Of a stretch of DNA of 64,000 nucleotides, positions 1 through 64,000 are shown in pieces. Position 1 is the first letter of the stretch, and each line of letters begins with the position of its first letter. The stretch is taken from positions 238,180 to 302,179 of the forward strand of contig JAOAPV010000005.1 in NCBI GenBank assembly GCA_025463055.1, read 5' to 3'. This DNA is from Candidatus Acidiferrum typicum (GTDB lineage Bacteria; Acidobacteriota; Terriglobia; Acidiferrales; UBA7541). The notes beneath the pieces were generated by a model that saw nothing but the letters and a program-made list of their open reading frames with translations, was not told the origin of the DNA and made no database searches. Position numbers and translations under genes: made by a program.

Positions 1-931
1 GCAACTCCGCAGCGGGAACGCGGCCGCCGCCTTTTTTGGGCAGGAGGATCTGCGTGTGCACGGCGGCCAGAGCCATAGCTAGTTCCTGGCGAATGGAGTT
101 CTGCCGCTCGAGCGGAAAAGAATCGGAGATACGGGAAACGGTGGAAGCGACGTCAGTAGTGTGCAGGGTGCTTAGAACGAGGTGCCCGGTTTCCGCCGCG
201 GCTACGGCGATACGCATTGTTTCGGTGTCGCGCATTTCGCCGACCACGATTACGTCCGGCGCCTGACGTAGGGCGGCGCGTAGGGCGGTTGGAAAATCGG
301 GCGCGTCTGTGCCTATTTCGACCTGCTCGATAACGCTGCGCACGTGCTGATGCTCGTACTCGATGGGATCTTCAATGATGACGATGTGGCGGGCCTCGCG
401 GCGATTGATGCTGTCGATCAACGCGGCAAGCGTGGTGGATTTGCCGGCACCTGCAGGTCCGCCGATAAGGACGAGGCCACGGGGGATGTGCCCGAGCAAC
501 TCGACAGAGGGTGGAAGGTTGAGTTCGCGAAGGGCGGGAACTCTGCTGGGGAGAACGCGGATGGCGGCAGCGGCGCGCCCCTGCTCGCGATGGATGTTGA
601 TGCGGAAGCGGCCCAGGCCCTCCACACGGTACGAGGAGTCAGCGATTGATTGCTCGCGGTAAAGACGCTGAGCGTGGCCCGTCAGGGCCGGGATAACCGC
701 GGCTTCGATTTCCGAACCGTCGAGGAGACCGGGTTCGATCTTGCGGACTTCACCATCCACTCGCATGCAAGGCGGGGCGCCTTGTACCAGGAGCAGGTCA
801 CTGGCGCCGAGAGAGACAACTGCGGCAAGCCAGCGGCTAAACGGTGAGGCAGGCGAGAGGTCCGTTTCCTGGGACTCGTAGGAGTCGTCCAGGTCGCGGG
901 AAATGCGATTTGGTTCGTTGGATTGGTCCAT
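1..931 (-). CDS. PilT-like twitching motility / type II-IV secretion ATPase (partial, runs off left edge)
   Basis: Reverse translation from ATG at 931: MDQSNEPNRISRD...; Walker A GGPAGAGKSTTLAALID, IEDPIEYEH, ALRQAPDVIVVGEMRD, AAETGHLVLSTLHT. Confidence 0.93.
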   Translation of the reverse strand, partial: MDQSNEPNRISRDLDDSYESQETDLSPASPFSRWLAAVVSLGASDLLLVQGAPPCMRVDGEVRKIEPGLLDGSEIEAAVIPALTGHAQRLYREQSIADSSYRVEGLGRFRINIHREQGRAAAAIRVLPSRVPALRELNLPPSVELLGHIPRGLVLIGGPAGAGKSTTLAALIDSINRREARHIVIIEDPIEYEHQHVRSVIEQVEIGTDAPDFPTALRAALRQAPDVIVVGEMRDTETMRIAVAAAETGHLVLSTLHTTDVASTVSRISDSFPLERQNSIRQELAMALAAVHTQILLPKKGGGRVPAAEL

Positions 932-1057
932 GCCGCCACCGCCTTTGACGATAGCACAGAGACATTTGTGGAGCACCCAACGGGATCGAGAAAGCGGCTA
1001 TGGCACAGAGGACACGAAAAGCTCTCGCCGGGGCGTGCGCTGAAGAGAGCTTATAGG

Positions 1058-2467
1058 CTATGCGCGGCGGAGCGTGATCAGGGTGATTTCTGGTGGGACT
1101 CCGAGTCGAACCGGGGCGCCGACGGTGCCGAGTCCGCGATTGACGTAGAGCACGGAGAGTGGCGGCTGCGCGTGACTGGAGATCGGTGCGCCATTGTTCT
1201 CGGAATAGTTTGCGTCTTTGAGCGCACGATTATTGGGCGCAGGCATTGAGAGCGGGCGGAAGTAGGCGCCGGCAATGTAGTCGGTGATGAAACGCGCAGC
1301 ACTCAGGCGGTGGTCGAGAATTTCCACCTGGATTTGGCCGCCGTGTGTGTGACCAGCCAGCGACAGCTCGATGCCGAGTTCCGCGGCACGATTAAAGGTG
1401 TTCGGATTGTGCGAGAGCAAGATATTCGGGATGTCTCGACGAACCAGGGGAGCGAGATCGGGAAGCATCTGAAGGCGATGGCCGCCGGGCGTGCGTTCGC
1501 GCTGGTAATCGACGCCGAGAAGATTGAAGTGCGCGCCGCGAAACGCGAGCTGCACATTTTCGTGGCGGAGCAGCTTCATGCCGGATTGCGCGAAGAGGCG
1601 TTCCGCGGCGTCTTCGGCCCTGGCGTAAATTTCGTGATTGCCGTTGCAACCGTATATGCCGAGAGGCGCGCGAAGCTGGCGTATTTCGTCGATGCAATCG
1701 GCGAGCGGGTCGGAGGCTCCGGTGATGAAATCTCCGGTGACGACGGCGAGATCGGCCCCGAGATCGTTGGCCATTTCCACCGCGCGGCGGACATCGGTGC
1801 GGCTCATGTAACCGCTGAGGTGAATGTCGCTAAGCTGGACGATGTTCATGCCATCGAGAGCGGGCGGGAGATTGGCGGTGGGAATCTCTACGCGGCGGAC
1901 GCGGTAGTCGAGGCGCTCGGCGGCGAAGCCATACATCACGCTGAGAAATGGAGCGGCGCCGGCGAGGGCGGAGGCGGTTCGGAAAAAGTAGCGGCGCGAT
2001 GGATCAGGAAGAAGTTCCGCCGAGGCGGGCGTTATCGGTGCCGGCGCGCTTACTTTCTCCAAGCTGGCGGACGTGCTCGGGGTTGGCGCAGAGTTGCGCC
2101 GGGCGGCGGATCGTCCAGAGGTCCAGAGGCGGTCGATGCCGCGAACCAGCTTTACGGCGAGATAGGCGAAAAGTGCGCTGGTAAACCACAGGCCGGCAAA
2201 CATATCAATCACGTTGTCGCTGGGAATCAGGTGAGCGTGTTTGGCCATGCGAACGCCATCGATCATGGAGCCGATCATGAGAACGAGAAGAGCGATGTAG
2301 ACCAAGCGTACCGTGACGCGAAGCGAGACCGCGCGCCGATTGGCCGTGGCACGCCAAATGGAGCGATACCAAAAGCGCTGGGAGAGAAACAGCGTGGTCA
2401 AAATTGTTAAGCCGATGACAATTCGGAGTAGAAACCAGCCCCAATTCACAGAATCGCGCCTCCCCAA
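1058..2467 (-). CDS. Membrane-anchored metallophosphoesterase
   Basis: N-terminal hydrophobic segments; motifs QLSDIHLSG, VVTGDF, GNHE, LAGHTHGGQ. Confidence 0.92.
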   Translation of the reverse strand: MGRRDSVNWGWFLLRIVIGLTILTTLFLSQRFWYRSIWRATANRRAVSLRVTVRLVYIALLVLMIGSMIDGVRMAKHAHLIPSDNVIDMFAGLWFTSALFAYLAVKLVRGIDRLWTSGRSAARRNSAPTPSTSASLEKVSAPAPITPASAELLPDPSRRYFFRTASALAGAAPFLSVMYGFAAERLDYRVRRVEIPTANLPPALDGMNIVQLSDIHLSGYMSRTDVRRAVEMANDLGADLAVVTGDFITGASDPLADCIDEIRQLRAPLGIYGCNGNHEIYARAEDAAERLFAQSGMKLLRHENVQLAFRGAHFNLLGVDYQRERTPGGHRLQMLPDLAPLVRRDIPNILLSHNPNTFNRAAELGIELSLAGHTHGGQIQVEILDHRLSAARFITDYIAGAYFRPLSMPAPNNRALKDANYSENNGAPISSHAQPPLSVLYVNRGLGTVGAPVRLGVPPEITLITLRRA

Positions 2468-2648
2468 ACATCTAAGTTTAGCACGCGCTTGGACCTAAGT
2501 TTCGTGTGATGTGGATAAGAGCGCTTCGGATTGGTTAGCTCGGCTTGTGTTGGGCATCGGTGACGAGCGATTTCAGTGCTATGGGGAGGGAGGAGAGGGA
2601 CCGGCGCCAGGGGTGCGCCGATCCCCAGGGTAGGACGTTAAGTGAAGA

Positions 2649-3497
2649 TCAAGCGCGCTCAGTGTCTCCGGCCGGGGTCACACCGGCATCAAGCGCGTGT
2701 GAATTCTCGATGACCACGGCAGCTTCGGACGGGGCGAGCAGCGCGCCTTCGGCGGTGGATTGGCCGTCTGTTTCGGAGTTGCCTTGCTCGTCGGAGCGGT
2801 CCGGGCGCATGGTCAGGCCACGGCCGTGGCGGACGTCCAGTCCGCGCACCCAGAAGATGATGTCCTCGGCGATGTTGGTGGCGTGGTCGGCGATGCGTTC
2901 GAGGTGGCGCGTGGCCAGAATGAACTGCAAGCCGGGACTGACGAAGGTGGCTTGCTGAGTCATGCCAGCGAGCAAATTTTCAAAGATGCGGTCGCGATAT
3001 TGGTCGACGACGTCGTCGCTTTCGAGGACCTGAGTGGCCATTTCAACATTACGAAAGATGAGCGCGCCGAGGCTCTTGCTGACCATTGCGCGCACGGCGA
3101 CGGCCATCGGAGCAAGCTCTTCCGGAACGCGTGCGCCGGGCATTTCACGCAGCGAAACCGCGCCTTGCGCGAGATTGACGGCGAGGTCGCCGATGCGCTC
3201 GAGGTCGTTGGTGATTTTGAGCGCAGCCACGATGAGGCGCATTTCGTCGTCGGAAAAGGAGCCGCGGCGCAGCAGGCGTATGGCGTGCTCGTCGATAACG
3301 ATTTCCATTTCGTTGATGCGCGGCTCGAGGAGGAATACTTCGCCCGGGAGGTTGGAGGTGCGGGAGCTGTCGAGCGAGATGAGCGCGTCGAGGGCGCGAT
3401 TCATGGCCCCTTCCACGGTGCGGGCCATGGACACCAGGTAGTTCACCAGCGCGTCGTACAGGACTGCTTCGGTGAGTCCGGCTGAGGTGCTCGACAT
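2649..3497 (-). CDS. phoU: Phosphate transport system regulatory protein PhoU
   Basis: PhoU repeats (IRLLRRGSFSDDEMRLIVAALKITNDLERIGDLAVN; ATRHLERIADHATNIAEDIIFWVRG). Confidence 0.93.
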   Translation of the reverse strand: MSSTSAGLTEAVLYDALVNYLVSMARTVEGAMNRALDALISLDSSRTSNLPGEVFLLEPRINEMEIVIDEHAIRLLRRGSFSDDEMRLIVAALKITNDLERIGDLAVNLAQGAVSLREMPGARVPEELAPMAVAVRAMVSKSLGALIFRNVEMATQVLESDDVVDQYRDRIFENLLAGMTQQATFVSPGLQFILATRHLERIADHATNIAEDIIFWVRGLDVRHGRGLTMRPDRSDEQGNSETDGQSTAEGALLAPSEAAVVIENSHALDAGVTPAGDTERA

Positions 3498-3642
3498 GAA
3501 CTGGTCCTCCGTGCGGAAGGTGAGTGAGAGGCCACACTTCCGCTCGTAAACGAAAGTGTGTGGGCGGGACGATTAAACGCTGATGAAAGAATTGTGAATG
3601 CAAAGTGAAACAAAATCGGAGCGGTGTTTCAGTCGAGCGGCC

Positions 3643-5478
3643 TTATGCCGAACCCCGGCCCGTGGCACGGGTGGCGGCAGCCGGACTTGGGCGTGCAGCG
3701 CGTTCAGCGTCAAAGATGGGGATGGTGAAATGAAATTGCGAGCCGCGGCCGACTTCGCTATCGACCCAGATGCGGCCTGCATGAACTTCCACGATGTGCT
3801 TGGCAATGGAGAGACCTAGTCCGGTGCCGCCGAGCTCGCGGGAGCGCGCGGCGTCGACGCGGTAGAAGCGCTCAAAAATGCGGGACTGATCTGTTTTCGG
3901 AATGCCGATGCCGGTGTCGGCTACGGTGAAAACGACTTCACCATCGCGGGGTTTGGCGCTGACCAAGATTTCGCCGCGGGAAAGCGTATATTGCAGGGCG
4001 TTGTCGATCAGATTTTGCAAGACTTCAGCGAGACGGCGACGGTCGCCGGCAATATCCGGGACGCCATTAGTAGGTTGCACGGAAATGGAGATCTCTTTTT
4101 CGATGGCGCGGTGCTGCGCGGTCTCGATGCAGGATTCGATGAGCTGCGAGACGCTGACACGGCGAATCTCCAGCTCGAGGCGGTCAGCATCCATTTTTGA
4201 GAGCTTGAGGAGGTCTTCGGTGAGGCGCGCAAGGCGGCGTGAATGCTCCACGATGATCTCGAGGAAACGCTCGCGATTTTGCGGGTCGTCCATCGCGCCG
4301 GCGAGCAGAGTTTCCGCAAAACCCTGGATGGCGGTGAGGGGCGTGCGAAATTCATGGGAAACGTTGGCGACGAAATCGCGGCGCACTCGTTCAAGTCTGC
4401 GCAGTTCGGTAATGTCGTGGAGCACGACCACGGCGCCGTAGGTTTCACCGGCGCGGACTGCGCCCACCGTAGCGGCAAAAAAATGCTGGCGCAGCGTCCC
4501 GGTAACGATTTCGGATTCCACGCGCGGCTCGCCGGCCAAAACCTTTCGAACGGCTTCGATCAAGTCTGTCTGGCGGACGATCTCAACGAGCGCGCTTCCC
4601 GATTGCGGAGAAAGATCGAGCGCCAAAATTTCGGCGAAGCTCTGATTAGCGAAGACCAGCCGCTCCGCGCCGCTCACGACAGCGACGCCTTCCACCATGC
4701 TGCCGAGAATCGCGGAGGAAAGGTTGCGCTCTTCGGTAAGAGTGCGAATTGTTTGATCAAGGCGGGCAGCGGTTTGATTCAGGGAAGCGCCCAGTTTTTC
4801 GAGCGCGTCGCCAGAGCCGTCGCCGGGTAGCGGGCGAAAATCGCCTTCGGCGACGCGGCGCGAAAACTCCTTCAGGCGCTCGATGCGGTCAGAGAATCCC
4901 AAAGTAACCAGGAGCGATGCCGTACCAGCGAGGAGCAAGATAATGACCGAGGCAAACCACAGTTTGCGACGGAAGGCCACGAGAGTTTCATGCACTGTTG
5001 TCAGCGGAGCGGCGAAGCGCAGGACGATGGGAGTTCCCGCCGCCTCGGATCTAACAGCGTAGTAGAGCAAGTCGCGGCCCATGGTGACGCTTCGACGTGC
5101 TGAGTGGCCTTCGCCCTTAGCTAAGGCGTCGCGAACTTCAGGGCGATCAGCGTGACTTTCCATGGTGCGTGGGTCGGATTGCGAATCGGCGAGCACGTGG
5201 CCGTCAGCCGTGATTACTGTGACGCGCACATTGCTGGCGGCCATTTGGCTGACCCACTGGTCCAGAGCGGCGCGATCTGCAGGGCTGCTGGGAGGAACGG
5301 AGGAGAGCTGAGGCGGCCGGGCTTTAGCGAGGCGCGCGACTGACTCCAATTGCCCCAACGTAGTTCGAGTGTACTCATCGCGGAGAGCGCGCTCGGCAAA
5401 GAAATCGACGGCGACCAGCACGCTCAGAAGCAGTGCGAGGAAAGTAAAGGCGAGTTTCCAGAAAAGATTATGCCGCAC
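3643..5478 (-). CDS. phoR: PhoR-like sensor histidine kinase (HAMP, PAS, HisKA, HATPase)
   Basis: DFVANVSHEFRTPLTAIQGFAETL H-box; N, G1, F, G2 boxes; overlaps response-regulator gene. Confidence 0.93.
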   Translation of the reverse strand: MRHNLFWKLAFTFLALLLSVLVAVDFFAERALRDEYTRTTLGQLESVARLAKARPPQLSSVPPSSPADRAALDQWVSQMAASNVRVTVITADGHVLADSQSDPRTMESHADRPEVRDALAKGEGHSARRSVTMGRDLLYYAVRSEAAGTPIVLRFAAPLTTVHETLVAFRRKLWFASVIILLLAGTASLLVTLGFSDRIERLKEFSRRVAEGDFRPLPGDGSGDALEKLGASLNQTAARLDQTIRTLTEERNLSSAILGSMVEGVAVVSGAERLVFANQSFAEILALDLSPQSGSALVEIVRQTDLIEAVRKVLAGEPRVESEIVTGTLRQHFFAATVGAVRAGETYGAVVVLHDITELRRLERVRRDFVANVSHEFRTPLTAIQGFAETLLAGAMDDPQNRERFLEIIVEHSRRLARLTEDLLKLSKMDADRLELEIRRVSVSQLIESCIETAQHRAIEKEISISVQPTNGVPDIAGDRRRLAEVLQNLIDNALQYTLSRGEILVSAKPRDGEVVFTVADTGIGIPKTDQSRIFERFYRVDAARSRELGGTGLGLSIAKHIVEVHAGRIWVDSEVGRGSQFHFTIPIFDAERAARPSPAAATRATGRGSA

Positions 5479-6163
5479 GAGTTTCGAACAAGTACCCGGC
5501 GCCGCGGACGGTTTTCAGGTGGACAGGATTCTCGGGATCGCCTTCGATTTTTTCGCGCAGGCGACGAACGTAAACGTCCACGCTGCGCGGAGTGACGAAG
5601 CGATCGGTGCCCCAGACGGCATCGAGAAGCTGGTCGCGCGTGAAAACCCGATTAGGCCGCGATGCAAGGTAATAGAGCAGCCGGAATTCGAGCGTGCTGA
5701 GCGGAACGGCCTTCCCGGAATGACTGACGCGATACGACGCCGGATCGATGGCCAGCTTGCCGACTTCAATGGTGCGGGGCGAGTCCGAAGGCGGCTCCGC
5801 ACGGCGGAGCAACGCTTTGACGCGCGCCAGCAATTCGCGGGGGCTGAAAGGCTTGGTGACGTAATCGTCTGCGCCCATCTCAAGGCCCACAACGCGGTCG
5901 GCTTCATCGCCACGCGCAGTGAGCATCAGGATAGGGAGACGATTCAGCGAGTCATCCCGGCGAACTTCCCGGCAAATGTCGAGCCCGGAAACCTTGGGAA
6001 GCATGAGGTCGAGAAGCAGGAGATCCGGAGGCGTTTTCTTCAGAGTATTGAGACCGCTGGTGCCGTCGAAGGCCGCTTGGACCTGAAAACCTTCATTTGC
6101 GAGGTTGTAGCGAACCAGTTCCACGATATCGCGGTCGTCTTCAATAATCAGGATTCTTTTCAT
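5468..6163 (-). CDS. phoB: PhoB-like response regulator (receiver + winged helix)
   Basis: MKRILIIEDDRDIVELVRYNL..., LLLDLMLP, MGADDYVTKPFSPRELLARV; internal start preferred over 6280. Confidence 0.93.
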   Translation of the reverse strand: MKRILIIEDDRDIVELVRYNLANEGFQVQAAFDGTSGLNTLKKTPPDLLLLDLMLPKVSGLDICREVRRDDSLNRLPILMLTARGDEADRVVGLEMGADDYVTKPFSPRELLARVKALLRRAEPPSDSPRTIEVGKLAIDPASYRVSHSGKAVPLSTLEFRLLYYLASRPNRVFTRDQLLDAVWGTDRFVTPRSVDVYVRRLREKIEGDPENPVHLKTVRGAGYLFETRAA

Positions 6164-6461
6164 GCAGGTGGCACGTTCCGCCCGCCGGCTTGTTCGAAGT
6201 GTACCGTAGGCCCGCGAAATGAGAAAGGCATTGGATTGTTTGTGTTCACCTAGCACAGTAGATACATGGAGTGTGGGCACGTGGCGTGACGAGGGAATGA
6301 CGCGGATATGAATGGAATGTTAAAGGCTTGGCGAATAGACGCGAAGTATTCGGGCGCTGGGTACGACGCCTGCGTGGAGAAAATTTAGCTTTACGAGGAA
6401 ACATTTTTGGCATGTAGTCGTCCTACTTACAGGTAAGGAGACAGACTACCCACCGCATCCT

Positions 6462-6830
6462 ATGAGCGGCCAAAAGAATCGCTATCAAAATCGCACGGAA
6501 ATCCTGCAGGGCACGCTGGATATGCTGATTCTGCAGACTCTGCAGTGGGCCCCGCGCCACGGGTATGCGCTCAGCAAGGCCATCCGCATGAACTCCGGCG
6601 AGATCCTGAAAGTGGATACGGGTTCACTGTACCCGGCGCTGCACCGCCTCGAACGAAAGGGGTGGATCGCCGCGGAATGGAAGAAATCCGAAGTGGGGCC
6701 GCGCTTGCGCGTTTATCGCCTCACGAATCCGGGGAAGAAGCACTTGGTCGCGGAGCGCTCGCGGTGGGCGAGGCTCTTGGACGCGATTTCAGGGGTTTTG
6801 AATCCGTCGAACGAGGAGAGCGAAGGATGA
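6462..6830 (+). CDS. PadR family transcriptional regulator
   Basis: LQGTLDMLILQTLQWAPRHGYALSKAIR...GSLYPALHRLERKGWI; stop overlaps next start (ATGA). Confidence 0.95.
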   Translation: MSGQKNRYQNRTEILQGTLDMLILQTLQWAPRHGYALSKAIRMNSGEILKVDTGSLYPALHRLERKGWIAAEWKKSEVGPRLRVYRLTNPGKKHLVAERSRWARLLDAISGVLNPSNEESEG

Positions 6831-9460
6831 GATTCGCACTCTGGGGAAAAAGGCAGCGCAATGAAGAGCTGGAGGAAGAAATCCAGGCGCACCTGACACT
6901 AGCGGAGCGCGAGGAAATGGAGTCGGGCCGAACGCAAAAGGAAGCCGTGGCTGCCGCGCGCCGGGAATTCGGAAATGTGAGCCTGGCGGAGGAAACGACG
7001 CGGGACATGTGGGGATGGCGTTGGCTTGTGGATTGTATTCAGGACGTCCGCTATGCGGTTCGCACCCTGCGACAAAAGCCAGGGTTTGCTGCCGTTGCGT
7101 TGTTGACGCTGGCGCTTGGGAGCGGAGCGACCACCGTGATGTTCACGGTGATCAACGGTGTTCTGCTCAAGCCACTATCGTACCCAGACCCGGAGCGGCT
7201 GGTCACGCTACATGGGTACACCGAAAAATATGGTGATAATTGGGGAATCTCGTACCCCAACTTTCTCGACCTTAGGCGCGAGAGGCGCTCTCTTTCGCGT
7301 CTGGCGGCATGGACTTACGGCGGAGATACGGTAAGCGAGCCTGGACAGGCGGAGTACGTCAACGGCCGCCAAATCTCGGAGGAGTTGTTCGCCGTTTTCG
7401 GCGTCAATCTCTTAGGGGGGCGAGAGTTCCGATCTGAAGAAGACCAGCGTGGAGGGGCACCGGTAGTCATCATTAGCTACGGCTTGTGGCAGAGCCGATA
7501 CGGCGGAAGGCCGACGGCTATAGGTGAGCCGCTGATTCTTGGAGGAAAGTCGTACAAAGTAGTGGGCATCGCACCGGTGGGTTTTCAGTTAGATGGAGGG
7601 GCGGAGGTATTTACACCGCTTGGTCAAAACACGGAGCCTCGGATGCAATATCGGGAGGCGAATTTTCTTCACGTTGTAGCCCGCCTGCTCCCTAACCTGA
7701 CTCTGACCCAAGCACAAGCCGAGCTTACGACCTTAGGCAATCAACTCGCTGAACAGTATCCAAAAGCGAATGCCGGCCGCAACTTTCAAGCTTTGCCCCT
7801 TCATCAAGAGTTAGTCGGAGATGTTGAGTCCACGCTCTGGTTGCTTCTCGGTGCGGTCGGCCTCGTGCTGCTAATCGCATGCGTAAATGTGGCCAGCCTG
7901 CTGCTGGCCCGTGCGGTTGCGCGTGAACGTGAGCTTGCTATGCGCGTGGCACTCGGCGCCGGCCGGAGCCGGCTTGTGCGCCAATGTTTGACCGAGAGTG
8001 CTGCGCTGGGGCTTCTCGGAGGGGCACTTGGGGTGTTCCTGGCAGCTGCTGGTATTCGTCCGTTCGTGGTCTTCTGGCCAGGCAGTTTGCCGCGCGCCGA
8101 GGGAATCCGGATCGATTGGCGTGTGCTGCTGTTTGCGCTGTCCGTTTCGTTACTCAGCGGTCTGCTCTTTGGACTGGCCCCTGCACTGCGTGCACCAACG
8201 CGCGATCTAGAACAGACGCTACGCGCCGGAGCCCGTGCGGTTACGGGAAGCTCGCGTCGCCTCCACAGCGGCTTCGTGATGTTCGAGATCGCTGTAGCTA
8301 TCGTGCTGCTTGTGGCTGCGGGAGCGCTTGCCCGCACGGTCCTGAGCCTGTCGTATCTCGATCCCGGAATCAACAGTCACAATGTTCTCGCAACGCACGT
8401 GGCTCTTTCGCCTGGCACACTTCAAAGCGCGCCAAAGATGCGAGCAGCTTGGCAGGATGTTCTTGACCGCGCACGTGGCGTAACCGGGGTGCAATTCGTT
8501 GCTTTAAGCGACATTATCCCCATGCGTGTTGGTCAAAATTTTCTCGGCTATTGGACTACTCCTGCACCGCCGCCGCCGAATGAACTTCCGATTGCGCTCG
8601 CATCTTGCGTGACGCCGGATTATCTGAAGGTAATGGGTATTCCGCTACGCCAAGGCAGATTCTTCGATGACCATGATCGCCTGGAGACTGAGCCCGTTGT
8701 GGTAATCGATGAGGTCTTGGCACAGCATGCGTTCCCAAACCAGGACGCCGTCGGCAAGCGTCTATCTATCCAAGCCATGGGACAAGGTCCGATCCGGGTG
8801 GTTGGCGTGGTCGGACACGTTCGTCATTGGGGACTCGCCAGTGACGATCAAGCCGAAATACGGGATCAGATCTACTATCCCTTTGGCCAAGTCCCAGACC
8901 ACTTAATGCATTTATTTTCTTCATTCATGTCGCTGACTGCCCGTACGACCGTATCCCCCCTAAGTCTAGTTGAGCCACTGGGGCGCGAGCTGCGTGGAAC
9001 AACTGGCGATCAAACACTCTATGACGTTCGCACCATGGACGAACTTGCGAGTGAGTCGCTCGCTCTTCAGCGCTTCGTGATGATGTTGTTCAGCGTCTTC
9101 GCGGGCTTGGCCTTGCTACTGGCTTGCATCGGCATTTATGGCGTGCTCGCGTACTTGACGGGGCAGCGCGTGCCCGAGATAGGCGTGCGCATCGCGATGG
9201 GCGCTAGCGCCGGTCAGGTCGTATGGCTGATTCTTCGCCAGAGCCTGGTGATGATTTTTGCCGGCATCGTGGTCGGTGTCGCTGGAGCTTTGGCAGCGGC
9301 GCGTCTCTTGGTGCACCTGGTGGACGGAATGCGACCCGCGGAGCCTTTGACGTTTACCGTTATGATTCTCGTCTTGATTGCCGCGGGGCTGTTCGCCAGC
9401 CTCGTGCCCGCGCGCCGCGCCAGCAAAGTCGACCCCATCGTGGCGCTGAGGTATGAGTAG
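6827..9460 (+). CDS. ADOP-type (MacB/FtsX-like) ABC transporter permease, 877 aa
   Basis: MRFALWGKRQRNEELEEEIQAHL start; DVRYAVRTLRQKPGFAAVALLTLALGSGATTVMFTVINGVLL; C-terminal FtsX domain. The track start at 6545 is too early. Confidence 0.94.
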   Translation: MRFALWGKRQRNEELEEEIQAHLTLAEREEMESGRTQKEAVAAARREFGNVSLAEETTRDMWGWRWLVDCIQDVRYAVRTLRQKPGFAAVALLTLALGSGATTVMFTVINGVLLKPLSYPDPERLVTLHGYTEKYGDNWGISYPNFLDLRRERRSLSRLAAWTYGGDTVSEPGQAEYVNGRQISEELFAVFGVNLLGGREFRSEEDQRGGAPVVIISYGLWQSRYGGRPTAIGEPLILGGKSYKVVGIAPVGFQLDGGAEVFTPLGQNTEPRMQYREANFLHVVARLLPNLTLTQAQAELTTLGNQLAEQYPKANAGRNFQALPLHQELVGDVESTLWLLLGAVGLVLLIACVNVASLLLARAVARERELAMRVALGAGRSRLVRQCLTESAALGLLGGALGVFLAAAGIRPFVVFWPGSLPRAEGIRIDWRVLLFALSVSLLSGLLFGLAPALRAPTRDLEQTLRAGARAVTGSSRRLHSGFVMFEIAVAIVLLVAAGALARTVLSLSYLDPGINSHNVLATHVALSPGTLQSAPKMRAAWQDVLDRARGVTGVQFVALSDIIPMRVGQNFLGYWTTPAPPPPNELPIALASCVTPDYLKVMGIPLRQGRFFDDHDRLETEPVVVIDEVLAQHAFPNQDAVGKRLSIQAMGQGPIRVVGVVGHVRHWGLASDDQAEIRDQIYYPFGQVPDHLMHLFSSFMSLTARTTVSPLSLVEPLGRELRGTTGDQTLYDVRTMDELASESLALQRFVMMLFSVFAGLALLLACIGIYGVLAYLTGQRVPEIGVRIAMGASAGQVVWLILRQSLVMIFAGIVVGVAGALAAARLLVHLVDGMRPAEPLTFTVMILVLIAAGLFASLVPARRASKVDPIVALRYE

Positions 9461-9544
9461 CTGCGAGCCATCCTGAAGCGTAACTATGCGTATCGCATGG
9501 TTTGGATGGGGCCTCGGTTGCGCGATGCGTGAGGGCGTGCGCAA

Positions 9545-12070
9545 CTACTCGCTAGCTGTAGTAAACGCGAGGCTCAGCAGGGTCTTTTGTTCCAGTTCAT
9601 GGGCTTTCGCAGAGCCGGTGGCGGGGCTGGCGCTTGGAGAACGCTTGATGGAGCGCATCTTCAGCCCCTTGCTCTGGACAAGCTGACCGATGCGCGGCAT
9701 AACGAAGAAGTGCGCGCCCATATTCTTTGGCTCTTCCTGAACCCAGACGACTTCGCGCGCGTTCGGATGTTCGTCGATTGCGGCGGCAATTTCCGGGCGG
9801 AGCAGCGGGTAAAGCTGATCGAGGAAGATAATCGCGGTGCTGGTGTCTTTGCGTCGACGACGCTCGGCGCGAAGCTCGTGCCCGACTTTGCCACTGGCTA
9901 TGAGGATGCGTTTGGCGTCCTGCACTTCGCGGTCGGGAACTACGGGTAGAAAGCGCGGGTGCGAGAACTCCTCGATGCTGGACGATGCGTCGGGATGGCG
10001 AAGCATGCTTTTCGGGGTGAATACAATGAGCGGCTTGCGCCACGGACGACGAACTTGCCTACGCAGCAGGTGAAAATATTGCGCGGCGGTGGAAGGCTGG
10101 CAGATCTGCATGTTTTCTTCGCCGGCGAGCTGCATAAAGCGCTCGATGCGTGCGCTGGAATGCTCCGGACCCTGGCCTTCGTAGCCGTGCGGAAGAAGCA
10201 TGACCAGGCCAGAGGGGAGATCCCATTTGTCTTCACCGGCGCTGATGAATTGGTCGATGATGACCTGCGCGCCGTTCGCGAAATCGCCGAACTGCGCTTC
10301 CCACAAAACTAAGGCTTCGGGGTAATCCCGGCTGAAACCGTATTCGAAACCGACGCAGCCCGCTTCGGAGAGCGAGGAATTGTGAATTTCACAAAAGGGC
10401 TGATTTGGCGCTAGGTGCGCGAGGGAGCAATATTCTTCTTCCGTTTCGGTGTCGACCAGCATGGCATGGCGCTGATTGAACGTGCCGCGCTCGGTATCCT
10501 GTCCCGTTAAGCGGACCGGGTTTCCTTCCAGCAGCACGGAACCAAAGGCAAGCGCCTCCGCGAAGCCGTAATCAACGGCGCGCTTACCATGCCCCATCTC
10601 AGCCCGCTGCTCGAGCAGCTTGGCAATTTTGGGATGCACGTGAAAACCTTCCGGAACACGGACGAGGGCATCGGTGATTTCCGCTAATTTTTCGGGACTC
10701 AAGCCGGTATCGGCCTCGTAGTCCGGCTTAAATCGGCCGCGATGATAAGCCGACCAATATTCAGGGAGCTGCCGCAGTTGAGGGATTTTTTTGGTCGCGC
10801 GGGCCTTGGTTTGCTCTTCTTCGTATTCCTTGCGGACGTTCTCAACAATTTGCATGGGCTGCACGCCAATACGCTCGGAATAAATGCGCCAGAGCGGCGG
10901 ATGATTCTTGATGCGGTCGTAGAGGCGCGGCTGCGTAATCGTTGGGTCATCCACTTCGCTGTGACCGTGGCGGCGATAGCCGATAAGGTCGACCACAACG
11001 TCGCTGCCAAATTGCGCTCGATATTCGGCGGCTAGCTTTCCCACACGCACGACGGCATCGGGATCCTCGCCATTGACGTGGAAGACGGGAACGGATTGGC
11101 GCTTGGCAATGTCAGAGGCGAAGCGGGACGAATGCTCCTGCTGCGGGCGCGTGGTGAAGCCGATTAAATTGTTGACGATGATATGGACCGTGCCGCCCAC
11201 GGTGTAAGCCGGAAGGTCAGCAAGATTGAGCGTTTCCGCCCAAATACCCTGGCCGGCGAAAGCGGCGTCGCCGTGCATCACGATCGGAACGACTTTGCTG
11301 GCGCTGTCGGCACCGTAACGCGTTTGTTTCGCGCGAACCCTGCCAATGGCCACTGGGTCGACCGCTTCTAAATGGCTCGGGTTGGACACGAGGTGGATGC
11401 CGATTTCCTTACCTGCGGAGGTGACATATGTGCCGGTTGCGCCGACGTGATACTTCACGTCACCGGCGCCGAGCACGCTGCGCGGGTCAACGTCCTCGAA
11501 TCCGGCGACGACTTCGTGCGGTGGCTTGCAGGCAGCATGAACCATCACGTTGAGGCGGCCGCGATGGCTCATGGCCATGACGGATTCAACGGCGCCGTGC
11601 TCGCCCACCGTGTCCAGAATGGAATCGAGGAGAGGGATCAGAGCAGTCACGCCTTCCAGGGAAAACCGCTTGGTTCCTAGATAGCGAGATTGCAGGACTT
11701 GCTCGAACAGGTCGGCACGGATCAGGCGTTCCAAAACCTTTTTCCGATCGACTTCGCCGGCAGGGCCCTCGAGGCGCTCCGCAATCCATTGGCGGCGTTC
11801 CGGCTGGGGAAGGTGCATGAACTCGGCGCCAATCGTTCCGCAATAGATGCGGCGGGCTTCTTCGGCAGCCTCACCGATCAGCCCTTGCAGATCGGGTTGG
11901 GGAAAAGGCCCGAAAAAGCCGAGCGGATCAAGATTGGCTTCATTGTAGCCCCAGCGGCGAAACGTGTCGACGATGCGCTCGCGCTCTGCTGCGCTGCTAA
12001 CCGAGGATTTCTTGCCCGCTTTGGGTGCTTTCGCGGGACGATCTGCTTCTAATGTCGTTCTGTTACCCAT
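9545..12070 (-). CDS. sucA: 2-oxoglutarate dehydrogenase E1 component
   Basis: ESVMAMSHRGRLNVMVHAACKP, GDAAFAGQG, VVDLIGYRRHGHSEVDDPTITQP, LLPHGYEGQGPEHSSARIERF. Confidence 0.96.
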   Translation of the reverse strand: MGNRTTLEADRPAKAPKAGKKSSVSSAAERERIVDTFRRWGYNEANLDPLGFFGPFPQPDLQGLIGEAAEEARRIYCGTIGAEFMHLPQPERRQWIAERLEGPAGEVDRKKVLERLIRADLFEQVLQSRYLGTKRFSLEGVTALIPLLDSILDTVGEHGAVESVMAMSHRGRLNVMVHAACKPPHEVVAGFEDVDPRSVLGAGDVKYHVGATGTYVTSAGKEIGIHLVSNPSHLEAVDPVAIGRVRAKQTRYGADSASKVVPIVMHGDAAFAGQGIWAETLNLADLPAYTVGGTVHIIVNNLIGFTTRPQQEHSSRFASDIAKRQSVPVFHVNGEDPDAVVRVGKLAAEYRAQFGSDVVVDLIGYRRHGHSEVDDPTITQPRLYDRIKNHPPLWRIYSERIGVQPMQIVENVRKEYEEEQTKARATKKIPQLRQLPEYWSAYHRGRFKPDYEADTGLSPEKLAEITDALVRVPEGFHVHPKIAKLLEQRAEMGHGKRAVDYGFAEALAFGSVLLEGNPVRLTGQDTERGTFNQRHAMLVDTETEEEYCSLAHLAPNQPFCEIHNSSLSEAGCVGFEYGFSRDYPEALVLWEAQFGDFANGAQVIIDQFISAGEDKWDLPSGLVMLLPHGYEGQGPEHSSARIERFMQLAGEENMQICQPSTAAQYFHLLRRQVRRPWRKPLIVFTPKSMLRHPDASSSIEEFSHPRFLPVVPDREVQDAKRILIASGKVGHELRAERRRRKDTSTAIIFLDQLYPLLRPEIAAAIDEHPNAREVVWVQEEPKNMGAHFFVMPRIGQLVQSKGLKMRSIKRSPSASPATGSAKAHELEQKTLLSLAFTTASE

Positions 12071-12153
12071 AAACTCGTTCCTGCAAACCTCTATTTTGCC
12101 ACAGAAAGCCCGAGCGGCGCTTTTTGCACTTGCTGATGTTAGCCAAAATGCAA

Positions 12154-14775
12154 TTAAAGGTTACGCACAACCGATTCGAGCGTTTGCGCGATTTCGTCTG
12201 GCGGAGTCGCGAGCGCGAAGGTGACCGGTGGCCCGATGCGCATTGTGATCTCACCGCGGCGCGCCAGGCGGCGGCCCTCGCGCTTCATCTGCCACACGCC
12301 ATCCATGCGTATGGGCACAATCGGGATGCGAAGATTTTCTGCCAGCAGGCCCATGCCTGAGTGAAACGGCTGCATCTCGCCAGTTTCGTTCTTGGTGATT
12401 TCGCCTTCGGGAAAGACCAGGACGCTGTAGCCCCGGTCGACGGATTCGCCCGCGTAGCGGAAACTCTCGCGAAACCCTGAAAATCTGGGCAACGGGAAGA
12501 CATTGAACAGAGCAATGATCAGCCAGTAGCCCAGCTGATACGCCCAGCGCTTGGCGAAGAACCACTCTCGGGGAGGCCGCCACATGCTGTGCAGGGTTTC
12601 TCCGCCGATGGCAGTGGCGAGACGATTGCGAAAACGCGGCGGCAACGCGGCAAGGACGAGTCCGATATCGGCTCGGCGGGTGACGTGATTGCAGATGACG
12701 AGAAGCGGGCCGCGCAGATCCTTGAGATGATCGCGGCCGACAATTTTTGGATGGGCGAGGATTTGCGTGGAGGGCCAGACCAACCCGTAGTAAACGGCCA
12801 GGCGCATCCAGCGCACAGCCTCGCGTTGTGCCCAGCGCGGGAAACTGTATTCGGTGCGGCGAGTTGCCGGATCATGCAAAAGCCGCTGCACGTCGCCGAC
12901 AGTTTTAGCATTGGCGAACGCGGTTTCGTTTAGCTCGGTCTGGTAACGTTGCTCTAGTGCGCTCATTAGCTCGACGCGGTCCAGGGAACTGAGGTTAAGG
13001 TCGCGCTCCAGATCTTGCGAGCCATCATGCCTCGCAAGGCTTGCGACGATGTTGGATACGCCGTCGGTTGATTCTGACGAAAGGCGCCCGCCACGACTGG
13101 TGGCCGCTACGGCAGCCGGTTCATCGTTTTGTGGTGCGCCGGAAAGTTTTGTAGCCACGGCGGCGATCGCGGCTAATTTCGGCTTGCCTGTTGGAGTGCG
13201 GGGAAAATCGGGTTCAGGCCAGATGATCCAACGCCGTATGCGCTGATATTCCGCCAAAGAATTGTTGGCACCTTCGATGGCGAGCCGCGCGGCTGCTTCG
13301 TCCCCATCGCGTAACAGGAGAGCGGCGAACGGTTCGGCGTTCCCGTTGCGATCGAGGGGAATAACTACGGCGTCGCGAACGGCGAGTTGTTTGCGGAGCG
13401 CGGTTTCGAGATCCTCCGGATACACGTTGAGGCCGGCGGGAGTTACGATGACGCTTTTCTTGCGGCCGCGAAAGCGCAGGTTGCCTTGGGCATCGAGCTC
13501 GCCGAGGTCGCCGGTGCCCAGCCAGCCCCCGTTTTCTTCAGTCGCGCCTGAATCCTGTAGTGTGCCCTTTTGCCAATAGCCTCTGGCGACGTTTTCTCCG
13601 CGGACCAGGATCTCGCCATCTTCCCCGAGCCGGAATTCGCGCCCAGGCAAGACTTTGCCGATGGAACCCTGCGCGGCGCGGAACGGATGATTGAGACTGA
13701 TAAGCGAAGCCGTTTCTGTCATGCCGTAGCCTTGCACTACGGCGTAGCCCAGGCGCTTGAAGAATTCTTCGGTCTCCGCGGAGAGGGCTGCGCCTCCGGA
13801 GATGAATGCCCAAAATTTCCACCCGAAGCGGCGGCGGACGCGGCGGAACATCCAGGCGCGGCGAAGAAATTTTCGGCCGTTCGCGGCGGCGAACGTGCGC
13901 TCAAACCATTCGACTTCACCGAGCGCTGCAAGGTCGCGCAGGATGCCGTTGCGCAGCAGATCAAGCATGTGAGGAACGGTAATCAGCGCTGTGGCGCGCT
14001 CGCGTTTGACCGTGCGGATCACTTCTGAGGCGTTTGGGGATGGCTCGAAGACTACTGCGGCGCCGAGCAGCGGCGGAACGAACAGCGCCATGAATTGGCC
14101 GAAAACGTGGCTGATGGGCACCAGAGTTACAAAGCGGAGGGGATGAAGCCAGCGTTCGTACTTGCGGTAGGGCACAATTCCACGCTCGAGCGGCTCGAGA
14201 TTCGCCAGAAAATTGCCATGGGTTAGGACGACGCCACGCGGCTCGGCGGTGGTGCCTGAGGTGAACAGGATCTGCGCGACGTGATTGCGGGTGATGGGCT
14301 CGTCGGCGAGGGATTGGCAGATGTGAGGAGGCATTGCGTGAGGATCGCGAACAGTTACCGTGATGTACGCCTCGCGTGACCTGTCCGGTAAATCCTCCAG
14401 GTTCAAGGCTGGAATGGCAGCGGCGAGGATAGGTTTTCCCCTCGAGGCTATGACCACCTTGGTGGATGTTTCACGTGCAACACGTGCGGCGAAGTCGGGT
14501 GTGGCGCCGTCATCAATCGGCACCACGACCGCTCCTCGCAGGAGGCAGCCCCAGAAGGCCGCGATCCATTCGGCGCAGTTCGGTCCCCAAATGACGACAC
14601 GGTCGCCAGTTCGGACGCCATTTTGTTTTAGGTCGTGTGCAAGGCGTAAGGCGATTTTTGCGAGATCAGCGTAGGTCCACGACTCGCGTCGATAGCCGCG
14701 ACGCTGGATTGCGGCGATATCTTTGCTTTGCCGGTGGAAATCATCGAAGAGCGAGAGGAGGTTGGGTCGCGACAT
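12154..14775 (-). CDS. Fusion: AMP-dependent acyl ligase - acyl carrier domain - PlsC-like acyltransferase
   Basis: LFTSGTTAEPRGVVLTHGN; GYGMTETASL; LNLSSLDRVELMSALEQRY (ACP-like); VICNHVTRRADIGLVLAALP...VFPEGEIT (acyltransferase). Start at MSRPNLLSLF. Confidence 0.9.
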   Translation of the reverse strand: MSRPNLLSLFDDFHRQSKDIAAIQRRGYRRESWTYADLAKIALRLAHDLKQNGVRTGDRVVIWGPNCAEWIAAFWGCLLRGAVVVPIDDGATPDFAARVARETSTKVVIASRGKPILAAAIPALNLEDLPDRSREAYITVTVRDPHAMPPHICQSLADEPITRNHVAQILFTSGTTAEPRGVVLTHGNFLANLEPLERGIVPYRKYERWLHPLRFVTLVPISHVFGQFMALFVPPLLGAAVVFEPSPNASEVIRTVKRERATALITVPHMLDLLRNGILRDLAALGEVEWFERTFAAANGRKFLRRAWMFRRVRRRFGWKFWAFISGGAALSAETEEFFKRLGYAVVQGYGMTETASLISLNHPFRAAQGSIGKVLPGREFRLGEDGEILVRGENVARGYWQKGTLQDSGATEENGGWLGTGDLGELDAQGNLRFRGRKKSVIVTPAGLNVYPEDLETALRKQLAVRDAVVIPLDRNGNAEPFAALLLRDGDEAAARLAIEGANNSLAEYQRIRRWIIWPEPDFPRTPTGKPKLAAIAAVATKLSGAPQNDEPAAVAATSRGGRLSSESTDGVSNIVASLARHDGSQDLERDLNLSSLDRVELMSALEQRYQTELNETAFANAKTVGDVQRLLHDPATRRTEYSFPRWAQREAVRWMRLAVYYGLVWPSTQILAHPKIVGRDHLKDLRGPLLVICNHVTRRADIGLVLAALPPRFRNRLATAIGGETLHSMWRPPREWFFAKRWAYQLGYWLIIALFNVFPLPRFSGFRESFRYAGESVDRGYSVLVFPEGEITKNETGEMQPFHSGMGLLAENLRIPIVPIRMDGVWQMKREGRRLARRGEITMRIGPPVTFALATPPDEIAQTLESVVRNL

Positions 14776-14991
14776 GAGCTTGCCTTCGAGCTTGGATTTC
14801 AGTTTACGCCTGGCGGGGCCCGAACTGGTGAGAGGCGCGCCTATCAGCACGGACGGCGCGCGCGGTGGCACACATCTGAAAAGAGGCGGCCCTTCGAGGC
14901 TTAGGGTAAACGCACGTCAAAAAGGCACGTGGCGTGCCAGTCAGGAACATCGCTGCGGTTCGCTCAAAAACGAATGGCGGCGAATTGCGAC

Positions 14992-15033
14992 ATTGTCGTC
15001 TACAATAGAGGTTGTCGTTTACAATAAAAGAGG
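14992..15033. repeat. Imperfect tandem duplication containing two TACAAT hexamers, upstream of hpnH
   Basis: TTGTCGTCTACAATAGAGG followed by TTGTCGTTTACAATAAAAGAGG. Confidence 0.8.
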
Positions 15034-15084
15034 CTGAGGGGCCGGTTCGCTGTTCCCCTGCCAATTCGGAGATAAGCAGGCTCG

Positions 15085-16212
15085 ATGCCCGTACCGATAT
15101 CACAAGCTTGGACCGTTGCAACCTATGTGCTGAAGCAGAAGGTGAGCGGGCGGAAGCGCTACCCGTTTGTATTGATGCTCGAGCCGCTGTTTCGCTGCAA
15201 TCTGGCTTGCGCAGGTTGCGGCAAAATTCAGTACCCGCCGCATATCCTGAAAAAGGAATTGACGCCCGAAGAGTGCTTCAAGGCAGTGGATGAGTGCGGG
15301 ACGCCCATGGTTTCCATTCCCGGCGGCGAACCGCTGATGCACTCGCAGATCGACAAGATTGTCGAAGGGCTGGTCGCCCGCAAGAAATACATTTATCTCT
15401 GCACGAACGCACTCTTGCTAAAAGAAAAGCTGGATCTCTTTAGGCCCAGCAAATACCTGACTTTTTCAGTGCACATGGACGGGCAGCGCGAACACCATGA
15501 TTTTTCGGTGTGCCGCGAGGGCGGGTATGATCTCGCGATGGAGGGCATCAAGGAGGCCGTAAAGCGCGGTTTCCGGGTGACCACCAATACCACGCTGTTC
15601 GATGGCGCCGATCCCAATAGCGTCCGCGCGTTCTTCGACGAAATGATGGAGCTGGGCGTCGAGGGCATGATGCTCTCTCCCGGCTATTCCTACGATAAAG
15701 CGCCGGACCAGAAGCACTTCCTGGGACGAGCGCGAACCCGTAGGCTTTTCCGCGCCATCCTTTCCAACCGCAAGAAGAGCTGGCAGTTCAATCAATCGGC
15801 CCTTTTCCTCGAATTTTTGATGGGCAAGCAACAATACAAGTGCACGGCGTGGGGGATGCCGACATACAACATCTTCGGCTGGCAGAAGCCCTGCTATCTG
15901 CTGCAAGATGGCTACGTGGACTCGTTCCGAGAATTGCTGGAGACGACGGAGTGGCAGAATTACGGCACAGAGTCTGGAAACCCGAAGTGCGCCAATTGCA
16001 TGGTGCACAGCGGCTACGAAGCGAGCGCGATGGATCATACGTTTAGCGGATTGCGCGGACTCTGGGCTGCAACGAAGGCCACTTTCTCAGGTGTGTACAA
16101 AGACCCCGATGCTTTGTCCCTGCTGAATGAGCCTGTTAACCCTGTGCACGCCTACAACCCACTGGTGCAGATTAACTCCGGCAAGGCACAGCTTGAGGAG
16201 ACGCGCGCGTGA
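15085..16212 (+). CDS. hpnH: Hopanoid biosynthesis-associated radical SAM protein HpnH
   Basis: MPVPISQAWTVATYVLKQKVSGRKRYPFVLMLEPLFRCNLACAGCGKIQYP...IPGGEPLMH. Confidence 0.96.
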   Translation: MPVPISQAWTVATYVLKQKVSGRKRYPFVLMLEPLFRCNLACAGCGKIQYPPHILKKELTPEECFKAVDECGTPMVSIPGGEPLMHSQIDKIVEGLVARKKYIYLCTNALLLKEKLDLFRPSKYLTFSVHMDGQREHHDFSVCREGGYDLAMEGIKEAVKRGFRVTTNTTLFDGADPNSVRAFFDEMMELGVEGMMLSPGYSYDKAPDQKHFLGRARTRRLFRAILSNRKKSWQFNQSALFLEFLMGKQQYKCTAWGMPTYNIFGWQKPCYLLQDGYVDSFRELLETTEWQNYGTESGNPKCANCMVHSGYEASAMDHTFSGLRGLWAATKATFSGVYKDPDALSLLNEPVNPVHAYNPLVQINSGKAQLEETRA

Positions 16213-16655
16213 GCGCTCCCACGCATGCCGAGCGCCATGCCACGGCAAATGCCGCGCTTGACCCGGAAAAGCTGGAAGTGGCGCCGGGAACCGTTCACGA
16301 AAGCGTGGAAGGTTGGGTGCCGGACGTTGCAACGGAAAGCGAACTGCGCGAGGCGTTGGAAAAGGCGTTCGATTTTCGCGGTGACGTTGCCATCACCAAG
16401 AAAGATGGTAGCAAAATTGAGGGTTACATTTTTGACCGCGTGACCGGCGCGACTCTGGAGAGCTCCTTTGTTCGTGTCTTGCCACGCGATTCCAACCAGC
16501 GGGTTAAAATTTCCTATGCCGAAATCGCGGCACTAGCGTTTTCCGGACGCGATCCAGCCGCAGGTAAGAGCTGGGAAGCGTGGGTGCGCAAATACTGGGA
16601 GAAAAAGTCCTCGGGAGAGGGCAATTTGACCATCCAGCCAGAGTCCCTCGAATAG
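16209..16655 (+). CDS. Conserved hypothetical protein translationally coupled to hpnH
   Basis: GTGA overlap with hpnH stop; ...RGDVAITKKDGSKIEGYIFDRVTG...FSGRDPAAGKSWEAWVRKYWEKK. Confidence 0.85.
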   Translation: MSAPTHAERHATANAALDPEKLEVAPGTVHESVEGWVPDVATESELREALEKAFDFRGDVAITKKDGSKIEGYIFDRVTGATLESSFVRVLPRDSNQRVKISYAEIAALAFSGRDPAAGKSWEAWVRKYWEKKSSGEGNLTIQPESLE

Positions 16656-16764
16656 GTGATTGGCTTCATTTTTCTTCAATCCCGTAATATAAAATGCGAC
16701 GTAAGTCTATTGTCAACAGTCATTTACGGCAAGGTGGCCGAACCAAATCCAAGCTGGCTCCGCG

Positions 16765-16793
16765 TGGACAAACTAGGGTTTTCGTGGTATGAT
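16765..16793 (+). promoter_or_regulatory. Predicted sigma70-type promoter upstream of cold-shock gene
   Basis: TGGACA (16765-16770), 17-nt spacer, TATGAT (16788-16793). Confidence 0.6.
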
Positions 16794-16841
16794 TTTTACC
16801 AGCGTTTGTTGCTCTTGTATTACCTTTTGACTCGTTCAATA

Positions 16842-16873
16842 GGCTGCAAGGACAAACTTTGCGGCCTTTTTTT
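16842..16873 (+). terminator. Rho-independent terminator/attenuator in cold-shock gene leader
   Basis: GGCTGCAA / TTGCGGCC stem (one G-U wobble), 7-T run at 16867-16873. Confidence 0.7.
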
Positions 16874-16980
16874 GCGGGCTGGAGGATGTCACGGCGCTTG
16901 GGATCCAAGGCGTTCACCGCTAGGCGACCAGGAAACGGACCAAGAGAAGCAATGCAATCTCAAACTCGAGGTCGGCAGCA

Positions 16981-17187
16981 GTGTCAAAGGAACAAGGAAC
17001 AGTGAAGTGGTTCAATGCCTCAAAGGGTTATGGCTTCATCCAGCGGCAAACCGGGGAAGATGTTTTCGTACACTTCTCCGCGATTATGATGGATGGCTAT
17101 AAGTCGCTGAACGAGGGGCAAGCTGTTGAGTTTGAAGTGACCAAAGGTCCTAAGGGCCTTCAGGCGGAGAACGTAACGAGTCTCTAA
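16981..17187 (+). CDS. Cold-shock protein (CspA family), GTG start
   Basis: [32 protein letters not shown]...[17 protein letters not shown]. Confidence 0.96.
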
Positions 17188-17198
17188 CCTGTGAATTC

Positions 17199-17240
17199 GG
17201 GTGCTTTGGCTTACCGGCCGAGGCACCCACCAAAAATTTT
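17199..17240 (+). terminator. Likely terminator downstream of cold-shock gene
   Basis: 12-bp stem GGGTGCTTTGGC / GCCGAGGCACCC (with G-U pairs) then ACCAAAAATTTT; weak T tract. Confidence 0.55.
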
Positions 17241-17274
17241 AATCCGCGTCGAGTGAGTGGTCCAGGAGGACGTT

Positions 17275-17541
17275 GTGCAATCAATGCAAGAAGGACAGAC
17301 AATCAAACACGATGTGTACGGCCTGGGAATCGTAACCGCTTCAGACCAGGAGCGTACTTCGGTTGATTTCGATGATCATGGGCCAAAGCTGTTCGTCACC
17401 AGCATGATGACGGCGGAGCTCATTGGCGAAGCCCCCGCCACGCCCCCGAAGACAAAGAGGCGCCGCAAGGCTTCCACTGCCGCAAAAGCCGCTAAAGCTG
17501 CAAAGAAAGTCGCTGCTGTCGCTGCAACTAGCCGTTCGTAG
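17275..17541 (+). CDS. Small protein with compact N-terminal domain and K/A-rich C-terminal tail
   Basis: AGGAGG 5 nt before GTG 17275 (ATG 17284 is an alternative); MQEGQTIKHDVYGLGIVTASDQERTSVDFDDHGPKLFV...KTKRRRKASTAAKAAKAAKKVAAVAATSRS. Confidence 0.85.
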   Translation: MQSMQEGQTIKHDVYGLGIVTASDQERTSVDFDDHGPKLFVTSMMTAELIGEAPATPPKTKRRRKASTAAKAAKAAKKVAAVAATSRS

Positions 17542-17647
17542 TACCTCCCTGCCTTTCGAACGAATCCCTGCGCCCTTTATGGCGCTGGGGTGTTTCTAAA
17601 GACGACGGCGAAACCGGCCGGCGCGATCTTGTGCTAACGTTTGTTCA

Positions 17648-17875
17648 ATGAAACGCGTACTGATGATTGCAGGCGTCGTGTTGATACTGCTTGGCATCGC
17701 TGCAGTTTTGCATCCTACTTACACCTATCACCAGCAGCAGCAAGTGGCAAAAATCGGTTCCTTTCAGGCCACGGTCGACGAAGAAAAGACCGCGCAAGTC
17801 CCCGTTGCCGCCACCGCCGCGCTCCTTGTCGCGGGATTGGCTCTCGTTTTAATCGGAGCCAGGGCCAAGTCGTAA
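17648..17875 (+). CDS. Small two-TM membrane protein (DUF3185-like)
   Basis: MKRVLMIAGVVLILLGIAAVLHPTYTY...VAATAALLVAGLALVLIGARAKS. Confidence 0.75.
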   Translation: MKRVLMIAGVVLILLGIAAVLHPTYTYHQQQQVAKIGSFQATVDEEKTAQVPVAATAALLVAGLALVLIGARAKS

Positions 17876-18658
17876 TGTTCCGCACCGTCGGCCCAAGCAC
17901 GCTTTCCCTTTAGCAATGTGCGCGCGTCCTACTACGACGAAACCCGCGAGCAGATCGAGGGCGTGTGGGACAAGCTCGGCTATCGCAAAGTGGGCGTCAT
18001 TTATCCGGAAGACGCCTTCGGAACAGCAGTGCTAGGCGGAGTCACCGAAGCGCTCAAGGCGCATGGCGCGCAGCCGGTTAAAGTTGGTTCGTACGAGCGG
18101 CAAACCGCGAATGTGGGCGGCGCGATTGATACGGTACGCGCGGCGAGCCCGCAAGCCGTTGTCATTGTCGGTCCCCCCAACACAGTTGCCCCGATCTTGA
18201 AACAATCGCACGCCAAGAACTGGAGGCCGCTGTTCCTTACGGTTTCCTTTGTGGGCACGGATGAGCTAATTCTGGACGCCGGCGATGACGCTGAAGGAAT
18301 AGTGATCACGCAGGTGGTGCCGCCTTACTACCTCACCGACCTGAAGGGCGTGGCCCTGTACCGGCGCACCCTATCGAAATACGCTCCTTCCTCGCGGCCC
18401 AATTTCGTGAGCCTTGAGGGCTTTGTGGATGCAATGGTGATCGTGGAAGGGCTGAAACGTGCCGGTAAAGAGTTGACGCGGGAAGGACTAGTTCACAACA
18501 TCGAGTCCATCCACCAACAGGACCTGGGGCTCGGTCCGCAGCTCAAGCTGAATTATTCGGCCAAGTCGCATAAGGGTTTTGATCACGTGATTCCGACCGT
18601 AGTGCGCGGCGGCCGCGCCGTGCCATTCACCGACTGGTCCACCACCGTCGGCAAGTAG
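17876..18658 (+). pseudogene. N-terminally truncated branched-chain amino-acid-type ABC substrate-binding protein (track ORF 17918..18658)
   Basis: Begins mid-domain (RFPFSNVRASYYDETREQIEGVWDKLGYRKVGVIYPEDAFG); no signal peptide or N-terminal lobe; frame opens right after the preceding stop. Confidence 0.75.
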
Positions 18659-18729
18659 TCTGTAGGAAGTGAACGGCGACCAGCACGTTACGGACGGCGG
18701 TATCCCGCAATTCGCTAGTTAGACCTATT

Positions 18730-19650
18730 CTATTTGTTGGCAGATTCGGTTTGCTCGAATGCATGGTAGGACGATCGCACCAGGGGCCCGGCCTCCACGT
18801 GCTTGAATCCCATGGCTTCGCCAAGGATCTTGAACTCCGCAAATTCATCCGGATGCACGTAGCGAACGATTGGCAGATGCTCTTTCGTTGGCTGCAAATA
18901 CTGGCCCAACGTAAGGATGTCGGTCCCCTGCCCCGCCAAATCCTGCAACGTAGACAGCACTTCTTCTTTTTCTTCACCAAGGCCCAACATCAATCCAGTC
19001 TTGGTCGGCACTTCCGGATGCGCCTCTTTCGAACGCCGCAGCAACTCGAGCGACCGCTCATACAGAGCGCCTTTGCGTACTTGGCGGTAAAGACGCGGCA
19101 CGGTTTCTGTATTGTGATTGAGCACGTCCGGCTTGGTCGCCAGAACTGTATTCAGAGCGCTCCAGTTGCCGCGAAAATCCGGAATCAACACTTCCACCTT
19201 GCAGCCCGGCACGCGCCGCCGAATTTCCCCGATCGTGCGTGCAAAAATGTGCGCGCCGCCGTCCGGCTGGTCGTCGCGATTGACCGAAGTTACCACCGCG
19301 TAGCGCAAACCCATGCGCGCGACCGCCTCCGCCACGCGAAACGGCTCTTCCTCGTCAGGGGGGCCCACTGGCTTGCCCGAGGGCACTGCGCAAAATCCGC
19401 AAGCGCGCGTGCAAATGTCTCCCAAGATCATGAAGGTGGCCGTGCCGTGCTCCCAGCATTCACCCATGTTGGGGCAGCGCGCGCTCTCGCAAACGGTGTG
19501 CAGGTCCAGCGTGCGCATGATGCGCTTCAAATCCTGGTAGCGTTCGCCGCCAAAGAACTTAACGCGCAGCCATTCCGGCCGCGGATGCGTGCCAGGAGGC
19601 GGCACCATCGGTGCCGGGCTGTTCGAGATGATGTTAAAAGGAGAGGCCAT
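18730..19650 (-). CDS. lipA: Lipoyl synthase
   Basis: CESARCPNMGECWEHGTATFMILGDICTRACGFCAVPSG. Confidence 0.97.
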   Translation of the reverse strand: MASPFNIISNSPAPMVPPPGTHPRPEWLRVKFFGGERYQDLKRIMRTLDLHTVCESARCPNMGECWEHGTATFMILGDICTRACGFCAVPSGKPVGPPDEEEPFRVAEAVARMGLRYAVVTSVNRDDQPDGGAHIFARTIGEIRRRVPGCKVEVLIPDFRGNWSALNTVLATKPDVLNHNTETVPRLYRQVRKGALYERSLELLRRSKEAHPEVPTKTGLMLGLGEEKEEVLSTLQDLAGQGTDILTLGQYLQPTKEHLPIVRYVHPDEFAEFKILGEAMGFKHVEAGPLVRSSYHAFEQTESANK

Positions 19651-19735
19651 GGAGTATTGGTGAGGTTCTTATTTTACGCGCTTCTCTGGTACGGCACAAA
19701 CTACACCCACCTGTACACAATTGTTTGACAGGCAT

Positions 19736-20569
19736 TTACTTGATGCGCGCGACGCGACCTTGCGTCGGGAAGCGCTGAAATTGCAGCGGATCATGTCCCG
19801 GAACGACCCGCTCATGCGATCCTGCCAATTCGATCATGCGCGCTTGATTCTTTACGTTTGCGGCCTGGTCCGCATCGGAAAAGGTGGCGCTGGCTTTGTG
19901 TTCCGCTAAGTTCCGATACAAGTAGCAATTGTCCGAGGCCAGCACGAAATTAGGACTGCCCTCCACGCGAATATACTGCGACGCGAACGTGTGGCGCGCG
20001 CCGGTGTACGCGCGAATTCCTGGAAAAATCTCGACGTTGTCTCCATCGACGAGCCGCAGCCGCCCTTCCGTATTCAGTCGCACCAGTTCCTTGACATCCT
20101 CTGGATCGATTCCGCCATGCTGCCCGCCCGCTTGCCACGCCTCTCCCGTGTAATAGCGGAACTCCTCCTTCTGTATCCACACGGTAGCCTTCGGAAACAA
20201 ATCGATCCCACCCATGTGGTCCCAGTGAGCATGGCTGATCACCACGTCTGTGATTTCTTCCGGCTTTACACCAGCCGAGCGCACCGCTTCATCTGGGCGC
20301 GCGAAGTCGTTCATGGGAAAATACTTCAGCCAGGATTCGCGGTGAAAGCCGCTATCGAACAAGATGTTGCGTCCGCCGCCACGAATCAGCCAAATGACCA
20401 TGGCGATGTCCACTTTCTCGTCGTTGGGCGCCCCCATAATCAGCCCTGAAACTGGGAAGCCTGGTGAACTCGCATAGCGAATCGCCTGGATCGAGTACTC
20501 AGGGCCGTTGGCTGGCGCTACGATTCCAGTCATCAAGCAAAGGCACACGACAAGTAGCAATCGCTTCAT
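19736..20569 (-). CDS. Secreted metallo-beta-lactamase-fold hydrolase (lactonase-like)
   Basis: Signal peptide MKRLLLVVCLCLMTGIVAPANG; HAHWDH motif; LFDSGFH. Confidence 0.85.
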   Translation of the reverse strand: MKRLLLVVCLCLMTGIVAPANGPEYSIQAIRYASSPGFPVSGLIMGAPNDEKVDIAMVIWLIRGGGRNILFDSGFHRESWLKYFPMNDFARPDEAVRSAGVKPEEITDVVISHAHWDHMGGIDLFPKATVWIQKEEFRYYTGEAWQAGGQHGGIDPEDVKELVRLNTEGRLRLVDGDNVEIFPGIRAYTGARHTFASQYIRVEGSPNFVLASDNCYLYRNLAEHKASATFSDADQAANVKNQARMIELAGSHERVVPGHDPLQFQRFPTQGRVARIK

Positions 20570-20667
20570 GAAAACAAGCCTCCGCATAAAATAGCGCGGC
20601 CATTCTAGCCTTCAAGAAACGACTTGCAACAACGGAAATGTAAATAGTGATGCCCTACAGAAGGAGA

Positions 20668-20943
20668 CTACAGAGGCTGGCGCGAAGAACGAACGAAGTC
20701 GCGCAGCACAGTCACGTTGGGGCCGTAAGCGCCGATGCGCCCTGCATCCACAGGCAAACCCAGTTGCTCCGCGAGGTCGAGATCGACGCCCGCATCATCC
20801 AACTCAGAAAGACTAAATCCCTGCGCCGGCAACACGCGATTAATCCCAGTCGGATACACCGGCCGAGGCGGCCGATGACGCTGCCATGGGCGGCGCGCCA
20901 GTTCGTAAAACTGTTTCCAATCGCGTTTGTGCCAAGTTGTCAT
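20668..20943 (-). CDS. Small basic protein resembling ribosomal protein eL13 (L13e)
   Basis: WHKRDWKQF...GFSLSELDDAGVDLDLAEQLGLPVDAGRIGAYGPNVTVLRDF, matching the eL13 pattern GFSLEEL..AG....A..[IL]G[IL].VD.RR. Confidence 0.75.
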   Translation of the reverse strand: MTTWHKRDWKQFYELARRPWQRHRPPRPVYPTGINRVLPAQGFSLSELDDAGVDLDLAEQLGLPVDAGRIGAYGPNVTVLRDFVRSSRQPL

Positions 20944-21300
20944 ATCGTCGTCTTCTACTACTCTTCGACGTAATTCCTGCCCGATTGGATGCTAAGCCTG
21001 CCCTTGGGGTTAACTGTATTTTCCCCGGTGCGCTACTGCATCTCGCGCCGTCAGGAGGCCTAAAGATATACGCCGCCATGCACGCCGCCAGACATTTCAG
21101 CGCTCGTTGTATCAAACCCGTTACGGGGTTAATTGTTTCGCACGGCCTGTTGGCGCTTTGGACTCGTCGGTTTCGCCTCGGAAAGTTGAGTAGAAGGTGC
21201 TTGCCTGCGGGGACTTGTGGCCCTGAACTAGAACGTTGGCTGCAAAGCGACTCGCAGGCGGCTGTATACTACGCGCATCAGCCTACGTTGGCGAGTAAGA

Positions 21301-22566
21301 ATGATGGCTCCTGCGCACATTGTCGTTCACTACCATGAGCTGTGGCTCAAACGAGGCAATCGCCGCTTTTTTTTGCACAAGCTGCGGGAAGCGCTGCGCC
21401 GCGCGCTGGACGGCATCGCTGTCACCCGCATCTCTAAGCCAGCCGACCGCCTGATCATCGAAATTGCCGATGCCGCACATGTCAATGAAGCCTTGCAGCG
21501 CCTGACGCGTGTCAGCGGCATTTCGCACCTGGCCATCGCGCGCGTGTTGCGGCGCCCCGCCTTAAATGACGATCCACTCGACACGATTCGTGCCGCTGCT
21601 TGGGAAGAAATTCGCAGCGAGCAATTCGCGTCCTTTGCTGTGCGGGTCCGCCGCAGCGATAAAGACTTTCCCTTGAACGCTGTGGCTATCGAGCGCGAGG
21701 TCGGCGGCTACCTCTTTGACAAATTGCAGGGCGAAGGCCGCGATGTGCGGGTCGATCTAAAGGCGCCTGCCCTAACCTGCAGGATCGAAATCACCCGCGG
21801 CCCGCTGCTCGTGTACGCGCGCCGCATCATCGGGCCGGGCGGGCTTCCGCCGAACACCGCCGGCCGGCTCGTCTGCCTACTGTCTGGCGGTTTCGATTCT
21901 GCAGTGGCCGCGTACAAAATGATGAAGCGCGGCGCGCATTTGAGTTTCGTTCATTTCTGGGGAGGCGGCGCCGAGGCCGGAGAGTCTTCCGTTCACGTTG
22001 CACGCGAACTGGTCGAGCGCCTGGTGCCGTGGCAGTTCACCGCAAAGCTGTATCTTGTTCCGTTCGAACCTTTGCAGCGCGAAATCGCCGCGCAGGCACC
22101 CGATGCGTTTCGTATTCTTCTCTACCGCCGCCTGATGCTGCGTATAGCGGAACGCATTGCCTTGCGCGGTGGCGGCAAAGGCGTGATCACTGGCGACAGT
22201 CTCGGCCAAGTGGCTTCGCAAACACTGCAGAATTTGCAAGCAGTAGGCGCCATCGCCAGGCTTCCGCTGTACCGCCCCTTAATTGGCGACGACAAACTGG
22301 AAATTCAGGAAATCGCGCGACGTATAGGCACGCACGATATTTCCGAACAGCCCTTTCACGATTGCTGCCCGGTATTTCAACCCAAATCGCCCGCGCTCTT
22401 CGCCACGGCTGAGGCATTGGACGCTGCCGAAGCCACGCTGGACGTTCCGTCCCTTGTGGATCGCGCCATTCGAACCCTCAGCGTCCTGCGTTATCGCTAT
22501 GCGCAAGGAAAAGCCGAGCGCACCGATGTCGAGCACACGAAAGCGAAACACACAACTACCTCTTAG
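21301..22566 (+). CDS. thiI: tRNA 4-thiouridine synthase ThiI (THUMP + PP-loop, no rhodanese domain)
   Basis: THUMP region then CLLSGGFDSAVAAYKMMKRG; VITGDSLGQVASQTLQNL. Confidence 0.93.
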   Translation: MMAPAHIVVHYHELWLKRGNRRFFLHKLREALRRALDGIAVTRISKPADRLIIEIADAAHVNEALQRLTRVSGISHLAIARVLRRPALNDDPLDTIRAAAWEEIRSEQFASFAVRVRRSDKDFPLNAVAIEREVGGYLFDKLQGEGRDVRVDLKAPALTCRIEITRGPLLVYARRIIGPGGLPPNTAGRLVCLLSGGFDSAVAAYKMMKRGAHLSFVHFWGGGAEAGESSVHVARELVERLVPWQFTAKLYLVPFEPLQREIAAQAPDAFRILLYRRLMLRIAERIALRGGGKGVITGDSLGQVASQTLQNLQAVGAIARLPLYRPLIGDDKLEIQEIARRIGTHDISEQPFHDCCPVFQPKSPALFATAEALDAAEATLDVPSLVDRAIRTLSVLRYRYAQGKAERTDVEHTKAKHTTTS

Positions 22567-22630
22567 AACTTTTTCAAGGAACGTTTAGCCGCTTCCGGAA
22601 GGAAGCCGCCTCTACCTGGAGAGTGCTTGC

Positions 22631-23029
22631 TTACCAGCGGTTGCCGCGATCGCCTCGGTCACCGCCGCGATCACCGCCGCGTCCGCCGCCACCACCGTGG
22701 CCACCGCGTCCGCCGCCACCGCCACCACGCCCGCCGCCATATCCCCCGCCGCGCCCGCCGCCACCGCCACCGGCGCGTTCTGCCTGAGGCCGTGCTTCGT
22801 TCACCACGAGATTGCGCCCGCCGAAATTCTGGCCATTCAACGAATTCACCGCGCGGTCTGCGTCTTCGTCGCTATTCACTTCGACGAACGCGAACCCGCG
22901 CGATTGTCCAGTAAAACGATCGCGGATGAGATTGACGCCAGAGGGTGTAACGCCGATCTGAGAGAACCACTCGTGGAGTTGATCTTCCGTAGCGGAAAAC
23001 GGAAGATTCCCAATATAGAGCTTCTTCAC
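22631..23029 (-). CDS. Glycine-rich RRM RNA-binding protein
   Basis: KKLYIGNLPFSATEDQLHEWF (RNP2), SRGFAFVEV (RNP1), RGGGYGGGRGGGGGG tail. Confidence 0.95.
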   Translation of the reverse strand: MKKLYIGNLPFSATEDQLHEWFSQIGVTPSGVNLIRDRFTGQSRGFAFVEVNSDEDADRAVNSLNGQNFGGRNLVVNEARPQAERAGGGGGGRGGGYGGGRGGGGGGRGGHGGGGGRGGDRGGDRGDRGNRW

Positions 23030-23341
23030 CTGCCCACTCCTTCTGCCCGGAACCCAAATAAGAGTCGCGGAGCGCGCCGAAGGGACGAGAGTCGTACACG
23101 GGCAGTCCGGGTAGCAGGGCCACCACGGGCGCGAGACTGGACACTCCAGCGGTCGTTAGCATCCTCTCGAAAATTTACCTTATTTGCAACGGGAAAGAGG
23201 CTGTAGGGCCCACTGGCATCCGACGCCGATCCCTCTGCAACCCGACACGACACGCTAACTCCTTGCGCGCATCGGTGTTAGGATGCCCTCAACGACGACG
23301 CGTCCTGGTGCGGAATCGTGCGAGGTTCCATGCGCGGCACG

Positions 23342-24967
23342 ATGATGGACTTTCCCCTGACCCTTCCCACGCTCCTTGAGCGCGCTGACAAGCTCTTCGC
23401 TCGTGTCGAAATCGTTTCTCGCCGGCCCGATCGCACGATTGTCCGCACCTGCTACGGCGACTTCTATCGCCGCGCTCGCCGCCTCGCCTCGGCTCTAACT
23501 AAACTCGGCCTGCGCCCTGGCGACCGCGTCGCCTCCATGATGTGGAATCACGTTGGCCACCTCGAGGCCTTCTTTGGTGTTCCCTCCGCCGGCGGAATCC
23601 TGCATACGCTAAATTTGCGCCTCCATCCGCACGAAATTGCTGGCATTGCCAATCATGCTGCCGATCGCTTTTTGCTGATTGATGACGTACTTCTGCCCGT
23701 GTTTGAAAAATTCCGCCAAGATGCGCCGTTTGAGCGTGTCATCGTTGTTCCTTATGGCTGTGGCCAAGTTCCCGAAGGCTTTCTAGATTATGAGCAGTTG
23801 CTCGCGGAAGCCGATGATGATTTCCAATATCCCAAGCTCGACGAAAACGACGGGGCTGCGATGTGCTTCACCTCGGGCACCACGGGCTTTTCCAAGGGCG
23901 TTGTTTACTCGCATCGCGCGATAGTGTTGCACTCCTTCGCTGAGGCCATGGCGGATTGTTTTGCCATCAGCCATCACGACACCGTCCTTCCGGTCGCCCC
24001 CATGTTTCACGCCAACGCGTGGGGCTTGCCGTACACCTGCGTGATGACTGGAGCGCGTCTGATTCTGCCGGGACCCAACGTGGACGCGGAAAGCGTGCTC
24101 GACCTAATCGAGCAGGAGCAGGTCACCATCGCCTGTGGCGTTCCTACGGTTTGGCTTGGCGTGCTTTGCGCGCTCGAGAAAAATCGTGACCGCTGGAAAT
24201 TTCCATCGCCGGTTCGCATCGTGATCGGCGGTACCGCTCCGCCCATCGGCCTGATGCGCGCGCTGGACAAACATAACCTGCGCATCATGCACCTTTGGGG
24301 TATGACGGAGACTACTCCTGTCGGAACCGTCGGACGCCTCAAACGCCACATGCTGGACTGGAGCGAAGATCAACGCTACGAGGTTCGTGCCAAACAAGGG
24401 TGGCCTGCGCCCTTCATCGAACTACGCGTCACGCGTAACGACGGCCCCGAAGGAGAAGGGAAAGAAGTGGAAGCCCCGCGCGACGGAGAAACGCCGGGAG
24501 AACTCGAAGTCCGCGGCCCCTGGGTCGCTGCCAGCTACTACAACGCGCCCGACCAATCGCATCGCTGGACCGAGGACGGCTGGTTTAAAACCGGCGACGT
24601 CGCCACCATGGATGACGAAGGCTTCATAAAAATCGTCGATCGCGCGAAAGATTTGGTGAAGTCCGGCGGCGAATGGATCAGTTCCGTCGACCTCGAAAAC
24701 ACGCTAATGGGTCATCCCGCCGTAAAGGAAGCGGCCGTCGTAGGCGTGCCGCATCCCAAGTGGCAAGAGCGCCCGTTAGCCGCTGTGGTCCTGAAAGATG
24801 GTGCAAGCGCCACGCCGGAGGAGCTTCGCGAATTTCTAGCTAAGTCCTTCGCCAAATGGCAGATCCCCGACGCCTTCGTCTTTGTCCCCGAAATACCGCG
24901 TACGTCTGTCGGCAAATTCAAGAAAATCGCCCTGCGCGAACAATTCGCCAACTGGAATTGGGAATGA
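23342..24967 (+). CDS. Long-chain fatty-acid-CoA ligase (AMP-binding)
   Basis: [50 protein letters not shown]; start may be 23318-23342. Confidence 0.95.
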
Positions 24968-24970
24968 CAG

Positions 24971-25348
24971 TTAGTCCTTGGAAATTGGTAGGCCAGCGTC
25001 GGTCCAGCCTTTCCAGCCGCCGTCCATGGATTCCACGTTGGTGTAGCCCATTTTCTGCAAATTCTCCGCCACCAGTGCGGAGCGAAAACCGCCGCCGCAA
25101 TACAAAATCAATTTCGCGCCAGTATCCGGAATGCGCTGCTCGATGTCGCGCTCGATGATGCCTCGGCCCAGGTGCACCGCATTCGGAAGATGCCCTTTGG
25201 TCCACTCATTGTCTTCGCGCACGTCAATCAGCAGAAATTTCTCGCCCGCATCGATGCGCCGCTTTACGTCCGGAACATTCGTTTCTTTCACGCGCGTCTT
25301 TGCGTCTTGCACGAGCTTCAAAAATTGTGGTGAATGCGCCATCGGCAT
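24971..25348 (-). CDS. Single-domain rhodanese-like protein
   Basis: FLLIDVREDNEWTKGHLPNAVHLGRG; ILYCGGGFRSA. Confidence 0.94.
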   Translation of the reverse strand: MPMAHSPQFLKLVQDAKTRVKETNVPDVKRRIDAGEKFLLIDVREDNEWTKGHLPNAVHLGRGIIERDIEQRIPDTGAKLILYCGGGFRSALVAENLQKMGYTNVESMDGGWKGWTDAGLPISKD

Positions 25349-25419
25349 CTCCGTTTGCTATAAAAATGTTCAGGAAAAGCGTAGCACAGAGGCTCGCCAT
25401 GTGCAGGTTGTGCGCCAAG

Positions 25420-25893
25420 CTACCGGGTGGGAGTCGCTGCCGCGGATTTTTGCTCGCCGCCCTTTGCCGCTATTGCACGCACCAGATTTACCAAATTCCA
25501 GCGCAGCTTTTCCGGCAGACGGTCGCCTTCCGCCATCATCTTCCCTTTGCCTTTGGTAATGATGTAGAAAATTTCGCCGTCGGTCACGTTCGCCAGCGTA
25601 GTGGGCTCTCGCCAATCACTCATGGTCAGCTTCATCGACTCCACCACGTCGCCTTTGCCGTCGCCTTTTGGTCCGTGGCACATCGCGCAGTCATACCCAA
25701 ATACCTTGCGCGCTTCCGCAAGGCCTTCTGGGCTGGATTTGACGGGGTTTACGCGCGCCACATCCTCAGGCGCAATTTTGTAGTCACCCGTAGCTTTGGA
25801 TTTGTCGGGATTTTCTTGCGCGCCTTGCCCAGCGTTGGTAACGCCGAGGCTCGCAAGCAAAACCGCACTTAGCAGAAGAAAAGATCGCCTCAT
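25420..25893 (-). CDS. Periplasmic cytochrome c family protein
   Basis: Signal peptide; CAMCHGPKGDGKGD heme motif. Confidence 0.9.
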   Translation of the reverse strand: MRRSFLLLSAVLLASLGVTNAGQGAQENPDKSKATGDYKIAPEDVARVNPVKSSPEGLAEARKVFGYDCAMCHGPKGDGKGDVVESMKLTMSDWREPTTLANVTDGEIFYIITKGKGKMMAEGDRLPEKLRWNLVNLVRAIAAKGGEQKSAAATPTR

Positions 25894-25992
25894 ACCGCCT
25901 CCTTACACATGCATATGCCGAAGGAGAGGTTCGGCTCCATTTGTGGCGGATTCTACGCCCGCGAAAGGTGCAGCGCCAGTAATAAGAAGCTG

Positions 25993-28098
25993 CTAGTTGC
26001 TAAGCGCTGGTTTGCGCGGGAGGGTCTTGCTTGGCGCCACCGCGCAAGCACCACGTCGGCCTGCATCACCGGATCCGGCACGGAAACGGCTGGACTCGCG
26101 CACGCGCGTCCGCAGTCCGTCGACGACTGCTGGAATGGGATTGTGCGCCGCCCCGCGCACCAGAAAAATCATCAGCGCCGATTCCCCGGGAGCGTCCAAG
26201 CTCGAGGTGATGCCTACGCCCTGCACTCCCGGCAGGTTCATCAGCTCCTGCGCCCGCGCGGTGTGCACCGGCTTCGCTCGCGCCATCTCCGCTTCAGAAA
26301 TCGGATAAACCTCCGGGGCCGACGCAGCCGATTGCTCGAGCTGCGCGCTCTCTTTTGCGGACAAAGCGCCGCGTTGCGAGAACAGCGCGCTTTCGACAAT
26401 CCGCGTGCGAACACCATCCACCTGCGAGGGAATGTTTGTTCGCGGCTGCCCTGCGCTAACGAAAAACAAAACCGCCGCCTCATGCGGATTGTCTCGGCTC
26501 GCGCCCACGCCAACCGCTTGCACCTCCGGGTGCGCCAGCAGCTCTGGTGCATGCGCGTCGCGAACGGCCGCCGCCTTCTGCATAGACTCCGGAGCAACTG
26601 CTGTTGCCGCCTGTGTGCTGCTCGCGGAAGCTGGTTTGTTCGGCAGGCTGCACCCAATCACTGCGTGGGCACCGCCTCCGACGAACGTCACCGCGTTGCC
26701 GCCACTCGCAAAGAAACTCAATACCTGACCAACGGGATTCCCAACCGTATCCGTATCCGATCCCCCAAACAGCAAAGCCACAGGGTCCGCGGAAGCTTCG
26801 GAAACAATCAGCGACCCGGAATCCCCCTCCGCGCTGAAGCTCCCTCCAGCGACGTCCACCTGATTCGTATAGTTCACGGTAAAAGTGGCGCCAGTCCCGC
26901 ATCCTTTTTGGTACTGCACCGCGTTCACATTCACGGCCACCGCCAAAACGGTCGAGCACGTCAATCCCGTTGACCTTCCGCTCTTGGCCACCGGCATCCC
27001 TAGTGAAGCCGCCACTCCGGAACCCGCATGCGGCGCTTCCGGAACCGGGACGCCGTTCGCGTCTGCAGTCGCACCCAAGTAAAGAATGTTTCCCATGGGA
27101 TCGACATTGCCCGGAATCACTTGCGCAATTGCAGCATCGATCTTCGGCAACGGTCCATTCTCCAGGTTATAGAACGCGCTGAGGGTTGCCACCGTGCGTG
27201 CTCCCGAAGAAGTGCACGTCGAAGTATCAATCAAGCCAGGCTCAATAATCGGATCACCAGGCTGCGCAATATCACTACGCGCAAGGATGTGTGTATTGCT
27301 CAGAATAAATTGCGTTCCGCCGCGCGTCACCAGCGAGCCGAGCGTTCCGCCACAACACGTAATCGTGTGCGCAGCCGTGTTCGTGCTCGAGTCGTTCGCA
27401 TTTCCTCCGGAAGCTCCCAGCGCGATTGCGCCAGACTGCGCGCTTTCATTTGCCGGCTGGACGGTCACGGTTGCCGAGCCAGAGTCCGCGCTGTTTGCCT
27501 GCGAGACCGCGGTCACCGTCGCAGTCGTCGTCACGCTGCTGCCCTTGCCATCTGATTTCGTCGGAACGCCGCTCGGCGCAACATAAAGGCCGCTCGTGGA
27601 AATGAATCCGACGGACTGGTTTCCGCCGGCGATTCCGTCGACCTCCCAGTTGACCGCCGTGCTCGGCGATCCGTTCACCGACGCCGTGAATTGTTGCGTC
27701 CCAAAATTTGCGACCGAAGCAGCGCTCGGCGAAACGCTCACGGAACTAGAGGCAGCTGCAGTCGTCACCGTAACTGTTGCCGAGCCAGTCTTTGAGCCGT
27801 CTTTCTGTGAAGTAGCGGTCACCGTGAACTGCGGAGGATTTGGCACCGTTGTCGGTGCGGTATAGAGACCACTGCTAGAGACGGTTCCATTCGCGGCTCC
27901 GCCGGCAACGCTCCAGGTCACGGTGGTATTCGACGTGCCCGACACGGTTGCCGTGAACTGCTGCGTCTTGCTCACAACAACGCTCGCCGTGGCTGGAGTA
28001 ACGCCAACCGCAACCGGAGTGTTTTGCGCTGTGTTCGCGCAACCCAGGAACAACGCAGAGACGCAACTTAGGCCACTCAGTAATAACGCGCAGCGCAC
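25993..28098 (-). CDS. Lipoprotein with Ig-like (Big2-type) repeats, trypsin-like domain and duplicated C-terminal module
   Basis: Lipobox SALFLGC; two TPATASVVVSKTQQFTATVSG-type repeats; LSNTHIL, KIDAAIAQV, AEGDSGSLIV as putative H/D/S triad. Confidence 0.85.
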   Translation of the reverse strand: MRCALLLSGLSCVSALFLGCANTAQNTPVAVGVTPATASVVVSKTQQFTATVSGTSNTTVTWSVAGGAANGTVSSSGLYTAPTTVPNPPQFTVTATSQKDGSKTGSATVTVTTAAASSSVSVSPSAASVANFGTQQFTASVNGSPSTAVNWEVDGIAGGNQSVGFISTSGLYVAPSGVPTKSDGKGSSVTTTATVTAVSQANSADSGSATVTVQPANESAQSGAIALGASGGNANDSSTNTAAHTITCCGGTLGSLVTRGGTQFILSNTHILARSDIAQPGDPIIEPGLIDTSTCTSSGARTVATLSAFYNLENGPLPKIDAAIAQVIPGNVDPMGNILYLGATADANGVPVPEAPHAGSGVAASLGMPVAKSGRSTGLTCSTVLAVAVNVNAVQYQKGCGTGATFTVNYTNQVDVAGGSFSAEGDSGSLIVSEASADPVALLFGGSDTDTVGNPVGQVLSFFASGGNAVTFVGGGAHAVIGCSLPNKPASASSTQAATAVAPESMQKAAAVRDAHAPELLAHPEVQAVGVGASRDNPHEAAVLFFVSAGQPRTNIPSQVDGVRTRIVESALFSQRGALSAKESAQLEQSAASAPEVYPISEAEMARAKPVHTARAQELMNLPGVQGVGITSSLDAPGESALMIFLVRGAAHNPIPAVVDGLRTRVRESSRFRAGSGDAGRRGACAVAPSKTLPRKPALSN

Positions 28099-28270
28099 GA
28101 ATATCCTAACTGGACGGCAGGGGGTCCCATTTCAAAAATAGGAATCACAAGGTGGACAATACCGACAGCATTTACCCATGGAGTTGGACTACGTAGCTGG
28201 CTAAAAAGGATGCTCGGGAGAGTACAGGCCGAGAGTATCGCTACGGTGGGGGATTCCTTACGGCGCTGCT

Positions 28271-30931
28271 TCACTCCATATCGCGCCAGTTGGTACCGAT
28301 GCAAATTTCTACTTCCAGCGGGACGGAAAGTTTATGGACGTTTTCCATTTCCTCGCGCACCAACTTGGTGAGCTCCTTGCTTTCGCTCGAAGGTGCTTCG
28401 AAGAGGAGCTCGTCATGCACTTGCAAAATCATCTTGGCTTCGAATTTTTCAGCGGCCAGGCGCCGGTCGATTGCGATCATCGCCAATTTGATGAGGTCCG
28501 CCGCCGTTCCCTGCAGCGGAGAATTTAGCGCCGTGCGTTCCGCAAAATTGCGAATCTGCACTTGCGGCGATGTTATGTCCGGGATGGGACGAATGCGTCC
28601 AAAAAGCGTTTTGGCCTCTCCGGTTTGCCGCGTTTCCGCCAGCACATTGTCCAAGTATTGCTTCACCCCACGATAGCGCTCGAAGTACGCGCTGATGAAT
28701 TGCGCCGCTTCCTTCTGTGGCACTCCAATCTGCTGCGCCAGGCCAAACGGCGACAAACCGTAAATAATTCCGTAGTTGATCGCTTTCGATGCGCGGCGAT
28801 GCTCCGGGGTCTGCGCCATGGGCCCCACGCCAAAAACTTCCTGGGCGGTGCGCTCGTGAATGTCCTGTCCCGTGCGAAACGCGTCAAGCAGCACCGGATC
28901 ATTCGAGAAATGAGCCATAACACGCAGCTCGATTTGCGAGTAGTCGGCGGCGAGCAGAATCATTCCTGGCTCGGCCACAAACGCCGCGCGAATCTGCCGG
29001 CCTAGCTCTGTCCTAATGGGAATGTTTTGCAAATTGGGGTCAGAAGAGCTCAACCGTCCGGTCGCCGTGCCCGTCTGCGAAAAGCTCGTATGCAGCCGGC
29101 CAGTCGCACGATTGATTAATTTTGGCAAGGAATCGACATACGTCGATTTCAATTTCGCAATCTCGCGATATTCAATGATCTTTGCAGGCAGCGGATGCTG
29201 CGCCGCCAAATCTTCCAGGATGTCCACCGCCGTGGAGCGCACTCGTCCTCGGCCTCGCCGCATCGGCGGCTGCAGGTTCAGCTTGTCAAAAAGAACTTCT
29301 GCAAGCTGCGTTGGCGAGTTGACGTTGAACTCGAAGCCCGCCATCTGCCATATTTCTTTTTCGAGCCGCCGCACTTCCTTTTCCATCGCCAGAGACATTG
29401 CGTCAAGCGCCTTCGGGTCCACACGAATGCCCGCGCGCTCGATATTCGCCAGCACCGACGCCACAGGCAAATCAATATTTTCGTAAACGCTCTGCAGCTC
29501 TTGCGCATCGATTTGCGCGCGCAACGCAGGCGCCAGGCGATGCAGATAATCCGCGCGCTCGCCGGGTGCGCCGCTGAGCATGGCGTTAAACTGGCGCATC
29601 ACCACATCGGCAAAGTTGTGATTTGCCGTTGTTGGCCGCAGCAAGTACGAATATATCTGCGTAGCGTGTTGGATGTTTTCCGCGTCCCCGCCGAGAATCT
29701 GCATCAATTTCGGATCGTGCACAATTTTCGGACGCTTGGCATCGGCGAGAAACACCGACAGCTCGCGCATCTCATCGCCATTCTCACCGAACCATACCGA
29801 GCGGCCCTCCCCAGCCTTCGACGAAACTTCAATGGACGCAATGCGCGTTCCGAAACCTTCAGCCTCGCGCTCGCCGGTCTCCAAATTCAGCCACACGGAC
29901 AAGGCCTGCCCCGCCGGAACGCTGTTCAAGTATCCACGGAACTCTGCAACCGAACCCAACTGCGAATAGTCCGTCTTGACCACGGGATCGGCGCTCGCCA
30001 CCGCCGACGCAGCCACGACTTCCGATCCCAGCTCGCGCAAAAGAGAATTGAATCCCAGTTCCCGGTACAGCGCCGAAAGCGCTGCGAAATCGGGCTCGCG
30101 TCGTTCCAAACTCGGCAAATCCAAGTCGACTGGCACCTGTGTCGCCAGTGTCGCCAGTTGTTTGGACATCAGCACCTGCTCGCGTTGCTGCTGCAGCGCC
30201 TCACGATAGCGCTTGTTCGAAACTTCCGCGGCATGCTCCAGCGCATTCTCCACGCTGCCGTATTTCTGAATCAGGCCCGTCGCGCCTTTTTCGCCGATTC
30301 CCTTCGCTCCGGGAATGTTGTCGATCGTGTCGCCCATCAGCGACATCACATCCACAACCTTCTCCGGCGGCACGCCTAGAATCTCCTTCACTTTTTCCGC
30401 GTCCACGATCACGTCGTTCTTCGCTCCGCCCGTCCCGGCGCGCAGCACGCGCACGTTCCCGTCCACCAACTGCATCATGTCCTTATCGTTGGTTACGAGT
30501 AGTACGTCCAGGTCCTCCTTCGCGGCCTTCTGCGCCAGGCACCCGATGATGTCATCCGCTTCATATCCATCGAGTTCCAGTATCGGCAGGCGCATCGCTT
30601 CGCAGAGTCGCCGCACATACGGCAATTGCAGCGACAGTTCGTCAGGCATAGGTGCGCGTTTCGCTTTGTATTTCTCAAAGAGCTTGTCGCGGAAGGTCGG
30701 CTGCCGCGTGTCAAACACGATCCCGACGTAATCCGGCTTATAATCGTTGAGCAATCGCCGCAAAATCGTGTTGAAGAGAAAGGTCACCTTGGTGGGAATG
30801 CCGGAAGGCGCGTTCATACGGTTCATCGGCGCAAAAAACGCCCGATAGACATGCGCCATAGCGTCCACAAGAAACAGTTTTTTGCGAGCCGCTGCGCCCG
30901 GCAGCGTCAGATTTCGTTGCGATGAAGCCAT
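28271..30931 (-). CDS. polA: DNA polymerase I
   Basis: FLVDAMAHVYRAFFA (5' nuclease); DPNLQNIPIRTELGRQIRAAF, AADYSQIELRVMAH, KAINYGIIYGLS, QVHDELLFE. Confidence 0.97.
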   Translation of the reverse strand: MASSQRNLTLPGAAARKKLFLVDAMAHVYRAFFAPMNRMNAPSGIPTKVTFLFNTILRRLLNDYKPDYVGIVFDTRQPTFRDKLFEKYKAKRAPMPDELSLQLPYVRRLCEAMRLPILELDGYEADDIIGCLAQKAAKEDLDVLLVTNDKDMMQLVDGNVRVLRAGTGGAKNDVIVDAEKVKEILGVPPEKVVDVMSLMGDTIDNIPGAKGIGEKGATGLIQKYGSVENALEHAAEVSNKRYREALQQQREQVLMSKQLATLATQVPVDLDLPSLERREPDFAALSALYRELGFNSLLRELGSEVVAASAVASADPVVKTDYSQLGSVAEFRGYLNSVPAGQALSVWLNLETGEREAEGFGTRIASIEVSSKAGEGRSVWFGENGDEMRELSVFLADAKRPKIVHDPKLMQILGGDAENIQHATQIYSYLLRPTTANHNFADVVMRQFNAMLSGAPGERADYLHRLAPALRAQIDAQELQSVYENIDLPVASVLANIERAGIRVDPKALDAMSLAMEKEVRRLEKEIWQMAGFEFNVNSPTQLAEVLFDKLNLQPPMRRGRGRVRSTAVDILEDLAAQHPLPAKIIEYREIAKLKSTYVDSLPKLINRATGRLHTSFSQTGTATGRLSSSDPNLQNIPIRTELGRQIRAAFVAEPGMILLAADYSQIELRVMAHFSNDPVLLDAFRTGQDIHERTAQEVFGVGPMAQTPEHRRASKAINYGIIYGLSPFGLAQQIGVPQKEAAQFISAYFERYRGVKQYLDNVLAETRQTGEAKTLFGRIRPIPDITSPQVQIRNFAERTALNSPLQGTAADLIKLAMIAIDRRLAAEKFEAKMILQVHDELLFEAPSSESKELTKLVREEMENVHKLSVPLEVEICIGTNWRDME

Positions 30932-30995
30932 CGTATCGAGTATAGCAAAGCGCCGCCGTGGCCCTTCATGCTCAAAGGACGGCAGCGGACCTGCC

Positions 30996-33626
30996 CTACT
31001 CCTGGCGGAGCGCGCTCACCGGGTCCATCCGGCTGGCCCGGTGCGCGGGGATAAAACTTGCGAACAGAGCGGCAACAACCAGAACCAAAACCATGATCGT
31101 GAACGTCAGCGGCTCAGCTGGATGCACTCCCGCCACAAGCCGCCCCAACAGACGCCCCGCTGCCAATGCCGCAGCGACGCCCAACACGACGCCCACGAGA
31201 ATCATTCCAAGGCTCTGCCGCAGCACGAGTCGCATAACCTCAAAGCTGCTAGCGCCAAGTGCCATCCGCACGCCGAATTCCGGCACGCGCTGCCTGGACA
31301 AGTACGCCAGCACTCCGTAAATACCGATGCACGCCAGCAGCAGTGCCAGACCGCTAAATACGCCGAACAAAAGCAAAAGAAAGCGTTGCTGCGCGAGTGT
31401 ACCGGAGACGATCTGTTCCATCGTGCGAACATCGTAAAGCGCTTGATCGTGCGTCGCCCCGCGTACCTCGCGCCTCGCCGCCTCCACGGCATTCAGCGGC
31501 GCAACGCTAGTTCTCATGACGAGAGACATCGCGGAGGAAGCAAGCCGCAAGAACTGATCGGGACACTGTGCAAATGGAAAGTACATTTGCTCGCGAACTT
31601 TTAGCTGATCGTCCGCATCCAGACCCCAATGGCGTACATGGCCCACAACTCCTATCACCTTTGCTGGTCCAAGAAACTGGACCCACAAGCGGCTGCCGAT
31701 AGGATTCCGGTCAGCAAATGCGCGTTGCGCCAGCGCCTCGTCAATCACGATGACCGTCTCGTTGCCGATCCCGTCCTGCTCCTCAAAGAATCGGCCTCCT
31801 CGTAATGGAATTCCCGTGGCCTTCAGGTAGTCGGGCGTGACCGAAGTCAACAATGAGAGGGTTATTTGATTGGCAGGCGGCGTCGCAGGCGTCGTCGAGT
31901 AGCCGATTAAGTTTTCATCACTGTCCATGGGGACAAGGTCGGCGAGCGCCACGGACTGTACGCCTGGCGTCTGGCGAACACGATCCAATAGGTCTCGCCA
32001 GGCCGCGCGCATCGTCCCAGGTTCTGCAAGCGCGCCAGGTGAGAGCGCTACCCGTGCAGTCAATAAGTTATGGATGTCAACGCCCGGATCGATGGATGAC
32101 AGCCGCAGCAGCGTGTGTCCCAACAAACCGGCAGCCACGAGCAGCACCACGGCCAAGGCGATTTCGCACATCACAAAGCTACTGTGCAGACGCCGGGAAC
32201 TCCCCACGACAGTCCGCCCTCCCGCGCGAAGAGCTTGCTCTAACTCGCGAGCCGGGGCGCGCAGGGCCGGCGCCAGTCCAAAAAGCACACCACTTACCAA
32301 CGACGCGACTACCGCAAACAGCAGCACCCGCCAATCCAGGTGGATCTCTTCAGCGCGCGGCAAATCACCCGGCCAGAACGCCACAAATGGGCGGACACCA
32401 ATTGCGGCCAGCAAAACACCGAGTGCTCCGCCGGAAAGCGCCAACACCGCGCTTTCCGTCAGGCACTGCCTCACCAGGCGGCCACGCCCAGCCCCGAGCG
32501 CAACGCGCATGGCAAGTTCACGTTCTCGCGAAATCGCGCGCGCGAGCAGCAGACTGGCTACGTTGACGCACGCAATCAGCAGCACCAGGCTGACTGCACC
32601 AAGTAGCAGCCATAACGTCGAGCGGACGTCCCCGACGATTTGCTGCTGAAGCGGTTGCGCCGTAATGGTGTGACCTTCATTGGATTTTGGGTACCGCTCC
32701 GCCAGGTCGCGAGCGATGACTCTCAGCTCCGCTTGCGCCCGGCCCAAAGTTACCTCGGAGCTCAGCCGCGCCAACACGCGGATCCCTGGGTGAACATCGC
32801 GATTTTGCATGATCGGTTCTGTGTTCTGACCCAGTGCGGTGAACACGTCGGCGTCTCCGAACAGTTGCACATCTCCGGGTGCTATCCCGACAACGGTGTA
32901 AGGCTTGCCGTTGAAAACCAGTGGCCGCCCGACTGCTCCCGCGTCTCCACCGTAACGGCGCTGCCACAAGCGGTAACTGACAATGACCACGGGCGATGCG
33001 CCTGGACGGTCCTCTTCGGGAAGGAACGCGCGCCCGCTCGAGAGATTAATCCCCAAGACGGAAAACAATTTCGATGAGATCTGGCGGCCGGAAACGTACT
33101 CGGGTTCACCTGGTTCGCTGATCGTACCCCCGCCATTACGCATAGCGGCCATAGCTGCCAAAGAGCGGATTTCGCGCTCGCAATCGAGAAAGTTCAAATA
33201 GGAAAATGGGTACACCGTCGCTTGGTCTTGCTCATGCAAGGTCAGCAGGCGCTCAGGTTCTGGATAAGGCAACGGTTTCAGTAGGACGCTGTTGATGACG
33301 GTAAACATTACGCTGGTAGCCCCGCTGCCGAGCGCCAATGTCAAAAGAGCGATACCGGCAAAACCCGGTTGCTGTCGAAATGTGCGAACAGCGTAGCGCG
33401 CATCCTGAATGAAATCTTCGAGCCAGCGCGTACCCCGAGCATCGCGGCACTTCTCCTTCACCTGTTCGGGACCGCCGATAGCGAGTCGAGCCTCTCGCCA
33501 CGCTTCACCTTGAGACTGGCCACTCGCAATCAAATCGCTGGCGTGCTGCTCGAGGTGGAAGTGAAGCTCCTTTTCGAGCTGCTCCTCCATTTTCTTTCGC
33601 CGCCACAAACGCTTCCACCAGGTCAT
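30996..33626 (-). CDS. ADOP-type ABC transporter permease (second copy)
   Basis: Same architecture as 6827-9460: FIQDARYAVRTFRQQPGFAGIALLTLALGSGATSVMFTVINSVLLKPLPYPEPERL. Confidence 0.94.
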   Translation of the reverse strand: MTWWKRLWRRKKMEEQLEKELHFHLEQHASDLIASGQSQGEAWREARLAIGGPEQVKEKCRDARGTRWLEDFIQDARYAVRTFRQQPGFAGIALLTLALGSGATSVMFTVINSVLLKPLPYPEPERLLTLHEQDQATVYPFSYLNFLDCEREIRSLAAMAAMRNGGGTISEPGEPEYVSGRQISSKLFSVLGINLSSGRAFLPEEDRPGASPVVIVSYRLWQRRYGGDAGAVGRPLVFNGKPYTVVGIAPGDVQLFGDADVFTALGQNTEPIMQNRDVHPGIRVLARLSSEVTLGRAQAELRVIARDLAERYPKSNEGHTITAQPLQQQIVGDVRSTLWLLLGAVSLVLLIACVNVASLLLARAISRERELAMRVALGAGRGRLVRQCLTESAVLALSGGALGVLLAAIGVRPFVAFWPGDLPRAEEIHLDWRVLLFAVVASLVSGVLFGLAPALRAPARELEQALRAGGRTVVGSSRRLHSSFVMCEIALAVVLLVAAGLLGHTLLRLSSIDPGVDIHNLLTARVALSPGALAEPGTMRAAWRDLLDRVRQTPGVQSVALADLVPMDSDENLIGYSTTPATPPANQITLSLLTSVTPDYLKATGIPLRGGRFFEEQDGIGNETVIVIDEALAQRAFADRNPIGSRLWVQFLGPAKVIGVVGHVRHWGLDADDQLKVREQMYFPFAQCPDQFLRLASSAMSLVMRTSVAPLNAVEAARREVRGATHDQALYDVRTMEQIVSGTLAQQRFLLLLFGVFSGLALLLACIGIYGVLAYLSRQRVPEFGVRMALGASSFEVMRLVLRQSLGMILVGVVLGVAAALAAGRLLGRLVAGVHPAEPLTFTIMVLVLVVAALFASFIPAHRASRMDPVSALRQE

Positions 33627-33970
33627 CGTGCACCGCCATCGGCCATACCGAGAATGAGGCTGATCGCATCGATCAATCGCTGCCAGCTCGCGGCTTCTGC
33701 TTCAAGTTGTTTCCGCCCCTTTCGCGTCAGCCGATAGAACTTCGCCTCACGACCCGTCTCCGTCTCTTTCCAATCCGCAGCCAAAAAGTCGCGGTTTTCA
33801 AGCCGGTGTAGTGCCGGGTATAGTGATCCTTCCGGAACCTGTACCACACCGCGCGACACTTGCTCCAACCGTTGCGCGATGGCGTATCCATGGACAGGAC
33901 CGAGGGCGATGACTTTTAAAATCAAGAGATCCAGCGTGCCTTGGGGAAGGTCGGATTTGGGCGCCGTCAT
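33623..33970 (-). CDS. PadR family transcriptional regulator (second copy)
   Basis: LPQGTLDLLILKVIALGPVHGYAIAQRLEQ...EGSLYPALHRLENRDFL; overlaps permease start. Confidence 0.95.
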   Translation of the reverse strand: MTAPKSDLPQGTLDLLILKVIALGPVHGYAIAQRLEQVSRGVVQVPEGSLYPALHRLENRDFLAADWKETETGREAKFYRLTRKGRKQLEAEAASWQRLIDAISLILGMADGGAR

Positions 33971-34090
33971 TCTTTTTATACCTCGAGCTTCTACATATTA
34001 GTGGGTGACCTGTAGAAGTGCAAGGTGTTCCCTCGCCTAGCCCCCTAAAACTGTGAAGGGAAGATATGGCTGGCCGCTAGCACAAAAAAA

Positions 34091-34113
34091 GAGGGGCGCA
34101 GGACGCGCCCCTC
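34091..34113 (-). terminator. Rho-independent terminator for gene 34138-34956
   Basis: Perfect 9-bp stem GAGGGGCGC / GCGCCCCTC with A7 (34084-34090), i.e. T7 on the minus strand. Confidence 0.8.
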
Positions 34114-34137
34114 AAAACGACGGCTCGTGATTACGCT

Positions 34138-34956
34138 CTATCCACCACTCGGTGCAGCGGAGGCGCTTTGCGGCTGCACCGTCAATAGCAAGCGGGTGCC
34201 TCCATCAAGATGAATATTCTTGTCGGTGGAAGTCAGCACGGTTCCTTCACCGTTGCTACTGGCGCTCAGGCGTACTCCCTCTAAGCCGTATACGCCTCGA
34301 GCATTTGCCGGCAGCGGTCCGGAATTATTTGCTTCGCTGCCCCCGGTACCGTTGGGATTGGTTGCGTTGGGATTGGTCCCGCTCGGATTGGTTCCGTTAG
34401 TGTTGCTGCCCGGATATGGTTGAGTCGTCGGCGTTCCCTCCGGCCGCGCGCCGCGGCTGCCGGACATGCTCGGATTATTGCTCGGCGATCCCGGCGCAGT
34501 CGTAGGTTGCGCGTCGTAACCTCCGTAGCTAGATACCTCGCGGGCCGGCACCGCGATCGCTTGAATCACCACATTATTCAGCGGAACTTCCTGGCCACCC
34601 TTCAGCATTGCCTTATCAAACTGAATAGCCAGCATCGATTCTCGCTGGCCGTTCGATCGCGCAGAAGCTTTCGTAACATGCCCGACGAGTTTCGTTCCCT
34701 TCGGCAGGATCGTCCTGCCATCCGTCGACTTCACCGCCTCCATGGTATGCGCAGTGATTTGCTCGCCAGGTTTCGCCTTCTTCGAATCTAAGGAAGAGTT
34801 GAGCGTGGCATTGATCGCCGTGCCGCCGGCCAGCGATGCTTCGCTGCTCACGTTTTCTGAAGGTGGCGCGGATTGTTCTGAAGGTGGGGCGGATTGCGCC
34901 GCTGCGCCAGTCGCGCAAAGTGCTGCCACAGCAAAGGCAATTGCAAAAGATTTCAT
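34138..34956 (-). CDS. Secreted hypothetical protein, paralog A, with N/G/T/P low-complexity linker
   Basis: Signal peptide; INATLNSSLDSKKAKPGEQITA...ILPKGTKLVGHV...IQFDKAMLKGGQEVPLN...GGTRLLLTVQP. Confidence 0.85.
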   Translation of the reverse strand: MKSFAIAFAVAALCATGAAAQSAPPSEQSAPPSENVSSEASLAGGTAINATLNSSLDSKKAKPGEQITAHTMEAVKSTDGRTILPKGTKLVGHVTKASARSNGQRESMLAIQFDKAMLKGGQEVPLNNVVIQAIAVPAREVSSYGGYDAQPTTAPGSPSNNPSMSGSRGARPEGTPTTQPYPGSNTNGTNPSGTNPNATNPNGTGGSEANNSGPLPANARGVYGLEGVRLSASSNGEGTVLTSTDKNIHLDGGTRLLLTVQPQSASAAPSGG

Positions 34957-35026
34957 GGAAAACCCTCCTCAAGTTTCAAATCATCTGAGGCTGGGTCTTT
35001 AGCTGGATTGCCTGGATCAGCCAGGA

Positions 35027-35893
35027 CTAAGGGTTGGGAGTAATGTCGTTCAGATCGACTTGCGTAGCGTCAATATCCCCGTTTGGCGGCGGCTGCACAA
35101 CCAGGAGCAAGCGCGTGCCGCTGCCCAGGTGCATTTGCTTCTTCGCCGAAAGCAAAACCGTCCCGTGCGACCCTTCCGACGTGGGCGTGTAAACTTTCAC
35201 ATCCGGCCGCCCGAATGCACCCTTGCTGTCCGGGGTGAACAGCCCGTTGGAGTCGAGTTCGCCCTCTGCCGCAGGCGCGGCATAGAGTGGCGCACGCAGT
35301 TTACTGCGCGGACTGTCATAAACGATCGTGGAAACCACCAGGGCGCCATCATTTGTCGGCTCCGCCGAAGTCGGCTCAACCCCTGCCGCCAACGGCTCAC
35401 CCGGCGAATTCAGCGCAACAGACGTTCCCGCCTCTTTGCTTGCTTCGGTATCAGACAGCGATGGCACCGAACCCACCGCCAGCGCCTGAATCCCGGCGTT
35501 GAGGATGACTTCCTGTCCGTCCTTCAACACCGCCTTGTCGAACTGTACAAACAGCGCTGACCCAGCGCGTCCCCGGCCACCGGAGGTCGCGCGCACGATA
35601 TGCCCAATCACTTTCGTTCCCTTGGGGAAAACAACCGAACGCTGGTAAGTAACGTCTTCCGCCGTCTCTGCGGTCACCGTATCCCCGGGCCGCGCCTTCC
35701 TCGTATCAAGCTCGTTCGTAAGAACCGCATTGAAAGCCGTCCCGATGCACAGCGGGGCTGTGACCGGTGCAGGAGGCGCTTGCTCCTTGGTCACCTTTTT
35801 CGCCGCCAAATCCAATTCAGGCCCCTGTGCCGCACCGGCTTTGGGAATCAGGAGCGCGCTCGCCACCAGCATGGTAACTGCAAACTTCCTCAT
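35027..35893 (-). CDS. Secreted hypothetical protein, paralog B of 34138-34956
   Basis: FNAVLTNELDTRKARPGDTVTA...VFPKGTKVIGHI...VQFDKAVLKDGQEVILN...GSGTRLLLVVQP. Confidence 0.85.
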   Translation of the reverse strand: MRKFAVTMLVASALLIPKAGAAQGPELDLAAKKVTKEQAPPAPVTAPLCIGTAFNAVLTNELDTRKARPGDTVTAETAEDVTYQRSVVFPKGTKVIGHIVRATSGGRGRAGSALFVQFDKAVLKDGQEVILNAGIQALAVGSVPSLSDTEASKEAGTSVALNSPGEPLAAGVEPTSAEPTNDGALVVSTIVYDSPRSKLRAPLYAAPAAEGELDSNGLFTPDSKGAFGRPDVKVYTPTSEGSHGTVLLSAKKQMHLGSGTRLLLVVQPPPNGDIDATQVDLNDITPNP

Positions 35894-36131
35894 GACGCGC
35901 CACCTTCTCGATCTGTCCAGAAGAACAGGCAGGACTGGTATTTAGAAGGAATGCACGACAGCAGCCAAACCTAAGTCTAGCGTTTTAAGGCGGTTAGCTA
36001 CGAAAGATGCGCGCAGCCACTATCCAAAAAGAGGTCATAGTACTTCAAATCTGCAAGCCCAAAGTAGCTGCGGCATCCGCACAGGATAGCCTCTAAAGTA
36101 TTGCGAGTAGAGGCCCTTAGGAGCCTGGCCC

Positions 36132-37346
36132 TCAAACAACGCCGAGCTGCTTGCCGACTTCCGCAAGAATATCCGCCGCCTTCAAGAGCTGCTCGCGTTT
36201 GTGCGTAGCGCTGACAATCGCCCGCAGCCGCGCCTTGCCCTCTGCAACCGTGGGGTACCCCACCGCTGGCGCGTACACGCCAGCCTCAAACAGCTTCCTC
36301 GAAAACTCAAACGCCTTCGCCGCATCCCCCACATGGATCGGAATGATCGGCGTCTCGCTGGCCTTAAATTGAAATCCCCGCTTCTTCAGTTCGCGCTTGA
36401 AAACCTTCGTGTTCGCCCACAATTTCTTCACCAGCCGCTCGCCCTCCGGGGAATCCAGCAACGTAAACGCCGCCTGGCAAGCCGCCGCCGTGGCCGGCGG
36501 GTGCGAAGTCGAAAACAAAAACGGGCGCGCCCGCAAATACAAAAAGTCGATCAAATCGCGCGACCCGCAAACATATCCGCCCATCGCCCCAATCGCCTTG
36601 CTCAGTGTTCCGACCTGAATCTGCACCCGCCCATGGCAATCCAAATGATCAACCGTGCCGCGCCCATTGCGCCCCAGCACTCCAGAAGAGTGCGCATCGT
36701 CAACCATCATGATGCAATTATATTTCTCCGCCAGGTCGCACAACGCCGGCAGCGGCGCGATGTCGCCGTCCATCGAGAAAACGCCGTCCGTGATGATCAG
36801 CTTGTGCCCGCTCCAATTCGCGTTTTCCTGCAGGATCCGCTCGCAATCCGCCACATCCTTGTGTTTGAAAACTTTGATCGTCGCTTTAGAAAGCCGCGCG
36901 CCATCAATAATTGACGCATGATTCAGCTCGTCCGAAATAATCAGGTCCTCTTTGCCCAATACCGCGGAAACCGTCCCTGCGTTCGCCGTAAATCCGGACT
37001 GAAACACCACGCAAGCTTCCACATTCTTAAACCGCGCAATCTGCTCTTCCAAATCCATGTGGATTTTCATCGTCCCGGCAATCGTTCGAACCGCGCCCGC
37101 GCCCACGCCATACTTCCGCACCGCCTCAATTGCAGCTTTGCGCAGCGCCTTGTGTGTAGTCAGCCCCAGGTAATTGTTCGAAGCCAAATTGATGACCTCG
37201 CGCCCATCGATAACGCAAACCGGCTTCTGCTCTCCCTCCACCACGCGTAACTTCGGCGCCGTTCCCTTAGCCCGCAATTCCGCCAACTGGTCGCTAACGT
37301 ATTGCAACGGACTCTGGCCAACCCTCTGTGTAGCCGTCTCTGACAT
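36132..37346 (-). CDS. kbl: 2-amino-3-ketobutyrate CoA ligase / glycine C-acetyltransferase
   Basis: LASNNYLGLTTHKAL...VDDAHSSGVLG...GTLSKAIGAMGGYVCG; adjacent tdh. Confidence 0.92.
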   Translation of the reverse strand: MSETATQRVGQSPLQYVSDQLAELRAKGTAPKLRVVEGEQKPVCVIDGREVINLASNNYLGLTTHKALRKAAIEAVRKYGVGAGAVRTIAGTMKIHMDLEEQIARFKNVEACVVFQSGFTANAGTVSAVLGKEDLIISDELNHASIIDGARLSKATIKVFKHKDVADCERILQENANWSGHKLIITDGVFSMDGDIAPLPALCDLAEKYNCIMMVDDAHSSGVLGRNGRGTVDHLDCHGRVQIQVGTLSKAIGAMGGYVCGSRDLIDFLYLRARPFLFSTSHPPATAAACQAAFTLLDSPEGERLVKKLWANTKVFKRELKKRGFQFKASETPIIPIHVGDAAKAFEFSRKLFEAGVYAPAVGYPTVAEGKARLRAIVSATHKREQLLKAADILAEVGKQLGVV

Positions 37347-37496
37347 TAGTTTTTCTCCTCGTGTACCGCGACGAGCCCTCGTCCTCGCACTTCGCCCTGA
37401 GCGCAACGGAGTGCTTCCAGCGACGTCAGGCTGGGGAAAACTCCAACTAAACCGGGGTTACCCCTTGCACCTTAAACTCTTTAACTCTTGAACTTT

Positions 37497-38552
37497 TCAA
37501 CTCTGAATCCCATCCGGATACATCAGAATCTTCCCCGCCAACCCGCCCTGCAGCAGCGCAAACGCATTCTCAAACTTTTCCATCGGTGTGCGCTCCCCAA
37601 AAAGCGGCTCCAGATTCAGCCGCCCCGCCTTCAGCAGCGCGGTCATCTGCACCCAGGTCCCGTACATCCGTCGTCCATAAATCCCTTGCACGGTCGCACC
37701 CTTGAAAATCACATCATTGACCAGATCCAGCGGCACAGATTCCGTAGGAATCCCTAGCAGCGAAGCGCGCCCTCCCGCCCGCAGCGCCCGAAATCCCTGC
37801 TGAATCGCCGCCGGATTCCCGGACATTTCCAGCAGCACATCCACGCCCGTCCCGCTCGTCTCCGATTTAATCCGCGTCACTGAATCCTCAGTCGCCGGAT
37901 TTACCACCACGTCCGCGCCCATTTTCTTCGCCATCGCGCGCCGCTGCTCGTTCGTCTCCGTCGCAAACACCGTCGAGCTTCCGCAAGCCTTCGCCACCGC
38001 AATCGCCATCAACCCAATCGGCCCGCAGCCCGTCACCAAAACGGTCCGCCCCGCAATCTCGCCCGCCAGCACCGTATGCACCGCGTTCCCCAGCGGATCG
38101 AGTATCGCGCCGTAATGTTCCGGAATCGTCGAGTCCAGCTTCCAAATATTCGACGCCGGAATTTTCACAAATTCCGCAAACGCGCCATCCTGATCAATTC
38201 CAATAATTCGCAAATTCTGGCAGATGTGCGCTTCGCCCAGCCGGCACTGGTGGCAGTGCCCGCAACTGACATGCATCTCTGCGCTGACAAAATCCCCGGC
38301 CTTCACCGCCGCCACTTCGTCGCCGACCCGCTCCACCACACCGCAAAACTCGTGCCCCAGAGTTACCGGCGGCTTGATGCGCCCTTGCGACCATCGATCC
38401 CACCCATAAATGTGCAGATCCGTTCCGCAAATCGAAGCCGTACGCACTCGCACCAATACGTCCGTAGGTCCAATCGACGGCACCGGTGCATTTTCAAAGG
38501 AAAGGCCCCGCGCAGGCTGCATCTTGCGCAAAGCTTTCATCGTGGATGGCAT
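37497..38552 (-). CDS. tdh: L-threonine 3-dehydrogenase (zinc MDR family)
   Basis: ICGTDLHIYGWDRWSQGRIKPPVTLGHEFCGVVERVG; CGHCHQCRLGEAHICQN. Confidence 0.93.
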   Translation of the reverse strand: MPSTMKALRKMQPARGLSFENAPVPSIGPTDVLVRVRTASICGTDLHIYGWDRWSQGRIKPPVTLGHEFCGVVERVGDEVAAVKAGDFVSAEMHVSCGHCHQCRLGEAHICQNLRIIGIDQDGAFAEFVKIPASNIWKLDSTIPEHYGAILDPLGNAVHTVLAGEIAGRTVLVTGCGPIGLMAIAVAKACGSSTVFATETNEQRRAMAKKMGADVVVNPATEDSVTRIKSETSGTGVDVLLEMSGNPAAIQQGFRALRAGGRASLLGIPTESVPLDLVNDVIFKGATVQGIYGRRMYGTWVQMTALLKAGRLNLEPLFGERTPMEKFENAFALLQGGLAGKILMYPDGIQS

Positions 38553-38610
38553 GAAAAGCGGGCTCCTAGTAGGCCAATCGCGATGGTAGCATACGTTTTC
38601 CTACGAACTT

Positions 38611-39978
38611 CTATCCCGACAACTCTTCCAGCGCCACGCGATTCGTCCGCGGCCCCAGCACCGCGATAATCACCGCAACTCCCGTCATCGCTGCCGCCAA
38701 AAGCGCAAACACCGCAGGCACACCGTGCGCCAGCACCGCTCCAATCAGCAGAGAAGTAAACGCCGCGCTCAGCCGGCTCCAGCTATACGTAAATCCCACG
38801 CCCGTCGCGCGAATCCGTGTAGGAAATAATTCCGCCTGAAACGCATGAAACGCAGCGGAGAACCAATAATTGCAAAGCGTCAGCAACGCCCCGAATGTAA
38901 CCACCGCCGCGGGAGTGCGCGCGTTACCAAATCCCAGCCCAAACGCCGCCACCAACAACGCCAGCACCACAATCGTCCACTTCCGTTCCAGTCGGTCAGA
39001 GGTCCACGCTGCCAACATCGGACCGACCGGCGAGACCAGCGCGATCAGCATCGTGTATTCAAGCGAATGCAGCAGCGAAAACCCGCGCTTCAGCAAAAAA
39101 GTGGGCGCCCAATTCGCGAATCCGTAAAAGCCAATCGTTTGCAGCATCTGAAAAAGGATGAGCATCACCGTACGCCGCAGATAGGGTGGCCGCCACAATT
39201 CGGCAAACGTCCCCAGCTTGCGTGAAACCGTGCCTGATTCCTGCGCCACGACCACAGGCAGCGCCGCCTCTACAGGAAGAGGCTCCGTTTCGAGAGCGCG
39301 CATCACCCTGTCCGCTTCCGCGGTCAGCCCTTGACTCTCCAACCATCGCGGCGATTCCGGCAGTCGCCGCCGAAACCACCAGGTCAGCAACGCGCCGCTA
39401 GCGCCAATCACCATCACCCAGCGCCATCCCGCGATTAGAAAATGCGTAGGCACCAGCAGTCGAGACAGTATCGCCGCCACCGGCACTGCCATGAACCCCG
39501 CGACCTGCGTGATCGCAACGTACCGTCCTCGCGCGTGGCTCGGCACCAACTCGGTGACGTACGTGCCGATCACTACAATTTCCGCGCCGATGCCCAGGCC
39601 TGCGAAAAACCTCATCGCGATCAGCCAGCCCGCCGAAGGCGCAAATGCTCCCGCCAGGGTGAACACCGAATAGATCAGCAACAACGTGATGAACGAAACG
39701 CGCCGCCCCCATCGGTCGCTGCCCATCCCAAAGAAAATCGTGCCGAAAAACATTCCCAGAAATCCGGAAGCCACAAAAAAGCTGAATTGTTTCAGGGAAA
39801 GAAATCCGGACTGCAGCAGCGCCGCCCCGATGTAGGCCACCACGAAGATGTCGTATAGATCGAAAAAAGTCCCCAGCGAAACCAGCGTAATGAATCGCCG
39901 ATGAAATTTCCCCAGCGGTAGCCGCTCAATCCGCGCCGCTATCGGAGAAGGAGCACTTTCCGCGATCGGCGCGGTCAC
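38611..39978 (-). CDS. MFS transporter
   Basis: 12-TM hydrophobicity; GMGSDRWGRRVSF, AFQAELFPTRIRATGVGFTYSWSRLSA. Confidence 0.92.
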   Translation of the reverse strand: MTAPIAESAPSPIAARIERLPLGKFHRRFITLVSLGTFFDLYDIFVVAYIGAALLQSGFLSLKQFSFFVASGFLGMFFGTIFFGMGSDRWGRRVSFITLLLIYSVFTLAGAFAPSAGWLIAMRFFAGLGIGAEIVVIGTYVTELVPSHARGRYVAITQVAGFMAVPVAAILSRLLVPTHFLIAGWRWVMVIGASGALLTWWFRRRLPESPRWLESQGLTAEADRVMRALETEPLPVEAALPVVVAQESGTVSRKLGTFAELWRPPYLRRTVMLILFQMLQTIGFYGFANWAPTFLLKRGFSLLHSLEYTMLIALVSPVGPMLAAWTSDRLERKWTIVVLALLVAAFGLGFGNARTPAAVVTFGALLTLCNYWFSAAFHAFQAELFPTRIRATGVGFTYSWSRLSAAFTSLLIGAVLAHGVPAVFALLAAAMTGVAVIIAVLGPRTNRVALEELSG

Positions 39979-39992
39979 ATGTATTCCATTAC

Positions 39993-42035
39993 CTACTTCA
40001 CCCGTTCCACAATCCCGATTTTCTCCAGCGCCTGCAAATATTCCGTCACCATTTCCAAAGGCACCGGCCCATATTCCGCCGACACCGCATCGCGAATCGC
40101 CTGCGCGTTCCGTTTCCCATCCGCGAAATTCAGCACTTCATACGCGTACTCTTCCCCGCCGCCCCATAATCCTTCGTAACTCAGGAGCTTCGGCGTAGCG
40201 AGTCCCGCCGCCTTCGCGTGCTCCGTGAAATAGTCGTATCCAAACACCGCCAGCGGCCCTTTCGGCTCCGCCTTCCGCCTGTAAATTTCCGCTCGTTCTG
40301 GCACGCGGCCTGGCGGTCTCTCGCACCCCACCCCCGTTTCCGTAAGAACGCTCGCCAGCGATTGAGCTGTGAACTTCTTCGTCGAATCTGCCGCCGCCTT
40401 CTCATAAGCAATCCGCTCGTCATAATCGATGCACACATCATCAAATCCCAACTTCCACACGCGCGAGTCCGCTTGCGACTTCCGCAGCTCATTTCCCTGC
40501 AAAATCGCGGTCCTCAGCCACACCTCTTGCCTTCCTAGTGTGGCCAGAAAATACCCGCTCGCCGCCCCAATGAACGCCGCACGTTTGAGCTTCGTCGTAT
40601 CGATATTCGCCGCGCTATCGAAATTCGTGTGAATGTACCGGTCCGGCCAATCGTTCAGATAAATCGCTGGGATACCAAATGACGAATCCTGATAAACGTC
40701 ATGATCGCTTCCCATTGTGTAAGCACTGAATTGCGCCTGCAGCGGCTCCTTCCCACCCTCAGGCGCAACCAGCGGATAATCCGCGCTTCCGGTAGCCGCA
40801 AACTTATACGACTCCTCGTTCACAAACTCCGCAAAAGCCCACGCCACGTCATGCACATAGCTCGGCAAGCTCCGCGGCCCGCGTGTCACGTGGAACACTG
40901 CCTTCGTGGCCGGCCCGCCGCCCACCATATCCATGTGTACGACCGCTTTGATCCGTCGCGCAAACTCCGGCTTCCCGTTCAGCAGCGCCAGCGTCCCCTC
41001 AATCTCCGGCGGCCAGATAAATCGAATCGTCCGCGCCGGCCGCGCCAGCTTTCCTTCGCTGGTCAATTTCTGCAGCGTCCGCGCAACTTCCAAAATCGTC
41101 ACGCATCCACTGACATTGTCGTTCGCACCCGGCCGCTGATGGTCCAGGTGGCAGCTAAACGCAATCTCCTCCTCCTTCAACTTCGCGTCCGCTCCCGGAA
41201 TCGTCGCCGTCACCACTTCATAGTTGCTCGCGTGCTGCCCCGCCTTCACCAACGCATGAAGCCGGATCGTTTCCCCACGCGCGAGCCGCTCCCGCAATCC
41301 GCGTCCCGTCTTCAGCGACACCATGAACCCAAACGTCTTGTTCGGCGAAAATGTCTCCAGATGTCCCCATCGAATCAAATTCTCGTCCTCGCCCCACCAA
41401 GCCGTCTTCTGGTTCTGCGCGTAACTCACAATCCCCGCCGCCCCAAATTTCCCCGCCGCCAAATCCTGCACCGCCCCCGGCTGCGCGCCCACCAATACAA
41501 TCTTTCCTTTTACGTTCTTGCCCGCGTAATCCGCGTCTTTCGTCCCATCACCAACATCCACCAACTCCGCAGTAACATCCGCCGACTCGCTGTCCTCCGC
41601 CAAAACAATCGGCATCGCCCCATAACTACCAATCTTCACGCGAGTCTCCGCGGTCCTCTCCTTTCCGTCCTTTCCATCCTTTACTTCCTCTAAGTCACCT
41701 TCCTCCGCATCCCACCCCGGCCGCGATCTCTGCGTGCCATAAAAAATCTTCCCATCCGCTGGAAACTGCAAAATCGCCACATCGCTCAACCCGTAAGCCC
41801 GCGCCCGCTCCGCCACCAATTCCGCCGCAGCATGAAATCCGCGCGATCCCCGCTGCCGGTGGAATGTCGCGATCACCTCCAGATTCCGCTTAGCCGTCTC
41901 CCCGCTAAGCTCATCAGCCAGCCCCGCAACATCCTTCTCCGGCAGCAAAGGCGTCCGCTGCTGCGCCAAACCAACTCCCCCGCCGACCGCCATCGCCATT
42001 AATACAATCGCAACAATCGCACCGACCCTCATCAC
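39993..42035 (-). CDS. Secreted M28-family peptidase with PA-like domain
   Basis: Signal peptide; SCHLDHQRPGANDNVSGCVTILEVART; HMDMVGGG; MGSDHDVYQDSSFGIPAIYLND. Confidence 0.88.
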   Translation of the reverse strand: MMRVGAIVAIVLMAMAVGGGVGLAQQRTPLLPEKDVAGLADELSGETAKRNLEVIATFHRQRGSRGFHAAAELVAERARAYGLSDVAILQFPADGKIFYGTQRSRPGWDAEEGDLEEVKDGKDGKERTAETRVKIGSYGAMPIVLAEDSESADVTAELVDVGDGTKDADYAGKNVKGKIVLVGAQPGAVQDLAAGKFGAAGIVSYAQNQKTAWWGEDENLIRWGHLETFSPNKTFGFMVSLKTGRGLRERLARGETIRLHALVKAGQHASNYEVVTATIPGADAKLKEEEIAFSCHLDHQRPGANDNVSGCVTILEVARTLQKLTSEGKLARPARTIRFIWPPEIEGTLALLNGKPEFARRIKAVVHMDMVGGGPATKAVFHVTRGPRSLPSYVHDVAWAFAEFVNEESYKFAATGSADYPLVAPEGGKEPLQAQFSAYTMGSDHDVYQDSSFGIPAIYLNDWPDRYIHTNFDSAANIDTTKLKRAAFIGAASGYFLATLGRQEVWLRTAILQGNELRKSQADSRVWKLGFDDVCIDYDERIAYEKAAADSTKKFTAQSLASVLTETGVGCERPPGRVPERAEIYRRKAEPKGPLAVFGYDYFTEHAKAAGLATPKLLSYEGLWGGGEEYAYEVLNFADGKRNAQAIRDAVSAEYGPVPLEMVTEYLQALEKIGIVERVK

Positions 42036-42253
42036 TCCTCCTCTAGGGAGCGCGGCGGTCTTGTTGACCCTGAGCCCCGAAGGGCCGCCGCTTTAACACC
42101 GCTGCCACGCCCCACCCGACGCCGCGAAACACTACCACACCCGCCACATCACCGTGGAACAGCCATTCCTGCCTGCCCGCTGCAGGCGGGGCTGTTCGCC
42201 TTTCCTCGTAGCGACCTGCAATGTTCCGCCAAAAGAATCTGTATACTTTCAGA

Positions 42254-42517
42254 ATGAAATTCAAAGCCTCCCTTGATAAGGCTGGGCGTGTTGTCCTTCC
42301 CAAGCTCCTTCTGAAAAAGATGCACCTGGCCGCAGGCGATGAACTAAGTGTCGAACGCAATGGTGACACCATCACGGTGCGCCCTGTCGCCAGTAAGGCG
42401 CTGCTCAAGAAAGAATTCGGCATCTGGGTCTACCAGGGCCGACCCTCATCGCAGTCAATTTGCCGTTTGATTGACACAGAACGCAAGAAGCGCCTTCGCA
42501 TGCTCCTTAGCTCATAA
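42254..42517 (+). CDS. Orphan AbrB/VapB-type antitoxin-like protein
   Basis: MKFKASLDKAGRVVLPKLLLKKMHLAAGDELSVERNGDTITVRPV...KEFGIWVYQG; no adjacent PIN/MazF ORF. Confidence 0.85.
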   Translation: MKFKASLDKAGRVVLPKLLLKKMHLAAGDELSVERNGDTITVRPVASKALLKKEFGIWVYQGRPSSQSICRLIDTERKKRLRMLLSS

Positions 42518-42584
42518 GCGGTTCCGTTCCTTCTTCATCACTTTACGTGGCTAATCCTTTTTTTCTTCGCTATCATCCCCGCGC

Positions 42585-43856
42585 ATGCCTCTCCCCCAGC
42601 GCCTCCAGGAAATTCGCGACGGTTTCGAGCGACCCTTCTGGGTCGCCAACATCAGCGAAATCTTCGAGCGCCTCTCCTACTACGGCGCCTTTTCCTCGCT
42701 CGCCCTATATCTCCACGAAAAGCTTAATTTCTCCACCGAGCAAACAGGCACCCTGGCCGGCATTTTCGGCGGAGCCGTCTGGTTTCTAGCTATCTTTGGT
42801 GGCACCGTGGCGGACTGGCTCGGATTTCGGCGCGCCCTATCCCTCGCCTATCTCATACTGAGCGGCGCGTATTTCCTTCTCGGTTCTATCGGTGCGCCCT
42901 GGCTAAGTCCGATCCGCAACGCCATGCCCTTAGGACTGTTCGTCGGCATCGTGCTCCTCTTGCCTGCGTTGGGAATCGCGCTGGTCAAGCCCAGTGTCGT
43001 CGGCACCACCGCCCGCGCTTCCAAGGAAAACGTCCGCTCCATCGGATATTCCATCTACTACACCATGGTCAATATCGGCGGCACCCTCGGCCCGGTGATC
43101 GCCGATTGGGCGCACGCAAAATTTGGCGTAGAAAATGTCTTTCGGATCGCCGCCCTCAGCGTCTTCGCCATGGTCTTCTTCGTCCTGCTCTTTTTCCGGG
43201 AACCCAAGGCGCAAGCTGCTGCACCTCCGCCTCCATCCCTCGCGGTCACTGCGAAAAACTTTCTCACCGTGCTTTCCAATCCTAAGTTCATGCTTTTTCT
43301 GTTGATCTTCACCGGCTACTGGATCGTTTTCTGGCAGCAGTTCACTTTGTTACCCGGCTACATCCACAACTTTATTGACCCGAATGCTCGTGTTGAACGC
43401 GTCCTCAGCATCGATGCCGCTGTTGTGATTTGCTTCACCCTGGTCTGGAACCACCTTATTCGAAAAGTCCCCCCGTTTCGGGCCGTGATTCTCGGCACGC
43501 TCGTTTCCGCTCTGTCCTGGCTGATCCTTGCTTTGTGGTCCAGCTACTGGGGAGCTGTGCTCTCCATTTTCATTCTCGCCCTCGGCGAAATCACGCAAGC
43601 TCCGAAGTATTACGAATACATCTCCAAGCTTGCGCCCGCTGAACAGCAAGGCACCTACATGGGATTTGCCTTTCTCCCCATCGGCATCGGCTCGATTGTA
43701 GGTGGATGGTTCGGCGGAAAAATGCTGCACCACTTCGGCGAAGTGCAGCACCAGCCGCAGCGCACCTGGTACGCCATCACCGCAGTAGGCGTCCTCACCG
43801 CATTTTTATTATGGATTTACGACCGCGTAGTAAGACCGGAAGGGCAAAATCGGTAA
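42585..43856 (+). CDS. POT/PTR2-type MFS transporter
   Basis: WVANISEIFERLSYYGAFSSLALYLHEKLNFST; GTYMGFAFLPIGIGSIVGGWFGG. Confidence 0.88.
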   Translation: MPLPQRLQEIRDGFERPFWVANISEIFERLSYYGAFSSLALYLHEKLNFSTEQTGTLAGIFGGAVWFLAIFGGTVADWLGFRRALSLAYLILSGAYFLLGSIGAPWLSPIRNAMPLGLFVGIVLLLPALGIALVKPSVVGTTARASKENVRSIGYSIYYTMVNIGGTLGPVIADWAHAKFGVENVFRIAALSVFAMVFFVLLFFREPKAQAAAPPPPSLAVTAKNFLTVLSNPKFMLFLLIFTGYWIVFWQQFTLLPGYIHNFIDPNARVERVLSIDAAVVICFTLVWNHLIRKVPPFRAVILGTLVSALSWLILALWSSYWGAVLSIFILALGEITQAPKYYEYISKLAPAEQQGTYMGFAFLPIGIGSIVGGWFGGKMLHHFGEVQHQPQRTWYAITAVGVLTAFLLWIYDRVVRPEGQNR

Positions 43857-43875
43857 CGCCGGCATCTTGCCGGCG
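43857..43875. repeat. REP-like perfect hairpin right after the POT gene stop
   Basis: CGCCGGC-ATCTT-GCCGGCG. Confidence 0.7.
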
Positions 43876-43940
43876 AACCGAATCCTACGTTCCGTCCAAC
43901 TGTGCTCGTGAGACTCTGTTCTTGGATCTCAACTCTTGAC

Positions 43941-44423
43941 CTAATTCACCATGCGCCGCAGTGACTCCAATGCCTGTCGCGCCTGCGAATACCGCGGCTC
44001 CACTTGCAGCGCTTCCTGAAAACAATTCATCGCCCGCGCATACATCTCTCTTCCCAGATATGCGCGGCCCAAATTGTAATGAGGAAAATGACGCGGCTCG
44101 TACCGCCGCGCTTCAATCGCGCGCTCCAGCCAAGGAATCGCCTCTTCGAACCGCCCCAGTTCGATCATGTACGCGCCAATATCGTTGTAGGGATTCCCGA
44201 ATTCCGGGTCAAGTTCGATGGCGCGCTTGCATTCCGCGATCGCTTCATCCAGCTTGCCCTGAAAATGATACGTCCAGCCCAAAAACGTGTGCGCCTCCGC
44301 GGTGGGAAAAAGCTCCAATGAAGATTGATATAGCTCTACCGCCCGATCGTAGTCGCCTTCCATCTGGGCTTGATACGCGTCCTGCAAAACTTCCCACGCA
44401 CGTGTGAGGGTTTCCCGGCTCAT
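43941..44423 (-). CDS. TPR repeat protein
   Basis: MSRETLTRAWEVLQDAYQAQMEGDYDRAVELYQSSLELFPTAEAHTFLGWTYHFQGKLDEAIAECKRAIELDP. Confidence 0.88.
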   Translation of the reverse strand: MSRETLTRAWEVLQDAYQAQMEGDYDRAVELYQSSLELFPTAEAHTFLGWTYHFQGKLDEAIAECKRAIELDPEFGNPYNDIGAYMIELGRFEEAIPWLERAIEARRYEPRHFPHYNLGRAYLGREMYARAMNCFQEALQVEPRYSQARQALESLRRMVN

Positions 44424-44624
44424 GTCGCGATTTTTAGCACACGGGTCCGGGTGCGTCAAAAGTACGAGAGTCTCAGCCGCGCTAGGTTGCAACCTGTCCT
44501 TTGTGCCGGGTCCATAGTGGAATTTCCAGCTCCAAACATGGAAAATAGAAGTGGAACCATCTAAGCTTCTAGCTCGACCACGAATTCGCACTACCGATAT
44601 GACTACGCACGACCAGGGGGAATT

Positions 44625-44999
44625 GTGAATCGCAATTTTCTAATTCTTGGGACAGCAGTGCTGGCAGTGGCCGGAACGGTTTTTGCGCAGGACGCGCCAC
44701 CCGCGAAGAAACAAACCAAAAAATCTAGCAACGGCGATGCAGCGTCCGTGGCGCGGGGCAAAGACATCTTTGAAAAAAAATGCGCCATCTGCCATTACGC
44801 GGATAATGACCAAAAAAAGATCGGGCCGGGACTGAAAGGAATTTCCAAGCGCGGCACGTTCACGGTGAACAACAATAAAGTCACCGATGAAACGCTAAAG
44901 ACCTGGATCGAAAATGGCGACACGCTGATGCCGCCGTTTAAAGATGTGCTCGACCCGGCACAAATCAAAGACGTAATCGCCTACGTTAAAACTCTCTAA
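44625..44999 (+). CDS. Class I cytochrome c
   Basis: Signal peptide; CAICHYADNDQKKIGPGLKGI; MPPFKDVLDPAQIKDVIAYVKTL. Confidence 0.93.
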   Translation: MNRNFLILGTAVLAVAGTVFAQDAPPAKKQTKKSSNGDAASVARGKDIFEKKCAICHYADNDQKKIGPGLKGISKRGTFTVNNNKVTDETLKTWIENGDTLMPPFKDVLDPAQIKDVIAYVKTL

Positions 45000-45159
45000 C
45001 CTAAAATCTAGCTCGCGCGACTTCTGCCTCGCCCAAATTTTGAAGCCCGCCTCGTCTTGGTTCCACCAGGGCTTCGAATTAAACCAAGCCGGACCGCGTC
45101 ACCCGAATTCGAACTCAATCAAGCCGGACGCGTTTCCTTTTTTCATCGCTCAAAAATAG

Positions 45160-45200
45160 CTCTTGGTTGCGCAGGCCTGGGAACACGGCGCAACCAAGAG
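45160..45200. terminator. Perfect 13-bp hairpin between converging cytochrome c and HU genes
   Basis: CTCTTGGTTGCGC - 15 nt - GCGCAACCAAGAG; T5 lies a few nt past the stem on the minus strand. Confidence 0.55.
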
Positions 45201-45336
45201 ATAAACTCAACTGAGACACCTGCCCGCGACCTGGCGCCACTGAATCTTCGCTGCGTGATCCCTCTGGATCGATAGCTTGCCGCGCGATTCGATTCCGGCG
45301 CTGTTTTCGGGCCTTACAATTTTCCTGCTGCGAAAA

Positions 45337-45630
45337 CTACTTCAGGATGGCGTCTTTGAACGCCTTCGCCGCGCGCAGACGCACTACCGTCTTGGCCTTG
45401 ATCTTGATGGCCTCACCGGTTTGCGGATTGCGGCCCATGCGTGCCTTGCGGTGCGCTTTCACCGCGCGGCCGAGGTTCGGAATAACGAACTTGCCGGCGG
45501 CGCCCTTGCATTCTTTCACCGCGAGCTTGAAGAGCTCTTCAAAAAATGTTGCCGCGGTCTTCTTGGGAATGCTGGTCTTTTCTGCGAGATGCGACACAAC
45601 CTTCGTCTTGCTCATTGGCTTGGCTGCCAT
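45337..45630 (-). CDS. HU family DNA-binding protein
   Basis: SKTKVVSHLAEKTSIPKKTAATFFEELF...GRAVKAHRKARMGRNPQTGEAIKIKAK. Confidence 0.95.
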   Translation of the reverse strand: MAAKPMSKTKVVSHLAEKTSIPKKTAATFFEELFKLAVKECKGAAGKFVIPNLGRAVKAHRKARMGRNPQTGEAIKIKAKTVVRLRAAKAFKDAILK

Positions 45631-45899
45631 CTAGTATTCTTATCCTCCTGATTTTTTTCGTGCCTCGAAGTGCTCGAGGCCAGCCGCGGACTCTCCCCTT
45701 GGTTCGCACCGAAAACCCGGGCCGCAGGGGACTATAGCCAACGCTTTTTGAGAACGCAAGGAAAAAACCGCGAAATACGCGGGAAAACGCGTCTTTTGTT
45801 GAGTCAAGCGACAAAAACGCCGCAAAAATGCTGGTTTTCCACATGCCAGCAAGCGGGCAGCAGGGCCCGGTGATGTCAAACGCTGCGGTGCCGGCGATG

Positions 45900-46619
45900 T
45901 TAAATGCTTGCTAACTGCTGACGCCGGCCAGCCGCATACTCGCGGAGTGCGGCATTGGCGCTGATGATTGCGCCTAAGGCCTCGGCGACATTCGCAACAT
46001 CGCGTCCGCGAAACACAATGTACATTTCGTCTTCGCCCAAGCCGGTGTATACGCGATTGCCGATGCAGCCGAGACTTAGAATCGCTCCATGCTGCAGTGA
46101 CGCGGGCAAGGCCATGCACGTCGGCCGTCCGAGCGCCGGTGCGCCGGTGCTTACGCCGGCACGATTTGCGGCCTCGTTCAAGAGCATGGCCGCGGCAGGC
46201 TTGCACGAGATCAATACGACATCGGGAGGAAAGGGCGAATCGCCGAGCGGGGCGTAGGCGATGGCGACAGGCGCTTTAGGCAGACGCGGAATCATGGCGA
46301 CTTCTTCCGGCTGAACGTAATTAAGCTCAAACATCATTTTGAGCGTTTGCTGTGTTTCCTTTTCGCGTTCGGGGGAAAGCGCGATGTTGTGCGTGTAGGC
46401 GCCGACCGCGCAGTTAAAATGATTTTCAGGCACTGTGTAGAAGACGCGCCCTTCCGCGGCCAAGCGCCAGAAACTGCAGCCGGAGGGCTCGGTGCCCGAG
46501 AACTTCTCCAAGTTCGTGGGAACAGAATCGAGGAAGGAAACAGCGACGGGCCGCCTCGGCAGCGTCACTGCGGCGCTGATGAGCCGCTCTAGTTCTTTCC
46601 AATTTGGCGTTTCATTCAC
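45900..46619 (-). CDS. DUF169 family protein
   Basis: RRPVAVSFLDSVP...SGCSFWRLAAEGRVFYTVPENHFNCAVGAYTHNI...GRPTCMALP. Confidence 0.85.
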   Translation of the reverse strand: MNETPNWKELERLISAAVTLPRRPVAVSFLDSVPTNLEKFSGTEPSGCSFWRLAAEGRVFYTVPENHFNCAVGAYTHNIALSPEREKETQQTLKMMFELNYVQPEEVAMIPRLPKAPVAIAYAPLGDSPFPPDVVLISCKPAAAMLLNEAANRAGVSTGAPALGRPTCMALPASLQHGAILSLGCIGNRVYTGLGEDEMYIVFRGRDVANVAEALGAIISANAALREYAAGRRQQLASI

Positions 46620-47980
46620 AGCGTTGCGAGATCCGAATAGAAATTCGCGATGGCTTTGATCCCACCAAAATAATTTTCCAGGGCTATGTGTTCATCCGGC
46701 GCGTGGGCATTCTCGTCAGGAAGGCCGAAACCGAGCAGCACACAGGGGACTTTAAAAGTATCGTACATCTGGGTGACGAAGGGAATAGAGCCACCTTCGC
46801 GGATGAATACGGCTTTTTTGCCGAAGCCTTTTTGCAATGCGGCTTGCGCCTTGGCGAAGATGGGATCTTGAAACGGCGCGGCCCAGGGTTTGCCCATGCT
46901 CAGAACCTGGAATTTGCAGGTGACTGTATTGGGCAGCAGCTTGCGAACGTGTTTTTCGACTAGCTTCGCTATTTTGGGCGGATCTTGATCGGGCACGAGC
47001 CGCGTTGAAAATTTGGCGTACGCTTTTGACGGAATCACGGTCTTGGCGCCTTCGCCCGTGTAGCCGCCCCAGATGCCGTTGAGCTCGAGCGTGGGACGCG
47101 TCCAGAGCTGTTCGACGATGGTGAAGCCCTTTTCGCCAACGTAGCCAGGAGCGCCGACTGCCTTTTCAAAATCTTTTTTCTTCCACGGTAGTGAGTTGAG
47201 AGCTTTACGCTCCGCGCCGCCAACCTTGGCAACGTCATCATAGAAACCCGGCACCGTGATGCGGAAATCCTTGTCATGCAGCTTGGCGAAGAGCTCAGTC
47301 AGGATGGTGAGCGGATTGGGCACTGCGCCGCCGTAGACGCCGGAATGCAAGTCGCGGGCAGGTCCGGTCAATTCGATTTGATAGTAATTCAGTCCGCGCA
47401 AACCGTAGGTGATAGATGGCACGCCTTTCCCGAGCATGGAAGTATCGGAAACAACCAGTGCATCGGCTTTGAGCTTTTCTTTATTTTTCTGCACGTAATC
47501 CCAAAGGCTGACGCTGCCGACTTCCTCTTCGCCCTCGATCAAAACTTTCACGTTAATGGGGAATTTGCCGTTTACTTTTTGCAAGGATTCCAGCGCTTTC
47601 ATGTGAATGTGCACTTGGCCCTTGTCGTCGGCAGTGCCGCGGCCGAAGAGATTGCCATCGCGCACCGTAGGCTCGAAGGCCGGCGAGGTCCAGAGATCGA
47701 GCGGCTCGGCGGGCTGCACGTCGTAGTGTCCGTAGAAAAGAATGGTGGGCTTGCCGGGCGCTTCGAGCGATTCGGCGTAAACCAGCGGATGCATCTTGGT
47801 CGGAACGATTTCAACCTTCTTGAATCCGGCGCCGCGCAGCTTGTCAGAAACCCAGCGGGCGGCGCGTTCAATATCCGGCTTGTGCTCGCTCTTGGCGCTG
47901 ACGCTGGGAATGCGCAGGAACTCGCAGAGCTCGGCGAGATGCGCGTCGTGATGATCTTCGATGAAGTCAGCAAGTTTCAT
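46616..47980 (-). CDS. M20 family dipeptidase/peptidase
   Basis: ILFYGHYDVQPAEPLDLW; GRGTADDKGQVHIHMKALE; IEGEEEVGS. Confidence 0.95.
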   Translation of the reverse strand: MKLADFIEDHHDAHLAELCEFLRIPSVSAKSEHKPDIERAARWVSDKLRGAGFKKVEIVPTKMHPLVYAESLEAPGKPTILFYGHYDVQPAEPLDLWTSPAFEPTVRDGNLFGRGTADDKGQVHIHMKALESLQKVNGKFPINVKVLIEGEEEVGSVSLWDYVQKNKEKLKADALVVSDTSMLGKGVPSITYGLRGLNYYQIELTGPARDLHSGVYGGAVPNPLTILTELFAKLHDKDFRITVPGFYDDVAKVGGAERKALNSLPWKKKDFEKAVGAPGYVGEKGFTIVEQLWTRPTLELNGIWGGYTGEGAKTVIPSKAYAKFSTRLVPDQDPPKIAKLVEKHVRKLLPNTVTCKFQVLSMGKPWAAPFQDPIFAKAQAALQKGFGKKAVFIREGGSIPFVTQMYDTFKVPCVLLGFGLPDENAHAPDEHIALENYFGGIKAIANFYSDLATL

Positions 47981-48131
47981 AAGCGATCATTTTAGGTTGG
48001 TGCGAGGCCAAGGCACAAGAGAGGCGAGCTGCGGATCGATGTGCCATGACGGAATCGCAAGGACAATCGATACGGCATTTTTGCGCTTCAGTATGGCGCA
48101 AGCAGGGGTCCCCCTCCCCCCGGGTTTTTCA

Positions 48132-48201
48132 CAAGTGTTCATTCTAAAGGTAGATAAAGTCCTTTGTTTTGATACACTTTTGCAAGTGTTCATTCTAAAG
48201 G
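48132..48201. repeat. Two perfect 19-bp direct repeats, second forming a degenerate hairpin
   Basis: CAAGTGTTCATTCTAAAGG at 48132-48150 and 48183-48201; CCTTTGTTTTGATACACTTTTG (48161-48182) partly complementary. Confidence 0.9.
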
Positions 48202-48564
48202 GACTTATCAGACGGTCAGATTTACGATGATTCGCGTGGCTCGTCGCGTTTCGGAACGCCTCACCTCAGGATTGCCGGGCGAATACGATGGGTGCGGGTG
48301 CGGCGACTCCTGACTGAGGGTCGCTGAATTGGAATCCCGACGCCTCCAATTGCGCATAGCCTCGCGCGTCCCTTTGAGGATGACACATGGGGTACGCGCG
48401 GACAACTGACCAAAGGGGCGGTTGAGGTGCAGGTGGCCGGAGAGTTTGAATCGATTGCGATCCAAATTCTGCGGAAGCATTCAAAACCCGCACCCTTGCA
48501 AAAATGCGGCACCGGGCGTTCTTCGGAATTGTCGATGAGGAGCGTTCAGTTCCGACCTGTCTCG

Positions 48565-49617
48565 CTATTGAACCTCGAAAATTTGCAGGGCCAATTTCGC
48601 GTCCGGCTTGCCCTTACCTGAATCAGCGACGTAGAGCCGTTTCAGTCCGGGCACAAACAGTGACGATTTGGCGCGGTAAGCTGTCGGCACTTCCGCAACG
48701 TGCTCGTAATGGTCGGCGTCGCGCTGCTCAAAAACAGATGCCGTCTCGCTGCCAGTCACATAGATTCTTTTACGCGCGAGATCGAGCCACATGTCGCTGT
48801 TCACACCCACACACGGAAGGGCGGTCACAACTTTTCCTGTGTCGGTGTTAAAAACTATGAATTGCGATGGTTTACGTGTGGCGGTGAACAGTCGATGATT
48901 CGCTTCGTCCAAGGCTATTGCATGAGCTACGTGCGTGTCCGGCAAGGGCCACTTGGCAATTAGTTGACGGGTGTTCAGGTCGATGACGCCAACCTCATCT
49001 GTGCCCGTAAGGTTCACGTAAAGCTTTTTCCCTTCATGATCGATGATCATTCCCTCGTTGGAGTTTCCGGGTAGTCCGGAAATCTCCCCGATTTTCTTGA
49101 AGGGCTTCGTATCGATAATTGTGAGTGAGTGTACCTTCGCGTCTGGTCCGCCGCCGTTCTCCACATAAAAATAACCGTTGAGGGGGTTGTACGCGCTGTG
49201 GTCCACGCCTTGGCCCAGCTTGAGGGTGTCAATGATTTTGTAGTCTTTACAATCCACCAGTTCGACGGCATCGGTATCGCCTCCGTCCGCGACGATAAGA
49301 CGGTTGGACTCAGCCAAATAAGCCATCGTGAGTGGTTGGCCGAAGCCTTTGATACTGTGAATCCGCTCTCCCGTTCGGAGGTCGAACACTTCGACTGTCT
49401 TTTGATCTTCGGAGGCAAGGAATAAGCGGTTACCCTTGAGGTCTAATCCGAAATGATCGAAATCACCTGTGAAACCTGGCATAGGGATCGTCGCAATCAA
49501 TTTCAGAGGTAGCTTCTCCTGCGCCTTCGCCGTCGCACACAAAACCAATGTCATCATGCAAATCTTCAGCAATTGTCGCAATTTTGTTCCTCCTCGAAAA
49601 TTCTGCCGATCAGCCAA
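48565..49617 (-). CDS. Secreted YncE-like beta-propeller protein
   Basis: Repeats such as GNRLFLASEDQKTVEVFDLRTGE, GKKLYVNLTGTDEVGVIDLNTRQ; signal peptide. Confidence 0.87.
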   Translation of the reverse strand: MADRQNFRGGTKLRQLLKICMMTLVLCATAKAQEKLPLKLIATIPMPGFTGDFDHFGLDLKGNRLFLASEDQKTVEVFDLRTGERIHSIKGFGQPLTMAYLAESNRLIVADGGDTDAVELVDCKDYKIIDTLKLGQGVDHSAYNPLNGYFYVENGGGPDAKVHSLTIIDTKPFKKIGEISGLPGNSNEGMIIDHEGKKLYVNLTGTDEVGVIDLNTRQLIAKWPLPDTHVAHAIALDEANHRLFTATRKPSQFIVFNTDTGKVVTALPCVGVNSDMWLDLARKRIYVTGSETASVFEQRDADHYEHVAEVPTAYRAKSSLFVPGLKRLYVADSGKGKPDAKLALQIFEVQ

Positions 49618-49631
49618 ATCGAACTAGTCGC

Positions 49632-49961
49632 TCAGCCGTTGCTTTCTTTCTGTTCCATCTCCCGCAGACAGGCGTCTAACACCGAGATATAGCGTGGTTC
49701 AATTTCGCTAAATGCTACGGCGACACCGAAGTTAGGATCAGACTGGTAGACCGTGCCATAAACCTGGAAAAAGTGCGGCCAAGCGTAGATTTTCACAAGA
49801 ACTGCCGTGCCTACCGGAGAAGGATTTGATACAAGTAGACGGCAATTTTCACGGCTTAACTCACACAAGCGCGCTGTGACGTGAGCGCCCGAGTTTTCTA
49901 CTGTCAACTCGGCGTGGGCGCTAAAACGATACGCCCGCGTTGGGCTGCGATCTTGCTCCAT
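49632..49961 (-). CDS. PilZ-like domain protein (degenerate)
   Basis: TRAYRFSAHAELTVENSGAHVTARLCELSRENCRLLVSNPSPVGTAVLVKI...PNFGVAVAF. Confidence 0.7.
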   Translation of the reverse strand: MEQDRSPTRAYRFSAHAELTVENSGAHVTARLCELSRENCRLLVSNPSPVGTAVLVKIYAWPHFFQVYGTVYQSDPNFGVAVAFSEIEPRYISVLDACLREMEQKESNG

Positions 49962-50057
49962 ATGACCGTGTGTTGGAACGATTCGGTATGGTAACGCGAA
50001 TTCCGCGAATCTCTTGGGAAATCTGCACCACGCTACCCGGTCCGCGCTCTACGAAAA

Positions 50058-51053
50058 TCAATTCACCCAGGATCGAACTGCGTGAAAAAGAACAACTCCA
50101 AGTAGAGCGGCACCGGGAATCGTCAGCACCCAGGCGAGTACGATGCGGCGAGTGACTCCCCAGCGCACCGCAGTCAAGCGCCGTGAGGCACCGACACCGA
50201 CGATGGCACCCGTGATTGTGTGAGTCGTGCTTACAGGAATACCGAAGTGGGCAGTAGCAATTAGCGTCAAGGCACCCGCTGTTTCAGCGGCAAACCCTCC
50301 AAAGGGCGTGAGCTTCGTGATGCGCTGGCCCATGGTCCTGATGATTCGCCAGCCCCCAGCCATCGTGCCGCCGCCCATTGCCAAATGGCAGCAAATGATC
50401 ACCCAGTACGGAACGTCGTAGGTCTTCATCAGGCCACCCGCGACGAGCGCCGTCGTGATAATGCCCATCCCTTTTTGCGCGTCATTCGTCCCGTGACCAA
50501 GACTATAAGCCGCAGCAGAAAGAAGTTGGAGTCGCCGAAACCATCGGTCGACTCGTAACGGGCGTTGTTTCCGGACGATCCAACTCGTGGCCACTGTTAC
50601 GCTGATACCGATCAACATGCCGATGATCGGCGATAGAAAGATGAACAGAACGGGCTTGGTCCAGCCACTGGGAATTAGCGCCACAAAACCGGCTTTCGCT
50701 ATCGCCGCGCCGCCGTACCCGCCCATGAGCGCATGCGAGGAACTTGTAGGAAGTCCAAGAATTAGAGTGATCATGTTCCAACCGATGGCTCCCAGGAGTC
50801 CGGCCAGCAGAACCTTCTGGTCGACCATCTCGATGTGCACGAGTCCCTTACCAATGGTCTTCGCCACGGCTGTGCCGAAGACAAACGCGGCAACGAAGTT
50901 CCAAAAAGCCGCCCAGGCAACCGCGCGGAACGGAGTGAGCACCCGCGTGGAGACAACGGTCGCGATGGAGTTCGCAGCGTCATGCCAGCCGTTCGAAAAT
51001 TCGAACGCAAGCGTCAGTATGATTACGGCCACAAGGAGATGGAAGGGATTCAC
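50058..51053 (-). CDS. pit: PiT family inorganic phosphate transporter
   Basis: FSNGWHDAANSIATVVSTRVL; YSLGHGTNDAQKGMGII; GIPVSTTHTITGAIVGVGA. Confidence 0.95.
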   Translation of the reverse strand: MNPFHLLVAVIILTLAFEFSNGWHDAANSIATVVSTRVLTPFRAVAWAAFWNFVAAFVFGTAVAKTIGKGLVHIEMVDQKVLLAGLLGAIGWNMITLILGLPTSSSHALMGGYGGAAIAKAGFVALIPSGWTKPVLFIFLSPIIGMLIGISVTVATSWIVRKQRPLRVDRWFRRLQLLSAAAYSLGHGTNDAQKGMGIITTALVAGGLMKTYDVPYWVIICCHLAMGGGTMAGGWRIIRTMGQRITKLTPFGGFAAETAGALTLIATAHFGIPVSTTHTITGAIVGVGASRRLTAVRWGVTRRIVLAWVLTIPGAALLGVVLFHAVRSWVN

Positions 51054-51056
51054 GCG

Positions 51057-51683
51057 TCAGGCGCTCTTCAGCACTACGCCTTCTACCACATTGGCAACAT
51101 CTTCGCATTTATCGACAGCAGTCTCGATGACTTCAAAAATCTCTTTCCATTTGATGATCTGAACCGGATCGGTTTCTTCATCGAACAGCTGAGCGATCAG
51201 TGTGCGGCAGAGACGATCACTCTCATTCTCAAAGCGATTGATTTCGATGCAGTGTTTGAGCGCTTCATCCCGGTTCTCGATGGCATGCACCAATGCCGTA
51301 ACTTCAGCACAAGCGTCGAGAAGAACCTTGGCGAGCTCGGCAGTCCCGTTTCGGACCGCGTTCACCCGGTAGAGAACGAAACGACTAGCGGCGGCGTCAA
51401 TCAAGTCTATGACGTCGTCCAGCGTGGAGCACAGTTCGTGGATATCCTCCCGGTCGAACGGCGTGATGAAAGTCTGGTTGAGCTTCCTGATGATGGTGTG
51501 CGCAATCTCATCACCCGCGTGCTCGATGGCTTTAATGGTCTGTACCTGCTCGTAGACCGCCGTGTAGCGTGAAAGCATGTCGCAAAGAGCTTTCGCCCCC
51601 TTCTGGATGTTCTCCGCTTGCTTCGCGAAGAGCAAAAAATAATCGTCGTCCCGCGGCAAAAAACGCTGTAAAAGTCCTGCCAT
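51057..51683 (-). CDS. DUF47 / PhoU-like protein, Pit accessory
   Basis: LLQRFLPRDDDYFLLFAKQAENIQKGAKAL...TPFDREDIHELCSTLDDVIDLIDAA. Confidence 0.94.
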   Translation of the reverse strand: MAGLLQRFLPRDDDYFLLFAKQAENIQKGAKALCDMLSRYTAVYEQVQTIKAIEHAGDEIAHTIIRKLNQTFITPFDREDIHELCSTLDDVIDLIDAAASRFVLYRVNAVRNGTAELAKVLLDACAEVTALVHAIENRDEALKHCIEINRFENESDRLCRTLIAQLFDEETDPVQIIKWKEIFEVIETAVDKCEDVANVVEGVVLKSA

Positions 51684-51993
51684 CGTGTTTGATCCTGGGA
51701 TGAAGAGTCCAATCGTATTAAGGTGCGATCACCATACCAGAGGCATGTAAGCCCAGGCAACAATGCCGCGTGCCAGTGAAACTTCCACCGCACGCTAGTC
51801 TGGTTAGGTCAAAGGAACACACCTTTCCGCGTCGAGGCTTCAACACACCATTAGATTGTCGGTGTTTTCAGGGTAAGCCTTGACGCATTTCTGAAACGAA
51901 TGTTACAGTCCCGTGACACTCGGGCCTCCGCGAACATTCCGCCCGGCTTTCTTTTACTTTTGCACGCGAACTTACACATCAGGAAGGGGTTGC

Positions 51994-54900
51994 ATGAACT
52001 CTATCTCTCGCGGTTGCTTCGTCCGTCGCCAGGGTGCGCTTGGGTTATTCCTTTTGGCCTTGGGCACGCTTTTCCTATTCCCGGACACCGCCAGGGCCCA
52101 AGCGGGAGCGGGAACCGGACGCATTGAAGGCACCGTGACCGATTCTTCCGGCGCGGTCGTGGCAGGCGCTCAGGTCACAGCCCGTGGGGAAGCGACGAAT
52201 ATCACGGCATCGGTCACCAGCGAAGACGATGGACACTTCATTTTCCTGTACCTTGCTCCGGGCTCTTACGATATCTCGGTCAAAAAAGACGGTTTCGACA
52301 GGGCTGAGATGCAGCACGTTGAGGTTCGTGTCGGAACAACGTCCTCCGTGCGACCCCAGCTCAAGATAGGCAACGTTAGCGTCACGGTCAGCGTCAGTGC
52401 GGACGCGCCGCTCGTCGACCCGACCCAGTCCGCGCTTAGCACCGTGGTCGATAAACGCAGCATCGAGTCTCTCCCGCTGAATGGCCGCAATTTCACCGAT
52501 TTTGTGCTGTTGACTCCGGGTGCGACGACTGACGGCGACTTCGGAATGGTCAGCTTCAATGGCATGGCCGGCAATTTCAACAACTACATGGTGGATGGCG
52601 CGAACAATAACAACGCTTTCTTCGAGCAACAAATCGGCCGCACCAGCATTCCCTTTCAGTTCAGTGAAGATGTAGTTCAGGAATTCCAGGTGTCCAGCAC
52701 CGGCTACGAAGCCGAATTCGGCCAAGCGGGCGGGGGAGTGGTCAATACGGTTACGAAAAGCGGCGGAAACGAATTCCACGGCGACGGCTACTACTACCTA
52801 CTGGATTCTGCGCTGAACGCAAATGACTTTATCAACAACGAAAACGGTATCGCGAAGCCCAACAACCGGCGTCAGCAGTTCGGAGGCACAGTTGGCGGCC
52901 CGATTGTCCATGACCGGTTATTTTTCCTGGGTAACTACGAAGGCCAGGTACGGAACGAGCCCCTTACCGTCAATGATGCACCTGCGCTCGCCGGCCTCTC
53001 TGATCCTGCCGCGTTCTTTGCCGCCAATCCTGGTCTGGCCGCGCAGGTGCAAGCCGCCGCGGGATCCTTTCCACGCACGTTCAACCAAAATACGGGCTTC
53101 GTGAAGATCAGCGGCCTGCTAACGCCGCGCAATAACTTCACCGCCACCTACAATTATCAGCGGTTCCGGAGCCCGCACGGCTACTTCAATACGCCGACGT
53201 CGACGGGAGACGGCTTAGCGCTCACCGATGGGGCCACCAGCCATTTCGCGCAATTCACTGTGGTTTCGTCTATCTCTCCCAGGTTCATCAATGAATTTCG
53301 CTTTCACTTTGGCAACGACTATCATTTCGACCTGCCCGATACGCCGGCAACGAGTCCTTCGGTCGTCATCCAGAATCCGGACACCGGATTTGCCTTCGGC
53401 GGGAATCGCTTTCAGCTATCCACGTCCGATCGGCGATTGGAATTCTCCAACAATGTGACTCGCATCCTCGGCCGCCACTCGTTACGTTTTGGCGTTGACA
53501 TCAACATCAATCATGATCGGGACTTCTTCATCTACGGGCCCAAGGGGGAATATCAGTTTGCCAGCCTGGCGGATGTTCCATCCGGAGATTTCCAGTTGTA
53601 TCTGCAATCCTTCGGTCAGACCACCGCAACGTTGACGTCACCAACGTACTCGCTCTTCGCGCAGGACGAATTCCACGTGTCGCGCCGCCTCAATGTAAAT
53701 TATGGAGTTCGCTACGATCTGCAGGTTCTGCCGCAGCCTCCGGCGTGCAATCCGCAATTCACGCCGACCTGCAAAATTCCATACAGCAAGAACAACTTCT
53801 CGCCGCGCGTCGGCTTCGCGTATTCGCTCGATTCCGACAGCAAGACCGTTGTTCGCGGTGGATTCGGGCTCTTCTATATTCAGGAAGATCTGCTCGACGT
53901 ATCGCAGGCGTTCCTGTCAAACGGGGTCTCGCGCCCATTTCTGGTCGCGACTGGTCCGGCCTTTTTTAACAAGACTCCCGCCGTAACCTATCCAACTAGC
54001 TTGACATCCTTTCCAACCTGCCCAACTTGTCCACCGCCTTCCCTGGTCGTGTTTGCGCCAAACTTCCGGAGCCCTTACGTGGAACAAGGAAATCTGCAGG
54101 TGGAGAGGCGCCTGGGCAGTCACATGGCTGTAAGCGCGGGGTATATCTATAGCCATGGGCTTGCGCTGCTTGGCAATTCCAACGGAGTTACACGTCAGGC
54201 TAACGGTAATTTCGGCCTGGATCTCAACCTTGTGCCGCCCAGCCAGCAACCGGCTTTTGGCGGAAATTTTTCCACGGCAACGGTGACGCTCCCGAGTGGG
54301 ACATCGTACGTGGTGCCCGAATTTGAGGGCATTGATGGCATTCTCAACCCGAACTTCGGCGCGATCAATGCCGTCGACAACTCGGGCAAGTCCATCTATC
54401 ACGCCCTGCTTTTGTCTTGGCGCTACACCGGACCACAATTTACGGGCGGCCTGGCGTACACCTTCTCTAAAACCATCGACCAGGGCACCGGCTACTTCAA
54501 TCAATTCGATCAGCAGAGCGAACGTGGCCCCTCGCAATTGGACCAGCCGCACCGCTTCGTGCTGAACGGCGCGTGGTCTCCCGCCTGGCGTCCGCTTAAG
54601 AATTTCACCTTCGCCTCCGTGGTGACCCTCGCCAGCGGACGGCCTTATACAGCCGTATTTGACACCCCAGCGGTCAATTTTTCCGTCGTTCCGAACGAGC
54701 CCTTTAACGGGTTCCGCGGGCCAGGCCAGGAAGTTATCGACTTCAGTGTGGCGCGCACGTTCAAGCTCAACGAACGCATTCACCTGAAGGTTGTCGCGGA
54801 AGCGTTCGACCTTTTCAACCATCCAAACTTTCAGCAGAACAACATTAACAACGTTCAGTACACAACAACCCAAGCAACGGATTCCTCCGGCAATGGGCTG

Positions 54901-55005
54901 CCTTTCTGGACGGCTGTTGCCAATCCGTTTTTCGGGGCACCGGGAGCTATGGCGCCGCGCATCGGCTCTCGCAGCTTCCAATTTTCTGGTCGCGTTAGCT
55001 TCTAG
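51994..55005 (+). CDS. TonB-dependent receptor-like outer membrane protein with carboxypeptidase regulatory-like N-domain
   Basis: GTGRIEGTVTDSSGAVVAGAQVTARGEATN; SIESLPLNGRNFTDFVLLTPGA; YEAEFGQAGGGVVNTVTKSGGNEFHG; beta-barrel C-terminal F. Confidence 0.93.
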   Translation: MNSISRGCFVRRQGALGLFLLALGTLFLFPDTARAQAGAGTGRIEGTVTDSSGAVVAGAQVTARGEATNITASVTSEDDGHFIFLYLAPGSYDISVKKDGFDRAEMQHVEVRVGTTSSVRPQLKIGNVSVTVSVSADAPLVDPTQSALSTVVDKRSIESLPLNGRNFTDFVLLTPGATTDGDFGMVSFNGMAGNFNNYMVDGANNNNAFFEQQIGRTSIPFQFSEDVVQEFQVSSTGYEAEFGQAGGGVVNTVTKSGGNEFHGDGYYYLLDSALNANDFINNENGIAKPNNRRQQFGGTVGGPIVHDRLFFLGNYEGQVRNEPLTVNDAPALAGLSDPAAFFAANPGLAAQVQAAAGSFPRTFNQNTGFVKISGLLTPRNNFTATYNYQRFRSPHGYFNTPTSTGDGLALTDGATSHFAQFTVVSSISPRFINEFRFHFGNDYHFDLPDTPATSPSVVIQNPDTGFAFGGNRFQLSTSDRRLEFSNNVTRILGRHSLRFGVDININHDRDFFIYGPKGEYQFASLADVPSGDFQLYLQSFGQTTATLTSPTYSLFAQDEFHVSRRLNVNYGVRYDLQVLPQPPACNPQFTPTCKIPYSKNNFSPRVGFAYSLDSDSKTVVRGGFGLFYIQEDLLDVSQAFLSNGVSRPFLVATGPAFFNKTPAVTYPTSLTSFPTCPTCPPPSLVVFAPNFRSPYVEQGNLQVERRLGSHMAVSAGYIYSHGLALLGNSNGVTRQANGNFGLDLNLVPPSQQPAFGGNFSTATVTLPSGTSYVVPEFEGIDGILNPNFGAINAVDNSGKSIYHALLLSWRYTGPQFTGGLAYTFSKTIDQGTGYFNQFDQQSERGPSQLDQPHRFVLNGAWSPAWRPLKNFTFASVVTLASGRPYTAVFDTPAVNFSVVPNEPFNGFRGPGQEVIDFSVARTFKLNERIHLKVVAEAFDLFNHPNFQQNNINNVQYTTTQATDSSGNGLPFWTAVANPFFGAPGAMAPRIGSRSFQFSGRVSF

Positions 55006-55117
55006 CTCTCGGGAACGGCGGCGCCTCATTGGCGCCGCATCTCGCTTTTCTAACTGCAAGTCAATGAACGCCCAGCGTCACTTAGACGCACAACCAAACG
55101 CGAGTTTTTGTGACAAC

Positions 55118-57127
55118 TTACGCCTTCCCGTGTAAGAGGCGGGAGAGGAAGGAGCGCTCGGATTTGGGCTTGGCGGAATCGCCCTCATTTTCGAGGGCGG
55201 CGAGGCGCTCGATGGCTTTGGTGTGTTCGGGGTCGATTTCGAGGACGCGGCGGTAGAGGGGGACGGCGCGCCAGGGGAGGCCCATGGCTTCGTAGAGTTC
55301 GCCGAATTGGAAATAGGTGGAGGTGTTCCATTGGTCGAGCTCGATGGCTAGCGAGAAGTGGCGGACAGCGTCCTGGCGGTATTGGGGGAATGCGGCGAGG
55401 CTGCGCGCGAGCATGGCATGGTGCTTGGCGACATCGGGAGCGATCTCGACGCATTTACGAAGCCAGAGAATGGAGCCGGCGAAATTGCGCGCGCGGAGGG
55501 CTTGCTTGGCGCGGGTGAGGCAATCGTCGACGGTTGCTTCGCTCTCGGTTTTTTCCTGGCCGAGGACGAAGGCGCCTGCGGCAGCAATTTGCTTGTCATA
55601 GGCGGCGCGCTTTTGTTCGTCGAGCAGAGTTTTGTACGCGATGGTGAGTCGGCCCATCAGGTCTTGGAGTAAATCGAGCCATTCGCTGTGGCCCATGTGG
55701 CGGTCGGGATGAAACTTGCGAGCCATGCGATGAAAATTTTCTTTTACGTGCTCGGGCGTGGAGGTGGCGGTGACGCCGAGCAGCTCGTAATAGGTGGATT
55801 TGCCGGCGAGCTCGAGCAGCGAGCGAATTTCTTCCTCGAATTTTTTCGTGTCTTCTGAGTCGTCCGTTTGCGCCGGGCATGCTTGTTCGGGCGTCGATGC
55901 GACTGCCGCGGCGCGTTCAGGCGCGGGCGTTGAGACCGGTTCAGGAGCTTGTGCCGCGGAAGGCTGCTCAACTCTAGCGGGCCGATCGATATTTTCGACT
56001 TGTGCGGCTTTATCAGCTTGCTGCGTGGGGGGCACGCTGACCACTGTGCCGAGAACGAGCAAACCGTAGAGGGCGCGCGCGGCGTCTTCTTTCGGAATGC
56101 CGCTGCCTGCGACCAAGTCCTTCGCGAAGACAGAGCGCGAAATGGAAGCCAGCAGGCGGCGTTCGTTATGGTTGAGCTCGACAGCCTGATAGCGAAGCAG
56201 CGGATCCGGCGAGAGGTCGATGCGCAGAGCGGGATCGCCGGCGAGATGATCGAGAGGAAGATCTTTGGCGCGGCGAACGGCTTCCAGCAGGAGCTTTCCC
56301 AGGGGAACGGGGATGGCAATTTCGGGCGCGACGTTTTTGTCGAGCGAGTTGAAGAAGTAGAAGCGGCCGGCGGGATAGTCGAGAACGGATGAAGTGATTT
56401 GCGTGAGCTGCCGCTGAATCCAGAGGTTGACTTCGTCGACCGTGCGAATGCCCATTTCGGCGATGGCGGAGCCAAAACGCTGGCCGGTATGCACAAGTTC
56501 GTCGGCTTCTTCGAATTGACTCTGGGTGAGGGCGCCTTCGCGAAGCATCATTTCGCCGAGGCTGTCGTGGCGGTCGCTGCTGGTAGCGAAGACGAGCTGG
56601 CCGCCGTCAAAAAAGAGCTGGCGTTCGACGCGGCCGAGGACGAGCTGGAGCTGGCCGGTGAGGCGAGAAGAATAAATTTTGTTGAGCAGCGCAAACAACT
56701 CGTGGTGGCTCTTGATTTCGCCGGAGTCCAAAGGCAAGACGCTGCGCGCGAACCAGTTCGAGGGCGTGGGGACGGAGCCCTCCGGGTGTTCCAGCGCGAG
56801 CGCTTTGATGAAGCGATGCAGGCGGGCGCGATCTTCGGAACCCATGTGCACGAACTGCACGCCCATGCCGTGGCCGGCGCGGCCGTGGCGAACGATGGCG
56901 CGAGCGCGCACTTCGCCGCCGGTAACGTCGAAGAGCAGTTCCACGTGAGTGCCCGGAGAAAGCGGCTGGTCATGGAGGAGGAACGCGCCGCCGACACCCA
57001 TCTCCTCCGCGTTGGAGACGTTGCGCTTCCCGGCACCTTGCCAGGCTACTAGCAAGTCCCGCGGCGCTTCATATCGCGGATTGCGTCGGCGTTCGTGTTT
57101 TGGAATCTCGATGGGGAAACCTTGCAT
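55118..57127 (-). CDS. PilZ - DUF4388/PATAN - DnaJ (J-domain) - TPR fusion protein
   Basis: ERRRNPRYEAPRDLLVAW (PilZ-like); LNKIYSSRLTGQLQLVLGRVERQLFFDGGQLVFATSS (DUF4388); TYYELLGVTATSTPEHVKENFHRMARKFHPDRH (J domain, HPD); C-terminal TPRs. Confidence 0.92.
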   Translation of the reverse strand: MQGFPIEIPKHERRRNPRYEAPRDLLVAWQGAGKRNVSNAEEMGVGGAFLLHDQPLSPGTHVELLFDVTGGEVRARAIVRHGRAGHGMGVQFVHMGSEDRARLHRFIKALALEHPEGSVPTPSNWFARSVLPLDSGEIKSHHELFALLNKIYSSRLTGQLQLVLGRVERQLFFDGGQLVFATSSDRHDSLGEMMLREGALTQSQFEEADELVHTGQRFGSAIAEMGIRTVDEVNLWIQRQLTQITSSVLDYPAGRFYFFNSLDKNVAPEIAIPVPLGKLLLEAVRRAKDLPLDHLAGDPALRIDLSPDPLLRYQAVELNHNERRLLASISRSVFAKDLVAGSGIPKEDAARALYGLLVLGTVVSVPPTQQADKAAQVENIDRPARVEQPSAAQAPEPVSTPAPERAAAVASTPEQACPAQTDDSEDTKKFEEEIRSLLELAGKSTYYELLGVTATSTPEHVKENFHRMARKFHPDRHMGHSEWLDLLQDLMGRLTIAYKTLLDEQKRAAYDKQIAAAGAFVLGQEKTESEATVDDCLTRAKQALRARNFAGSILWLRKCVEIAPDVAKHHAMLARSLAAFPQYRQDAVRHFSLAIELDQWNTSTYFQFGELYEAMGLPWRAVPLYRRVLEIDPEHTKAIERLAALENEGDSAKPKSERSFLSRLLHGKA

Positions 57128-57310
57128 TCAGAGTGATACGGCGCGGGTGCGGAAGGAAGGGGTAGTGCCGTATGACGCACCGTCGGTGACGGTCTGCTAA
57201 ATAGAAGCGAGCAGTTACTTAGCGCTACGTTATTGAGCTAGGTGACAGTTGAGGTATAGGATGGCGACCGCTACCCGCTACCGACCCTTAACCGAAGCTG
57301 AAGGAAAGTA

Positions 57311-58129
57311 ATGAGCTGGAACTCGATTCTTAGGATTGCGCTGGCTCGCACTCCTATTGGTACGGCTCTCGGGCGAATCCCTTTGCTTGAGAAGAAGTAT
57401 GTGCGGCATGCCATGCAGCGCGTCAATCACGCGGGTTTGTTCACGGGCGTATACGACAGCCGACTGGCCGCAGAGCAAGATATTCCGGGCAGTCGAAATC
57501 ATGGATGGGACAACGAGCAGTCCGCGCAGATGTGGCTGGGGCATATCGATCGCATGCAGCCTACGGCGTACGCGCCGTTCTTCTGGTTGTCGAATCTTTT
57601 GCGGGAAGGGACGATTCTCCTCGACTATGGCGGCAGCATCGGGCTGAGCTATTACAGCTATGTGCGACGGCAGAACCTTCCGGTGGGCGCGCGGTGGATT
57701 GTGGTGGAATTGCCGCACCTCGCCGCCGAGGGGAAGAAAGTAGCGCTTCGGGAGAATGCGGCACAGTTGGAATTCGTTACCGATCTGGCGTCCACGCCTG
57801 CGTGCGAGATCTTGCTTTGTGCGGGAACGCTTCAATATATAGAGGAGTCCGTAGCGAGCGTTCTCGCAAAGCTGCGTGCCTTGCCGCGACACATACTTAT
57901 CAACAAACTGCCGCTTACCAAGGCGCAGGAGTATTGGACTCTGCAGAACTTTGGCCCGGCCATTTCACCGTATCAGGTTTTCAACGAGAAAGAGTTTCTC
58001 GGTTCGCTGCAAAAGGCGGGCTATTCTCTGCGAGATCGCTGGGAAGTGCCTGAACTGGCGTGCGATGTGCCGTTTCACCCACGCCATTGCGTGCCACAGT
58101 TTTCAGGCTTGTATTTCGAGAAGGCGTAG
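57311..58129 (+). CDS. Putative methyltransferase (TIGR04325-like)
   Basis: FTGVYDS...GWDNEQSAQMWLGHIDRMQPTAYAPFFWLSNLLREGTILLDYGGSIGLSYY...VVELPHLAAEGKKVA...LCAGTLQYIEES. Confidence 0.82.
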   Translation: MSWNSILRIALARTPIGTALGRIPLLEKKYVRHAMQRVNHAGLFTGVYDSRLAAEQDIPGSRNHGWDNEQSAQMWLGHIDRMQPTAYAPFFWLSNLLREGTILLDYGGSIGLSYYSYVRRQNLPVGARWIVVELPHLAAEGKKVALRENAAQLEFVTDLASTPACEILLCAGTLQYIEESVASVLAKLRALPRHILINKLPLTKAQEYWTLQNFGPAISPYQVFNEKEFLGSLQKAGYSLRDRWEVPELACDVPFHPRHCVPQFSGLYFEKA

Positions 58130-58201
58130 CAAGAGCCGATAACCAGGAGGCGATGCGGGGCGTCCAAACTAACGAGCGGGTGGACTGAGAAGGAGGGAGT
58201 G

Positions 58202-59149
58202 ATGAAGCGCAGAGAATTCTTGCGGCATGCGGCTGGAGGGATGGGAGCTGCGGCCCTGATGGGCTCCGCAGGGTTGGCGGCGAAACGCGGGTTGCTCGGT
58301 TCGTCTGCGTGGGCAGACAGGCTTGGGATGACGCAGGAGGCGCGGCGGGAGGCGCGGCTGGCGGCGCGTCCGGCGTTGCCGCGCAAGTTTGCGGCGAATG
58401 AGACGGTGACGATCGGGAAGACGGGGATTCAGACTAGTTTGTTGGCGATGGGGACGGGAACGGTGGGATCGGGGCATCACTCGCATCAGACGGCGCTGGG
58501 CGTCGCGGGATTGTCGGAGATGCTGCTCAACGGCTACGAGCATGGGCTGCGATTTTTCGACGCGGCGGATTCGTATGGCAGCCATCCGCATGTGGCCGAG
58601 GCGCTGAAGCATGTGCCGCGCGACAAAGTGACGGTGCTGACGAAAACATGGGCTCGCGATGCAACGACGGCGCGGGCAGATATCGAGCGATTTCGAAGCG
58701 AACTGGGGACCGATTACATCGACATTTGCTTAATGCACTGCTTGACGGAGGGCGACTGGACGGAGCGGTATCGCGGCGTGATGGACGTGATGGAGGAGGC
58801 GCGGGAGAAGGGCACGATTCGAGCGCATGGTTGCTCGTGCCACTCGATTGAGGCGCTGCGGACGGCGACGAAATCTCCGTGGGTGCAGGTGCATTTGGTG
58901 CGAATTAATCCCGTCGGGTCGTTCATGGATTCGGACCCGCAGACCGTGGTCAGCGTGATACGGGAGATGAAGGCGGCTGGGAAGGGAATCGTGGGGATGA
59001 AGATTTTGGGTCAGGGATCTATGCGTGATAGGCAGGATGAAGCGCTGAAATTCGCGCTGGGATTGGGATTGCTGGATGCGTTTACGATTGGCGCGGAGAA
59101 CAGGACGGAGCAGGAGGATTTGATCCGGCGGATTGGTATGGCGGCGTAA
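58202..59149 (+). CDS. Aldo/keto reductase with Tat-like leader
   Basis: MKRREFLRHAAGGMGAAALMG; NGYEHGLRFFDAADSYGSHPHVAEALKHVPRDKVTVLTKTW. Confidence 0.93.
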   Translation: MKRREFLRHAAGGMGAAALMGSAGLAAKRGLLGSSAWADRLGMTQEARREARLAARPALPRKFAANETVTIGKTGIQTSLLAMGTGTVGSGHHSHQTALGVAGLSEMLLNGYEHGLRFFDAADSYGSHPHVAEALKHVPRDKVTVLTKTWARDATTARADIERFRSELGTDYIDICLMHCLTEGDWTERYRGVMDVMEEAREKGTIRAHGCSCHSIEALRTATKSPWVQVHLVRINPVGSFMDSDPQTVVSVIREMKAAGKGIVGMKILGQGSMRDRQDEALKFALGLGLLDAFTIGAENRTEQEDLIRRIGMAA

Positions 59150-59277
59150 CTAAAGCAAGAAGGATTTAACACAGAGGACGCTGAGTTCAGGGCACAGAGA
59201 AGACAGAGTTGCGGGTGGGGAACATCTGGACTGTAGGGCAATTGACGGCGATTCGCGGGGGGCTGGAACATGGAAGC

Positions 59278-59625
59278 ATGGACACTGTGGCTTCCAAATC
59301 ACCGCGACGCAGCGGACGGGCCTTCTTGAAGATGAGACTGAACGCGAAGGGACGCGCGCACGACGGGCGAAAGTTTCGCGAGACGTGCGAAACCGTGGTG
59401 GTGAATGCGCACGGTGCGCTAATTCTGCTGAAGCATGAGATGGATAACGGCGAGATGGTGGTGCTGACGCATCCCGAGACGATGGAAGAGCAGGAATGCC
59501 GCGTGGTGTTTCTAGGAGAGCCGGCGGATCGGCAGCGCGTGGGTGTGGAGTTTCTTACGCCGGCGCCGCGCTTTTGGGGGCTGGACCTCGGTGAGGATGT
59601 CCGGCCAGCCGGCGAACGGAACTAA
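59278..59625 (+). CDS. PilZ-like domain protein
   Basis: GRKFRETCETVVVNAHGALILLKHEMDNGEMVVLTHPETMEEQECRVVFLGE...VGVEFLTPAPRFWGL. Confidence 0.75.
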   Translation: MDTVASKSPRRSGRAFLKMRLNAKGRAHDGRKFRETCETVVVNAHGALILLKHEMDNGEMVVLTHPETMEEQECRVVFLGEPADRQRVGVEFLTPAPRFWGLDLGEDVRPAGERN

Positions 59626-59635
59626 TCAGCGAAAT

Positions 59636-60304
59636 TCACTGGGAAACTTTGATCGGAGTTGGTCGTGGCGCGGCCGCGTTGGCGTGAGCTGTGCGCCGGC
59701 GCCGTAAGAGCCATTCGCCCACGCGCCAGGCCAGCAGCAATCCCAAGATGGCCGCGTAGGTAAGCGGGCGGATGACCGCGGATTTCACTTGCCAGTAGTA
59801 GTGAATCACTCCACAGACCGCGCTGATGTAGATGGCGCGATGCAGGATGCGCCAGCGGCGGCCGCCGAGGCGGCGAATCCAGCCGGCCGTGGATGTAATC
59901 GCGAGAGGAATGAGCAGGGTGAACGCGAGGAAGCCCACCGTGATGAAGGGGCGCTTGTAGACGTCTTTCCAGATTTCATGGATGTCGAAAAGTTTGTCGA
60001 ACCAGAGATAGGTGGTGAAGTGCAGGCAGGCGTAGAAAAAGGCGAAGAGGCCGAGCATGCGGCGGAAGCGGATCAGCTCGGGCAGGTGAAGAACCTGGCG
60101 CAGCGGCGTGATGGTCAGCGTGATCACCAGGAAGCGCAGAGCCCAGTCGCCCGTGGCGTGCTGGATAAACTCGAGCGGATTGGCGAGGGTGTAACCGCGA
60201 ACGAAGGGCCAGACGATGGCGGCGAGCGGGCCGAGGCACACGAGGAAGAGAACGGCTTTGGTCCACTTGCTGGAGAGGATCTTGCTGGCGAGATAGTTTT
60301 GCAC
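59636..60304 (-). CDS. msrQ: Heme-binding membrane subunit MsrQ
   Basis: Ferric-reductase-like TMs: ALRFLVITLTITPLRQVLHLPELIRFRRMLGLFAFFYACLHFTTYLWFD; adjacent msrP. Confidence 0.94.
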   Translation of the reverse strand: MQNYLASKILSSKWTKAVLFLVCLGPLAAIVWPFVRGYTLANPLEFIQHATGDWALRFLVITLTITPLRQVLHLPELIRFRRMLGLFAFFYACLHFTTYLWFDKLFDIHEIWKDVYKRPFITVGFLAFTLLIPLAITSTAGWIRRLGGRRWRILHRAIYISAVCGVIHYYWQVKSAVIRPLTYAAILGLLLAWRVGEWLLRRRRTAHANAAAPRPTPIKVSQ

Positions 60305-60318
60305 GCCGCGATTCCCGC

Positions 60319-61281
60319 CTAGTAGTTCTTGCGCAGATCCAAACCGGTGTAGAGGCTGGCGACCTGGTCACCGTAGCCGTTGAACATCAGCGTTTTGTGA
60401 GACTTGAAAAACTCGGGGAGGCGGCGCTCGCGAGCCTGGCTCCAGCGCGGATGATCGACTTCGGGGTTGACGTTGGAGTAGAAGCCATACTCTCGCGGGG
60501 CATAGAGGTTCCAGGTCGAATCCGGCTGGTCTTTCACGAAGCGGATTTTCACCAGCGACTTGATGCTCTTGAATCCGTATTTCCACGGCAGGATCATGCG
60601 CACGGGAGCGCCGTCCTGATTGGGCAGCGTTTCGCCGTACATGCCGACACAAAGTAGGGCCAGCGGGTGCATGGCTTCATCGAGACGCAAGCCTTCGACG
60701 TACGGCAACGCAATCCCGGCCTCTCTACCCAGCGGCATTTGACTCGGATCGTAATAGCTTTCGAAAGCGACAAAGCGCGCCTTCGCCGTCGGCTCGACTA
60801 GCTTTGCCAGCGTGCTGAAGGAGAAACCAATCCAGGGAACCACGATGGACCAGCCCTCGACGCAGCGATGCCGGTAGATGCGCTCTTCGAGAGGCGCGAG
60901 CTTGAGGATTTCGTCTATGGAGAACTTGCGCGGTTTCGCGACTTCGCCACTGACGGCAACGGTCCAGGGGGACGTCACAAATTTTTGCGCGTTCTTGGCG
61001 GGCTGCTCTTTGTCGACGCCGAATTCGTAGAAGTTGTTGTAATGGCTTACGACGTCGAAGGTGTTGATTTTCTCGTCTGTGCTGAAAGGACCTTTGATGG
61101 TGGTAAGTTTCGTGCCAGCTTGCACGCTTGGCGAGGGAACAGCGACATCATAAAGACGCTTGCCTGCAAAGGCCGCGATCGCTGTGATGCCGACGCCACG
61201 CAGGAATTTGCGGCGGTCCAGATAGACCGACTTTGGCGTCACATCCGCATACGTTAGATGTCCGGGCTTTTGAGGCGCCAT
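60319..61281 (-). CDS. msrP: Protein-methionine-sulfoxide reductase catalytic subunit MsrP
   Basis: DRRKFLRGVGITAIAAFAG leader; YRHRCVEGWSIVVPWIGF; RMILPWKYGFKSIKSLVKIRF. Confidence 0.95.
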   Translation of the reverse strand: MAPQKPGHLTYADVTPKSVYLDRRKFLRGVGITAIAAFAGKRLYDVAVPSPSVQAGTKLTTIKGPFSTDEKINTFDVVSHYNNFYEFGVDKEQPAKNAQKFVTSPWTVAVSGEVAKPRKFSIDEILKLAPLEERIYRHRCVEGWSIVVPWIGFSFSTLAKLVEPTAKARFVAFESYYDPSQMPLGREAGIALPYVEGLRLDEAMHPLALLCVGMYGETLPNQDGAPVRMILPWKYGFKSIKSLVKIRFVKDQPDSTWNLYAPREYGFYSNVNPEVDHPRWSQARERRLPEFFKSHKTLMFNGYGDQVASLYTGLDLRKNY

Positions 61282-61544
61282 TAATCCCTTTCGGGTCGCA
61301 AAACTCCGACCCTCCTTATTATGCTACGTTTGGCGGCCCGGATTGGATGGGCGCTGCCCCGCAGTCTCCAAGCGACACAAGGCGCAGACGATAGGGAAGT
61401 CTCGGCCGCTTAAAAACGCAAAAATGCGTCTGTTTTTGCGCTATGCTCTGCGTCTAAGCCCGGCCCACGGGCGTAACCTTTTTTGCGTTGCGCCATCCAA
61501 AAGAAACCCAGGTTGCCGTTCGCAATGACGCAGGAGAACAGCTT

Positions 61545-62015
61545 ATGACCAGCTTCTTCGTAAACGGGAAATCTGTCCAGGTGGACGTCGATCCATCGAC
61601 TCCATTGCTGTGGGTGTTGCGGGAGTCGCTGGGATTGACCGGAACAAAATTTGGGTGCGGGATGGCGCTCTGCGGAGCGTGCACCGTGCATTTGGAAGGA
61701 AAAGCGATCCGCTCGTGCGTGGCACCGGTGTCGCGAGCGGAGGGCAAGCACGTAACAACCATTGAGGGGCTGTCCGCCGATTTGACTCATCCGTTGCAAA
61801 AGGCGTGGATTGAACTGGACGTGCCGCAATGCGGCTACTGCCAGTCCGGGCAGATCATGAGTGCGGCGGTGCTGCTGGCCGAGATTCACAAACCCACTGA
61901 CAAAGATATTGATGAGGCGATGGGCGGCAATATTTGCCGCTGCGGAACCTACTCGCGCATCCGGCAAGCCATTCACAGAGCTGCGGAGTTGAGCGATGGA
62001 CGGAGGACGCGATGA
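61545..62015 (+). CDS. Isoquinoline 1-oxidoreductase-type 2Fe-2S subunit (IorA-like)
   Basis: [61 protein letters not shown]. Confidence 0.95.
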
Positions 62016-64000
62016 GCGCACCGGCGATGGTGGGGCGGCGGGAATTTCTCAAGACGGGCGCGGCTGTGGGCGGCGGACTATTGGTGAGCTGGTATCTGCC
62101 CGTACCTATCGCGAAGGCAGGTACAGCCGCGGCAGCGGAAAATCAGATCGCGTTGAATGCGTTTGTGCGAATTGGCACGGATGAAAGCGTGACGGTGATT
62201 TCCAGCCACTCGGAGATGGGGCAAGGGGTGTACACCTCGCTGCCGATGCTGCTGAACGAGGAACTCGAGGCGGACTGGTCAAAGATTAGCGTCGAAGCAG
62301 CGCCGGTAGACAAAGTTTATAACCATCCCGTATTCGGGATGCAGATGACCGGCGGAAGCACGACATCGCCGGCGGAGTGGGAGCGCTATCGCAAAATGGG
62401 CGCGGTGGCGCGGACGATGCTGGTGACGGCGGCGGCGCAGCAATGGAATGTGGATGCAGGAAGCTGCCAAGTGGAGAAGGGAGTGGTGCATCATCGCGCG
62501 ACGGGCAAGCGTGCAACCTATGGCTCGCTGGCAAGTGCGGCGGCGAAACTCACACCGCCAGCGGAAGTGAAGTTAAAGGATGCAAAGAGCTTCACGTTAA
62601 TCGGCAAACCGACGCGGCGGCTGGACACGCCGTCGAAGACGAACGGCAGCGCGCAATTTGGCCTGGACGTAAGCTTGCCGGGAATGCTCACCGCAGTGGT
62701 GGCGCGGCCGCCGGTATTTGGCGGGAAAGTAGCACGGATTGACGCGACCGAAGCGCTGAAGGTGCCGGGAGTCAAAGCTGTGGAACAGGTGGAGTCTGGC
62801 GTCGCCGTGATTGCCGAGCGATTTTGGCCGGCGAAAGTTGGCAGAGACAAGTTGGTGGTCGAGTGGGATCTGGGCCCGAATGCCGGATTGTCCACCGAGC
62901 AAATGTTGCGCGATTTTTCGGAGCAGTCGAAATCCCCGGGAACGATCGCAAAAAAGACCGGCGATCCCGGTGGCGCGTTGAAGTCGGCGGCAAAGACAAT
63001 TACGGCTGAATACGATGTGCCCTATTTGGCGCACGCCATGATGGAGCCGTTGAATTGCGTTGTGGATTTGCGCGCGGATAGTTGCGAAATCTGGACGGGA
63101 ACACAATTTGAGACCGTGGACCGCGCAAATGCCGCGCAAGTGGCTGGGCTGCCTCCCGAGAAAGTGCAGATTCACACCACTCTGCTCGGCGGCGGGTTTG
63201 GCCGGCGGGCAAATCCGGCATCGGACTTTGTGCGGGAAGCAGTACACGTGGCAAAGGTTGCGAAGGCTCCGGTAAAAGTGGTGTGGACGCGCGAAGATGA
63301 TTTAAAGGGCGGCTGGTACCGCCCAATGTGGCACGACCGCTTTGCGGCCGGGCTCGATGCGAACGGCGAGCCGATCGCGTGGACGCATACCATCGTGGGG
63401 CAGTCCATCATGCAAGGCACGCTGTTCGAATCGTTCATGATCAAGAATGGTGTGGACGGAACTTCCGTGGAAGGCGCAGCAGACATGCAGTACGGCATTC
63501 CCAACCTGCAAGTGGACTTGCACAGTCCGAAGATCGGCGTGCCGGTGCAATGGTGGCGCTCGGTGGGCCATTCCCACACCGGCTTCTCCGTCGAGGCTTT
63601 TCTCGATGAAGTGGCGCATGCCGGCGGAAAAGATCCCTACGAACTGCGGCGGAAGTTGCTGGCGAATCAGCCGCGCATGCTGGGAGTGCTGGAGCTTGCG
63701 GCGCAAAAAGCGAATTGGGGATCGAAGCTGCCAGCGGGAGTCGGCCGCGGGATCGCCGGGCATTTTTCTTTCGACAGCTACGTGGCGCAAGTAGTGGAGG
63801 CGTCTGTAGCAAAGGACGGCGCGGTGCGCGTGCATCGCGTCGTGTGCGCCGTGGATTGCGGCACAGTGATCAACCCGGACACCGTGAAGGCGCAAATGGA
63901 AGGCGGAATCGTTTTTGGGTTGACAGCTGCGCTGAAGACGGAGATTACGCTGAAGGATGGAAAAGTGGAGCAGAGCAATTTCCACGATTACCAGATGCTG
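62012..64000 (+). CDS. Isoquinoline 1-oxidoreductase-type molybdopterin subunit (IorB-like; partial, runs off right edge)
   Basis: Own translation from ATG overlapping the upstream [40 protein letters not shown]...[21 protein letters not shown]...LLGGGFGRR...[23 protein letters not shown], open to position 64000. Confidence 0.95.

Follow-up and report, generated by a model that had tools for sequence, protein, structure and literature searches.

Does a soil bacterium encode a homolog of ribosomal protein eL13 (L13e), and if so, does the product work on the ribosome? The question is raised by a short gene, here called eL13L, in a stretch of 64,000 nucleotides of the Candidatus Acidiferrum typicum genome (the window). 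In a 2011 table L13e had no bacterial Pfam hits (PMC3056875), and Yutin et al. 2012 list it as an archaeal ribosomal protein outside the bacterial set (PMC3353972). We looked for a report of a bacterial eL13 in the open-access literature and found none. The presence of eL13 has been used in arguments on the evolution of archaeal and eukaryotic ribosomes, and eL13L opens a direct test, namely whether the protein is on the bacterial 50S subunit or not. The features of the locus are as follows.

20668..20943, minus strand: the eL13-like gene eL13L, 91 aa (family searches, single copy, dN/dS)
20692..20874, minus strand: the eL13 core, residues 24-84, ungapped against residues 8-68 of Pyrobaculum eL13, with the signature RPPRPV...GFSLSELDDAG...A...GLPVDxxR...GPNVxxLRDFV
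20875..20943, minus strand: an N-terminal helix, residues 1-23, W-x-K-x-DW-x-x-F, basic, lineage-specific and unalignable to eL13
20985..21012, minus strand: a bipartite promoter-like element, TAACCCC-N13-GCATCCAA, upstream of the eL13L ATG (upstream alignments)
19736..20587, minus strand: an MBL-fold hydrolase downstream of eL13L (Pfam, synteny), given as context
21301..22566, plus strand: thiI, the divergent neighbour (Pfam ThiI/THUMP, synteny), given as context and not part of the feature

The open reading frame is present on the minus strand with the sequence quoted for it in the initial annotation. It is a true gene: the start, the stop and the sequence are kept between species, dN/dS is low and the gene order is conserved. 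This order runs AMP-dependent ligase, RRM protein, thiI (divergent), eL13L, MBL hydrolase and lipA, with thiI found beside eL13L in many carriers, not all, and the hydrolase often, not always, downstream; ribosomal-protein genes are not nearby. Compared with the window gene, dN/dS was 0.02-0.10 in 27 of 28 computable pairs and 0.23 against the most distant member, values that are rough since synonymous sites are near saturation. The gene is under strong purifying selection and is more conserved than most of its neighbours. The genomes concerned all seem to derive from metagenome assemblies, and one might thus ask whether eL13L is archaeal contamination or a spurious frame. The same gene order in dozens of independent assemblies refutes this, and the lineage-specific N-terminus, the retained start and stop and the strong purifying selection speak against it as well; we give this explanation practically no probability.

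The closest named relatives of the window genome are soil MAGs of Ca. Acidoferrales/Acidiferrum (subdivision 2). Carriers make up 77 of the 95 genomes of the order Ca. Acidoferrales (Acidobacteriota; soil) and 77 of the 89 in the gene's own family, f1, the window genome counted. The gene was found in none of the six genomes of families f2 and f3, nor in any of the five genomes of genus g232, where no trace of it lies beside thiI though thiI is present. eL13L is therefore not found in every member of the lineage, as a housekeeping ribosomal protein would be. Each carrier has one copy, G036 excepted, and no copy was found in searches of plasmids and viral contigs. The second copy in G036 (L033, ~4974-5153) is decayed and contains stop codons.

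The resemblance to eL13, which the initial annotation had proposed, lies far above chance for residues ~24-86 in NCBIfam, Pfam, phmmer and family-profile searches alike. Among 18,950 NCBIfam models the archaeal L13e (PRK12277) was the sole match (E=1.7e-10, 40.4 bits), and L13e (PF01294) was the sole match in Pfam (E=7e-4, 19.9 bits). The profile search suggested earlier as a check thus gave a significant match, but one below both curated cut-offs, the equivalog cut-off of 96 bits in NCBIfam and the gathering cut-off of 24.9 bits in Pfam. Since both were missed, eL13L, as judged from its sequence, is to be classed as a divergent relative of eL13 and not as an equivalog. Ten other free-standing members scored 17-23 bits against PF01294, and archaeal L13e was the best NCBIfam match of the divergent members each time, at 1e-10 to 1e-11 for the members tested. 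A single-sequence phmmer search of the PDB returned Pyrobaculum eL13 as the best match (E=1.7e-6). With the family profile the same chain (9e6q_AH) came top at 4.8e-11, gapless over residues 24-84, followed by dozens of eukaryotic eL13s at 1e-6 to 5e-3, so that similarity to an eL13 of solved structure is significant over the whole core. An hhalign comparison of two alignments, one of which contains members of the other, is circular and was left out of account.

The similarity could instead have arisen by chance or convergence in a helical protein carrying a GFS..EL..AG motif, as found in the repeats of DotG/IcmE. This motif is common, the curated cut-offs are unmet, and DotG/IcmE repeat proteins were the only proteins other than eL13 among the 60 matches listed in the family-profile search of the PDB. 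Their single repeats, however, had i-Evalues of 76 or worse, whereas the eL13 match is colinear over 61 residues, and kinship with DotG/IcmE was rejected as a match to a repeated motif only. Because the motif is so common, the C-terminal half was also searched alone, without GFSLSEL; Pyrobaculum eL13 was still best (E=0.001), the next match being an unrelated protein at 0.2. Every member tested matches archaeal L13e independently at 1e-10 to 1e-11, and the listed fold matches are all eL13. Chance or convergence is thereby largely refuted, and we consider it very improbable.

The N-terminus is a different matter. The initial annotation had equated its HKRDW with an HKDW of human eL13, but no eL13 match was found with residues 1-40 alone, and the archaeal alignment begins at residue 24. 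Within the family the H is variable, and only W4, D8 and W9 of this region are near-invariant. Homology of HKRDW with the eukaryotic HKDW received no support from any test run and was rejected.

The alignment behind an AlphaFold2 model (mean pLDDT 81, pTM 0.71) comprised 36 sequences; Acidoferrales contributed 35 of them and a different acidobacterial family the last (G068), and no archaeal or eukaryotic sequence was included. The model has a helix at residues 6-15, strands at 29-31 and 37-39, and helices at 45-50, 55-61 and 74-88. The predicted architecture would be a basic N-terminal helix followed by an eL13 core. The core probably opens with a beta hairpin; GFSLSEL..AG and A..LGLPVD lie in the two short helices after it, the single invariant Arg sits in a loop, and NVxxLR marks the start of the C-terminal helix. 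In a Foldseek search of the PDB, the 50 matches listed of 123 were all eL13 chains, nearly all eukaryotic, with probabilities of 0.96-1.00 and modest E-values (1.4e-3 to 2e-2, none below 0.001 among the matches listed). The Pyrobaculum chain aligned with a TM of 0.59 (query), 34% identity and an rmsd of 3.0 A. The predicted model hence has the eL13 fold, and so passes the structural check that the initial annotation had proposed, a result not wholly independent of the sequence matches, since AlphaFold may have learned this fold in training. The agreement of curated family models, PDB profile search and fold search supports homology, and that eL13L is homologous to eL13 we regard, taken by itself, as very likely.

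Whether the homolog is a ribosomal protein is a separate question, on which the comparison with known eL13 is instructive. Archaeal eL13 (PRK12277/NF008914, COG4352; 9e6q_AH) is matched by eL13L over 61 residues without gaps and with the same predicted fold, and both share the signature GFSLxEL..G[LV]....A..LGLPVD..R....NV..LR. The archaeal family model has 83 positions, close to the 91 aa of eL13L and the 83 aa of the G068 relative, both of which are free-standing. The differences are that eL13L is bacterial, keeps a single R where archaeal eL13 has RR after VD, has an acidic core and an extra W-x-K-x-DW helix, and reaches 40 of the 96 bits of the archaeal curated cut-off. Eukaryotic eL13 (RPL13; PF01294) shares the core fold and signature but is ~200 aa long, with VDxRRRN, an insertion of ~4 residues after VDxRR and before NVxxLK, and a long C-terminus.

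In the bacterial alignment the eL13 signature columns G42, S44, E47, L48, A51, A58, D66, R69, N76, V77 and L80 are invariant, as are R24 and G74. The VDxRR(R) cluster of eL13 faces rRNA. The reduction of its RRR to AGR, noted at the outset, is correct for the window gene (VDAGR), and the family has VDxxR with one invariant R. Residues 1-38 carry a net charge of +4 to +8 and the core one of -1 to -4 in all members; neither the basic cluster nor the basic core of a ribosomal eL13 is thus found. With an acidic core, a single remaining R and related bacterial domains in non-ribosomal proteins, the rRNA-binding module suggested earlier stays hypothetical.

Yeast eL13 binds domain I of 25S rRNA (PMC12825303). 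When domain I of 23S rRNA was compared between seven carriers and four non-carriers, no carrier-specific insertion was found, and the ~11 columns that split the two sets follow phylogeny. Two members of the non-carrier genus g232 have unusually long 23S sequences: 1388 nt over 742 model positions at L140 (G461 C78:17066-18453), and a gene of 3600 nt at L148 (G463). The extra length is probably an intron or insertion.

The region upstream of eL13L is conserved in its own right. The bipartite element, with the genus consensus GAACCTT-N13-GCATCCAA and CGACC..-N13-GCATC in most deeper members, was present in 46 of 46 homologous upstream regions with a spacer of exactly 13 nt, and its second box ends 29-92 nt ahead of the start codon. 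Across 12 genomes the strict pattern lay upstream of eL13L in 11, the window genome being the divergent one, and its matches elsewhere were at the level of a reversed-pattern control; the element is almost unique to eL13L. No sigma-70-like promoter was called upstream of the gene. The AAC-N16-GCATC arrangement, also written AACC-N15-GCATC, presumably resembles a promoter of an ECF sigma factor. The conserved element suggests conditional expression of eL13L. In G010 (L168) the strict pattern occurs once more, immediately ahead of lon; the other 11 genomes lack this match, and it is a lead only.

Domains of this type occur elsewhere in the phylum. The relative in G068 is free-standing, 32% identical and covers 75 of the 83 archaeal-model positions; the operon whose end it overlaps is of the xanthine-dehydrogenase type rather than ribosomal. 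In G313 and G447 the eL13 domain forms the C-terminal tail of proteins of 708 and 802 aa, scoring above the Pfam cut-off (38.6 and 28.9 bits), and these proteins lie directly upstream of DruE-like helicases (PADLOC DruE E=8e-176 and 1e-108). Similar tails were found on ORFs of ~1400 aa in G226, G366 and G447, and the one tested, from G226, has sigma-70 domains too. The two-gene units of an eL13-tailed protein and a DruE-like DEAD/MZB helicase are:

L108:694-7453 (G313)
L109:755-6164 (G447)
L104:2241-6599 (G226)

The tailed proteins beside these helicases are 700-1450 aa long and had no PADLOC match; searches of plasmids and phage records for the DruE-linked domain found none. The units may possibly represent a Druantia-like defence system. 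The tails (L108, L109, L104, L106, L107) share phylum and core with eL13L, but are fused to large proteins and helicase-adjacent, and the two best keep KRR(R). Since they sit on proteins beside DruE-like helicases, eL13 cores in Acidobacteriota appear from their sequence context to be used off the ribosome as well. A homolog found nearly family-wide in bacteria, together with helicase-associated tails, means that the module is shared across the boundaries between domains of life and is also put to use outside the ribosome.

These observations bear directly on the role of eL13L. We class it as a divergent member of the eL13 family, on a bacterial branch, that is probably RNA- or ribosome-associated and conditionally expressed. 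The gene would be transcribed conditionally from its own alternative-sigma promoter (ECF-like, AACC...GCATC), and the product may bind RNA through its basic N-terminus and eL13 core; its likeliest role would be that of an accessory or stress-time factor working on 50S subunits or their precursor. A ribosomal role is favoured because the protein is free-standing, of near-archaeal length, encoded in single copy, basic at its N-terminus and of low dN/dS. It is disfavoured by the acidic core, by the change of VDxRRR to VDxxR, by the distance from ribosomal-protein genes, by the absence from g232 and f2/f3, by the lack of a carrier-specific 23S domain I insertion, and by a private promoter-like element unusual for a housekeeping ribosomal protein. 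The mechanism as a whole, homology and ribosome or rRNA association combined, is in our estimate a little short of an even chance.

Alternatively, eL13L may be a protein of eL13 fold that acts off the ribosome, a small regulator binding nucleic acid or protein and derived from a mobile bacterial module. The helicase-linked tails, two of them above the Pfam cut-off and retaining KRR(R), point in this direction, as do the acidic core, the conditional-looking promoter element and the operon context of the G068 relative, whereas a free-standing, basic N-terminal, nearly family-universal protein is unlike accessory systems. Such a non-ribosomal adaptor role is nearly as likely as one on the large subunit, which it follows closely. 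For the ribosomal reading in its most specific form, 70S or pre-50S particles of Acidoferrales would carry an eL13 homolog conditionally, from an alternative-sigma promoter, the module occurring also in helicase-linked and possibly defence-related proteins; this combination we consider rather unlikely. With respect to origin, the simplest reading of the sequences, and a plausible one, would be that an ancestor within the Acidobacteriota acquired an eL13 domain of archaeal type by transfer long ago.

Phylum-wide, the family profile matched in 10 of 396 genomes, mostly weakly, and the NCBIfam L13e model in 7 of 297. The weak matches at L043, L044 and L099-L101 were set aside as chance frames or fragments. 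In G395 (contig C22, ~23566-23736; L097/L103) eL13-like fragments lie on opposite strands within ~200 bp, which looks like a fold-back inversion, either an assembly artefact or a broken gene.
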